Source: a virus
Length of the DNA stretch: 33,933 bases
Reading direction: 5' to 3' (one strand)
IMG/VR virus record: IMGVR_UViG_3300031974_003505
Span: 1-33,933 of that record
Part shown: positions 1 to 33,933 of the stretch, one piece after another
Numbering within the stretch: position 1 is the first letter of the stretch
How the letters are laid out: each line of letters starts with the position of its first letter
Notes under the pieces: model-generated
What the model was told of the DNA's origin: nothing
The model's database searches: none
The model's input: only the letters and a program-made list of their open reading frames with translations
Program-made: the position numbers and the translations under genes

Positions 1-90
1 GCTAAATTTCAGACACAAAAAAGCCGCGGTTAAGCGGCTTTTTTATTGATGCCAGATTGACGGTCTAACATCGTGTGCGCAATGCACCAT
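1..90. repeat. Left copy of 90-bp terminal direct repeat
   Basis: Bases 1-90 are identical to 33843-33932; the next base differs (t at 91, a at 33933). The repeat begins inside the last codons of the CDS that ends at 33847 and contains a bidirectional terminator. The simplest reading is assembly overlap of a circular or terminally redundant genome. An att duplication is less likely because the integrase arm-type sites lie intact at 3411-3666. Confidence 0.9.
17..44. terminator. Bidirectional rho-independent terminator
   Basis: A perfect 7-bp stem AAGCCGC/GCGGCTT (21-27 with 34-40) has a six-base loop, an A-run on the left and a T-run on the right, so it can act on both strands. On the circular map it separates the plus-strand genes ending at 33847 from the minus-strand gene at 154-1020. 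A second copy lies at 33859-33886. Confidence 0.85.
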
Positions 91-153
91 TTCACAAATG
101 AATTCAAACAATACCACTTACCGCGTCTATTGCTCAACCCATTTAATTTCAAG

Positions 154-1020
154 TCAAATAAACTGGCTCCACTGCCGCTCTGTCAAAATAATAAGCGGAT
201 GGCCACACTCTCTTAACTCTACTGCTTTTTGAATTTTTCTGCCAAAGCTGGTGTGCTTCCAGTCTGGCGATACCTGGGAACCAATGATCACATAGTCGAT
301 GGATTTGCTTGGGGCTTTTCTTGTGATAGCGCCAAGATTATTGGCAATGGCTTCTACTTCTTTTCGTGCACCCGCATCGAATACACCAGTAAAACAGATA
401 CGCGCGCCTTCATGCTCCATTGATTCAATCGTGTCGGCGATGTGGTCCATTGGGTGCACGTCTGTCGAGCCTGTTTCTAAAAACCGTATACCCGCTGTTT
501 GCTTTAAAAACATCAGCAACTCTTGTTCGTCTTTGCCGGTGATGATATCTAACTCTGATACTTCAATCAGTTTTTTAACAACACCGCATACGGTGACATC
601 ATCAACCAATTCTTCGTGACCTCTCAACCACTCAACTAAATATTTGAATTCGTCTTCATTGATCTTGTCGTCTGCAACGATACCGCTGATTAGGCCCAAG
701 AACTCATTCAAGTGATCCGCATCTGTTATGTCGTCAAAGTCTCTGTATTCAATAATATCCGTAATAAGCTCATTAAGTTCGGCTAGTTCATCGCCCGTTA
801 TTTTGCCATCGGCCAATGCGTCACTGATTAGGTCTAACAAATCCACCACGTCTGGATCGTCGCGTAATGGCTTCGAATCCAGCAGCCATGTATTCAAATA
901 CAGGGCTTCCATTGTGTTCAGCGTGCAATCAGATGTTACGCCCTGCAAAATCCCTTTCAATGAGTAAATGGCCTTTTTCTTGTTGCTTGCCAATGCGTAA
1001 TTTGGTGTTGCTCTGTCCAT
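154..1020 (-). CDS. BRCT-domain protein with TerB-like N-terminal half (accessory gene)
   Basis: A protein of 288 aa. The ATG at 1020 is preceded by the strong ribosome site AAGGGAG at 8 nt; the open frame extends upstream only from a TTG and is not used here. The last ~85 residues look like a single BRCT domain as in NAD-dependent DNA ligase (GARICFTGVF, then a conserved Gly, IDYVIIG and a late Trp). The N-terminal half contains two similar acidic helical blocks, DLISDALADGKITGDEL and GLISGIVADDKINEDEF, resembling TerB-like or EF-hand-like repeats. The gene sits between two terminators as a separate unit, as expected for a lysogenic-conversion gene. BRCT domains bind DNA ends or phosphopeptides; a role in DNA-damage response or defence is only inference. 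Confidence 0.75.
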   Translation of the reverse strand: MDRATPNYALASNKKKAIYSLKGILQGVTSDCTLNTMEALYLNTWLLDSKPLRDDPDVVDLLDLISDALADGKITGDELAELNELITDIIEYRDFDDITDADHLNEFLGLISGIVADDKINEDEFKYLVEWLRGHEELVDDVTVCGVVKKLIEVSELDIITGKDEQELLMFLKQTAGIRFLETGSTDVHPMDHIADTIESMEHEGARICFTGVFDAGARKEVEAIANNLGAITRKAPSKSIDYVIIGSQVSPDWKHTSFGRKIQKAVELRECGHPLIILTERQWSQFI

Positions 1021-1084
1021 GATCGGTGCTCCCTTATCACCATGAAGAAGGCAATAATCTAGCACGTCACCAAAAAATGGACAC

Positions 1085-1112
1085 AAAAAAACCGCATTTA
1101 AGCGGTGTTTTT
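1085..1112. terminator. Terminator-like hairpin upstream of the BRCT gene
   Basis: A stem ACCGC/GCGGT (91-95 with 102-106 of this kilobase) with a six-base loop is flanked by an A-run and a T-run. It could stop leftward transcription coming from the integrase and rightward transcription on the other strand, isolating the accessory gene. Confidence 0.65.
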
Positions 1113-1220
1113 ATGCGCACTCTCCATTGACTTTCTTGTTTTTCACTGTTTCTGCCTGTTTATTTCTTTTCATATCTGTTTGTAAAACCTGGTACCTGTA
1201 TTAGTATTAACATTAATTGG

Positions 1221-1251
1221 TTGACGGTACCGTCACATCAATCAGTACAGT
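1221..1251 (+). promoter_or_regulatory. Putative promoter overlapping a 14-bp perfect palindrome
   Basis: TTGACG (1221-1226) can serve as a -35 box and TACAGT (1246-1251) as a -10 box, with a rather long 19-base spacer. The palindrome TGACGGTACCGTCA (1222-1235) covers the -35 box and looks like an operator for a dimeric repressor. It lies just upstream of the gene at 1264. The regulator is unknown. Confidence 0.45.
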
Positions 1252-1263
1252 GGAGTACAAAGT

Positions 1264-1464
1264 ATGTTTGGATTCTTAAAAGCAAAACCAAATACTCATG
1301 AACAGGCTGTTCTAGATCGTATTGATCGAGCCAGAAGGAATGGGTTTACATCTATGCGCGCTACAGGCAGAGGGTCAATGAAAGTCGATGCAAAAGACGT
1401 CATCAATTCTGATAGCTTTAAAGACAGAGCCCAAAAAGCACGCAATATAGTAAGCCGCGCGTAG
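1264..1464 (+). CDS. Small hypothetical protein, 66 aa
   Basis: A basic, soluble 66-aa protein beginning MFGFLKAKPN, with a GGAG-like ribosome site upstream. I do not recognise a family. It is rich in Arg/Lys and Asp and has no obvious membrane segment. It is the first gene of a two-gene plus-strand unit with the membrane protein at 1486 and has its own promoter candidate and palindrome. This arrangement, in the accessory stretch between the BRCT gene and the integrase, suggests a moron expressed from the prophage. Confidence 0.6.
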   Translation: MFGFLKAKPNTHEQAVLDRIDRARRNGFTSMRATGRGSMKVDAKDVINSDSFKDRAQKARNIVSRA

Positions 1465-1485
1465 AATAGACAAGGCAGATCATGG

Positions 1486-2253
1486 ATGAAATTACTTTTT
1501 CTGATACCCGCTCTCGTAGGCGGGTTTATTTATTGCCACCATTACAAACGCGAATACTATAAACTTCATCGATACCAAGGCCAATATTTATATTTAAGAT
1601 CAACTGCCTATGGTCTTGGCCTACTCTTAATCGAAGTTTTGTCGTCTCTTTTCTTGCATAGCTTTCTTCCCGATAAACTATTTATCTGTGACCTCAGCAT
1701 CAATATATCTTTATTGAGCGCCATAAACTATTTGGTCTCTCCTATTTTCAACAATTCCAAAGACATATCTTTCTTACTCCAGACTTCAATATTCGTACCT
1801 CTTTTAGCTTATCTTGTAGCTACCTTACAAAACTTAAGAATGAAAAAAGGCTACGGTAAAGGCTTAGCTTTATTGTATCTTTACGAAGTTCAAGACACCC
1901 CAAGCGATACACTTATTGCTAACGCATTTATTGACAGGATTCCCCTGCTTTTCACTATGTCCACAGGTAAGTCTTACGTTGGTGAAATACTGGAAATCCC
2001 TTTACCCAATGAAAGTGAAAAGCAAAATGAGGAAATTACTATTTTCCCGATCATGAGCGGATACAGAACTAAAAAACAAAAAATAAAATTCAATACAGAT
2101 TATGATCCATTTAAATTACCCGAAGGACTAAAAGAACTGGAACTATCTATTGCGCTGAATAAAAAAGATATCACTTCGATTAGCCTATTTAACTTTGATT
2201 TATACGAACATCTAAAGCTGCCCGCCAAAAATGCACCGCAACTAAACCCCTAA
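1486..2253 (+). CDS. Hypothetical membrane protein, 255 aa (accessory gene)
   Basis: The N-terminal ~125 residues hold about four hydrophobic segments: a start MKLLFLIPALVGGF, another near residues 45-60, a third around 70-90 and a fourth near 97-115. The C-terminal half is soluble, charged and Lys/Glu-rich. No family recognised. The gene is visibly more AT-rich than the structural genes, which fits recent acquisition. It follows the 66-aa gene and converges on the integrase, overlapping it by 12 bases. A membrane-associated superinfection-exclusion or defence role is possible for a gene in this position but is inference only. Confidence 0.65.
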   Translation: MKLLFLIPALVGGFIYCHHYKREYYKLHRYQGQYLYLRSTAYGLGLLLIEVLSSLFLHSFLPDKLFICDLSINISLLSAINYLVSPIFNNSKDISFLLQTSIFVPLLAYLVATLQNLRMKKGYGKGLALLYLYEVQDTPSDTLIANAFIDRIPLLFTMSTGKSYVGEILEIPLPNESEKQNEEITIFPIMSGYRTKKQKIKFNTDYDPFKLPEGLKELELSIALNKKDITSISLFNFDLYEHLKLPAKNAPQLNP

Positions 2254-3408
2254 ACCCACCAAAAACTCAGACCAGTAGTTCATCATTTCGCGCCGCTCTG
2301 TGATGTATTCAGCGTGATTGTAGGCCCGCCGCTGGCCTTTTCTTTCTACGTGCGAAAGCTGTCGTTCTATAACATCAACTCGATAGTTCATTTCATTCAA
2401 CATGGTTGATGCCGTACTTCTGAAACCGTGACCACTGAAATCGCCTTTAAAACCCAGCTGCCCAATAACTCGATTTATAGTGGTGTTACTCATTGGGCGT
2501 GACGGGTCACGCACATTTGGGAACATGAGCTCATGCCCGCTGTTGTACTTTCGTAGCTCTTCGATCAACTCCAGTGCCCGCGGCGTCAATGGCACAATCT
2601 GCTTGGTTCGCATTTTCATAACATGCTCTGGAAAAACAACACTGTCGCCCTGGATAAATGACCACTGCATATATCGCAGCTCTTTTGTTCGCATGAACGT
2701 ATGAGCCAATAACTTCACGGCAATAATGGTTGCTGGAAACCCTTTGTAAGTCGCTAAGTTTTTAAATAGCGTTACGAGCTGCTCTTTTTCTAGTGCTGGG
2801 GCATGTCTAACTTTTGGCTTACTGATAACGCCGGACAGAAATACGGTAGGATCTGCCTCAACCATTAAGCGGGCACCTGCATAGCGAAATATTTGGCCCA
2901 TGAACTGACGCGCTAAAATAGCAACCGTTGGCGCACCCCGCCGCTCTATCGATTCCAGAATTCTTAGCAAGTATGGTGCGGTGATTTGAGATATGGACAT
3001 ATCGCCGATTGCTGGGTAAATATCGTTATTCATTATCGCGACGAATTGACTGACATAGTGCCCGCTTAGCTCATCTTTCTTCTTTGAGAAGTATTCTTCA
3101 CTGACTGCGTAAAACGTGTTGGACTCTTGGCGCTTTTGCCGCACCTCTTCTTCTTTCTTCTCTATGTTAGGATCAAGCCCCAGCGACACTTTTTCGGCTG
3201 CTTTGTCTCGCTCTCGTCTCGCGTGATAAAGACTTATCATTGGGTACTCGCCTATCGTGAAAAAGCTGTCTTTCCCTTTCAGCTTATACCGCATCCGCCA
3301 GTATTTTTTACCCGATGTCATCACATGCAGATATAGACGATCACCGTCTAAAATCTTGTAATGAGCTTTCTTAGGCTTTAACGCCTTTATTTTTAAGTCA
3401 GTAAGCAT
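2242..3408 (-). CDS. int: Tyrosine-recombinase integrase, P4 type
   Basis: A protein of 388 aa that catalyses phage integration and excision by site-specific recombination. An N-terminal DUF4102-type arm-binding domain (first ~85 aa; KIKALKPKK, DGDRLYLHV, YWRMRYKLKGK, FTIGEYP, ARRERDKA) is followed by a SAM-like core-binding domain and a catalytic domain. Catalytic residues visible are Arg240 in TFMRTKEL, HGFR at 327-330, His353 in LSHV and the nucleophile Tyr363 in RAYN. The length is usual for the family. P4-type integrases usually have their att site upstream of the start codon, which fits the repeat array at 3411-3666. The ATG follows directly on one of those repeats. Confidence 0.93.
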   Translation of the reverse strand: MLTDLKIKALKPKKAHYKILDGDRLYLHVMTSGKKYWRMRYKLKGKDSFFTIGEYPMISLYHARRERDKAAEKVSLGLDPNIEKKEEEVRQKRQESNTFYAVSEEYFSKKKDELSGHYVSQFVAIMNNDIYPAIGDMSISQITAPYLLRILESIERRGAPTVAILARQFMGQIFRYAGARLMVEADPTVFLSGVISKPKVRHAPALEKEQLVTLFKNLATYKGFPATIIAVKLLAHTFMRTKELRYMQWSFIQGDSVVFPEHVMKMRTKQIVPLTPRALELIEELRKYNSGHELMFPNVRDPSRPMSNTTINRVIGQLGFKGDFSGHGFRSTASTMLNEMNYRVDVIERQLSHVERKGQRRAYNHAEYITERREMMNYWSEFLVGLGV

Positions 3409-3410
3409 TG

Positions 3411-3666
3411 AAGGGGTAACGCCTTTTCAAAATTCCGTTACCCCTAATCTTACCCCTACCCCCTCGCGCTTTCTACAAACAATAGAAAACAAGCAAAAAC
3501 AAATAATCCTTTAATATCAATCACTAACAAACAGGAGGATACAGGGGTAAACCAATGAAAACGTCGATGCTTGTTATCGATCATTAACAGCATAATAAGA
3601 TTAAGTATATGATTTTATTGATTTTAAATTCATAGCCTCTATATTTTTACCCCTCATGTTACCCCT
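3411..3666. other. attP: Putative attP region with integrase arm-type sites
   Basis: The octamer TTACCCCT occurs six times: inverted at 3412 and 3543 (as AGGGGTAA), and direct at 3438, 3450, 3647 and 3659. A looser copy TACCCCCT is at 3457. Between the clusters lie two 14-mers matching at 12 of 14 positions, ATCAATCACTAACA (3516) and ATCGATCATTAACA (3576). Clusters of short direct and inverted repeats on both sides of an AT-rich core, just upstream of int, are the usual structure of attP. The crossover core is not identified and should lie within roughly 3465-3640. Confidence 0.65.
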
Positions 3667-4028
3667 TTACGAGATTCTTCTGATAAAAATAGAACTATAA
3701 GTCGCGATTTATGTGAAACGAATACTACCAAATGCATACGTTTTTCGCTCAGTTTTCCGCTAGTCGTTTTTTTTCAGCCTTTTTTTCGTTAAAAATCACT
3801 CAACACGCGCGCCTTCTGGTTTTGCTTGGCTTTTCCCTGCCCCTCTCACTCCGTTTAAGCTGCATTAACTTTCATTCGACTGCAATTCCCTTTTTCGCCT
3901 TATCTCTTTACCTGTGGGCTTTGGCGCTTTTAAATTGCGCTTTTAAATTTGCGCTGAAATAAATAAGCGTAAAGCGCGCAGGCGTGGGGAGGAGTGCTTT
4001 TGGCAGGTCGGTTGGCTCGATTGATGGC
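3667..4028. other. Gene-free stretch between attP and the tail operon; possible cos region
   Basis: No convincing gene in either strand: the longest frame (3732-3962, plus) has no ribosome site. The stretch contains T-rich tracts, a perfect tandem 13-mer (3924-3949) and a G-rich run GGCGTGGGGAGGAGTGC at 3981-3997 loosely resembling the P2/P4 cohesive-end sequence as I remember it. In HP1-like phages, cos lies between the tail genes and int, the same relative position. The cos assignment is a weak inference. Confidence 0.3.
3924..3949. repeat. Perfect 13-bp tandem duplication
   Basis: GCGCTTTTAAATT is present twice head-to-tail (3924-3936, 3937-3949) and is followed by a further TGCGC. It is intergenic and close to the G-rich run at 3981. 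It could be a terminase or IHF binding element if this is cos, or simple slippage. Confidence 0.7.
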
Positions 4029-4053
4029 AAAAAAAAGAGCACATTAAGCGCCC
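4029..4053 (-). terminator. Terminator of the late tail operon
   Basis: On the minus strand GGGCGC-TTAAT-GUGCUC folds into a six-pair stem (with two G-U pairs) followed by eight U residues. It lies 25 bases beyond the stop codon of the last tail gene (4078). Confidence 0.65.
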
Positions 4054-4077
4054 TTTCGTTGCAGCTTAGTATGTCGT

Positions 4078-4818
4078 TTACTTTAGCAGCGGTTGCAGCT
4101 TTCCCGCTTGTTCCGTGGCTTCCGCGCCTTTTTGTGTGTAGCTTGATGTCTGGATTGGTGGCGAGGTTGTACCCGCTCCACCCGGATCGCTCCACGTGTA
4201 TGAATGGTTGTGCGTTCCTGCAACTTTTGCGAGGTCTGCGACGGTGTTCATTAAGTCGTGAAGCAGGCTATAAATGTTTGTCGAATCGTCGCCGCAATGG
4301 TGTGTTGTTGCGATTATCTCGCTTAGCTCACCCGCTTTAAACCTTAGATCTTTTTCTATCTCTGTGGTGCTGTTCTTGCCCTTGGTTTCCCATTCATCGT
4401 CTTTGTTTACTTGCGTATAGGCCTTCTCTGATTGCTGCCAACGTTGTGACGTCTCGGCCATGTTGGGCAGTTTCAAGCCGTGCGGCAATATTGATCGAAT
4501 GAATGGATGCGCTGGCGATCCATAAGCAAAGGCCAATTCGACAATAGTGCCTATGCTTGGCTTTGACCAAAATCCGCGCTGTTCGCCACCTGCCGGAACC
4601 GGTAGCAGCACATCGACCATTACCGGCACGTCCGTGTCTTCTTCACCATTTCTTTTTAGCAGTTGAACCGACACAGAATAAACGGGCACTTCCTCTGTCA
4701 CCTCTTCCCCTGCCAACGGTGTGAGTATGTCCGTTACTTTGGCCCACATGGGCAAATGCCATCCGCTTTTCAGTTCTGGGTATTTGCGCATGAGCGTGCG
4801 CTCTATCATCGCTTCCAT
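4078..4818 (-). CDS. V: Baseplate spike / assembly protein V-like
   Basis: A protein of 246 aa at the end of the late operon. The central part (VPVMVDVLLPVPAGG, GFWSKPSIGTIVELAFAYGSP, HPFIRSILPHG) has the OB-fold character of gpV-type puncturing proteins. The C-terminus carries a THNHSYTW His-X-His motif and a Gly-rich tail, as seen in spike tips that bind a metal ion. It would form the trimeric membrane-piercing tip under the hub. It overlaps the hub-like gene upstream by 13 bases. Sequence similarity to P2 gpV itself is not obvious, so the symbol is by role and position. Confidence 0.7.
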   Translation of the reverse strand: MEAMIERTLMRKYPELKSGWHLPMWAKVTDILTPLAGEEVTEEVPVYSVSVQLLKRNGEEDTDVPVMVDVLLPVPAGGEQRGFWSKPSIGTIVELAFAYGSPAHPFIRSILPHGLKLPNMAETSQRWQQSEKAYTQVNKDDEWETKGKNSTTEIEKDLRFKAGELSEIIATTHHCGDDSTNIYSLLHDLMNTVADLAKVAGTHNHSYTWSDPGGAGTTSPPIQTSSYTQKGAEATEQAGKLQPLLK

Positions 4819-5489
4819 GAGACCACCATTTTGGCGCCCATCATGCGAACGCTTGTTAATCGATTTCCGTTTAATAAATAATTTGGTCTTAGTCCTGGCA
4901 CCGCCATGATTTCTGCACTTTGCGTTGCCAGCTGCTTATCCAGCACCGCAGCAGGTATTGTAATTGGCAAGTTTGGCCAATGGCCGTCCTTCCACGCGCC
5001 AACATAAATTAGGCCATCGCGTCGCTGCTGCCACAAATAGCCGCTTATCTCGAATACGTCTGCTAGCGCTTTTATTAAATGAAACCCGTTTCCAGTGTTT
5101 ATGAAGTGCGGCACAGTTTTGGCGACATAGTCTGCCGACGGCAGTGCAAAACCCAGCCCTGTGATCTCCTTAACTTTTGTCAGCACATCTTTCAACGTTG
5201 CATTTCGCAATGCTAATGGCACCGGCATTTCGAGCATGTTTGATTTTTCTCGGCAAAATATACTTTGCACGCCATCGCCTGCCGTTGTTGATTTTTCTAT
5301 GTATCCATATAACTGCCCTTGTTGCTGCCCGCCATCAATGCCAAACGAAAAAAACGCGGTCCCACTGAGTGAAACCGCGCTTTCTACAACAAACGTTGCT
5401 CGCCCTGGCATGCCAGAGTTCAGTGCTACATCATGAGAAACCAGCGACACTCGTTCACCGTTAATTTTGAGCGTGTAGTCATACTTCAT
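4806..5489 (-). CDS. D: Tail hub protein, D-like
   Basis: A 227-aa protein resembling the N-terminal part of phage hub proteins of the gpD/gp27 group: an opening beta segment with KINGERVS, GRATFVVES and an aromatic LYGYIEKS, then a LysM-like or helical insert (LKDVLTKVKEITGLGF, FHLIKALADVFEISGYLWQQ). P2 gpD is longer (about 390 aa), but short versions are typical of the HP1/K139 branch. It overlaps both neighbours (U-like and V-like), so the three are translationally coupled and probably build the central baseplate hub. Confidence 0.7.
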   Translation of the reverse strand: MKYDYTLKINGERVSLVSHDVALNSGMPGRATFVVESAVSLSGTAFFSFGIDGGQQQGQLYGYIEKSTTAGDGVQSIFCREKSNMLEMPVPLALRNATLKDVLTKVKEITGLGFALPSADYVAKTVPHFINTGNGFHLIKALADVFEISGYLWQQRRDGLIYVGAWKDGHWPNLPITIPAAVLDKQLATQSAEIMAVPGLRPNYLLNGNRLTSVRMMGAKMVVSWKR

Positions 5490-6030
5490 CCGCCTTACCT
5501 TCTTCTTCTGCTAATTTTGCATCCATCCATGCGAGCCCTTTCTCAAACCAACCCACGGGCACGCTTTCTGCTGCCGACACTTCCGACACCACAACTTCAT
5601 CAGCTGGGGCCGCGTCCGGCTCTTCTTCCTTGATTTTCTTCTCTTCCACTTTTTCCGGTATCGACAAATATTCAACGAGCGTAAAGCTGACCGTCCACGC
5701 TTGCGAATCGTCCAACTCTTGCGCGCTAACTTCTTCTGTGAACTTTACTTGCCGAACGCCAAATGCCTTTGCCGTTTGATTATTTATTGTATAAACGACC
5801 CGCTTTCCGCCATCGTCTTTTGCAGTACTTAGCCGCTTTATCGTCTTTAAATAATCTGAATCATCGTATTTAATGTTTAACGTGATTCTTAATCGACACG
5901 CCTTGTCGCCCTCTTCCGCTGTAGCGGTAGACGAGCTTTTACCCGACAAGTCGGACTCAGGCAAACTAAACTTGCAGTTTACCTTGTGTCCGTAGCCCTC
6001 TATTTTTGTATCGTTCAGCGCTAGAATCAC
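5479..6030 (-). CDS. Baseplate/tail protein (K139-type, U-like position)
   Basis: A 183-aa protein. The first ~125 residues look like a compact beta-rich tail-tube-like or LysM-linked baseplate domain (GYGHKVNCKFSLPESDLSG, RLRITLNIKYDD, QAWTVSFTLVEYLSIPEK). The rest is an acidic, low-complexity linker with a Glu/Lys/Pro/Ala tail. It sits directly before the D-like hub and overlaps it by 11 bases, a position held by a tail-completion or baseplate-complex protein in HP1/K139-like phages. The exact role is inferred from context. Confidence 0.6.
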   Translation of the reverse strand: MILALNDTKIEGYGHKVNCKFSLPESDLSGKSSSTATAEEGDKACRLRITLNIKYDDSDYLKTIKRLSTAKDDGGKRVVYTINNQTAKAFGVRQVKFTEEVSAQELDDSQAWTVSFTLVEYLSIPEKVEEKKIKEEEPDAAPADEVVVSEVSAAESVPVGWFEKGLAWMDAKLAEEEGKADEV

Positions 6031-6034
6031 GACT

Positions 6035-6193
6035 TCATCTACTCCACTTCATCACACCAAACTGGTGTTGATAATTCGCCATCCCGTACGGTTCTGTCAT
6101 GTAACAAATGGGCCGTGGCGGCGCTGGTTCTGGCGTTAATACTGCATTAACGCCCCACCCGATCAGTGCAATTCCCACGTAAGTAAGAAACAT
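6035..6193 (-). CDS. Small single-pass membrane peptide, 52 aa
   Basis: A short ORF opening MFLTYVGIALIGWGVNAVL, a single hydrophobic helix, followed by a Pro-rich stretch and an aromatic tail. The ATG at 6193 is preceded by an excellent ribosome site, GAGGTG at about 4 nt, lying at the end of the previous gene. It fills the gap between the 96-aa gene and the U-like gene without leaving untranslated space, which supports it being real. A spanin or lysis accessory role is possible, but no lipobox or known motif was found. Confidence 0.6.
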   Translation of the reverse strand: MFLTYVGIALIGWGVNAVLTPEPAPPRPICYMTEPYGMANYQHQFGVMKWSR

Positions 6194-6200
6194 GATCACC

Positions 6201-6491
6201 TCAGCTCAGCGGAAACCGCGCTTTGATGCGCTCTACAGCAGTAATGCCCAGCGTTCGAGCCACTTCTGCTCCCTCTTCATCGCCTTCTGCGCTTTTGCGC
6301 ACTGACTCTAAAAACAGCGGATCCGATTCGCGCTGGTACGCATTTGCGCGCTTTTGCACGTTTTGCGACAACTCGAATGCACGCTGAGCATAAACAGAAT
6401 CGATTTGCTCTTGATCCATGCCTAACGCTGCCATATAGGCTTCGCTGAAATCGTCGTGCGTTTCGTTGTTAAAAATGTAAGTTTGCTTCAT
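6201..6491 (-). CDS. Hypothetical phage protein, 96 aa
   Basis: An all-helical, charged 96-aa protein (MKQTYIFNNETHDDFSEAY at the start, LGITAVERIKARFPLS at the end). No membrane segment and no family recognised. It begins inside the 3' end of the reverse transcriptase gene (23-base overlap) and ends next to the ribosome site of the 52-aa ORF. It may be a tail-fibre chaperone or tail accessory protein. A DGR-accessory role is also possible because of its position next to RT, but nothing in the sequence shows it. Confidence 0.6.
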   Translation of the reverse strand: MKQTYIFNNETHDDFSEAYMAALGMDQEQIDSVYAQRAFELSQNVQKRANAYQRESDPLFLESVRKSAEGDEEGAEVARTLGITAVERIKARFPLS

Positions 6492-7764
6492 TTTGACCCC
6501 TCTTGAGTTTTATGCTCAGTAGTTTTTGCGTTAATTGCTTGGTGCTAGCGTGGCGCGCATGGCCCAGCCAGCTTTGAATATTTTGCTGTATGTCGATTAG
6601 ATCGACCTCGCCAGCGGCGTATTTCTTTTGAAATTTACGCAGCTTGGTTTTAATTCTTTTCACGCTGCATTTGCGTAACAAACGATGCGTTGAGTAAATC
6701 CGATAGCCGAGAAAATCCAACGCCCTCCCGTTGTGTTTTGCAATCGGGAATACTTGCGTTTTGCTGTTTGTTTGCAGTCTCAATTGTGACCACAGAAACC
6801 GCTCGATCTGTTCGCGCCACTCATGCAACTGCGCTTTGTCGTGATGAATGACTGTGAAATCATCCATATAACGCATGTAATTTGGCGCTTTTAATGTGTG
6901 TTTTACGAACCAATCCAACTCATGCAAATACACATTGGCAAAAACTTGGCTAGTCAAATTGCCCAGCGGTATGCCGACGCCTGCCGCATCGCTTGGGCTG
7001 TTGTCGATAATGTAAAACAACAGTGCTTTCGTGCGTTGGCACCTTAATTTTTTATCTAATATCGATTTCAATATACTGTGATCGATGCTCGAAAAATACT
7101 TGCTAATGTCCGCTTTTAGCGCGAACGCTTTGCCGTGTTTACGCTCCACTTGCTGTATAAACGATTGCGCCCGATCCGCGCCTTTATGCGTACCTTTGTT
7201 TTTGCGGCACGCATAGGAATCATAGATATATTGGCGATCAAACAGCGGTTCGATGATGTTATAAATTGCCCTATGCACAACTCTATCCCGAAAATGCGGT
7301 GCGCTAATTAGCCGACGTTTTGGCTCAAACACATAAAAATGATGATAGAGCGACATTTGATACATCTGCCAAACTAACTCGTTTTGTATGCTGATCACGT
7401 TTTCTTCGAGATTGTTAAAAAACGACAATACCGCTGTGTTTGTTGTTTTACCGAGCCGACACTGATATGCCGCATTCAGTATGTTTTCAAACTGATAAAT
7501 CTGTTCGTATAAACACTCGCTCGACGCATCGAGCGAGGTAATTCGTGTTTCGGCAATAGCCGAGGATGCTGCATCCTTTTCATGACTGCACTGACAGCAC
7601 GCCTTGGCGTTGCTGTTTCTGGCATTATCAAGAGCGGGGCGGAACCCGATGTTCGTGTTCGAATTCGAACGAGCATTGTTCAGATTGAGCGCGCCCAACC
7701 CGGCATTCGAGCCGTTGTTCCAATTGCCACCGCGTAGCGGGAATCGGTTCCGCTTATTCATCAT
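6469..7764 (-). CDS. brt: DGR reverse transcriptase, with TR-encoded N-terminus
   Basis: A protein of 431 aa from the ATG at 7764, which overlaps the avd stop codon (ATGA) and has AGGG upstream. Residues 6-44 are encoded by the template repeat. The RT domain starts near residue 85 (LYEQIYQFENIL) and contains KRRLISAPHFRDRVVHRAI, the catalytic Asp of LKADISKYF (219), the DGR-type signature GIPLGNLTSQ (264-273), YMDD (299-302) and a thumb-like basic C-terminus. It copies TR RNA into mutagenised cDNA with errors at adenines. No ATG, GTG or TTG occurs between the end of the TR and LYEQIYQF, so translation seems to pass through the TR; a rare ATT start or an unusual start within the TR (one TTG) remains possible. 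Confidence 0.93.
   Translation of the reverse strand: MMNKRNRFPLRGGNWNNGSNAGLGALNLNNARSNSNTNIGFRPALDNARNSNAKACCQCSHEKDAASSAIAETRITSLDASSECLYEQIYQFENILNAAYQCRLGKTTNTAVLSFFNNLEENVISIQNELVWQMYQMSLYHHFYVFEPKRRLISAPHFRDRVVHRAIYNIIEPLFDRQYIYDSYACRKNKGTHKGADRAQSFIQQVERKHGKAFALKADISKYFSSIDHSILKSILDKKLRCQRTKALLFYIIDNSPSDAAGVGIPLGNLTSQVFANVYLHELDWFVKHTLKAPNYMRYMDDFTVIHHDKAQLHEWREQIERFLWSQLRLQTNSKTQVFPIAKHNGRALDFLGYRIYSTHRLLRKCSVKRIKTKLRKFQKKYAAGEVDLIDIQQNIQSWLGHARHASTKQLTQKLLSIKLKRGQNEANLHF
7633..7748 (-). repeat. DGR template repeat (TR)
   Basis: A 116-bp segment matching the VR at 8205-8320 at 112 of 116 positions. The four mismatches (7652, 7659, 7665, 7724) are all adenines in the sense (minus) strand here, replaced in the VR by G, G, T and G. 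The sense strand holds roughly 25 adenines, concentrated in ten AAY (Asn) codons in the shared frame, the design that gives most amino-acid diversity without stop codons. It lies between avd and the RT domain, as in other phage DGRs, but inside the RT open frame. Confidence 0.96.
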
Positions 7765-8114
7765 GCAGCACCCTGTCTCTGTGGGTTTGCAGCTTTTATC
7801 CAGCCGCCCACCATTTTTCCTATTTCGACCAGCTTTTCTGACCATATCTGGTATTTTTTAACATCTATGTAACGTAAATCTTTTGCCAGTCTTACTCGTC
7901 TACGCAGTATTGACAGCTCGATATCCAAATCCGTTAGCGTCGTTTTCTTGTGATAGCGCTTATACGCTGTAATGATCAAGCGCTGCACTGACAGCATTGA
8001 CTGCCTGATTTCAGCGCCCAAAACGTGTTTTTCGTGTTTTGGGAATTGCTGCACAGCGTTGTATCCATACATCATCATTTCTCTGCATTTTTCATCAATC
8101 ACTAGCACTGTCAA
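7761..8114 (-). CDS. avd: DGR accessory variability determinant Avd
   Basis: A 117-aa, highly basic, helical protein. Its FPKHEKHVLGAEIRQSML core and later LSILRRRVRLAKDLRYI helix match the four-helix-bundle Avd family (Bordetella phage Avd is about 128 aa). Avd assembles as a pentamer that binds RT and TR RNA and is needed for retrohoming. Translation probably starts at the TTG at 8114, six bases after AAAGGGG; GTG at 8108 or 8102 is an alternative and the first ATG (8078) would remove 12 residues. It follows the variable-protein gene and overlaps the RT start by ATGA. Confidence 0.9.
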   Translation of the reverse strand: MTVLVIDEKCREMMMYGYNAVQQFPKHEKHVLGAEIRQSMLSVQRLIITAYKRYHKKTTLTDLDIELSILRRRVRLAKDLRYIDVKKYQIWSEKLVEIGKMVGGWIKAANPQRQGAA

Positions 8115-8154
8115 AACGAACCCCTTTCGTATACTGCTGACAAGTAAAGTAAAT

Positions 8155-8172
8155 GCTGGGCTATCGCCCAGC
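8155..8172. promoter_or_regulatory. DGR target-recognition hairpin downstream of VR
   Basis: A perfect 7-bp inverted repeat (GCTGGGC/GCCCAGC) with a four-base loop. Read on the sense strand, the loop is GATA, which fits the GRNA tetraloop consensus described for hairpin/cruciform elements that mark the VR for mutagenic homing. It lies 20 bases after the stop codon of the variable gene and 32 bases past the VR boundary. No U-run follows, so it is not an intrinsic terminator. Confidence 0.75.
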
Positions 8173-8192
8173 GATCAAAGATTCACAACTCA

Positions 8193-9419
8193 CTACACAA
8201 ATAAAGCGGGGCGGAACCCGATGCTCGTGTCCGAATACGAACGAGCATTGTTCAGATTGAGCGCGCCCAACCCGGCATTCGAGCCGTTGTTCCAACTGCC
8301 ACCGCGTAGCGGGAATCGGTCGCCATAGTTGCGAGAATATATGTAGCCTGTTAGCCCAGCATCACCAGCCGATTCGATCAATAATCGGCGCAACACTTCG
8401 TTTTCCGCGTAGCTATCGTCTTTCGCAATAGCTGAAAACAGGCTGTTTGTGTTATATCCGTAACTCGTACCGTCATCGCCCGTTGGGCCAGTTCGGTTTG
8501 TAATGGTGCTGTTCAATATTGGCGAGCCGACACTGCCAGACTGATTGGCCGACGGCGAATCAAAATAGGCAGTATGGCGGTGCCAATTTTCTTCAATAAC
8601 TGACGGATCGTTATCCAGCGTCGTGATAATACGCCCATCTTCTAATCGCATTTGATCTAGCCATTCATGCACATTGCCGACTAGGTCTTGAATGCCAAAT
8701 GCGCCATGGTCATGTGCCCATGCGTCTGGCCCCGAGCCTGTATCGGTTCGACCTGTACCAGAGGTGTTTCCAGGCATGCCGCCATCGGCGCGCAATGCCG
8801 TTTCGTGCTTCATGTCGTGCGCGCGGCCATAGTTTGTATTGCCGCGTGGCACCGTGCCATTTGCCAATGACCAAAGCGAAATAGCGGCCCACTCCCACGT
8901 CGACGACATATGCCAATTCAATCCCTTCATCGTGCTGAGCAATTTTGCGGCGTCGTAATTCACATTAGTGCGCGGCTGCACGCCGCCGATGATAGAGCAA
9001 CCGCCACCCGCTCCTGCCGACGCCTGATATTTGCCAATCAAAAATTCCCCGCGATCAACGCCGTTCGTTCGGAACGCTGGATGCGTGCCCGTACCCAACT
9101 TCATATCAACACCCGTTGCCGTCAAAATAGCAGCGTTGACATCTTCACAGTTAAAACGCGGCACCACGACCATAATATTTTCATTGCCTTGGGCGTCGAG
9201 AATCATCGTATTTCGACCACCAGACGCCTTCTCAACTGCGTTGCGGTAACCGGCCGTAGCCGTGATAGTTAACGACGCGGTTTTTTCTGCAAAGTTTGAA
9301 TTTACATCATTGATTGATTGCGTAGCGTCTTCGCGAATAGATTCAAACGACTCTTTCGCAGACTGCATTTGCTGTGTTGCGCTCGTTAGCGCCGTTGTTG
9401 CATCAGTAATATCGCTCAT
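8193..9419 (-). CDS. DGR variable protein, receptor-binding tail-fibre tip (FGE/C-type lectin fold)
   Basis: A protein of 408 aa. Residues 1-55 are a helical, probably trimeric linker (TQQMQSAKESFESIREDATQ). Residues ~75-405 resemble the formylglycine-generating-enzyme/sulfatase-modifying fold, a C-type-lectin variant: FLIGKYQAS, a central STWEWAAISLW, VGNVHEWLDQM and the terminal RGGSWNN...IGFRPAL. The VR encodes about residues 367-405. Compared with the TR-encoded sequence, four Asn are now Ser, Tyr, Asp and Ser. It overlaps the short gpH (ATGA) and takes the place of the distal fibre, so it probably contacts the host receptor. AGAGGAC precedes the ATG. Confidence 0.93.
   Translation of the reverse strand: MSDITDATTALTSATQQMQSAKESFESIREDATQSINDVNSNFAEKTASLTITATAGYRNAVEKASGGRNTMILDAQGNENIMVVVPRFNCEDVNAAILTATGVDMKLGTGTHPAFRTNGVDRGEFLIGKYQASAGAGGGCSIIGGVQPRTNVNYDAAKLLSTMKGLNWHMSSTWEWAAISLWSLANGTVPRGNTNYGRAHDMKHETALRADGGMPGNTSGTGRTDTGSGPDAWAHDHGAFGIQDLVGNVHEWLDQMRLEDGRIITTLDNDPSVIEENWHRHTAYFDSPSANQSGSVGSPILNSTITNRTGPTGDDGTSYGYNTNSLFSAIAKDDSYAENEVLRRLLIESAGDAGLTGYIYSRNYGDRFPLRGGSWNNGSNAGLGALNLNNARSYSDTSIGFRPALFV
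8205..8320 (-). repeat. DGR variable repeat (VR)
   Basis: A 116-bp counterpart of the TR with changes at 8224, 8231, 8237 and 8296, all at sites where the TR sense strand has A. The 3' end (sense) is an adenine-free GC-rich block, GGGTTCCGCCCCGCT, shared by both repeats and suited to be the initiation-of-mutagenic-homing site. The sequences diverge immediately after it. Confidence 0.96.
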
Positions 9420-9985
9420 ATTTTGTCCTCTAATTTCAGTAATCGCTCGTGATTTTTAATTGCGCTGTTTAGCGCGGAAATGGTCGCAACGCTGTTTTGC
9501 ATGACGCCCATTTGCATAGATTCAATTTCGCTTTCATAGTCGTATTGCCAAGACTCTATTGGCAGATCTGCGCTAGTCATTTGCTTTGCATTTGAAAACG
9601 GCACAACTAAATTTCGGTTTATAACCTGCCCTATGCCCTTTCGTTTCCGGTTAGTTGGCAAGTATTGGAACGCCAACAGTACGCCCGTATCTGTTACCGC
9701 CCCATAAAAGTTAAAATCAAAATCACCAACATCTGACCCTAAAACCAATGAATAGGTTACGGCGTTATCGTTGTTGTAACGCGGTGCACCCACATCAATT
9801 TTCCCGCCCACTTGCTGCGATGCGACGGGCAACCCTGACGCCGGATTTGCTGTTGTTGTTTCGCTGGCCCCTGGTACATTTGCCAAGACAAAATGCGTTA
9901 TCACCACGTCTTCTAACGCTGCAACTTTTTGCGCTATATATCGTGCGCCCGCATCCGTTACTGTTCCGCTCACTATTTCTGCCAT
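9416..9985 (-). CDS. H: Tail-collar fibre protein, short gpH-like
   Basis: A 189-aa protein matching the N-terminal phage tail-collar (DUF3751-type) domain that fixes fibres to the baseplate: it starts MAEIVSGTVTDAGARYIAQK, with DVVITHFVLANVPGA and DFDFNFYGAV following. P2 gpH is more than 600 aa, so only the attachment domain and a helical end (NSAIKNHERLLKLEDKI) are kept. The distal receptor part seems to have been handed to the DGR variable protein, whose gene overlaps the stop codon. No gpG-type fibre chaperone is recognisable nearby. Confidence 0.85.
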   Translation of the reverse strand: MAEIVSGTVTDAGARYIAQKVAALEDVVITHFVLANVPGASETTTANPASGLPVASQQVGGKIDVGAPRYNNDNAVTYSLVLGSDVGDFDFNFYGAVTDTGVLLAFQYLPTNRKRKGIGQVINRNLVVPFSNAKQMTSADLPIESWQYDYESEIESMQMGVMQNSVATISALNSAIKNHERLLKLEDKI

Positions 9986-10710
9986 TACTCGTTACCTCTT
10001 ACGCTGTCGACTGCTCTATCCAGCGACACACTCAAAAACGTTACATTCATACCGCTCACCGCATCGTCAAAAACCCACGGCGTGCGCTCGCTTAAAATCT
10101 CTTGGCTTCTTTCCATCCAGTTCGCCGCTATTTGCCCGATCGTGTATCCATCTAAGCTGTCTGAAAAGATATGTTCGTCAGCCTCTCCTGCAACGTCGCG
10201 TTTCCGCTCTACGCTGGACGAATACGAATGCACGTTAACCGCTGGCAATGCATCTACTAATAAAAACTCATAACGACGACATGTTCTGCCGTACGTTCTG
10301 ATAATGTACTGCCCCAGCTCTGGCTCCTGCGTGATTGCTGAGTCAGAAAGCCACAGTGTAATCACGTCCCAATCTGTTAGAGGATCGCGCTCTATTTGCC
10401 CAAGCAGCGGTAGCTCTAACCGCTCAAAAATCGCCTTAAATCCTTCATGACTGCCTGCGTCCATCGCATTTTTTATGGCGTATTTCACGCGCTTTCTAAA
10501 TAGCGCCTCTGGCTCGTTTGGCATTAAATTCATGTCGCGCTGATACGCCAACATTTTCAGCACTTTTGGGTGGCATGTTTCCGCGTCTGTTTGATCCAGC
10601 GGTGTTTTTATCCAGTCCTCTGCTTTGTCCCAAAAGCTGGCAAAGGCGCTTGCCAGTTTTTTGACTTCTTCACCACGCAGCCAGATTGGCAAATCAAAAC
10701 GGTCTGTCAT
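9985..10710 (-). CDS. I: Baseplate protein I
   Basis: A 241-aa member of the P2 gpI tail-protein family, a wedge component joining the fibres to the baseplate. The family pattern is visible near the start: WLRGEEVKKLASAFASFWDKAE, then HPKVLKMLAYQRDMNLMPNE and RKRVKYAIKNAMDAGSHEGFK. It touches gpH at its stop (TAATG, one-base overlap) and follows gpJ without a gap. The C-terminal 80 residues, after RTYGRTCRRYEFLLV, are specific to this branch. Confidence 0.85.
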   Translation of the reverse strand: MTDRFDLPIWLRGEEVKKLASAFASFWDKAEDWIKTPLDQTDAETCHPKVLKMLAYQRDMNLMPNEPEALFRKRVKYAIKNAMDAGSHEGFKAIFERLELPLLGQIERDPLTDWDVITLWLSDSAITQEPELGQYIIRTYGRTCRRYEFLLVDALPAVNVHSYSSSVERKRDVAGEADEHIFSDSLDGYTIGQIAANWMERSQEILSERTPWVFDDAVSGMNVTFLSVSLDRAVDSVRGNE

Positions 10711-11864
10711 TATTCGCCCTCGCTCACTGTTAATGACGACAATCGCGGAATAGACATCTCGCTCAGTATGTCGCTTTGATCAAACGTTAGGCTTTCGATG
10801 TCTGGGAATAGTCGGTAAATCTCGCTCGCCATGCGCGTAAAACTAAAACGCGAAAACGGCAGTGTTTGTGTCATCACGTAAGCCGAATTCGAACGAAATG
10901 CGGCTTGAATAGCTTGCTCCACACCTGCCAGAATGTTTTGTTTCTCAGTGCTTAGCAGATTCGATGGCAAATAAACCGTGGCACCTAGTGTGTGCATGGT
11001 TTCTGGCATGTTGAACACCTGCAGATCGTCGCCGTGTCCGTGGTAGCCCTCGCTTGAAATCATGCGATTAATCGTTGCTATATAGCTGTCTGCGGGTGCA
11101 TCTAACTCGAACAGCACATACGCGTTTGCAGTGCCTGGACCCCGCGGCGCTTCGTGCTCAAACCAGATCATGTCTGTTGCCACGCCCGCAAACTTTGAAA
11201 TCAAATATCGATAAACGCCGTCTGTGTGATAATGGCTCAGCGTGTTAAACGCATTTCGAATGCGCAGGCGATAGTCTTCAATGTCTTCATAATCGGCGCC
11301 CACGCTGTCTATCCAATCCGCTGGATTTGTCACTGTTATGCCGTCTATGTCGCAATACCTGTAATAGCCTGTTTCTAAGTTGTAGCCAGCACCCGCATTC
11401 ACTGCCTGCACTGCTGCAATAGCGCCCTCCGCGCCGACGGCCAGCGTGATTTCTTCTGTTGTCGTTAACTGATAAACGGTGTTGTTGATGGCGTCTGTGT
11501 AAACGATTGTGCCCGCTGGAATCGCCACTTCTGCAGACGTATCGATTCGAGAAAACAGCACGCGCCCAACCAGCGTTGCCGCCTCTTTTCGCTCTACCCC
11601 GTAACTGTCACCCCAGAGATTAATAAAAGACTCGCCCACTGTTTTTAAGAAAAACTGTGGCATGATATTTTTGATCATCGCGCTTACGAGCCACATCACA
11701 GGCTTTGTTGCCACTGCTGAAATCAATCGCCAAAACGGGCTGTACAGCGAATCGTTAGAAATCGTTGAACCAGAATCCGTCACCGACGCCTTGAATTCCG
11801 CTGTGATTTCTGCCTCAGTGGTCGGTACACCAGACTCTTTTAATAGTGTTTCAAAATCACTCAT
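10710..11864 (-). CDS. J: Baseplate assembly protein J
   Basis: A 384-aa baseplate J-like protein, the major wedge protein at the baseplate edge. Characteristic features are AATLVGRVLFSR...VAIPAGTIVYTD, the block GAEGAIAAVQAVNAGAGYNL and GVDYEDIEDYRLRIRN-like GADYEDIEDYRLRIRN, followed by the predicted wing domain. It overlaps the W-like gene upstream by ATGA and abuts gpI downstream. The length is typical for HP1/K139-like phages and longer than P2 gpJ (about 300 aa). Confidence 0.88.
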   Translation of the reverse strand: MSDFETLLKESGVPTTEAEITAEFKASVTDSGSTISNDSLYSPFWRLISAVATKPVMWLVSAMIKNIMPQFFLKTVGESFINLWGDSYGVERKEAATLVGRVLFSRIDTSAEVAIPAGTIVYTDAINNTVYQLTTTEEITLAVGAEGAIAAVQAVNAGAGYNLETGYYRYCDIDGITVTNPADWIDSVGADYEDIEDYRLRIRNAFNTLSHYHTDGVYRYLISKFAGVATDMIWFEHEAPRGPGTANAYVLFELDAPADSYIATINRMISSEGYHGHGDDLQVFNMPETMHTLGATVYLPSNLLSTEKQNILAGVEQAIQAAFRSNSAYVMTQTLPFSRFSFTRMASEIYRLFPDIESLTFDQSDILSEMSIPRLSSLTVSEGE

Positions 11865-12172
11865 ATCGTTATCACCACTTCTTCATCTGCCACGGTTTGC
11901 GCTGCACATATCAGTTTTTCACCGCTTAAATAAACATTTGCAGTGCCTGGGTAAATGCGATCATCGTTTTCTATATCAAGCTCAATACTCGTACATAACG
12001 CACTCACTTTTGTTTGATTGCGCTCGCCGATCAGCCGCCATGCATACCCCTTTTCTCTGATCATATGGCGAATGTCTTGCGCCACACAGTTCACACCGCG
12101 GGTTAGTTCTGGTTCGCCAATGCTGGACAGAACGATGTCATCGTCTTGAATGAGTAAATCAATGCTTGGCAT
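11861..12172 (-). CDS. W-like baseplate protein (DUF2590 type)
   Basis: A 103-aa protein with the short beta-rich pattern of the DUF2590 family (MPSIDLLIQDDDIVLS, RGVNCVAQDIRHMIREKGYAWRLIGE). It occupies the position of P2 gpW, a gp25-like baseplate wedge protein, just before J. Start and stop are fused to both neighbours: TAATG with the tape-measure gene and ATGA with J. Confidence 0.75.
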   Translation of the reverse strand: MPSIDLLIQDDDIVLSSIGEPELTRGVNCVAQDIRHMIREKGYAWRLIGERNQTKVSALCTSIELDIENDDRIYPGTANVYLSGEKLICAAQTVADEEVVITI

Positions 12173-14676
12173 TAGCCTGCTTCCATTTCTAGTTGATACA
12201 TTAAGTCGTCACCGCGCACGCCTTGGCCATGATTGTTGACTTCCATTTTCTCGACATGCAGGGATTTTTTAGAGCCGCCAAACATGTTGCTTATCGTCTG
12301 AAACAAACCGCCCGACTCGCCGCCGCTTTGCTGAGATTCGGAACCTGGCAAAGCCACCATGCTGTTTATGCGTTCGCTTTGGTTTTCTGTTCTCTTGATA
12401 ATCTCTGCTGTTGAACTCGCCGTGTTCGTCGTTGTGCTGCTCGTATCTATATCGATGCCGGGCAGCCAAGAAAGCTTGCTTTTCAGCCAATCAACCTTGT
12501 CACCTAGAAACGCAAATGGATCGAGCGCAGACAGCCAGCCTTTAAAGCCTGACCACCACTGCTTGATAGACTCAAACGCATCAAGGCTTAAATCCCAATT
12601 TGGAATCAATGACACAGAACCAAGCCATACTTGGAAATCGCCCCATTTTTGCTGTAGCCCTTCAACAAGATCACCACCTAATTTCCACACTGGCGCCAAA
12701 CTCAAGCCAGCAATCCAGCCTGCAAACACTGACCATTTGGCGGATAGGCTTTCAACTAGATCGCCACCCAAATTCCATGTTGGCATTAGTGAAATACTGC
12801 CAAGCCACACTTGGAAATCGCCCCATTTTTGCTGTAGCCCTTCGACCAGTTCGCCGCCTAAATTCCAAACAGGCGCCAAACTCAAGCCAGCAATCCAGCC
12901 TGCAAACGCTGACCATTTGGCGGATAGGCTTTCAACTAGATCGCCACCCAAATTCCAAACAGGCGCTAAACTCAAGCCACCAATCCATGATTTAAACCCT
13001 TCCCACCATTCCGGTATTTTTTTAAATGCCTCGACCACAGCGTCAACGGCAGTAATTGCGAGATAAAGCGGTGCAAATATAATCTTCATCCATGCGTTGT
13101 TTTCGAACATGCTTTTTAATGAGTTCCAGCCGCTGTTAATTGCCGCGGTGATTTCATCCCAATACACAATTAGCCCAACGATTGCAGCGACCAACGCAAC
13201 GATACCCAGCACGATCCATGTAATTGGATTGGCTAACAGTGCGGCAGTAAACGCCCAAATTGCTGGCAAACTGGTTAAAATTCCTGTTTTCATAGCAACG
13301 AAAAATGCAGACATAGCGGGGCCGTATAAAACGAATGCCAAAACAGCGGTGCGCATTAACCAAAGCGCGGCCGTCCACGCCAACATGACCAATCGAGCCG
13401 CCCAAACGATTGGTTTTAGCAGCACAAAACGCATGCTCAATCCGACCATAGCGAATTGCGTCAATCCGATAGCGATGTTCATCACACCCGCCACGGCCAC
13501 AAAAGCAATGAATGCCGTTACGGCAAGACCGACGTATTTTGTTAGATGCGGATATTTGTCTGTCCACTCAACAATGACAGCCGCAGCACTGGCCATCATC
13601 TCAATATATGGCTCAATGACTGGAAGTGCCTTTTGCCAGATCGCAATGGATACTGCCGTCACCGCCTGCGACAATCGTGCAAAGTTGTCTTGCATTTGCT
13701 TGGCCATCCAAGTGGCCTTGTCCATGCCGTCGATCCTGCCCAGCTTGTCTATATCGCCTGCCAGCTTATTAACATCGCTGGACATAAGCTGAATAAAACC
13801 AACCGCTTCACCAGATCCGAACGCGCCTGAAAGCAAATCCTGCACTTCTAATGAATTGAGCCCCTGCGTTTGCCCCTTGATCATGTCGAGTATTTCGACC
13901 ACGGGCAGCAACGCGCCTGTGTCGTCGGTGAAGTCCAACCCTAGCTTGTCCTGCGCACCAGACAGCCCTTCTAAAAATGCACCGTATTTTGTGCCTGCCT
14001 CTGACCCGCTCATAGTTGATTGCAATGAGCCCAAGATCGCCATTTGCTCGCTAAGCTTAACGCCCATGCTCATTGCGTCTGCGCCGATAGATCCAAACGC
14101 GGCCGACATTTCTGGTCCCGTTGTTTTAAACATTTGCACCGCTGTTGCTGTCTGCCCTGCCAGCATTTCAACCCATGTACCCTTGCCCATTTCGTTAGCT
14201 TGGTTTTTAAAAATCCCGTACATGGTGCCGAAATAGCCTGTTATGTCTGTAACGTTGGCCTTTGTTGCTTTTGCCAGCGTGCCGGCAGCTGTAGTGAATC
14301 TCGGCAAATCGTCATCGACTAGGCCATCAATGGCAGATTGAATGTCGTACGCTGAACGCACGTAATTCGATGCTTGATCGCCAAACTCGATTGAATATTT
14401 AAGACCTGCTTGATTTAGCGCCGCCAGCGTACTGTCTGCCACTTCTAGCGATCGCACTTCACCCAGCGCCATGTTCATGTCGTTCGCTGGGTTTACTGTG
14501 CTAGCAAATGATGCGGATGCAGCAACAAGCGCACCGACACCCGCCGCCGTGTTCATAAAGGCTTTTCGAGAATTGCTGGTTACCTGCTGAATGGTTTTTT
14601 GAATGCCTTTCATCGGGCCCGTGATTTTGTCCAACAGGCCAACCGTTAACATTAATTTGTCTAGTGATCCGGCCAT
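12172..14676 (-). CDS. T: Tail tape-measure protein T
   Basis: An 834-aa tape-measure protein that sets tail length and is ejected with the DNA. The N-terminal ~370 residues have the classic TP901-type pattern (KLMLTVGLLDKITGPMKG, DMNMALGEVRSL, YDIQSAIDGLV, MSAAFGSIGADAMSMGVKLSEQMAILGSL). Next come several hydrophobic segments (~380-510), then tandem 30-residue Trp-rich repeats (about 555-725) and a low-complexity tail. It starts 12 bases after the E' frame stops. Plus-strand ORFs opposite it are shadows. Confidence 0.92.
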   Translation of the reverse strand: MAGSLDKLMLTVGLLDKITGPMKGIQKTIQQVTSNSRKAFMNTAAGVGALVAASASFASTVNPANDMNMALGEVRSLEVADSTLAALNQAGLKYSIEFGDQASNYVRSAYDIQSAIDGLVDDDLPRFTTAAGTLAKATKANVTDITGYFGTMYGIFKNQANEMGKGTWVEMLAGQTATAVQMFKTTGPEMSAAFGSIGADAMSMGVKLSEQMAILGSLQSTMSGSEAGTKYGAFLEGLSGAQDKLGLDFTDDTGALLPVVEILDMIKGQTQGLNSLEVQDLLSGAFGSGEAVGFIQLMSSDVNKLAGDIDKLGRIDGMDKATWMAKQMQDNFARLSQAVTAVSIAIWQKALPVIEPYIEMMASAAAVIVEWTDKYPHLTKYVGLAVTAFIAFVAVAGVMNIAIGLTQFAMVGLSMRFVLLKPIVWAARLVMLAWTAALWLMRTAVLAFVLYGPAMSAFFVAMKTGILTSLPAIWAFTAALLANPITWIVLGIVALVAAIVGLIVYWDEITAAINSGWNSLKSMFENNAWMKIIFAPLYLAITAVDAVVEAFKKIPEWWEGFKSWIGGLSLAPVWNLGGDLVESLSAKWSAFAGWIAGLSLAPVWNLGGELVEGLQQKWGDFQVWLGSISLMPTWNLGGDLVESLSAKWSVFAGWIAGLSLAPVWKLGGDLVEGLQQKWGDFQVWLGSVSLIPNWDLSLDAFESIKQWWSGFKGWLSALDPFAFLGDKVDWLKSKLSWLPGIDIDTSSTTTNTASSTAEIIKRTENQSERINSMVALPGSESQQSGGESGGLFQTISNMFGGSKKSLHVEKMEVNNHGQGVRGDDLMYQLEMEAG
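12601..12960 (-). repeat. Two tandem 180-bp units in the tape-measure gene
   Basis: Bases 12601-12780 and 12781-12960 are near-identical at a period of exactly 180 bp, with a partial further copy to about 12990. Each unit encodes two related 30-residue blocks built around PVWNLGG(D/E)LVE and a later W-X-X-W-(I/L)-G. The near identity implies recent duplication. Confidence 0.9.
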
Positions 14677-14688
14677 GTTGGTACCTAC

Positions 14689-14898
14689 TTATCCCGAAAA
14701 TGCTTTGCTTATGCCGTTTGCGATAGCGGCGGTTTGTCTTTCAAGTTCGCGCCCCTCCAGCCACAACGCACGACCCAGATTTTCAGCCGTGTCGCTCTCA
14801 TGCGGCAGATGACGCATTCTGAGTGTTACGAGTTGCTCAAATCCGTTTCTTTCGATGAACTGACAGAACTCGTTTGCGTCTTTACCAAGCGCGGCAAG
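14689..14898 (-). CDS. E': Tail assembly chaperone E' extension (-1 frame)
   Basis: An open 69-codon stretch in the -1 frame relative to E, overlapping its last 24 codons and running to 12 bases before the tape-measure start. It encodes a helical protein (LGKDANEFCQFIERNGFEQL, ENLGRALWLEGRELERQ). No suitable ribosome site precedes its only ATG (14817), and it sits exactly where P2 E/E' and lambda G/GT use a -1 ribosomal frameshift to make a fused chaperone for the tape measure. The slip must occur after the -1-frame TGA at 14899-14901. I cannot see a canonical heptamer, so the exact site is open. Confidence 0.75.
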   Translation of the reverse strand, partial: LAALGKDANEFCQFIERNGFEQLVTLRMRHLPHESDTAENLGRALWLEGRELERQTAAIANGISKAFSG

Positions 14899-15152
14899 TC
14901 ACTGGTAAATTCTTCCGTGATCATGCCAACGGCTTCCATTACTAAAGTGGCGCGCGGGTTGTTTTGTCCGTCTGTAAATGTGCTCACAAACTTCGCGTGT
15001 TGCTCGTTATCTACTGCGTTAGACAGCATGTTGTAAGCGGGCAATACAGCGCCACCCTTGGTCATGCCGTCCACAAATTTGTTGTATGCCTTGTCGTCGA
15101 TCGTGAATTTAAAATCGACCGTTCCTGCTGTGATTAAAATCAATTTCGCCAT
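14826..15152 (-). CDS. E: Tail assembly chaperone E
   Basis: A 108-aa protein directly upstream of the tape-measure gene and downstream of the lysis cassette. It begins MAKLILITAGTVDFKFTIDDK and is predicted mixed alpha/beta; the C-terminal Ser/Thr-rich end (TQTSSVSSSKETDLSNS) is what the 0 frame yields if no frameshift occurs. Like other tail chaperones it should bind the tape-measure protein and recruit tube subunits. Identification rests mainly on position and on the overlapping -1 frame. Confidence 0.75.
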   Translation of the reverse strand: MAKLILITAGTVDFKFTIDDKAYNKFVDGMTKGGAVLPAYNMLSNAVDNEQHAKFVSTFTDGQNNPRATLVMEAVGMITEEFTSDLPRLVKTQTSSVSSSKETDLSNS

Positions 15153-15154
15153 TT

Positions 15155-15340
15155 CTATTCCCCTGCTTTTAAATTTTCACGAGCCAATTTTAGGTGCTCA
15201 TGCTTAAACCATAAATTTGTACAAAACGTTGCAACACCAATCATCAAACCACCAATTGCCACCCATTCATTAATAGATAGCCCATTGACTGTTGTTACAA
15301 GTGACACCCAATACGCTGTAGCAACCGTGGTTTTTTCCAT
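15155..15340 (-). CDS. Holin, HP1-type small membrane protein
   Basis: A 61-aa protein from the ATG at 15340 (AAGGAT upstream); a longer frame to 15394 would add an unlikely Lys-rich leader inside the upstream gene. It carries one clear transmembrane segment (EWVAIGGLMIGVATFCTNLWF), a weaker hydrophobic stretch before it and a charged Lys/His/Glu tail, as in the HP1 holin family. It forms inner-membrane holes that release the endolysin. It neighbours the amidase and the 3TM holin candidate. Confidence 0.75.
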   Translation of the reverse strand: MEKTTVATAYWVSLVTTVNGLSINEWVAIGGLMIGVATFCTNLWFKHEHLKLARENLKAGE

Positions 15341-15347
15341 GACCGTG

Positions 15348-15842
15348 TTATCCTTTTTTTGCTTCAAACATTTTTGTAATGAGTGGCATAACATTTTTAA
15401 TTGCCCGCTCTCCGAATAAAAAACCCAGCACCAGCACGTTGATCACCATCAGCGCGCTTTCTTGCTTTTGCGTTAATACCGTCCATTCCGCGAACCACAG
15501 AAAATCCATGTATAGTGTTGCGAATCCCCAAACTGGACGCTGCAGCCCCCGCAAAAAAATCATTACGGGGCCAAAAAATGGAATGGCTTTCAGGTCTGCG
15601 GCTGTGCCTTCGTATTCTGCGATGCGCTGGTTTAGCAGTTCGGCCGCGTCGTTTTCCGCTTTCGCAATGGCCTGTGCGGTTTGCGCATCAAGCTCTTTCA
15701 TTTTCAATTCAAACGCAGCAATTTGCTCTGGCGTCATGTCTGGCGGGAAATACGCTTTTAGTGTGTTAGCCGCTGTTTCGACAATGCCGCCCGTGCCCGT
15801 TAATCCGCTAAACAGCCCTGTGATTTTAGATAAAACGCTCAT
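15348..15842 (-). CDS. Second holin candidate, 3TM type
   Basis: A 164-aa protein from the ATG at 15842, which overlaps the amidase stop (TGATG). After an amphipathic, coiled-coil-like region rich in Ala/Glu/Lys (QIAAFELKMKELDAQTAQA) come hydrophobic segments (IPFFGPVMIFLRGL, VWGFATLYMDFLWFAEW, ALMVINVLVLGFLFGERAI). The architecture fits the three-transmembrane holin family first described in gene transfer agents. Together with the HP1-type holin it gives two membrane lysis proteins beside one endolysin, a holin/antiholin or pinholin arrangement. Confidence 0.7.
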   Translation of the reverse strand: MSVLSKITGLFSGLTGTGGIVETAANTLKAYFPPDMTPEQIAAFELKMKELDAQTAQAIAKAENDAAELLNQRIAEYEGTAADLKAIPFFGPVMIFLRGLQRPVWGFATLYMDFLWFAEWTVLTQKQESALMVINVLVLGFLFGERAIKNVMPLITKMFEAKKG

Positions 15843-16243
15843 CAATCAATGCTCCGTTTCTGCACGTCTGCCCACCACGCTTTCACGTCGAAATTAGGGC
15901 AGGTTTTGTGCGTGTTCAAATCGCAATGGCCCACGATCTGAGCGTCTGGGTATTGCTCATGCAGGACCAAAAACAAACCCTCTAACGATCGCATTTGCTC
16001 GTCTGTAAATTTGTCACGACCGATCAAGCACACACCCAGCGATTCATGGTTGTAAGGATCCGCATGCGCACCCTGCCAATAGACAGGGCGGCCCGCTTCA
16101 ATGCTTCCATCTAGCGTAATGACGGCATGGTATCCAATACCGTCCCAACCGCGCTCCAAGTGCCAGCGATGAATATCGGCGGCGCTAGTTTCGCGACCGT
16201 TTGGCGTATCCGCACAATGAACCACCAGATAGTTAATGTTCAT
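15842..16243 (-). CDS. Endolysin, N-acetylmuramoyl-L-alanine amidase
   Basis: A 133-aa T7-lysozyme-like amidase (Amidase_2) that cuts the amide bond between MurNAc and L-Ala in peptidoglycan. The predicted zinc ligands are His9 (LVVHCADT), His106 (IVGHCDLN) and Cys115 (HKTCPNFD), with Lys113 in the place of the catalytic Lys of T7 lysozyme. The YHAVITLDGSIEAGRP block and NHESLGVCLIG are typical. There is no signal peptide, so it needs a holin. It lies in the lysis cassette between the tube gene and the holins. Confidence 0.92.
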   Translation of the reverse strand: MNINYLVVHCADTPNGRETSAADIHRWHLERGWDGIGYHAVITLDGSIEAGRPVYWQGAHADPYNHESLGVCLIGRDKFTDEQMRSLEGLFLVLHEQYPDAQIVGHCDLNTHKTCPNFDVKAWWADVQKRSID

Positions 16244-16699
16244 TTACAGACCCAATGTGTCTAAAAAGTCTTGATCGAGATACGGCACGCCGTTGATCTC
16301 AACAAAGCGCGAATCGGTCACAGAATATGGAATGGTGTGCTCCAGTTTGTCGCCACCGTCCGCCGCTGCATCCAGCACCTTGGTCAGTTTCAGCTTGCAG
16401 CCGTACGCCGCCGTTTTAAACGATTGGTCGACTGTTTCACCTACCGCCACAATGTCGAAAACAGGCAGTTGCTGGAACGATCCGACTTTTCGCGCTTGCT
16501 CAATAATCAAATTGAAATTCACGGTGTCCACGGTGATTTCACCGCTGGCGGACACCAATCCACGAACATGACCATCTGGCACACCGCGGGTCGTCGTTTC
16601 TTTCACGCCGTCTTCTACGCTGAGCGTGAACTGTTTTACATTGATCAGTGCTGTGCCCAAGCCAATGTTTATGTCTGCGCCTGAAATATGAGTTGGCAT
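16244..16699 (-). CDS. Tail tube protein (DUF2597 type)
   Basis: A 151-aa protein resembling the DUF2597 family found in K139/HP1-like phages at the position of P2 FII. It starts MPTHISGADINIGLGTALIN, with FTLSVEDGVKETTTRGVPDG, a pattern of alternating beta strands and a conserved VDTVNFNLI segment. It polymerises into the inner tail tube around the tape measure. It directly follows the sheath gene. Confidence 0.85.
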   Translation of the reverse strand: MPTHISGADINIGLGTALINVKQFTLSVEDGVKETTTRGVPDGHVRGLVSASGEITVDTVNFNLIIEQARKVGSFQQLPVFDIVAVGETVDQSFKTAAYGCKLKLTKVLDAAADGGDKLEHTIPYSVTDSRFVEINGVPYLDQDFLDTLGL

Positions 16700-16702
16700 T
16701 TT

Positions 16703-17803
16703 TTACACCTCGTTACTGAGAACTAGCGCCACTGTGGCCGCGATGGCTTTAGGGCAGTTATAAGGACGAACAAGCAGCGGAATGGCCACGCTGGTTCGCG
16801 TTTTCCAGACAATCGACACATCGCCGTCTTGTGGTTTTTTCACTGTTCCGGGTTGATCACCAACGCTAACGCTGCGATCAATCATTGGTCGCATGAAATA
16901 CGCTTCATGCGCTGCAATTGACGCAGGCGTGCTGTTCATTGAGCGATCACCAATCTTTTTGGTCGCTAACACCAATACTTCGCGCTTTACGGCATTAACA
17001 ACACGACAATTTTCAATCACTGAAAAATCACTGGCTTCGACCGCCAGTGTCATGCCGTCGCTGCAGTAAATGCCGTCTTGTCCGGCGTAAATTTGTGGCA
17101 CTGTGCCGCGTGCATTGTTTAATGCTGTGGCATGGCTCATGTTGTACGTCACGCCGTCCGCGTCTTCTGGTAATGTCGAAATGCCGACAATGGCACCGGT
17201 TGCCACGCGCATGGGCGTGTCTGCAATCGATAGAGCTTCGTCACATAGTCGACCGCAATAAGCACCTAACCAACCTGGGAACACTTGCGGAACCAACGAC
17301 ATGAGCGGCATTGCGGCGCCATCTTGAATGGCTTCAAAATCGGCAATGAAATCCATCCACGTTTGCGTGCTGCTATCCATTGCAGCTGTGACAGCGATCA
17401 TGTGCATGTATCGTCCAAACTCGTTTTCCGCGCTGGTGATCGCCACGTTCATTTCGTCCAGTTCTGCCGTAGTCGCCACTGGATCAGTGACCACAACCAT
17501 TTCGCACGATAGATTCTGTGCCATAGCTGTATCGAATGCGGTTTCCCAACCGCCAGCCGATGCCAACGGCATGGCAACGCACGTCCAGTTGGTGCCAGCA
17601 TTGTTGCGGGCCCACTCGACTGCGGTTTTTAATTTGCTGGATGGAACGCCCAGCACTTCGTCCAAATCGCTGGTTTGATCGATGTATTGAATGGTTCCTG
17701 CGTTTTTACCTGCCGCGCCGATGAATAAAAATTGATTCTCGGTGCTCGTAAAATCGCCGCTACCTGTGTCAACACTGCTGACGCTTACTTTGCCTAATGC
17801 CAT
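16703..17803 (-). CDS. Contractile tail sheath protein (DUF2586 type)
   Basis: A 366-aa sheath protein of the DUF2586 family, the HP1/K139 counterpart of P2 FI. Visible features are a start MALGKVSVSSVDTGSG, FLFIGAAGKNAGTI, TWMDFIADFEAIQDG and a C-terminal beta-domain containing VSIVWKTRTSVAIPLLVRPYN, which in sheath proteins forms the handshake with neighbours. It lies between the S-like completion gene and the tube gene, the usual sheath-tube order. Confidence 0.88.
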   Translation of the reverse strand: MALGKVSVSSVDTGSGDFTSTENQFLFIGAAGKNAGTIQYIDQTSDLDEVLGVPSSKLKTAVEWARNNAGTNWTCVAMPLASAGGWETAFDTAMAQNLSCEMVVVTDPVATTAELDEMNVAITSAENEFGRYMHMIAVTAAMDSSTQTWMDFIADFEAIQDGAAMPLMSLVPQVFPGWLGAYCGRLCDEALSIADTPMRVATGAIVGISTLPEDADGVTYNMSHATALNNARGTVPQIYAGQDGIYCSDGMTLAVEASDFSVIENCRVVNAVKREVLVLATKKIGDRSMNSTPASIAAHEAYFMRPMIDRSVSVGDQPGTVKKPQDGDVSIVWKTRTSVAIPLLVRPYNCPKAIAATVALVLSNEV

Positions 17804-17808
17804 GTTAT

Positions 17809-18480
17809 TTACCTGCCTTTTCTGTATTCGTTTTTAATAACTTCAATAGTTAATGCTCTTACCCATTTCGCATCATTGGGAAAGAACTTGCGATCTGGCA
17901 ATATCGTGTCCCAACTAGACACGCGGCTTTCACCGGCCCTTAGCGCATAAAGAATCCCCAATGCTTGAAATTTCGTTAAATTCTTCATGATCCATGTTTG
18001 ACTAACTCGCCGCTTCTTTCCGCCTTTTGCTGCAACTCGAAAGCCTAATGCGTTCATTGCCACCGCTTGCTTTCTTGTTGCCTCATCGTTTTTCCAAGCT
18101 TCTTTTTGCTCATTACTCATGCGCCTAGCTTTGGCTTTTCGCCTCATGCCCATTTGATGCTCATAGGCAATGCGAGCCATCATGTCGTTTTTGAATCCAA
18201 TCGTTACATCATTAGGGCTGGCCTTCTGTCTCATGTTTTTACTTTTAACCAATCCGCTTAACATCTTTCCTTTTTTGGTTCTTCGCTTTTTTCGACCTTC
18301 AAATGATCTACCGCTTACATCTCGTTGCTGGCGAACATTTATCCGTGCTTGCTTTTGCACTTCTCGACCAATTTGTGACATGGCGCGCTTACGCCGTGCT
18401 GGCGGCAATGTGAGCAACTTAAGCTCAGCCATTAACAATCCATCATTACTCCAGCTTGCGCTTACACCGTTATTATTCAT
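17809..18480 (-). CDS. S: Tail completion / virion morphogenesis protein S
   Basis: A 223-aa, strongly basic protein of the P2 gpS virion-morphogenesis family. The N-terminal part, PPARRKRAMSQIGREVQKQARINVRQQRDVSGRSF in pieces, and the following Lys/Arg-rich GRKKRRTKKGKM are typical; so is IGFKNDMMARIAYEHQMGM. P2 gpS is about 150 aa, so this one has a branch-specific C-terminal extension (KKRRVSQTWIMKNLTKFQALG). It is needed to finish the tail top for head joining. It overlaps R by 8 bases. Confidence 0.85.
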   Translation of the reverse strand: MNNNGVSASWSNDGLLMAELKLLTLPPARRKRAMSQIGREVQKQARINVRQQRDVSGRSFEGRKKRRTKKGKMLSGLVKSKNMRQKASPNDVTIGFKNDMMARIAYEHQMGMRRKAKARRMSNEQKEAWKNDEATRKQAVAMNALGFRVAAKGGKKRRVSQTWIMKNLTKFQALGILYALRAGESRVSSWDTILPDRKFFPNDAKWVRALTIEVIKNEYRKGR

Positions 18481-18934
18481 TCTGGTTAATCAGTTCGAAC
18501 GATTCGGCTATATCGTGCTCTGGTGTTTCTAACGTCCAGCGCTTGCCCGCGTATTCAATACCACCTCTGGCGCTTTCAGCTATGTACACGTCTTCTTCAA
18601 ACATCAGCGTGATTTCTACGTCCGCTGTGTAGTCGTCATAAACATCCACAGCGATGTCTGGTGTTCGTTCTTCTTCGCTCATGTCGCTGCGATCGTCGTT
18701 GTCTTCTAGCCATGTGATTAATCTGGCGCTTAGCAGGTCAATCGAGTGTTTTTGATATTCGTAATGCTCTATTGAGTAAACCGCTCTATAGCTCATGCGA
18801 TGCAATAAGACGCGATTGCCTTCGTACTTCCCCCGCACTTCTAGCGCGATGTTTTCAGCCCACACCATGAGTTTTTCATGCTGAAACATGCGACAAGCAA
18901 CCAAATGCGCGCGCAGGGCGCCCATCTTTTTCAT
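18473..18934 (-). CDS. R: Tail completion protein R
   Basis: A 153-aa protein of the P2 gpR tail-completion type. It begins MKKMGALRAHLVACRMFQHEKL; the central LHRMSYRAVYSIEHYEYQKHSIDLLSARLITWLEDND pattern (here in part) and the acidic TPDIAVDVYDDYTADVEITLMFEEDVY region match the family. It overlaps L by ATGA and S by 8 bases, so L, R and S are co-translated. Confidence 0.85.
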   Translation of the reverse strand: MKKMGALRAHLVACRMFQHEKLMVWAENIALEVRGKYEGNRVLLHRMSYRAVYSIEHYEYQKHSIDLLSARLITWLEDNDDRSDMSEEERTPDIAVDVYDDYTADVEITLMFEEDVYIAESARGGIEYAGKRWTLETPEHDIAESFELINQNE

Positions 18935-19437
18935 ATAATTTTTGCTCTGAATCCGCTGGCGAATTTTGCGCCCATAGACAAGGCGCCGTTGTCGACTGCA
19001 GCGGTCATAATGCGTTTGTTCAGCTGGTCAATGGCATGCCAAGCTGATCCGCGAAATTCGTCAATTAATACGTCTCCGCGCTCGCCCTGCACTTCTGCCG
19101 CGCTTTTACGGTTTACGGTTTCAAAAAACTTGATCAGGCCTGAACGGGCCAAGCTCATGACGGCGCGTTTGTACACTTCAACCAAGTCGGCTTCGAATGC
19201 TTCCAGTGTTTCCGCAACGATCACGCTTTGCATGATCAACACGCTGTCTGTTAGATGTTCGTTAACGTGACGCATGGCGCTTTTTAACTCATACAGCAGC
19301 GGGCCTTCTTCGTATTCGCCTGGCAATCGATATGTGTCGATGAACACCTGCAGTTCGATATCAGGAAAAAACGGACGGCTGTTGGTAACCACTGTGTCCG
19401 TGGTGTTTTCTGGGTATGTCATGCCGTTTAAACTCAC
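18931..19437 (-). CDS. L: Head completion protein L
   Basis: A 168-aa P2 gpL-type head-completion protein, the adaptor that closes the portal vertex after packaging. Helical pattern with PFFPDIELQVFIDTYRLPGEYEE, LKSAMRHVNEHL, and YKRAVMSLARSGLIKFFETVNRK agrees with the family. AGGAGAACGAAG precedes the ATG, a strong ribosome site. The 100 bases between the M stop and this gene hold no separate start and are discussed as a -1 extension of M. Confidence 0.88.
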   Translation of the reverse strand: MSLNGMTYPENTTDTVVTNSRPFFPDIELQVFIDTYRLPGEYEEGPLLYELKSAMRHVNEHLTDSVLIMQSVIVAETLEAFEADLVEVYKRAVMSLARSGLIKFFETVNRKSAAEVQGERGDVLIDEFRGSAWHAIDQLNKRIMTAAVDNGALSMGAKFASGFRAKII

Positions 19438-19454
19438 TTCGTTCTCCTAATTTC

Positions 19455-19553
19455 TCATGTAAAACACAGCGCAATCGGCTTATGGTCGTTGCCATAAATG
19501 ACGCCGCCTAAGCCGATGCCTGTGCCGCTTGGGGAGCCTGTTAAGCGTTTTTT
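19455..19553 (-). other. Candidate -1 ribosomal frameshift and extension of gene M
   Basis: The heptamer A AAA AAC (19547-19553, minus strand) lies in the phase required for -1 slippage, with 0-frame codons AAA AAC, just one codon before the M stop at 19541. After slippage the -1 frame is open for 30 codons to a TGA at 19455-19457 and reads RLTGSPSGTGIG, then LGGVIYGNDHKPIALCFT. This Gly-rich, beta-like peptide fills the whole M-L gap. Seen in the sequence: heptamer, phase and open frame. Inferred: actual frameshifting and a second, 318-aa form of M. Confidence 0.45.
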
Positions 19554-20410
19554 TCGCTTTTCTTTTTTCCGAGCTTTTCGGTTAATTCGTTAATTTTGCC
19601 TTTTGCGCCAGCGCGCGGATTAATTGCCATGGCTTTTTCAAATGCAGACAAGGCCTCTGGGTATTCGGTCAATTCGTACAGGTGTTTGCCGAGCATTACG
19701 TACATTTTCCCGCGCACAACGTCTGGCAGCTGCCAGCTGTCTTGCTCCATTGTTTTGATCAATTCGTACAGATAAGGGCCCGCCGATCGGTTCGCTTTTA
19801 ACTGATCATTTGCCCAGTCGTAGACCTGGTCACAAATGAACACGTAAATCGTGGCGCTAAAGCGTTCTGGCATTCGGTGAATTTTTTGCTTAGCGAGATG
19901 CAGGCCCAGTGGCAATGCACGGGCAATATCGCCAAGGTCAAACATCCAGATCATGAACCACACAGCCACGATGTTTGGGTATTTCGCGGCGCCTTTTACA
20001 TAGCCATTAACAAACGCTTCCAGCTTTACAATGGCCTCGGCCTTGTAGGCTTTGCGGTCTTCTATGTCTTCGATATGCAGCATTTCATCAATGGTATCTG
20101 CCACAATGACTTTGTGTGTTTCTAGCTCTGGATTGCCGATGTATTCACCATCGCCCAGCCTGTCTTTGATTTTTTCAATGTCGCTTTCTACCCAATCAAC
20201 TCGGTTATCTAGGTCGTTAACATCGTCTTTTACGCCTTCAATTTGGCTTTCAAGCTTTTGACTCTTACTGACTGTAGAGCTTGTTTTTTGCATGCCTTGG
20301 CGCAGCTTAGAAGGCCCTTTGCTTTCGCTTGGCTCCGTTTTTTTTGGCTGAGCAATGCTTGTGTTTTGCTTGGCCAGTTTGGCTAGTCGTCTTTGCTGTA
20401 TTAGGTTCAT
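19541..20410 (-). CDS. M: Terminase small subunit M
   Basis: A 289-aa small terminase (P2 gpM family; P2 M is about 247 aa) that recognises the packaging site and loads gpP. The N-terminal ~85 residues are a polar coiled-coil arm (SKSQKLESQIEGVKDDV, LDNRVDWVESDIEKIKDRL), longer than in P2. The family core follows, with VAVWFMIWMFDLGDIARALPL, IYVFICDQVYDWAN and the end YLYELIKTMEQDSWQLPDVV. The final LYELTEYPEALSAFEKAMAINP resembles a TPR helix pair. The C-terminus is Lys-rich and contains a possible frameshift site. Confidence 0.9.
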   Translation of the reverse strand: MNLIQQRRLAKLAKQNTSIAQPKKTEPSESKGPSKLRQGMQKTSSTVSKSQKLESQIEGVKDDVNDLDNRVDWVESDIEKIKDRLGDGEYIGNPELETHKVIVADTIDEMLHIEDIEDRKAYKAEAIVKLEAFVNGYVKGAAKYPNIVAVWFMIWMFDLGDIARALPLGLHLAKQKIHRMPERFSATIYVFICDQVYDWANDQLKANRSAGPYLYELIKTMEQDSWQLPDVVRGKMYVMLGKHLYELTEYPEALSAFEKAMAINPRAGAKGKINELTEKLGKKKSEKNA

Positions 20411-20436
20411 GCTGTCTCTGCTTATTCGGCTTAATC

Positions 20437-20464
20437 AATGGCACTCGCATTAACGAATGCCATT
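20437..20464. other. Stable hairpin between N and M
   Basis: AATGGCA (20437-20443) pairs with TGCCATT (20458-20464), extended after one mismatch by TCG/CGA around a six-base loop. No U-run follows on either strand. In the late transcript it lies between the capsid stop and the M start, a usual place for an mRNA-stabilising or processing element that protects abundant capsid mRNA. Confidence 0.5.
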
Positions 20465-20480
20465 TGTTAAACCAATTGGT

Positions 20481-21503
20481 TTATTCGGCTACGTACGCAA
20501 CCACATTAGTTGCTGCTGCGATCGCGCGGTACTCTTCAACGATGTAAGCCTCATTGAACGAGTTAAAGTCTTCGATCTGGTCTTTTTCTGGCTTGTCTTT
20601 GATATGACGGCGCCATGTTCCCTCTTGGCGATAAATCGACAAGTTGGAGTAAAAGGTGATCATCACCGCGTTTTCGGGGAAATACGGTGGCGTTTCCGCA
20701 GGCAAGCCGCCGTAAGTGTCGAGCAATCGGCCGCCATCCAAGTGGCGTTTTTCGCTCGGCTCATCACCGCCCGCTGCATAGAACTTGCTTTCAGCAATGC
20801 TGATCAAGTTGCTGCCGATGAACACGCGTAAGCGTGGATCATTTCGGAACACTGGATCGATGCTGTTTTTCAGGTCACGAACCATGGCGTCAAGGTTCGG
20901 ATAGTCACCGCCCGCGCCGATGGTGATTTCATCGTCGTCGATTTGCTCACTCGCTTCGTTGCGAATTTTCTGGAACCAGCCAATGTTCACGTCTTGCCCG
21001 AGCGGGTTTGTCGTTGGGTCCGTGGTAGTCGCGGCGCTGGTGCCGTACCATCCAATGCGCAGGCGGTCGTTAGTGATCGCCATGCGAATTGCGGACGCGT
21101 ACAGTTCAGCAAATTTGCCATTTGAGACGTGTTTCCACTGGTCAACGATGCTGTATTTCAACGCCACATCTGCGTTGGTTTGTTTCAGCGCGTAGCCGAA
21201 TTTTTCCAACGAATGCAGGCTGCGCGGCACGCGCTCAGCTGACCCGCTTGTATCGGTGCGTCCAGCTACTAGACCAGACACGAATAAGCCGATTTTTTCA
21301 CCGACCATTTCAGTCACGGCCACGTTTGAATTGATCTTGCCCAAAAACGGCGAACCGTCTTCAACGGCTTTTTCGAATAATTTCTGCACGGCTGCTGGAG
21401 TGATGGCAAATTGTTTGCCAACACCAACACCCACGGATTCATGTAAGCGCTGGGTGTAGTCGTCTAACTGTTTACGGCCCTTTTCTGATAGTGCGTAATT
21501 CAT
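20481..21503 (-). CDS. N: Major capsid protein N
   Basis: A 340-aa HK97-fold capsid protein of the P2 gpN family (P2 N precursor 357 aa). Clear family blocks are ITPAAVQKLFEKAVEDGSPFLGKIN, VPRSLHSLEKFGYALKQTNADVAL in part, FAELYASAIRMAITNDRLRIGWYG and NPLGQDVNIGWFQKIR. The N-terminus should be removed by the gpO protease during maturation. Strong ribosome site AAAAGGAAAAACC. It lies between scaffold/protease O and terminase M, in canonical P2 order. Confidence 0.95.
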   Translation of the reverse strand: MNYALSEKGRKQLDDYTQRLHESVGVGVGKQFAITPAAVQKLFEKAVEDGSPFLGKINSNVAVTEMVGEKIGLFVSGLVAGRTDTSGSAERVPRSLHSLEKFGYALKQTNADVALKYSIVDQWKHVSNGKFAELYASAIRMAITNDRLRIGWYGTSAATTTDPTTNPLGQDVNIGWFQKIRNEASEQIDDDEITIGAGGDYPNLDAMVRDLKNSIDPVFRNDPRLRVFIGSNLISIAESKFYAAGGDEPSEKRHLDGGRLLDTYGGLPAETPPYFPENAVMITFYSNLSIYRQEGTWRRHIKDKPEKDQIEDFNSFNEAYIVEEYRAIAAATNVVAYVAE

Positions 21504-21558
21504 GGTTTTTCCTTTTGATGATTCTGATTAAAGCGGCTCCCCAGTCGCTGGAATATGA

Positions 21559-22440
21559 TTAAAAAACGTCGAACGAGTCTGTCGCTTCGCCTTTGCTTTT
21601 TGTCGGCAATTCGGTTTTGTCTGCCATCGCTGCCGTAAAATCGCTTTGCAGCTTGGCAAAGTTTTCTGTGAGCGCGCCCAGCGTTTCCGCTTGCGCCGCG
21701 AACTCGGCTTTTTCTGCCTCTAACGCGGTGATTTTTTCTTTCAACGCGGCAATTTCTGTTGCGTAATCACGTGGCGCTTCGTCGTCCGATGGCGCGTCTT
21801 TTTCTGTCAACGTGGCCAGTTTGGTTTTGAATTCACCTAGTTCGTCTTGCAGCTTTTTAAATGCTGCTTTTTCTGCGTCTGTCATGGGGTCGTCATCCTG
21901 TGTTGGGGAGGTTTGTTTGCTAAAGAATCGCTGTAAAAAATTGGGGCGCTTTTTGATTTCAGCGGCCAATTCTTCGTCTGTTTGGGGTGCGTTAAAGTCC
22001 AGCTCTATGCCGTCTTCATTCGCGAAAATTTGGGAGTGTTCGCCATTCTGGCTAAAGGAAAGTTGTTCCGTCCCAAGGCTGGCTGGCTCGTCTGTAATAG
22101 CCAAATGCATCAAATAAGCCTTACCCGTCGCGGCGAAATCTTCGATCACGCGAATGCTGGTAAAGAGTTTTTGGCCTGCTTTGTTGAGCGCAATCAGCAT
22201 CTTGTTGGCTTTGATTTGAGCAAATAAGCACAAGCGGCCTTTTGCGTCTTTCTCGGCTTTTACCGCGACTACTTGGCCGTAATTGCCATACCAACCGTAG
22301 TGATCTTGGAAAATACTGGCGGTGTATTCGTCAATGTCGTAAGTTTCAGCCATGTCTTTAATCCACTGCTCTTTGATCTCGCGACCATCCACAGTAGGCC
22401 CAGACGTTGCCACTTTGAACCACTTTGAACTCGTTGCCAT
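21559..22440 (-). CDS. O: Capsid scaffold and maturation protease O
   Basis: A 293-aa P2 gpO homologue (P2 O is 284 aa). The N-terminal half is the serine protease; a likely His is in FQDHYGWYGNYG and a likely Ser in LGTEQLSFSQ. The C-terminal half is the coiled-coil scaffold (ATEIAALKEKITALEAEKAEFA). The ATG at 22440 follows AAGGGCG at a good distance and is preferred to the upstream ATG at 22458, which lacks a ribosome site. It is the first gene of the leftward late operon. Confidence 0.92.
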   Translation of the reverse strand: MATSSKWFKVATSGPTVDGREIKEQWIKDMAETYDIDEYTASIFQDHYGWYGNYGQVVAVKAEKDAKGRLCLFAQIKANKMLIALNKAGQKLFTSIRVIEDFAATGKAYLMHLAITDEPASLGTEQLSFSQNGEHSQIFANEDGIELDFNAPQTDEELAAEIKKRPNFLQRFFSKQTSPTQDDDPMTDAEKAAFKKLQDELGEFKTKLATLTEKDAPSDDEAPRDYATEIAALKEKITALEAEKAEFAAQAETLGALTENFAKLQSDFTAAMADKTELPTKSKGEATDSFDVF

Positions 22441-22601
22441 TGTTTCGCCCTTCACCATTGATCAATAATTTTTTCAACGATAGGCGGCTTATATCCTGCT
22501 TTCCAGCGTGCTAAATCCACCAAATTGCGATAACTCAACAATCACAACACCCTGTATTTGCTGACATTATTAGTTGTTGCCATGGCGGCTAATATGGCCG
22601 C
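22441..22601. promoter_or_regulatory. Divergent late promoter region between O and P
   Basis: The 161 bases separate the leftward O operon from the rightward P-Q genes, as in P2, where Ogr-activated late promoters PO and PP lie. I looked for the P2-type TGT-N12-ACA activator site and found no clean match, so the exact promoters are not assigned. Location alone supports the call. Confidence 0.5.
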
Positions 22602-24419
22602 ATGGCACATTCTCAAGACATTATCGATCACGCACGACTGCTCTATATCCGCGCTTTTAAACCGTCGGAAATATCCGCACGCCTCAACGTTTCTGAGCGA
22701 ACGGTTTTCAACTGGATAGAGAAATTTAACTGGAAAGAACTGCTGGCATTCGACACAGCAGAAATAGAAGTTAGTCGGCGCATAAGTACGCTCACCAATC
22801 GCGAAAACAAGTCGAAAGATGAAACGCAAGAACTCGCGTCGCTGTGTCGTATTTTTGGCGGTTTGCGGCAGGATCTCGCCAAAGCTGAAAAGATCATGGC
22901 AGAAGCCAAGGCCATTGCCGACGGCAAACCGGACGCAGTGGAAAAGGCAATCAGTCGTGGTGATCGACGCAGCAACAGCAAGAAGAAAGCCAAGCCGAAA
23001 AATGACATTGGCAGCATTGATGTATCCAAGTTCGATGCGTGGGCCGATGAAAATTTATTCGAGTATCAATTGCTATGGCGCCAAGTCGCGCATGACCCCG
23101 ACTTGTGCCGAAATCGCTTTATATTGAAAAGCCGCCAGATCGGCGCGACCTATTACTTCGCGTTTGAAGCGTTTGAAGACGCGGTGAAGAATGGCGAAAA
23201 CCAAGTTTTCTTGTCTGCATCAAAAGACCAGGCGCGCATCTTCAAAGGCTATATTCAAGCGTTCGCCCGCAATCAATTTGATATTGAGCTAAAAGGCCAA
23301 GACTCTATCGAGCTAACGAAAGACGGCAAATCTTGGGCCACGCTGTATTTCTTATCGACAAATTCCAGCACGGCGCAGGGCTACCACGGCCATTTGTATG
23401 TTGATGAAGTGTTCTGGATTCACGGCTATGACAAGTTGCAAAAATTGGCATCCGGTATGGCCGCGCATAAAAAGTGGCGCCGCACCTATTTCTCTACGCC
23501 ATCTAGCTTGCAGCACCCTGCATACAGTCACTGGAGCGGTGAAAAATTCAATAAAAACCGCAAACACAAAGTCGATATTGATCTATCCAACGGCACGCTA
23601 AAAAAAGGCGCGCTGGGCGGTGACAAAATCTGGCGCCATTTGGTGACGGTGGAAGACGCAGAAAAAGCCGGCTGCACACTATTCGACATTAACGAACTGA
23701 AAGCAGAATACAGCAAGCAGGACTATGAAAACCTCTTTGGCTGTAAGTTTGTCGACGATAACGAAAGCGTGTTTCCGTTCACTGTGTTGCAAAAATGCAT
23801 GGTCGATTCGTTCAGTAAATGGACGGACGTTGATTTTGACAGCGACGATCCGTGCCGCCATCGCCCTGTGGCGATTGGCTACGACCCATCGCGCATACGA
23901 GATAACGCCGCGCTGGTTGTGCTTGAAATACCCGCCACACTGGCGCAAAAGTGGCGCGTTATTGAAACTCACCAATTTAAGGGCATTACCTCTGATTATC
24001 AGGCCTCGCGCATTGCCGAAATTTACCAGCGTTTTGAAGTGAAATGGTGCGGCATTGACGTTACCGGCATTGGCCACGACACGTTTGATTGTTGCGTGGC
24101 GCTGCAGCTCAGAAACCTAGTCCCTATTCATTATTCCGTTACTGAAAAAACCGATCTGGTAACACGGGGCAAACGCCTAATCGATGGCGGGCGCTTTGAA
24201 TACGATATGGGCAATAAAGAGCTTTCTCAGTCGTTAATGATGATTCACCAGATCACCACGCCCAATGGCTCTATTACCTACGGCGCGGCACGATCCGGCA
24301 ACACAGGCCACGCGGATTTGGCATGGGCCGCATTCCACGCGATGCAGGCCGAACGACAATTCGAGAAATCCAAAAAACCACAAGCCAACACGAGCAAGTC
24401 TCGATTAACGATTGGGTAA
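22602..24419 (+). CDS. P: Terminase large subunit P (ATPase and nuclease)
   Basis: A 605-aa large terminase of the P2 gpP family that pumps DNA into the prohead and cuts cos. An N-terminal helix-turn-helix (PSEISARLNVSERTVFNWIEKF) precedes the ATPase: Walker A-like KSRQIGATYYF at 176-186 and Walker B HLYVDEVFW at 264-272. The C-terminal RNase-H-like nuclease shows IGYDPSRIRDNAALVVLE and CGIDVTGIGHDTFD acidic motifs. It overlaps the ribosome site of Q. The ATG at 22602 lacks a strong Shine-Dalgarno; other nearby ATGs are out of frame. Confidence 0.95.
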   Translation: MAHSQDIIDHARLLYIRAFKPSEISARLNVSERTVFNWIEKFNWKELLAFDTAEIEVSRRISTLTNRENKSKDETQELASLCRIFGGLRQDLAKAEKIMAEAKAIADGKPDAVEKAISRGDRRSNSKKKAKPKNDIGSIDVSKFDAWADENLFEYQLLWRQVAHDPDLCRNRFILKSRQIGATYYFAFEAFEDAVKNGENQVFLSASKDQARIFKGYIQAFARNQFDIELKGQDSIELTKDGKSWATLYFLSTNSSTAQGYHGHLYVDEVFWIHGYDKLQKLASGMAAHKKWRRTYFSTPSSLQHPAYSHWSGEKFNKNRKHKVDIDLSNGTLKKGALGGDKIWRHLVTVEDAEKAGCTLFDINELKAEYSKQDYENLFGCKFVDDNESVFPFTVLQKCMVDSFSKWTDVDFDSDDPCRHRPVAIGYDPSRIRDNAALVVLEIPATLAQKWRVIETHQFKGITSDYQASRIAEIYQRFEVKWCGIDVTGIGHDTFDCCVALQLRNLVPIHYSVTEKTDLVTRGKRLIDGGRFEYDMGNKELSQSLMMIHQITTPNGSITYGAARSGNTGHADLAWAAFHAMQAERQFEKSKKPQANTSKSRLTIG

Positions 24420-24429
24420 AGGAAAGATT

Positions 24430-25521
24430 ATGAACACGACAAAACCACGCCAACGCATCGCCAGTTCTGAAACCACGTTTTCAACGCCAGCGCAGGAACT
24501 CATGCCAGCCGGACCAACCCAGCAAAGCAAAGCGCGGGCATTCACGTTCGGCGACCCAGAACCCGTGCTGGCTGGTCAAATGAGTGATTACCTCGGCGTA
24601 TTTGCCGATACCAATGGGCTTTGGTATCTGCCGCCAGTCAGCTTGCCGGGCTTGGCGCGAACCATGTACGCGAATGGCACCCACGCCAGTGTGATGGAGT
24701 TCAAACAAAACCAGCTTTTGGCGAGCTGGAAAGACAATCCCATGATTCAAACAAAAGAAGCTCACGCTGCGTTTAAAGATTTTGAAGTGTTTGATAACGC
24801 CTATTTTTTAGCAATCCGTAATCATTTAGGTGGCATCAATCGCTATGTGTGGTTACCCGCAATTAATGTTCGTGTCGGTACCGATAACAATTATTTTCTA
24901 TTGGATACATACGGCAGCTTTACGGAATACCCAGCACGCGATGTTGTGCATTTGAATGGCGGCGACATTCGCCAAGCCATTTACGGCGTGCCAACGTATT
25001 TTAGTGGCATCCAAAGCATTTTGCTCGGTGAAGCAGCCACGCTGTTCAGACGCAAATATTACCTAAATGGCGCCCATTCTGGTTATGTGATGGTTACATT
25101 TGATCTTGAAGACGCGCAGGCCGATGTGCTGGAAAACGCAATGATGCAAACAAAGGGCCCTGGTAACCACCGCTCCATGTATTTGAATATGCAATCTACT
25201 ATCGGCGGCAAACCGGGCTACACCAAAGACCGCGTTCAAATTATCCCCGTCGGCGACTTTGGCAACAAAGATGAATACGACAAAATCAAATCTGTTACCC
25301 AGCAAGACATCCTCAATATGCACCGCGTTCCGGGCGGCTTGGCATCTATCATGGCAATGAATGCGGCGGGCTATGGTGATTTAACAAACTTGCGTGAAGT
25401 GTATTACGACGGTGAAACCATACCAAAACAAGCAATTTGGAAGCAGCTCAACGACCAATTACCCAGCCGCGCGAAAATCGATTTTAAAGAACCGCGCTGG
25501 CTCGCTCAAAAAAACGCATAG
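24430..25521 (+). CDS. Q: Portal protein Q
   Basis: A 363-aa PBSX/P2-type portal protein that forms the dodecameric DNA gate of the head. The family pattern is evident: MSDYLGVFADTNGLWYLPPVSLPGLARTM in pieces, HASVMEFKQNQL, DVVHLNGGDIRQAIYGVPTYFSGIQS and RRKYYLNGAHSGYVM. The ATG at 24430 lies 5 bases after AAGGAAAG; an in-frame ATG at 24412 inside gpP has no ribosome site. The order P-Q on the strand opposite to O-N-M-L is the P2 arrangement. Confidence 0.93.
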   Translation: MNTTKPRQRIASSETTFSTPAQELMPAGPTQQSKARAFTFGDPEPVLAGQMSDYLGVFADTNGLWYLPPVSLPGLARTMYANGTHASVMEFKQNQLLASWKDNPMIQTKEAHAAFKDFEVFDNAYFLAIRNHLGGINRYVWLPAINVRVGTDNNYFLLDTYGSFTEYPARDVVHLNGGDIRQAIYGVPTYFSGIQSILLGEAATLFRRKYYLNGAHSGYVMVTFDLEDAQADVLENAMMQTKGPGNHRSMYLNMQSTIGGKPGYTKDRVQIIPVGDFGNKDEYDKIKSVTQQDILNMHRVPGGLASIMAMNAAGYGDLTNLREVYYDGETIPKQAIWKQLNDQLPSRAKIDFKEPRWLAQKNA

Positions 25522-25528
25522 GTGATGT

Positions 25529-26248
25529 ATGAATTTAAATAAAGGCTTATTCGATGCATTTGGATCTAGCAGTGTTTTAACCAGCCCAACAACCGGCAAA
25601 GCAACGGCGACCAATTCGCAAGCATCGCAGCTTCGTGGACGGCTCGACACATTATTGCCGGTTGAAAACGCGGTGATCGTAGACCCCACACTACCGAATG
25701 AAGGCAAGGTGACAAGCTGCCAACTGGCGCTATTGAATTATGGCGTGGGCGCGAACAATTTAAACGCCCATGTACAAACACGGCTCACATCTTTCATGGA
25801 TGACATGCAAGTGGCCAGCGCGGTAAAAGAAATAGACGGTTACCTTAACGATGCGTCCAGCTGTGCCAATATCAATACGATCGCGGGCACCATGGCTGGC
25901 GCAACCGACACCATACTGGATGGCACCACCGATATTTTGAACGAACTAGACGCAGGCATTACCGCATTTGATAACGGCTCAATGGACAAACCCGATTTTG
26001 AAACGCTACTGGACAGAGTGACCACAGAACTGGGAAGCAATGTTGTCGCCATGGCCGGTATGATTGCCAATGAAGTGGCTATGGTTCAAACGATGTACAC
26101 GACTCACATGAAAATGGCGAAATCGTTTCAAGCTGAGGCACTGATAAACGACCCGTGTGTTAGGCCGTTTTTGGTACAAATGGCAGGGCCAGAACTGAGT
26201 CAAGTGCTGGTTGATGATTTTGGTGTTGAGGATTTAGCAAACCTATAA
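25529..26248 (+). CDS. Hypothetical protein distal to portal, 239 aa
   Basis: A mostly helical, acidic 239-aa protein. It has an N-terminal Ser/Thr/Gln-rich linker, then LNEGK-like repeats of small residues (NTIAGTMAGATDTILDGTTDILNEL in part) and two Cys in TSCQLAL and ASSCANI. No family recognised and no membrane segment. It starts 7 bases after the portal stop with GGTG upstream, so it should be expressed late with P and Q. Virion or head-assembly function is likely from the context. P2 has no counterpart at this position. Confidence 0.6.
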   Translation: MNLNKGLFDAFGSSSVLTSPTTGKATATNSQASQLRGRLDTLLPVENAVIVDPTLPNEGKVTSCQLALLNYGVGANNLNAHVQTRLTSFMDDMQVASAVKEIDGYLNDASSCANINTIAGTMAGATDTILDGTTDILNELDAGITAFDNGSMDKPDFETLLDRVTTELGSNVVAMAGMIANEVAMVQTMYTTHMKMAKSFQAEALINDPCVRPFLVQMAGPELSQVLVDDFGVEDLANL

Positions 26249-26270
26249 AAAAGCCCGCGCTATGCGGGCT
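26246..26270 (-). terminator. Terminator ending the leftward early operon
   Basis: The perfect 7-bp stem AGCCCGC/GCGGGCT (26252-26258 with 26264-26270) has a five-base loop and is followed, on the minus strand, by six U residues. It lies directly at the stop of the 48-aa gene (26269) and also just after the plus-strand gene ending at 26248, for which no U-run exists. Confidence 0.8.
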
Positions 26271-26415
26271 ATTCGTTCCACTCAATATAAATTGTACACG
26301 TTGGCGCGTCATCTTTAATCTGTTCTTGCAGCGACTCGATGACTTCAATCGCTTCTTCTTTCGTTAGCTCGAGCGATTTCTTTATCTCGCTGTTATCGTG
26401 TTCGACAATATTCAT
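26269..26415 (-). CDS. Small acidic protein, 48 aa
   Basis: The ORF opens upstream at 26496, but the ATG at 26415 overlaps the stop of the 139-aa gene (ATGA) and is the natural start. The protein begins MNIVEHDNSEIKKSLELTK, is strongly acidic and probably forms two helices and a strand. No family recognised. It is the last gene of the leftward operon and of the possible accessory cassette bounded by the promoter at 27212-27240 and the terminator at 26246-26270. Confidence 0.55.
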   Translation of the reverse strand: MNIVEHDNSEIKKSLELTKEEAIEVIESLQEQIKDDAPTCTIYIEWNE

Positions 26416-26831
26416 TCGTCGTCTGTCACTGCTCGGCCAGCGCTCCAGTAAGCGCGCGCGTCGTACATAACCGCCAGGCATTGTGACTTTGACCAAGATT
26501 TAGCGCGTTCGATCAATTCCACCGCCGCTTCCTCGCTGCCGATAAAATCTCGAACTTGTTCATCGTATTGATAGCCTTCGCTTATATTCCAACTTAGCAA
26601 GCGAATCTCTTGATCTAGGTTACCGCTGGGCATGTAGCCATTGAACACACAACGAAAAGCATTTTTCTCGTTCTCGCTCAATTCTGGCATGTTCTCGTCG
26701 ATCATCACTTTGTACTGCTCTGCCATTGCGTTGATTGAACCAGACCAATTAACCTCACCAGATAATGTTAACGCCTTGCAAACGTCAATTGTTCCATCAA
26801 CCAAACGAACACTTTTCTTTATTGCCGCCAT
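26412..26831 (-). CDS. Hypothetical acidic protein, 139 aa
   Basis: A helical, acidic 139-aa protein starting MAAIKKSVRLVDGTIDVCKAL, with WSGSINAMAEQYKVMIDENMPELSENEK in parts and YQYDEQVRDFIGSEEAAVELIERAKSW. Its AGGGGAAAAGT ribosome site is immediately downstream of a terminator-like hairpin (26843-26868). No family recognised. Small acidic proteins in a separate cassette at the end of a phage early operon are often DNA mimics or anti-defence factors; here that is only a hypothesis. Confidence 0.6.
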   Translation of the reverse strand: MAAIKKSVRLVDGTIDVCKALTLSGEVNWSGSINAMAEQYKVMIDENMPELSENEKNAFRCVFNGYMPSGNLDQEIRLLSWNISEGYQYDEQVRDFIGSEEAAVELIERAKSWSKSQCLAVMYDARAYWSAGRAVTDDE

Positions 26832-26842
26832 ACTTTTCCCCT

Positions 26843-26868
26843 AAAAAAAGGCGACATAAGCCGCCTTT
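26843..26868 (-). terminator. Terminator/attenuator between two small early genes
   Basis: AAAGGCG (26847-26853) pairs with CGCCTTT (26862-26868) around an eight-base loop, and the minus strand continues with U residues. It lies 7 bases after the stop of the 84-aa gene and before the 139-aa gene, so it should lower expression of the two distal genes. Confidence 0.7.
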
Positions 26869-26875
26869 CTATTTA

Positions 26876-27130
26876 TTAAATATTTGTTAAAAACTGATGA
26901 ATCATTTCTAACGTTTCACTCGATACGTCACCATTATTCCAGTAAGCGCCACCTTCAAGCAGCTCAATACACTCACCAACATTTTCAACGCTTACCACAG
27001 AATCGTATTCATTTTTTTGAACATCGTTTACCCAGTCTGCGAAATCGTCGCCGCAAGAAACTGCAGTTGGAATACGTGAAGTGCTAAAAGAAATGCCGGT
27101 GTTTACAGAAAAGTTTAAAAAATTAGTCAT
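26876..27130 (-). CDS. Small acidic protein, 84 aa
   Basis: A protein of 84 aa (MTNFLNFSVNTGISFSTSR at the start; DDFADWVNDVQKNEYDSVVSV in the middle), strongly acidic with two Cys. The ATG follows AGAGGAAAACACC. It is the first gene behind a good sigma70-like promoter (27212-27240) and is followed by a terminator, so it can be expressed independently of the early operon. No family recognised. Its charge and setting would suit an inhibitor or DNA-mimic protein; there is no direct evidence. Confidence 0.6.
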   Translation of the reverse strand: MTNFLNFSVNTGISFSTSRIPTAVSCGDDFADWVNDVQKNEYDSVVSVENVGECIELLEGGAYWNNGDVSSETLEMIHQFLTNI

Positions 27131-27211
27131 GGTGTTTTCCTCTTACTTTCGCCCTCCGTTGTGGGGGCATCTTAGTTGGGTTTGTTGTGCTGTTGTCTTG
27201 AGCACGCTTTT

Positions 27212-27240
27212 AATGTATCGCACCTATGTCGCACCGTCAA
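27212..27240 (-). promoter_or_regulatory. Internal promoter for the distal small-gene cassette
   Basis: On the minus strand, TTGACG (27235-27240) and TACATT (27212-27217) are separated by exactly 17 bases. The spacer holds the direct repeat GGTGCGACATAGGTGCGATA, a likely operator. It drives the gene at 26876-27130, about 80 bases downstream. Confidence 0.6.
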
Positions 27241-27248
27241 CGCTTTTT

Positions 27249-27479
27249 TTAATATTTACGCATGTCTTTTGCCAGACGCTCGTTTTCACACTCTAGTACT
27301 GCGCTTTTCGTTAGCAGCTGGTCAATGATGTGTTTTGGCACCACGTAGCTTTCAACTCTGCCATGTCGTGCAATGGCAATGGTTTCTGCGCAGTTTACTG
27401 CCGTGGCCAGCATGCCGTTATCCATTTGGCCCAGCGTGATTGTTTGGGCGTTTTCTATGATGATTTCTAGTGCGTTCAT
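27249..27479 (-). CDS. Hypothetical protein, 76 aa
   Basis: A protein of 76 aa from the ATG at 27479, which has CAGGGAAAA upstream; the open frame extends seven codons to a TTG without a ribosome site. The middle (ETIAIARHGRVESYVVPKHI) resembles the DNA-binding arm of Phd/YefM-type antitoxins, followed by a helical C-terminus. No toxin gene lies beside it. The likeness is slight; a small transcription regulator is the best guess. Confidence 0.5.
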   Translation of the reverse strand: MNALEIIIENAQTITLGQMDNGMLATAVNCAETIAIARHGRVESYVVPKHIIDQLLTKSAVLECENERLAKDMRKY

Positions 27480-27505
27480 TTTTTTGTTTTCCCTGTGCAA
27501 TTTTT

Positions 27506-27529
27506 AAAAACGTGACGTGTCACGCTGTT
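27506..27529. terminator. Near-palindromic hairpin, terminator or operator
   Basis: CGTGAC-GT-GTCACG (27511-27524) is an inverted repeat flanked by A5 (27506-27510) and T-rich sequence. On the minus strand it gives a short stem followed by five U residues, between the 122-aa and 76-aa genes. A protein-binding palindrome is equally possible. Confidence 0.4.
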
Positions 27530-27530
27530 T

Positions 27531-27899
27531 TTATAATCTCAGTTTCTTTTCGTCTCGTGTGAAGAAGCACTGGCCATGGCCCTTGAACTTCTTCGCGCAG
27601 CCGCTGGGCAATGCGTTTCCGCAAAAGTCGCACTTGCCCAATTCGGTTTTTTCTTTCTCCATTCGCTCTTTGTCCCGACGGATCAGTGTGGCTAGGTATT
27701 CGTTTACATCGTAGCCGCCGCGGAATGTGCGCAGTTCGTCCAGTGCGGCAGCTTCGCTGTTTGATAATTGGATTCGGTATTCTCGAATACCGATGTTCGA
27801 TTTTTTTTCCGCATCGCGCTGGCGCTTGGCTTGCTGTCGTCGCTTTGCCTGCTTGCGTTGCTTTTCGGCTTTGTCTTGCTCGCTGCTGGCCTTGCTCAC
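27531..27899 (-). CDS. Hypothetical protein with RHH-like segment and Cys cluster, 122 aa
   Basis: Starts at a GTG (27899) that overlaps the stop of the Ogr-like gene (GTGA), with GGAG 8 bases upstream. The first ~35 residues are a basic, Lys/Arg/Gln-rich helix. Then IREYRIQLSNSEAAALDELRTFRGG resembles a ribbon-helix-helix motif, and the C-terminus has a CDFCGNALPSGC cluster plus a further Cys (GHGQCFF), probably a zinc site. Likely a nucleic-acid-binding protein of the early operon. Exact family not recognised. Confidence 0.6.
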   Translation of the reverse strand: MSKASSEQDKAEKQRKQAKRRQQAKRQRDAEKKSNIGIREYRIQLSNSEAAALDELRTFRGGYDVNEYLATLIRRDKERMEKEKTELGKCDFCGNALPSGCAKKFKGHGQCFFTRDEKKLRL

Positions 27900-28141
27900 T
27901 CTTTCAGCTCCAGTTGCGTTTGTTGGCTCACCAGTGCGCGGGCCATTTCCAGCACGTCGCTTTTTGGCGGATTAATGTAGTGCTTGAAATACATGCCGAT
28001 CACAGACCTGGCACCGCATTCACCCAAACACTGGACATAGAGATCCTTTACGAACACGTCAACGAGTCCGTCGGATAGATCATTGCTGTTGGTTACGATC
28101 GCTTTTCCTTTACATCGCGGGCATGGAATATGGACTGCCAT
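27896..28141 (-). CDS. ogr: Ogr/Delta-like late transcription activator
   Basis: An 81-aa protein with the Ogr/Delta pattern of four Cys: CPRC at residues 7-10 and a later pair in YVQCLGECG. P2 Ogr is 72 aa. Such proteins bind zinc and recruit RNA polymerase to late promoters through its alpha subunit. The spacing and the conserved aromatic-Val-Gln-Cys segment support the call; the C-terminal helix diverges. It overlaps the end of the replication gene by 32 bases, so late activation would be tied to replication-gene expression. Confidence 0.75.
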   Translation of the reverse strand: MAVHIPCPRCKGKAIVTNSNDLSDGLVDVFVKDLYVQCLGECGARSVIGMYFKHYINPPKSDVLEMARALVSQQTQLELKE

Positions 28142-29897
28142 TCAATTGAGTTCCTTTTTGTTGATATAGGGCATTTTCGGTTCCAGAATTTCGATGTAAT
28201 TCTGGAACCGTACAGTTATTGACACGAGTCCAAGGGACCGCTTCGCGCTCCTCCAAAGAAGAAGACCCAGACACAGAGCCAGATTCAACGCGCTGCAATG
28301 TCCATTCGTACAAACGAGTAATGAGCACGTCGATACCACGAGCCACGCCCTTAACGCTTTTGACCATTTCGCCATATTGGTTTTGCTCTTCTTCGCTGTA
28401 GTGTGTTTTTAGTGTTTGATTACGGCCCGCAAACACACCGCCCATCAATTTTACGAACCCGCCAAAATCCGCACGATTGGCTGCGTGGTAAATGTCTTTG
28501 AAAACGGTGGGAGCTTTGTCTTTACCTAAGCGGCGCAATTCACGCCAAACGGTCACAGACGCGCCGCCCAAAAACTGAAACTGACGGATACGATTCATGC
28601 GTGCCCAGCCCACAATGCGGTTCGCTGCATCGGTACCGCTGCGGCCTGTTTCGTGGTCTGTGTCGACGTGTTTGCCGTGAATGTTTTTAGAGATGTATTT
28701 AACGATGTAGCCCACTGCCGAGCCTTTTTCTGGATCGATCTTTTCAACTTTGACGCGGTATTTCTGAGCACCGCGCTCGTTGCCGTCTTCTTCTAATGCG
28801 TAGCGATTGAATGCGGCCAAGAAAGCCGCGGAATGAGCGGGATTAACCCACAGCATTAAATGCCAATGTGGTGTGCCATCGTGATGTGGCTCGACTGTGC
28901 GCAGGCCATAAAAATGAATGCTGTGGCGTTTACAATATGAACGGAACTTAGCCCACACTCCCATCATGTACTTATGGGTTTCGCGCACGCTTGGGCAATC
29001 TGCTCGCCAGAACTTGCGGTTACGGCGACCATTCGAAATGGGATGATATTTGGACGGGGCGGTTAATGTCAGAAACCAGCCCTCGTGGCCCATCTCCTCG
29101 GATATTTCTTCCAGCCCCTTAGCGCGAACAACCATTTCTGCAAAACGGTGATCTGGATTAGACACGCCTTTATCGGACAGATCAGCCAATGAAAAGGACT
29201 GGCCTAAATCGTTGACCGCTTCCCAGCCTTCCAGAAAGGCTTTGTTATTAGCCTTTTGCTTTTCGGCTTTGTTTAGTGCCCAGTTGGACAGATATGGCGA
29301 TTTGTAACGCTCAACTTGACCGCACTCGCGCAACACCTGCTCTACAACCATCCATTGTTTTTTGGCCTGACGAACCCACCATTCCGGCGTGATCATGCGG
29401 GCCAACATGCCCGCCTCTCTGTCTACATCGCCCCAGCCATCAAACTCCACACCCACGTCATTCAAATGCGCCTTTGCCCAGTCGATTAGTGCATTACGAC
29501 CATGATCCATGTATGCGCGATACATGCCCGTTTCAAATTCGTAACGGCGAGATTCGGCCCACTTATGCAGTTCTTCGCCTTCTAGCTCGGTGATGACCTT
29601 GTCACAGAAATGCAAACGACGAACCACGCGACGCAACCACGCCATGGCCACTTCGTCGCTGTCTTCTCTGGCCAATCGCATCACTTCTTTTGCAACAACA
29701 GGGCGCATAATCGCTAGCTTGTTTAGCAGCTGATAACGCTCGATCACTCTACGCAACCACGAATTGGCTTTTACATAGCCATCGGTTTGGTCTAACTCGT
29801 CAAGGCGCTCACGCAAAAGCGGTGCGTCCTCACGACTTACACCGTCTAATAAATTATCTCGCCATTCGATACACTGGGGCGTTGGTTGATTAAGCAT
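28110..29897 (-). CDS. A: Replication initiator endonuclease A (HUH)
   Basis: A 595-aa P2 gpA-type rolling-circle initiator. It nicks the phage origin and covalently joins the 5' end. The HUH motif is in HHDGTPHWHLMLW (His344 and His346), and the two-tyrosine motif is VGYIVKYISKN (Tyr397 and Tyr401). TLTAPSKYHP and SVRETHKYMMGVWAK precede them, as in the family. The ATG at 29897 follows GGAGGCGAG; an upstream ATG at 29915 adds six residues without a better site. The start lies inside the end of the 184-aa gene. In P2 the origin is inside gene A. Confidence 0.93.
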   Translation of the reverse strand: MLNQPTPQCIEWRDNLLDGVSREDAPLLRERLDELDQTDGYVKANSWLRRVIERYQLLNKLAIMRPVVAKEVMRLAREDSDEVAMAWLRRVVRRLHFCDKVITELEGEELHKWAESRRYEFETGMYRAYMDHGRNALIDWAKAHLNDVGVEFDGWGDVDREAGMLARMITPEWWVRQAKKQWMVVEQVLRECGQVERYKSPYLSNWALNKAEKQKANNKAFLEGWEAVNDLGQSFSLADLSDKGVSNPDHRFAEMVVRAKGLEEISEEMGHEGWFLTLTAPSKYHPISNGRRNRKFWRADCPSVRETHKYMMGVWAKFRSYCKRHSIHFYGLRTVEPHHDGTPHWHLMLWVNPAHSAAFLAAFNRYALEEDGNERGAQKYRVKVEKIDPEKGSAVGYIVKYISKNIHGKHVDTDHETGRSGTDAANRIVGWARMNRIRQFQFLGGASVTVWRELRRLGKDKAPTVFKDIYHAANRADFGGFVKLMGGVFAGRNQTLKTHYSEEEQNQYGEMVKSVKGVARGIDVLITRLYEWTLQRVESGSVSGSSSLEEREAVPWTRVNNCTVPELHRNSGTENALYQQKGTQLNGSPYSMPAM

Positions 29898-30444
29898 AAC
29901 TCGCCTCCACGCCATTCATCCGGCGGATGCCATTCATTGCCAAATCGTAACCGCTGTGGCCCGTAAACAACCCCGCAACCCCACGCAATAAATCCAGCTT
30001 TTCTGCCACGGCTATAGCGGTTTGGTTGCACGTCCACGACTGAGTTAAATATTGTCCGATCACATCCGCCATCACGCCCTTATCTAACAGCATGAAACGG
30101 TTCAATTGACCGCGCACTGCGTAGTTCGCCATTGCGCTCAGCATGTCCAATTCCCATGTGCAAAGCGGCCATTCGACCTGCGCACCGATATCGCCAATGA
30201 CATAGGTGTTTTGCTCTACGCCGTCCGTCTTAAAACTAGGCTGGTCTTGTAACTTGTCGATGGTGAACAATGGTGACCATACGCAGTAAAATGTCATTCC
30301 TGGTGCCTCGCCCCTGTCTATTTCATGACACACGAACATTTTCTGCCAGTGCGCGGCGATCAGTCGCAACACGTTTAATTCCGTTGTTGTGAACGAAAAC
30401 AAAATTGACTGAGTGAGCTGTATTCTTTGTGGCTGTGCTGTCAT
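29890..30444 (-). CDS. Hypothetical early protein, 184 aa
   Basis: A 184-aa protein with GAGGTAATGAGAA before the ATG. It begins MTAQPQRIQLTQSILFSFTT and is mixed alpha/beta, with WPLCTWELDMLSAMANYAVRG and LTQSWTCNQTAIAVAEKLDLL in parts. No family recognised. It directly precedes and overlaps the replication gene by 8 bases, so it is probably a replication accessory protein (the position of P2 gene B or orf genes). Its first 122 bases overlap the end of the upstream 82-aa ORF. Confidence 0.6.
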   Translation of the reverse strand: MTAQPQRIQLTQSILFSFTTTELNVLRLIAAHWQKMFVCHEIDRGEAPGMTFYCVWSPLFTIDKLQDQPSFKTDGVEQNTYVIGDIGAQVEWPLCTWELDMLSAMANYAVRGQLNRFMLLDKGVMADVIGQYLTQSWTCNQTAIAVAEKLDLLRGVAGLFTGHSGYDLAMNGIRRMNGVEASYA

Positions 30445-30571
30445 TTCTCATTACCTCGATGGCGTGTTTTTCGGCTTTCCACGATGTCCATATTTGCTGG
30501 CGAACCTTCTTTGTTGGCATCGTTAGAAAAAATGCCTTTAGCTGTTCAAACGAAAGTTCAAGAGACGTCAT
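30323..30571 (-). CDS. Hypothetical protein, 82 aa, long overlap with next gene
   Basis: Its ribosome site AAGGAGGCG is among the strongest of the window, and its ATG overlaps the stop of the 45-aa gene (ATGA). The N-terminal MTSLELSFEQLKAFFLTMPTK and KVRQQIWTSWKAEKHA are convincingly protein-like. The C-terminal ~40 residues overlap the 184-aa gene in another frame. Either the overlap is real or the true C-terminus has been changed by a frameshift. No family recognised. Confidence 0.5.
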   Translation of the reverse strand: MTSLELSFEQLKAFFLTMPTKKVRQQIWTSWKAEKHAIEVMRNDSTATKNTAHSVNFVFVHNNGIKRVATDRRALAENVRVS

Positions 30572-30705
30572 AAAAACGCCTCCTTGATTAATATCGCCAT
30601 GCCAAAAATTTCCATGGCACCCATAAGCACCGCCGCCGCAATGGCAATGGCAAAGCGGCGTATCTGTCTTTTCTTTGCGGTTTTTTCGTTAAAATCTAAC
30701 GTCAT
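30568..30705 (-). CDS. Small membrane peptide, 45 aa
   Basis: A short ORF beginning MTLDFNEKTAKKRQIRR and continuing with a clear membrane helix (FAIAIAAAVLMGAMEIFGM). AGGGACAAAGC precedes the ATG and the TGA overlaps the next start, which supports translation. Position: between the CII-like regulator and the 82-aa gene. The function is unknown. Confidence 0.55.
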   Translation of the reverse strand: MTLDFNEKTAKKRQIRRFAIAIAAAVLMGAMEIFGMAILIKEAFL

Positions 30706-30714
30706 GCTTTGTCC

Positions 30715-31161
30715 CTACACTCGACCGTGTGCAATAACGGCTTGCTCGGTCTGCTCCAGTGCCGCGATCGCTTCACGTATTTCTTGCAGCACGCTTGATC
30801 GTTCGCGTTCTGTTAATTTGTTGTCTGCCATCGCTTCTTGCACACGAGCGAACACATCACCGCATTCTTTACCGGTACTGATCATGGCTTCGAGAATAGA
30901 AACGGGGGCGTCTCTTAATGTGTGCAAAGTCATTTCGGTGCGCATAGCGCGCAGCACCACATCGTTGCCAGTTAATAGCTGGATGGCGTGAAGCTCGTTC
31001 ACTGTTAGCCAGTTGGCAAAATTGTTGTGGTCGACTTTGTTGGTCAATATTTGCGGACGCATGCCCAGCGCGTGGGCGATCTCTTTGCTGCACAATTTGG
31101 ATTTATGCACTAAGTCGTGCTGCGCTTGCTTGAAGTGGTCTAACTCTGTTGTGTGGTCCAT
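30715..31161 (-). CDS. cII: Phage CII-family regulatory protein
   Basis: A 148-aa protein from the ATG at 31161 (GGGGAG 9 bases upstream; ATG at 31167 is also possible, and the frame continues to 31227). The segment HKSKLCSKEIAHALGMRPQILTNKVDHN is the helix-turn-helix of the P2-type CII family, followed by LTVNELHAIQLLTG. The second half is helical (ERSSVLQEIREAIAALEQTEQ). It lies behind Cro in the early operon and should take part in the lysis-lysogeny choice. Confidence 0.8.
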   Translation of the reverse strand: MDHTTELDHFKQAQHDLVHKSKLCSKEIAHALGMRPQILTNKVDHNNFANWLTVNELHAIQLLTGNDVVLRAMRTEMTLHTLRDAPVSILEAMISTGKECGDVFARVQEAMADNKLTERERSSVLQEIREAIAALEQTEQAVIAHGRV

Positions 31162-31198
31162 GTTCATTTTCTCCCCAGACGATGAAATGAATGCAAAA

Positions 31199-31399
31199 CT
31201 AAACAGCTTGTTTATGCTTAGTTTCATAAAGTGACGGATCGTATTTCAACGCTCCATCGGTGATGCGCTCTAGCTTCATGGCTTGCAACTCCGGGATAAC
31301 TTCACCCCATGCAGACACATAAGCCCTGCTTAGGCCTAGCGCTCTGGCAACCTTTGACTGATTGCCTTCAAAAAATTTAACTACTTTTTCTTTTAGCAT
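31199..31399 (-). CDS. cro: Cro-like repressor
   Basis: A 66-aa protein with a helix-turn-helix of the Cro/YdaS type: VVKFFEGNQSKVARALGLSRAYVSAWGEVIPE. It is divergent from the LexA-like repressor and is the first gene of the leftward early operon, with GAGGTTAAT before its ATG. It should turn down the repressor promoter during lytic growth by binding the operators at 31413-31501. Confidence 0.85.
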   Translation of the reverse strand: MLKEKVVKFFEGNQSKVARALGLSRAYVSAWGEVIPELQAMKLERITDGALKYDPSLYETKHKQAV

Positions 31400-31412
31400 A
31401 TTAACCTCGGCT

Positions 31413-31501
31413 TGGTGTTTTCAAATGAGAGCATAATTGTTTTCATACGCGCTGTCAACACCTACTAACATGGTGTTTTCATAACTCTATAGGTGTTAAC
31501 A
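31413..31501. promoter_or_regulatory. Immunity operators, four related sites
   Basis: Four copies of a motif approximating RGGTGTTnWCA lie between cro and the repressor: TTGGTGTTTTCA (31413-31424), TGTCAACACCT (31453-31463, inverted), ATGGTGTTTTCA (31470-31481) and AGGTGTTAACA (31491-31501). The second overlaps the -35 box of the cro promoter, and the fourth is at the ribosome site of the repressor, which would allow autoregulation. Confidence 0.65.
31431..31458 (-). promoter_or_regulatory. Early leftward promoter (cro operon)
   Basis: Minus-strand TTGACA (31453-31458, consensus) and TATGCT (31431-31436) are 16 bases apart. The -35 box lies inside an operator-like repeat, so the repressor could block it directly. 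Confidence 0.65.
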
Positions 31502-32155
31502 ATGGATACAGGCGAAAGAATCCTCAGAACACGAGTAAAACTAGGGCTATCATTAAGAGGCTTAGCAAAAAGAATTAACCTATCACCCACGACTATCTCC
31601 CAATGGGAGCACAGCAGAAACCAGCCGAATGGAAAAAATTTACAAGTCTTATCCAGAGCATTGAATAAATCTCCAAACTGGATACTCACTGGCAAAGAAG
31701 ATAATCAGAGCAGCCAACATTCCAGCAACGTTGAGGCAGCGCCTTTTCAGAAAGGAACTAAAAGACTGCCAATATTAAGCCATGTTCAAGCTGGGCAATG
31801 GTCGGAAGCCCTTGATTACAGAGTGTTGGGGCTGGATGTTGAATATGAAGATGCCCCTATCACGGCCAGCGACCAGGCGTTTTGGCTGCGCGTATTCGGC
31901 GACAGCATGACGTCACCGATTGGACTAAGCATTCCCGAAGGCATGCTTATCCTTGTCGATCCAGAAGAGCAAGTCATCAACGGAAGCCTAGTGGTTGCTA
32001 AACTAGATGGCACCGACGAAGCCACTTTTAAAAAGTTTGTTTCCGACGCTGGAATGAAATTTCTAAAACCTCTCAACCCCACATACCCAACTATCCCGAT
32101 CAATGGCAACTGCGAAATTGTTGGCGTAGTCAAAGAAGCCAAGCTAAAACTTTAA
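31502..32155 (+). CDS. cI: LexA-like phage repressor (CI, S24 peptidase)
   Basis: A 217-aa repressor that maintains lysogeny. The N-terminal HTH (LSLRGLAKRINLSPTTISQWEHSRNQP) binds operators. The C-terminal S24 domain has Ser135 in VFGDSM and Lys167 in VVAKL, with a self-cleavage Ala97-Gly98 in HVQAGQW. This predicts induction by RecA after DNA damage, unlike P2 C. The ATG at 31502 follows AGGTG at 7 bases; a GTG three codons upstream is possible but lies in the operator. Confidence 0.92.
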   Translation: MDTGERILRTRVKLGLSLRGLAKRINLSPTTISQWEHSRNQPNGKNLQVLSRALNKSPNWILTGKEDNQSSQHSSNVEAAPFQKGTKRLPILSHVQAGQWSEALDYRVLGLDVEYEDAPITASDQAFWLRVFGDSMTSPIGLSIPEGMLILVDPEEQVINGSLVVAKLDGTDEATFKKFVSDAGMKFLKPLNPTYPTIPINGNCEIVGVVKEAKLKL

Positions 32156-32186
32156 ACCTCCCTCCTCATTTTTTCGTGTTCTTCTG

Positions 32187-32215
32187 TTGACGCGGAATTT
32201 TTTCGCCTGTACTGT
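32187..32215 (+). promoter_or_regulatory. Putative promoter for the AlpA gene
   Basis: TTGACG (32187-32192) and TACTGT (32210-32215) have a 17-base spacer. They follow the repressor stop and lie 47 bases before the AlpA start. Confidence 0.4.
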
Positions 32216-32261
32216 ACGCAAAATGAACACAGACAAACCAGCAGAAACAGGAAGAGCCAAC

Positions 32262-32513
32262 ATGACACAACAAGCAAAAAGCGAACTCATCAAAATACGC
32301 GACGTCATGGCAATGACGACATTCAGCCGCAACACGGTTTATAAATTAATTGGCAATGGGGAGTTTCCACGCCAGCTGAAAGTGGGCGCGGCGTCTTATT
32401 GGAAGCGCAGAGAAATTGAACAGTGGCTGGACAATCTAACACCCGCCACGGACGAGGAAGTGAAAGCAGCAGCAGAACAAGCTGCCCGCGCTGCACGAAG
32501 AAAGTGCCACTAA
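32262..32513 (+). CDS. AlpA-family DNA-binding protein, likely excisionase or Cox-like regulator
   Basis: An 83-aa protein from the ATG at 32262, chosen because AGGAAGAG lies 8 bases upstream; in-frame starts at 32223 and 32187 have no ribosome site. The MerR-like winged helix IRDVMAMTTFSRNTVYKLIGNGEFPRQLKVG and the following SYWKRREIEQWLDN are typical of AlpA. AlpA proteins regulate or assist P4-type integrases, which fits the integrase here. The C-terminus is an Ala/Glu-rich helix. Confidence 0.85.
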   Translation: MTQQAKSELIKIRDVMAMTTFSRNTVYKLIGNGEFPRQLKVGAASYWKRREIEQWLDNLTPATDEEVKAAAEQAARAARRKCH

Positions 32514-32519
32514 AAAAAT

Positions 32520-32551
32520 GGCCGGCAGGAAATGCAACTTCCCAACCGGCC
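32520..32551. other. Long hairpin after alpA
   Basis: GGCCGG (32520-32525) pairs with CCGGCC (32546-32551), and an inner GGAA/TTCC pair closes a seven-base loop. No U-run follows. It lies between alpA and the 47-aa ORF and could be a transcript-processing or attenuation element. Confidence 0.5.
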
Positions 32552-32585
32552 CCGACAAACCAACTACCAACCATAGGAAATCAAT

Positions 32586-32729
32586 ATGTCTAAGCAAGAG
32601 TATAACGTCATCCAGCGCACATCGTTAAGCGGTTTTTGTAATCTGCCGTTTGAACTGCAAGCCCGGTACCTTTCTACCTGCCCGCTATGCGTGCAAGTCG
32701 CCCTGCTAAAACTCATTCAAAACAGATAA
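32586..32729 (+). CDS. Small protein with CPLC motif, 47 aa
   Basis: A short ORF starting MSKQEYNVIQRTSLSGF, with AGGAAATCAAT before the ATG. It has an isolated CPLC pair near the C-terminus plus a Cys at FCNL, possibly a small metal site. It is the first of four small plus-strand genes between alpA and the terminal terminator. No family recognised. Confidence 0.55.
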   Translation: MSKQEYNVIQRTSLSGFCNLPFELQARYLSTCPLCVQVALLKLIQNR

Positions 32730-32739
32730 GGAATTCATC

Positions 32740-33075
32740 ATGGTTATTGAAACCATCACTATTCCCACTATTGCTGGGATCACTAAAACACCCGGCTTTG
32801 CGAAGGTGTCTGGCTCTACTTTCACACACAGCATTGGCGGCGTTGATCGTAAGTTCATTATTCACAAAGGCATTCGCAAGCAGGATGGCTGGGTTCTGAC
32901 TGATGTGAATTCCGGTTCCCGTATTGCGTATTTGTCACAGCAACGCAAAAACGCCACTTTGCTGGCTGCCCGTTCTGTGTTGTGCGAGCTAATTGCCAAA
33001 CATGGCGCTGAGCGAATGAACCACGTTTTTCACAATGCCGACCTAACCGCTGGCCTACCTACCCAAATTCACTAA
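32740..33075 (+). CDS. Hypothetical protein, 111 aa
   Basis: A protein of 111 aa, mixed alpha/beta. It opens with MVIETITIPTIAGITKTPGF, followed by RKFIIHKGIRKQDGWVLTD and a helical C-terminus (AARSVLCELIAKHGAERM). AAGGAATTCATC precedes the ATG. No family recognised. The spacing of 10 bases to the next gene indicates co-transcription. Confidence 0.6.
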   Translation: MVIETITIPTIAGITKTPGFAKVSGSTFTHSIGGVDRKFIIHKGIRKQDGWVLTDVNSGSRIAYLSQQRKNATLLAARSVLCELIAKHGAERMNHVFHNADLTAGLPTQIH

Positions 33076-33084
33076 GGAGTTTTT

Positions 33085-33459
33085 ATGTCACTTTCACAAG
33101 CCGAAATAACAGCGATCGAATGCGCAGAACACCGAGCGTTCATTGACGCGGTAAACAAAAATGCCGTGAGTGATTACGAATATGAGACGGCCGTTGCCAC
33201 TTTGCTCAATTTAGCGCAGGGCGACAGCGATGCTTGCGAGCTGGGCGCGCATATTTTGCTTTCTCTTCAAAACGGTCGTGCGTACCAGGTGCCGTTGGAT
33301 TTTTTCAACTTGTTAGACGCGGTCAACTTAGACGCCGCGCTAACCGCAATAAAGGGCCGTCGCTTTGTGCATGAATATCCGCAAAGCATGGTGCCAAATG
33401 GCGAGGCGCAATTTGAAGACCTCAAAAAGCGCTTTCCAACTCTTTCACTAATCGACTAA
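33085..33459 (+). CDS. Hypothetical helical protein, 124 aa
   Basis: An acidic, helical 124-aa protein (ATLLNLAQGDSDACELGAHIL, FNLLDAVNLDAALTAI). AAGGAGTTTTT precedes the ATG. It resembles small DUF proteins of phages and plasmids in this position, but I cannot name the family with certainty. It is third in the alpA-side operon. Confidence 0.6.
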   Translation: MSLSQAEITAIECAEHRAFIDAVNKNAVSDYEYETAVATLLNLAQGDSDACELGAHILLSLQNGRAYQVPLDFFNLLDAVNLDAALTAIKGRRFVHEYPQSMVPNGEAQFEDLKKRFPTLSLID

Positions 33460-33481
33460 TCAAACCAAAAAGGAAATCGTT

Positions 33482-33847
33482 ATGTCTCAACCAATCGCAA
33501 AAGGCCGTGTTTTTTACGCTGCAGATTATTACCCAACGAACGAGCGCGACGCTCAAGGCAAGCCAAAGATGAAAGCGCGTTATGCGCCACTTGGCCGTGC
33601 AACTATGTGGCCAGCAGATCAACAAGGTGCCCAACCGCAAGTCAGTATCGAGCTAGATTCGCTACCAATCGGCGGCACTGGCGCCATCAAAATGACCGTG
33701 TTTTGGGATGACCAAAACCAGCAGCCAGCACAACCACCGCAATACCAGCCGAACCAACAAGCACCACAGCAGCCACAACCACAACCACAACCACAAAGCT
33801 TTGGCAGCTGGGGCCAACCGCCGCAAGGCAACTACCCACAACGCTAA
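33482..33847 (+). CDS. Hypothetical protein with Pro/Gln-rich tail, 121 aa
   Basis: A 121-aa protein. The first ~75 residues form a compact beta-rich domain (MSQPIAKGRVFYAADYYP, LGRATMWPADQQ, SIELDSLPIGGTGAIKMTVFWDD). The remainder is Pro/Gln repeats ending GNYPQR. A beta-domain plus a flexible Pro/Gln tail recalls single-stranded DNA-binding proteins, but the acidic SSB tip is missing, so this is only a resemblance. AAGGAAATCGTT precedes the ATG. The stop codon falls inside the terminal repeat. Confidence 0.6.
   Translation: MSQPIAKGRVFYAADYYPTNERDAQGKPKMKARYAPLGRATMWPADQQGAQPQVSIELDSLPIGGTGAIKMTVFWDDQNQQPAQPPQYQPNQQAPQQPQPQPQPQSFGSWGQPPQGNYPQR
33773..33796 (+). repeat. Hexamer microsatellite (CCACAA)x4
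   Basis: Four perfect head-to-tail copies of CCACAA encode the Pro-Gln repeats of the 121-aa protein. Copy number can change by slippage without breaking the frame. Confidence 0.85.
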
Positions 33848-33932
33848 ATTTCAGACACAAAAAAGCCGCGGTTAAGCGGCTTTTTTATTGATGCCAGATT
33901 GACGGTCTAACATCGTGTGCGCAATGCACCAT
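33843..33932. repeat. Right copy of 90-bp terminal direct repeat
   Basis: Identical to bases 1-90 and includes the same bidirectional terminator (33859-33886), which here ends the plus-strand alpA-side operon. The last base of the window (33933) breaks the match. Confidence 0.9.
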
Positions 33933-33933
33933 A

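Follow-up and report, generated by a model that had tools for sequence, protein, structure and literature searches.

The window, the whole stretch of DNA analysed here (IMGVR_UViG_3300031974_003505, positions 1 to 33,933), contains a cassette that, judged by its sequence, is a complete adenine-directed diversity-generating retroelement (DGR) of the VHML/VP58.5/ACA branch, carried by a P2/HP1-like phage. It would seem very likely that this complete DGR has a reverse transcriptase (RT) that is translated through its own template repeat (TR) and the adjoining spacer. The features are as follows.

6201..6491, minus strand, small protein (phrog_5714), overlapping the RT 3′ end and conserved with the cassette
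6469..7764, minus strand, RT, 431 aa as read here (Pfam RVT_1; PHROG 1423)
7510..7632, minus strand, spacer or linker, 123 nt, structured RNA with a coding signal in the fused clade
7516..7537, minus strand, 9-bp hairpin with a UGCG loop, helix 5 of the spacer consensus structure (from covariation counts)
7633..7748, minus strand, TR, inside the RT frame and in the same frame as the variable repeat (VR) has within the variable protein
7761..7764, minus strand, ATGA, the avd stop overlapping the presumed RT start codon (from the sequence)
7761..8114, minus strand, avd (accessory variability determinant), TTG start, 117 aa (Pfam bAvd PF22296, E 6.6e-34; PHROG Avd)
8155..8172, minus strand, DNA hairpin/cruciform, GC-rich 7-bp stem and GATA loop, 32 nt past the VR
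8193..9419, minus strand, variable protein, presumed receptor-binding, 408 aa, C-type lectin / FGE-like fold by profile match
8205..8320, minus strand, VR, at the 3′ end of the variable protein gene
9416..9985, minus strand, P2-like tail fibre N-terminal (hub attachment) protein, a separate gene upstream of the variable protein

The TR and VR are each 116 nt long and align without gaps at 97% identity. In the sense orientation (minus strand) the mismatches stand at TR positions 25 (A to G), 84 (A to T), 90 (A to G) and 97 (A to G). A sequence-only reading had already placed the repeats at these coordinates with all four differences at template adenines; its ten Asn (AAY) codons in the TR were confirmed by translation and its estimate of about 25 adenines by counting (25 of 116 bases). 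It is hardly credible that the pair is a plain duplicated sequence with four chance differences. There are only four of them, and the chance that four random differences all fall on A, (25/116)^4 or about 0.002, is not zero. This reading is, however, contradicted by the complete set of DGR genes and by the adenine specificity of 39 distinct TR/VR pairs from this branch (the window among them; compared over the last 105 nt of the TR), where 477 of 497 differences lie at a template A and 51% of template adenines are changed as against 0.6% of other bases. The pattern in the window is therefore not chance. At sites other than A the VR matches its own TR in 11,738 of 11,870 pairwise comparisons (the pairs overlap and are not independent). 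As the search was ungapped, TR/VR pairs with indels lie outside the set. No third copy of the repeat was found across the 33,933-base record (E up to 0.001). Between the VR and the end of the variable protein ORF lie 12 nt. In the window the TR and VR share their final bases and diverge only beyond the repeat (IMH versus IMH* comparison).

That the VR has changed little, as had been remarked before, is real: in the last 105 nt only 4 of 23 template adenines are altered, the lowest share of the 41 loci listed (median 0.54). This is in keeping with homing that was recent or brought few mutations. The low share would also be consistent with a cassette that is inactive or nearly so, the four changes being a relic of old homing, but this is improbable given that the variable protein, Avd and RT frames are all open and the RT retains YMDD and GIPLGNLTSQ. 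Moreover, compared with its 94% relative L006, the VR of the window differs at 11 of 105 sites, ten of which are template adenines while one follows its own TR, whereas the two TRs differ at one site.

Avd, an RT with these motifs and a lectin-like variable protein, the set proposed from the sequence alone, are all recovered by Pfam, PHROG and profile matches. The nearest solved structure to the RT is 8UB7, a DGR RNP (Foldseek TMt 0.87), and the RT profile matches 8ub7 over profile positions 82–410 (E 2.8e-83). The enzyme in this structure we take to be the BPP-1 RT. The motif of the DGR clade of RTs is given as (I/V/L)GxxxSQ in a passage of PMC3521204, and GIPLGNLTSQ conforms to it as YMDD does to YxDD. 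A hairpin with a 6–7 bp stem and a G[A/G]NA loop lies no more than 90 nt from the VR in 41 of 41 loci listed, window included (7 bp in 34, 6 bp in 7). A GC-rich hairpin with a stem of 7–10 bp and a 4-nt GRNA loop after the VR is described as a DGR element in a section of PMC3240598, and the hairpin in the window is of the same class.

The variable protein gave no Pfam match. It does match PHROG 2889 (E 1.8e-133), and a 17-row profile that includes the window matches TaqVP 5vf4 (E 4.6e-79); its structure prediction was too poor for use (pLDDT 44.7). The protein resembles the ‘antireceptor’ of phages ACA1/ACA2. The earlier proposal that a P2-type tail fibre is being retargeted has to be amended, as the P2-like fibre N-terminus (Pfam PF12571, E 2.1e-19; PHROG tail fibre families) is encoded by the separate gene at 9416–9985 and the target is the lectin-fold-type protein at 8193–9419. 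The small protein has a weak match to the tail fibre assembly family phrog_35518. At the DNA level the window has only weak matches, in phages; a scan of genome contigs gave one distant locus, which was left unused. The cassette combines an adenine-directed TR/VR pattern, the RT motifs, Avd, a ligand-binding-fold target with the VR at its 3′ end and a GRNA hairpin. By these sequence tests the set is complete, as the sequence-only reading had it, though that reading missed the place of the TR inside the RT frame 6469–7764.

In the window the RT frame opens at the ATG of the ATGA and continues through the TR and spacer. As read here, RT residues 1–85 are encoded by the avd overlap, the TR and the spacer, with the conserved core starting from 7509. 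From the TR end onwards the 458-aa frame contains no ATG, GTG or TTG codon up to residue 140, a position beyond the core start. The PHROG 1423 (reverse transcriptase) family already takes in the TR-encoded stretch. Among the loci listed with a core identity of at least 64.5%, window included, the TR frame is open in 41 of 41 and the avd/RT overlap is ATGA in 41 of 41. The linker is free of any ATG, GTG or TTG in 28 of the 41. A Shine–Dalgarno-like AGG is found upstream of the coupled ATG in all 41, on a loose criterion with no background rate.

Two samples of relatives were used. The first, the best 80 of 507 matches, was biased towards in-frame loci by a query that contained the TR-encoded part; the in-register TR frame seen in 33 of its 36 listed loci below 64.5% identity was rejected as an artefact of the query. 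The second, the best 80 of at least 570 matches, was collected with the RT core alone, and 14 of its 80 loci, in which no TR was found, were left out before the counts. At 64.5% identity or above, 20 of 20 listed loci in this sample are open with ATGA. Below 56% the TR frames are random (16, 13 and 14 of 43 listed loci), 8 of the 43 are open through the TR, none of the 43 has ATGA and a possible start is present in every one of the 43 linkers. Ten of 87 loci were left out as no TR was found (L007, L018, L025, L034, L045, L050, L052, L053, L056 and L085). A 115-nt gap for L004/L114 was traced to a misplaced anchor, and protein alignment gave a linker of the common length.

The fused loci group in a single clade (support 100/99), with linkers of 123, 126 or 129 nt, so that the frame is kept. 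In 25 loci, non-redundant at 95% and taken from 36 with a 123-nt linker, the linker dN/dS is 0.35 in frame versus 1.16 and 1.02 in the other two frames. Within the fused clade the linker shows excess variability at third codon positions (P = 8e-4), an excess not seen in the 34 homologous spacers from relatives that are not fused (P = 0.56). Where ZX4290 and the Aeromonas relatives have a Met directly in front of the core, all 41 of the 41 loci listed carry T, L, S or I. Conservation of the CQC and DAS peptides was rejected as proof of coding, since the same bases are RNA motifs.

From its covariation the spacer is a structured RNA, RT-14-like, that carries a protein-coding signal in the fused clade only. 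Rfam RT-14 (RF02921) matches the window at 7515–7634 with 44.7 bits (E 3.1e-4), just under the gathering score of 48.1, and is above that score in 2 of 16 relatives searched (L086 and L084). The RNA model R1 gives 136.7 bits at 7510–7635 in the window, which is in its training set, and finds the spacer in most non-fused relatives searched. The spacer has 73 doubly compensated cells compared with 20.9 in shuffles and no more than 12 when slid. At 123–129 nt the spacers of the window branch are shorter than other RT-14-type spacers (mostly 164–202 nt), and they also show a coding signal.

It is unlikely that this is an ordinary BPP-1-type DGR, in which the TR and spacer would be non-coding, the RT would start at an unusual spacer codon (ATT, CTG etc.) and the open frame would be incidental. 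In favour of that reading, the TR is intergenic in most DGRs, according to a passage of PMC8144416. The brt gene of BPP-1 starts 144 nt after the TR, tblastn aligns BPP-1 only from residue 112 of the 458-aa frame onwards and the first 81 positions of the RT profile have no counterpart in 8ub7. RT residues 1–82 are predicted to be disordered (pLDDT < 50); a folded N-terminal domain was for now rejected on this account, and a function of the tail itself finds no support. Codons such as ATT are present in the linker, and the eight distant relatives that are open through the TR are scattered on the tree. Such a start is, however, difficult to reconcile with the invariably open frames and ATGA overlaps, the 28 linkers lacking the usual starts, a coding signal confined to the fused clade, linker lengths that preserve the frame and the T, L, S or I in place of the pre-core Met.

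We infer from these sequence features that the RT is translated through the TR, though some loci speak against it. The linker frame is broken in VHML, a close relative of VP58.5, which falls outside the 41-locus set because this break brings its matched identity down to 61%. Some ATG, GTG or TTG occurs in the linker in 13 of the 41 loci listed. The Aeromonas relatives are open through the TR yet retain their own ATG just before the core, and as the upstream frame is broken in one of them (L087) the N-terminal tail looks dispensable there.

VHML, VP58.5 and ACA1/ACA2 share the order of fibre N-terminus, variable protein, avd (not annotated in VHML), TR, RT and small ORF, and the 4-nt avd/RT overlap is also found in VP58.5 and ACA1. 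The RT core of the window is 73% identical to that of VP58.5 and 74% to that of ACA1, whereas its P2/HP1-like backbone is divergent from those phages. The cassette is like BPP-1 in having Avd, a TR upstream of the RT, A-directed differences, a lectin-fold target, a GRNA hairpin after the VR and a structured spacer between TR and RT. It does not have the BPP-1-type arrangement, with TR and spacer between avd and the RT gene: in BPP-1 both are outside brt, while in the window both are inside the RT frame, which overlaps avd by 4 nt. For phages ACA1/ACA2, translation of the TR as an N-terminal extension is stated in one sentence of a 2023 paper (PMC10612066). A TR inside an RT ORF is already described in PMC3521204, a paper that sorts overlaps with annotated ORFs into classes and sees no tight correlation between DGR structure and RT phylogeny; unlike that picture, the TR-in-RT arrangement here is one clade with coding evidence. 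We found no earlier report of the fused clade, the coding test or the dual-use RNA.

The window bears sequence signs of past homing. In this branch, ribosomes reaching the avd stop would begin again at the overlapping ATG and continue through the TR and spacer into the RT, which would then carry an N-terminal tail of about 85 residues. As proposed from BPP-1, the avd-TR-spacer RNA would be bound by RT and Avd, and TR cDNA with random bases opposite adenines would replace the VR at the 3′ end of the variable protein gene. By analogy with the BPP-1 system this may alter receptor binding by the phage. If the RT is read in this way, the same stretch of RNA would be message, template and structured RNP scaffold.

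It is possible, though doubtful, that the TR and RNP scaffold are indispensable as coding sequence of the RT, that passage of the ribosome gates retrohoming and that the shared frame polices the template. With such gating, an RNA under translation could not be reverse-transcribed and an RNA being copied could not be translated. Policing would come about because a break in the TR frame would silence the RT before the damage entered the receptor-binding gene. No stops are found in the TR or linker of the 41 fused loci listed, nor in the TR (variable-protein frame) of the 42 non-fused loci listed. Since the TR frame is also kept where there is no fusion, the stop count has no power on template policing, which is unsupported.

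Should the RT indeed be translated through its own TR, gene callers and DGR surveys built around an intergenic TR may give such RTs a wrong start or file them wrongly, and synthetic DGR designs might tie expression of the enzyme to the integrity of the template. A conflict between ribosome and RT would be built into the element and directly testable, which would offer a simple route to asking how DGR activity is limited.

The window, an entire virus record of 33,933 bases, carries an integrase, P2/HP1-like tail and baseplate genes, a portal, a terminase and a replication initiator, and its diversity-generating retroelement (DGR) is laid out on the minus strand as follows.

9985 to 6201, minus: whole cassette, in the order P2-like fibre N-terminus, variable protein, avd, template repeat (TR), reverse transcriptase, small ORF
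8193-9419, minus: variable protein
8205-8320, minus: variable repeat (VR)
7761-8114, minus: accessory gene avd
7633-7748, minus: TR
7510-7632, minus: linker, the spacer between the TR and the enzyme core
from 7509, minus: conserved core of the reverse transcriptase
6201-6491, minus: small ORF

The nearest solved relative of the enzyme is 8ub7, a DGR reverse transcriptase, which we take to be the BPP-1 enzyme. For the variable protein a Pfam search gave no match, and a 17-row profile matched TaqVP (5vf4, E 4.6e-79), described as the lectin-fold variable protein of a Thermus aquaticus DGR (PMC6328139). A hairpin with a GATA loop and a 7-bp stem lies 32 nt past the VR and is present in 41 of 41 loci, the window counted; comparable hairpins are described in phage DGRs (PMC3240598). 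The small ORF directly after the enzyme gene belongs to phrog_5714, has a weak tail-fibre-assembly match and might serve the variable protein as a chaperone. Its family was found by motif search in 37 of the 38 fused loci (those with the TR inside the open reverse transcriptase frame) with sufficient sequence, three others being too short; the single miss is L006, the closest relative among the loci compared, where tblastn gives a match of 61%.

The sequence-only reading had placed the two repeats at these coordinates with four differences, all at template adenines, and this was borne out. Four of 23 adenines changed is the lowest share among 41 loci (median 0.54). When 39 distinct TR/VR pairs from the branch, that of the VHML/VP58.5/ACA DGRs, are pooled, 477 of 497 differences fall at a template adenine (A to G 288, A to T 118, A to C 71). 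Where two TRs carry different bases, neither of them adenine, the VRs match their own TR in 11,738 of 11,870 pairwise comparisons, made between overlapping pairs. Compared with L006, whose enzyme core is 95% identical, the window has a single difference in 105 TR sites and 11 in the VR, ten of these at template adenines and one following the TR.

The template itself looks adenine-mutated in L007, where 8 of 114 template bases (L007:5559-5672) differ from those of its near-identical relative (L003:5559-5672), seven of them at adenines, while the flanks are identical at 196/200 and 198/200 positions. The enzyme frame beside this TR is short, with an apparent internal deletion. The pattern could come from the TR being hit by its own machinery or from gene conversion from the VR. 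Further, weaker cases of such template erosion are possible in L020 (3 of 105 TR differences from L009, all A/G; cores 99.7% identical) and L019 (6 of 105 from L016, all A/G; cores 95% identical).

In the window, the stop codon of avd shares the sequence ATGA at 7761-7764 with an ATG, from which an open frame runs uninterrupted through the TR, a 123-nt spacer and the enzyme, and the TR frame in this ORF is that of the VR in the variable protein. No in-frame ATG, GTG or TTG occurs between the TR and the conserved core, the next in-frame start codon downstream being a TTG at 7428, inside the core. The tblastn match to the BPP-1 enzyme starts at the core, residue 112 of the 458-aa frame. The public PHROG reverse transcriptase profile phrog_1423 includes the TR-encoded stretch, so the long start has also been taken in the gene calls of others. 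For ACA1 and ACA2 the TR is described as translated into an N-terminal extension, uncommon among other DGRs (PMC10612066), and DiGReF group 3 is described as having TRs that overlap the annotated RT ORF (PMC3521204).

The first set held 87 loci, window and named phages counted, with a TR found in 77. At a core identity of at least 64.5% all 41 loci are open through the TR, and in every one of them the ATGA overlap is with an ORF 80 or more codons long; the start context GCATTATGA is found in 37. The linker is free of ATG, GTG and TTG in 28, and the possible linker starts of the other 13 differ in position. The scan was repeated with a core-only query to avoid query bias, taking the best 80 of 570 matches. 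Above 64.5% identity it gave 27 loci, 20 with a TR, all 20 open and with the overlap. Between 56 and 64.5%, the Aeromonas-type loci, 3 of 3 were open, with their own ATG before the core and without the overlap. Below 56% there were 50 loci, 43 with a TR; the frames of these 43 were split 16/13/14, 8 were open, none had the overlap and all 43 had a possible linker start of their own. The 4-nt overlap also occurs in named Moritella, Photobacterium and Vibrio plasmids and in phages ACA1, ACA2 and proACA1-A. The residue just before the core is Met in ZX4290 and the Aeromonas relatives, and T, L, S or I in the 41 fused loci. Three points count against translation of the upstream frame: 13 of the 41 loci have the possible linker starts just mentioned, the frame looks optional in the Aeromonas relatives, and the linker frame of VHML is broken, through either a real break or a sequencing error.

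Several loci showed other features. In prophage proACA1-A (L177) the enzyme match is split into two pieces in different frames, a split also given by its authors (PMC10612066); we regard it as a decayed copy, its sister phages keeping the frame open. In the non-fused L128 and L146 an Avd-like ORF apparently lies just downstream of the enzyme gene, by eye. The Photobacterium damselae plasmid L175 has an annotated enzyme CDS shorter than the matched region, and two DUF1566 proteins after the cassette (5170-6155) that could be extra targets. Upstream of the cassette in L004, about seven perfect 96-nt tandem copies (L004:1332-2022) represent a repeated protein segment or an assembly artefact.

The linker appears to be coding and structured RNA simultaneously. 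In 25 non-redundant fused loci its dN/dS is 0.35 in frame, and the two alternative frames give 1.16 and 1.02. For the first, second and third codon positions, diversity is 0.21, 0.24 and 0.37 among fused loci (Wilcoxon p 8e-4), compared with 0.40, 0.45 and 0.41 among 34 homologous non-fused spacers (p 0.56); the test takes codons as independent, so that p is a guide and the non-fused control the stronger point. The synonymous difference (pS) is 0.46 in the linker and 0.85-0.90 in the core, roughly twice as high, which is what an additional constraint from RNA structure on the linker would be expected to produce. The consensus structure derived from 21 fused linkers comprises 30 pairs, and 95.7% of its cells are paired. 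Doubly compensated cells number 73; shuffling gives 20.9, and sliding the partners gives no more than 12. The covariance model of the fused linkers, the window being among the sequences used to build it, matched 24 of 31 sources at E <=0.01 and 28 at E <=1; among these sources it found nothing in BPP-1, BalMu-1 or L167. Rfam RT-14 scored 44.7 bits on 7515-7634 of the window, below its threshold of 48.1, and was above threshold in 2 of 16 relatives searched (L084 and L086). Among the titles and abstract openings of the open literature searched, none described the clade, a coding test of the linker or the dual use of its RNA.

In a tree of 67 enzyme cores, in which the outgroup does not lie on one side of any single branch, the 24 fused rows form one clade (100/99). 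This adjoins six rows, three of Aeromonas type and three non-fused (L122-L124), whose grouping together has weak support (81/40). Non-fused rows that are open lie dispersed over the tree, with 8 changes for 8 rows. The simplest reading of these sequences is a single origin of the fusion, retained afterwards.

In BPP-1 the spacer is described as recruiting the enzyme and Avd, with an internal adenine priming cDNA synthesis (PMC12875486). By analogy, RNA from avd through the spacer would form the template RNP, and cDNA randomised at the template adenines would replace the VR and so alter the receptor-binding tip of the phage. Ribosomes finishing avd and reinitiating at the ATG that overlaps its stop would, in this branch, make the enzyme with no need of a start codon of its own downstream of the spacer. 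The native brt of BPP-1 is described as lacking a clear ribosome-binding site (PMC12875486), a lack that a coupled start may be one way of getting around. Since the N-terminal tail encoded by the TR and spacer is predicted to be disordered, we think that the benefit of the fusion would lie in expression control and not in a new domain.

Follow-up and report, generated by a model that had tools for sequence, protein, structure and literature searches.

The window, a 33,933-nt stretch of viral DNA, is a temperate tailed-phage genome that encodes an integrase, terminase, portal, tail sheath and tape measure. Its minus strand carries a diversity-generating retroelement (DGR) with the gene order target protein with variable repeat (VR), avd, template repeat (TR) and reverse transcriptase (RT). 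The variable target protein (8193-9419, minus strand) is SUMF1/FGE-like and a candidate for the C-type-lectin-like variable protein of DGRs; its match to phrog_2889 is strong, and its FGE-sulfatase score of 16.9 lies below the cut-off of 23.3. The VR (8205-8320, minus strand) is a 116-nt match to the TR (7633-7748, minus strand) with 4 mismatches, all four of which fall at TR adenines. The avd gene (7761-8114, minus strand) encodes the accessory protein (NF033474, 117.2 bits against a cut-off of 80; PF22296). The RT gene occupies 6469-7764 of the minus strand (431 codons plus stop), with an RVT_1 domain at residues 149-356. The best PDB match of the RT is the BPP-1 DGR RT 8ub7 (E 2.4e-60 by sequence), which is also the top Foldseek match. 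A DGR-type RT, a TR/VR pair differing at TR adenines and Avd, by which a DGR is recognized, are thus all present at the locus.

The RT frame begins with an ATG at 7764-7762, which overlaps the avd stop codon TGA at 7763-7761 as ATGA and is directly followed by another ATG at 7761. The frame then runs without interruption to its stop codon at 6471-6469 and contains the whole TR, which encodes about 39 residues (RFPLRGGNWNNGSNAGLGALNLNNARSNSNTNIGFRPA) that align with the end of the solved protein 5vf4. Between the TR and the RT lies a 120-nt linker (7515-7634, minus strand), which would provide RT codons (approximately residues 44-84) as well as a covarying, RT-14-like structured RNA. Its strongest hairpin, helix 4 (7516-7537, minus strand; 9 bp), directly precedes the RT fold proper, which extends from residue 85 on (6469-7512, minus strand) and is homologous to BPP-1 RT from residue 8 on. 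One in-frame TTG (residue 23) falls within the TR; downstream of the TR, the first in-frame ATG, GTG or TTG is a TTG at residue 113. The coordinates therefore bear out the sequence-only reading, which had described an RT frame that opens at an ATG fused to the avd stop, passes through the TR without a stop and lacks a start codon between the TR and the first RT motif. The frame is also open slightly upstream of 7764, and an in-frame ATG at 7845 within avd is absent from relatives.

The RT start codon in related loci

We gathered RT-related loci from viral contigs, genomes, phages and plasmids, removed duplicates, located the TR of each locus as an A-tolerant repeat and traced the RT frame upstream. 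The fused clade comprises 36 distinct loci whose RT core shares 63% identity or more with that of the window; the 63% cut was chosen after the data were seen and is supported by the tree. In this tree, built from 100 RT cores, the fused loci form one branch (SH-aLRT 97), within which VHML is the sole exception.

All 36 clade loci have the ATGA start overlapping the avd stop. The check by homologue alignment that had been proposed from the sequence alone finds the in-frame arrangement kept: the frame is open through the TR and linker in 36/36 clade loci, compared with 28 of the remaining 98 (97 plus VHML; approximately 29%). The spacing from the TR to residue 85 is always a multiple of three in the clade (120 nt in 32 loci, 123 in two and 126 in two), whereas the 98 other loci are distributed randomly over the three phases (37/32/29). 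Moreover, a start codon follows the TR in all 98 of them; counted from residue 85, its position is -21, -18 or 0 in nearly every case. Standard start codons between the TR and the fold are scattered in the clade; 20 of its 36 loci have no ATG, GTG or TTG between the TR and residue 90, and many reach their first standard start only at residues 123-131, inside the conserved fold. Since no start codon is common to the clade, we rejected an internal start after the TR. The open frame might be a coincidence and the TR a normal non-coding spacer, as the 28 open loci among the non-fused would allow. However, those 28 all keep a start at the RT fold, whereas the clade has none that is conserved and is open throughout, so that we give this explanation almost no credence.

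In the stretch from the ATG to the TR, the other two frames contain stops in 36/36 and 28/36 clade loci, and in most of them the VR frame is thus the only one without a stop. Judged from these frames, the sharing of the target-protein frame by the TR is no extra coincidence. The VRs of the clade differ from the TR almost exclusively at A, mostly with 7-20 mismatches, and therefore the RTs of the clade have worked. The same fusion was found in none of 67 BPP-1-like and Lagaffe-like DGRs, all of which have a start after the TR. Two fused-clade RTs, in a Photobacterium damselae plasmid (L207) and proACA1-A (L118), are broken by a downstream stop or frameshift; these are dead or decaying elements.

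The nearest outgroups of the fused branch, the Aeromonas group and the loci L029, L122 and L189, share a short linker and carry their ATG precisely where the fold begins (MYEQI..FEN). The fold-start Met of the outgroups is replaced by Leu, Thr, Ser, Ile or Ala in the fused clade. In the window, the site of the lost conventional start is the TTA codon at 7512-7510, just 3' of helix 4. Read most simply, these sequences point to a single loss of the conventional start and a takeover by the ATGA upstream. Seven Aeromonas-group loci (L013-L016, L027, L032 and L120) also have an RT frame open through the TR, and two others (L026 and L121) have a frameshifted linker with an intact RT. We rejected the group as members of the fused class: two loci are frameshifted, the group has its own ATG at the fold and it lies outside the fused clade. 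Its openness looks accidental, because the ATG at the fold is kept.

In phage VHML, one extra T shifts the linker by +1, and the RT carries about a dozen further small indels compared with VP58.5. Because of these many further indels, the VHML record is a poor or dead sequence, and we rejected it as a counter-example. The sequence-only reading had named two findings as evidence against its proposal, a homologue with a stop codon or frameshift in the TR and an intact RT, and an RT start mapped downstream of the TR; neither was convincingly found: VHML is poor or dead, and L026 and L121 lie outside the clade. The comparison of relatives strongly supports the proposal that the RT carries a TR-encoded peptide, and the RT is almost certainly a protein with the translated template as its N-terminal tail. 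We put at roughly 90% the probability that the window contains a DGR of the VHML/VP58.5/ACA type, in which the start at the fold has been lost and the RT is translated from the ATGA through the TR and linker.

Protein code and RNA structure overlap in the linker

By parsimony, approximately 450 substitutions occurred in 39 linker codons of the fused clade without creating a stop, and were distributed over codon positions 1/2/3 as 118/120/212. The probability of finding no stop in the linker is about 5e-8 under drift without a frame; these coding figures leave RNA constraint aside and are thus approximate. Pairwise differences by codon position are 25/29/45% in fused linkers versus 34/29/37% in non-fused linkers, the latter resting on only 12 pairs. 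Across the clade, the prefix has 44, 42 or 41 codons and the linker 39-41, and the two together underwent at least 8 length changes by parsimony, all multiples of three. Together, these comparisons between sequences show that the linker is under codon-level constraint.

Two other sites of initiation have to be weighed against the ATGA. The RT could initiate in the linker or fold at a non-standard codon, such as the ATT at residue 89, with the TR kept open only for the sake of the VR. Indeed, the TR part is open in the VR frame anyway, and the codon at residue 89 is near-cognate (ATT, ATC, ATA or CTG type) in 33 of the 36 loci. However, such a start leaves unexplained the lack of linker stops, the codon-position bias, the spacing and prefix indels in multiples of three and the ATGA itself, and no near-cognate linker codon is common to all 36, which makes it very unlikely. 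Still less probable is a start at the out-of-frame ATG in GATGCG (7529-7527, minus strand), near the old start, followed by a frameshift. This motif is present in most fused loci and, through the extra T, is in frame in VHML, close to the usual start; yet L003 and L005 have GACGCG, without an ATG, and a start at this site would need no open linker upstream of it.

The linker of the window also occupies the position of the RNA element that precedes the RT in other DGRs. It matches Rfam RT-14 (RF02921) over the full length with 44.7 bits, below the threshold of 48.1, and the linkers of six relatives score 36-42 bits, also below the threshold. The corresponding elements of other DGRs pass their Rfam thresholds (Phage_DGR in BPP-1 and RT-14 in BalMu-1). 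The linker RNA therefore resembles RT-14 and is not assigned as a member, as its score is under the gathering threshold. A four-helix structure is supported across 20 fused sequences by 96.6% standard pairs and 15 pairs with double changes, far above shuffled and slid controls, and the window's own stretch folds better than its shuffles (z -3.55). In one helix, bases of the linker pair with the TR at its 3' end; this helix hardly varies and is thus not evidence by itself. The spacer at the corresponding place in BPP-1 primes cDNA and recruits RT-Avd (PMC12875486). Covariation and codon usage across the aligned loci show that a protein code and a conserved RNA structure overlap in the same linker bases.

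The N-terminal tail

The window's RT has 77 more residues ahead of the fold than BPP-1 RT, since its residue 85 aligns with residue 8 of the latter. In an AlphaFold2 model based on 50 sequences, pLDDT is below 50 for residues 1-71 and the fold is confident from about residue 80, so that a tail of approximately 70 residues is predicted to be disordered.

The linker contains invariant Cys and Lys-Asp positions across the clade. Their codons coincide with the RNA motifs CAGTGC and AAAGGATGC, which are found in other frames in non-fused relatives, and we therefore rejected a protein reason for the invariance of these residues. It is conceivable that the translated tail has its own job, by binding RT, Avd, RNA or the target, or by inhibiting the RT until cleaved, as its retention across the clade and the invariant Cys and Lys-Asp might suggest. 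We consider this unlikely, given that the invariant residues coincide with RNA motifs of non-fused relatives, that the tail is predicted to be disordered and that conservation of the TR part follows from the VR. The tail is probably a passenger, which is the simplest view because the VR accounts for the conserved residues of the TR part and the RNA motifs for those of the linker part.

PHROG 1423, annotated as 'Reverse transcriptase', aligns at its positions 3-41 with the C-terminus of the target protein (8196-9419, minus strand); hence this PHROG RT family seems to include the TR-encoded tail.

Known systems and proposed mechanism

The arrangement itself has been reported previously, and the window is a further example. 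The novelty implied by the sequence-only reading is not supported, since the arrangement already appears in PMC10612066, in the annotations of VP58.5 and p0908, and as 'group 3' in PMC3521204. According to section 3.13 of PMC10612066, translation of the TR gives the RT of the Pseudoalteromonas phages ACA1/ACA2 an N-terminal extension, which the authors call uncommon. In these phages (OR438928 gp44), the TR likewise lies in frame inside the RT ORF, which overlaps avd by ATGA, and the RT is about 74% identical to that of the window; however, they are different phages, and the account is one sentence, without a comparative test or the RNA overlap. Vibrio phage VP58.5/VHML and plasmid p0908 have the same order. 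The RTs of VP58.5 (gp20) and p0908 are annotated to start at the ATGA, whereas in the VHML record the annotated start follows the TR, and the RT contains several small indels. Structural group 3 of DiGReF, as outlined in part of PMC3521204, consists of TRs overlapping the RT ORF; this group is defined on annotations, and the outline gives no mechanism. The prototype DGR of BPP-1 shares the VR-avd-TR-RT order, the RT fold (8ub7) and an RNA element between TR and RT, but its RT starts after the TR and RNA element, with about 7 residues before the fold versus 84 in the window. In the open-access text on RT N-terminal extensions, PMC10612066 alone was relevant, and we found no earlier account in the open-access literature of a clade-wide test, the start-codon loss or the coding/RNA overlap.

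We propose that the common ancestor of the clade lost the start at the RT fold and that RT translation shifted upstream to the ATGA. Ribosomes that end avd would start or restart there, coupling the translation of avd and RT, and would then cross the TR and the linker RNA. The resulting RT would be longer by about 80 residues at its N-terminus, and 39 of these would copy the C-terminus of the target protein. An RNA on which ribosomes are crossing the TR and linker could not at the same time assemble into an RNP, and vice versa, so that at any moment it would be either message or template. Furthermore, RT-Avd bound to the linker RNA would dampen its own synthesis. A transcript could act as message and as template alike in any avd-TR-RT operon; the special feature of this clade is that no RT would be made unless ribosomes pass through the TR and the priming RNA. 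That translation would compete with reverse transcription is plausible. We are more doubtful that the fused layout is a regulatory device that switches each transcript between the production of enzyme and of mutagenic cDNA, and offer this as a tentative idea.

We rejected an internal RT promoter, as promoter-like sites number 3 across the 3.3-kb DGR region, versus 5.2 expected by chance; on the RT strand, there was no such site within avd downstream of the avd start, nor in the TR or linker. A lineage in which the template and the RNA element for cDNA synthesis also serve as RT codons offers a natural test of whether the two processes, translation and reverse transcription, interfere on a single RNA. 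Annotators and DGR finders should take note that an RT ORF opening ahead of the TR is legitimate in this clade, where the TR is no non-coding spacer.

Other gene arrangements were observed among the gathered loci. Four betaproteobacterial and viral-contig loci (L034, L084, L087 and L111) have two DGR-type RT genes in tandem (approximately 5300-8000 in L084), the second of which is about 37% identical to the window's RT. In L078, a 665-nt near-exact duplication (4282-4946, offset 557) includes avd and the TR, and thus places two avd-TR copies ahead of a single RT.
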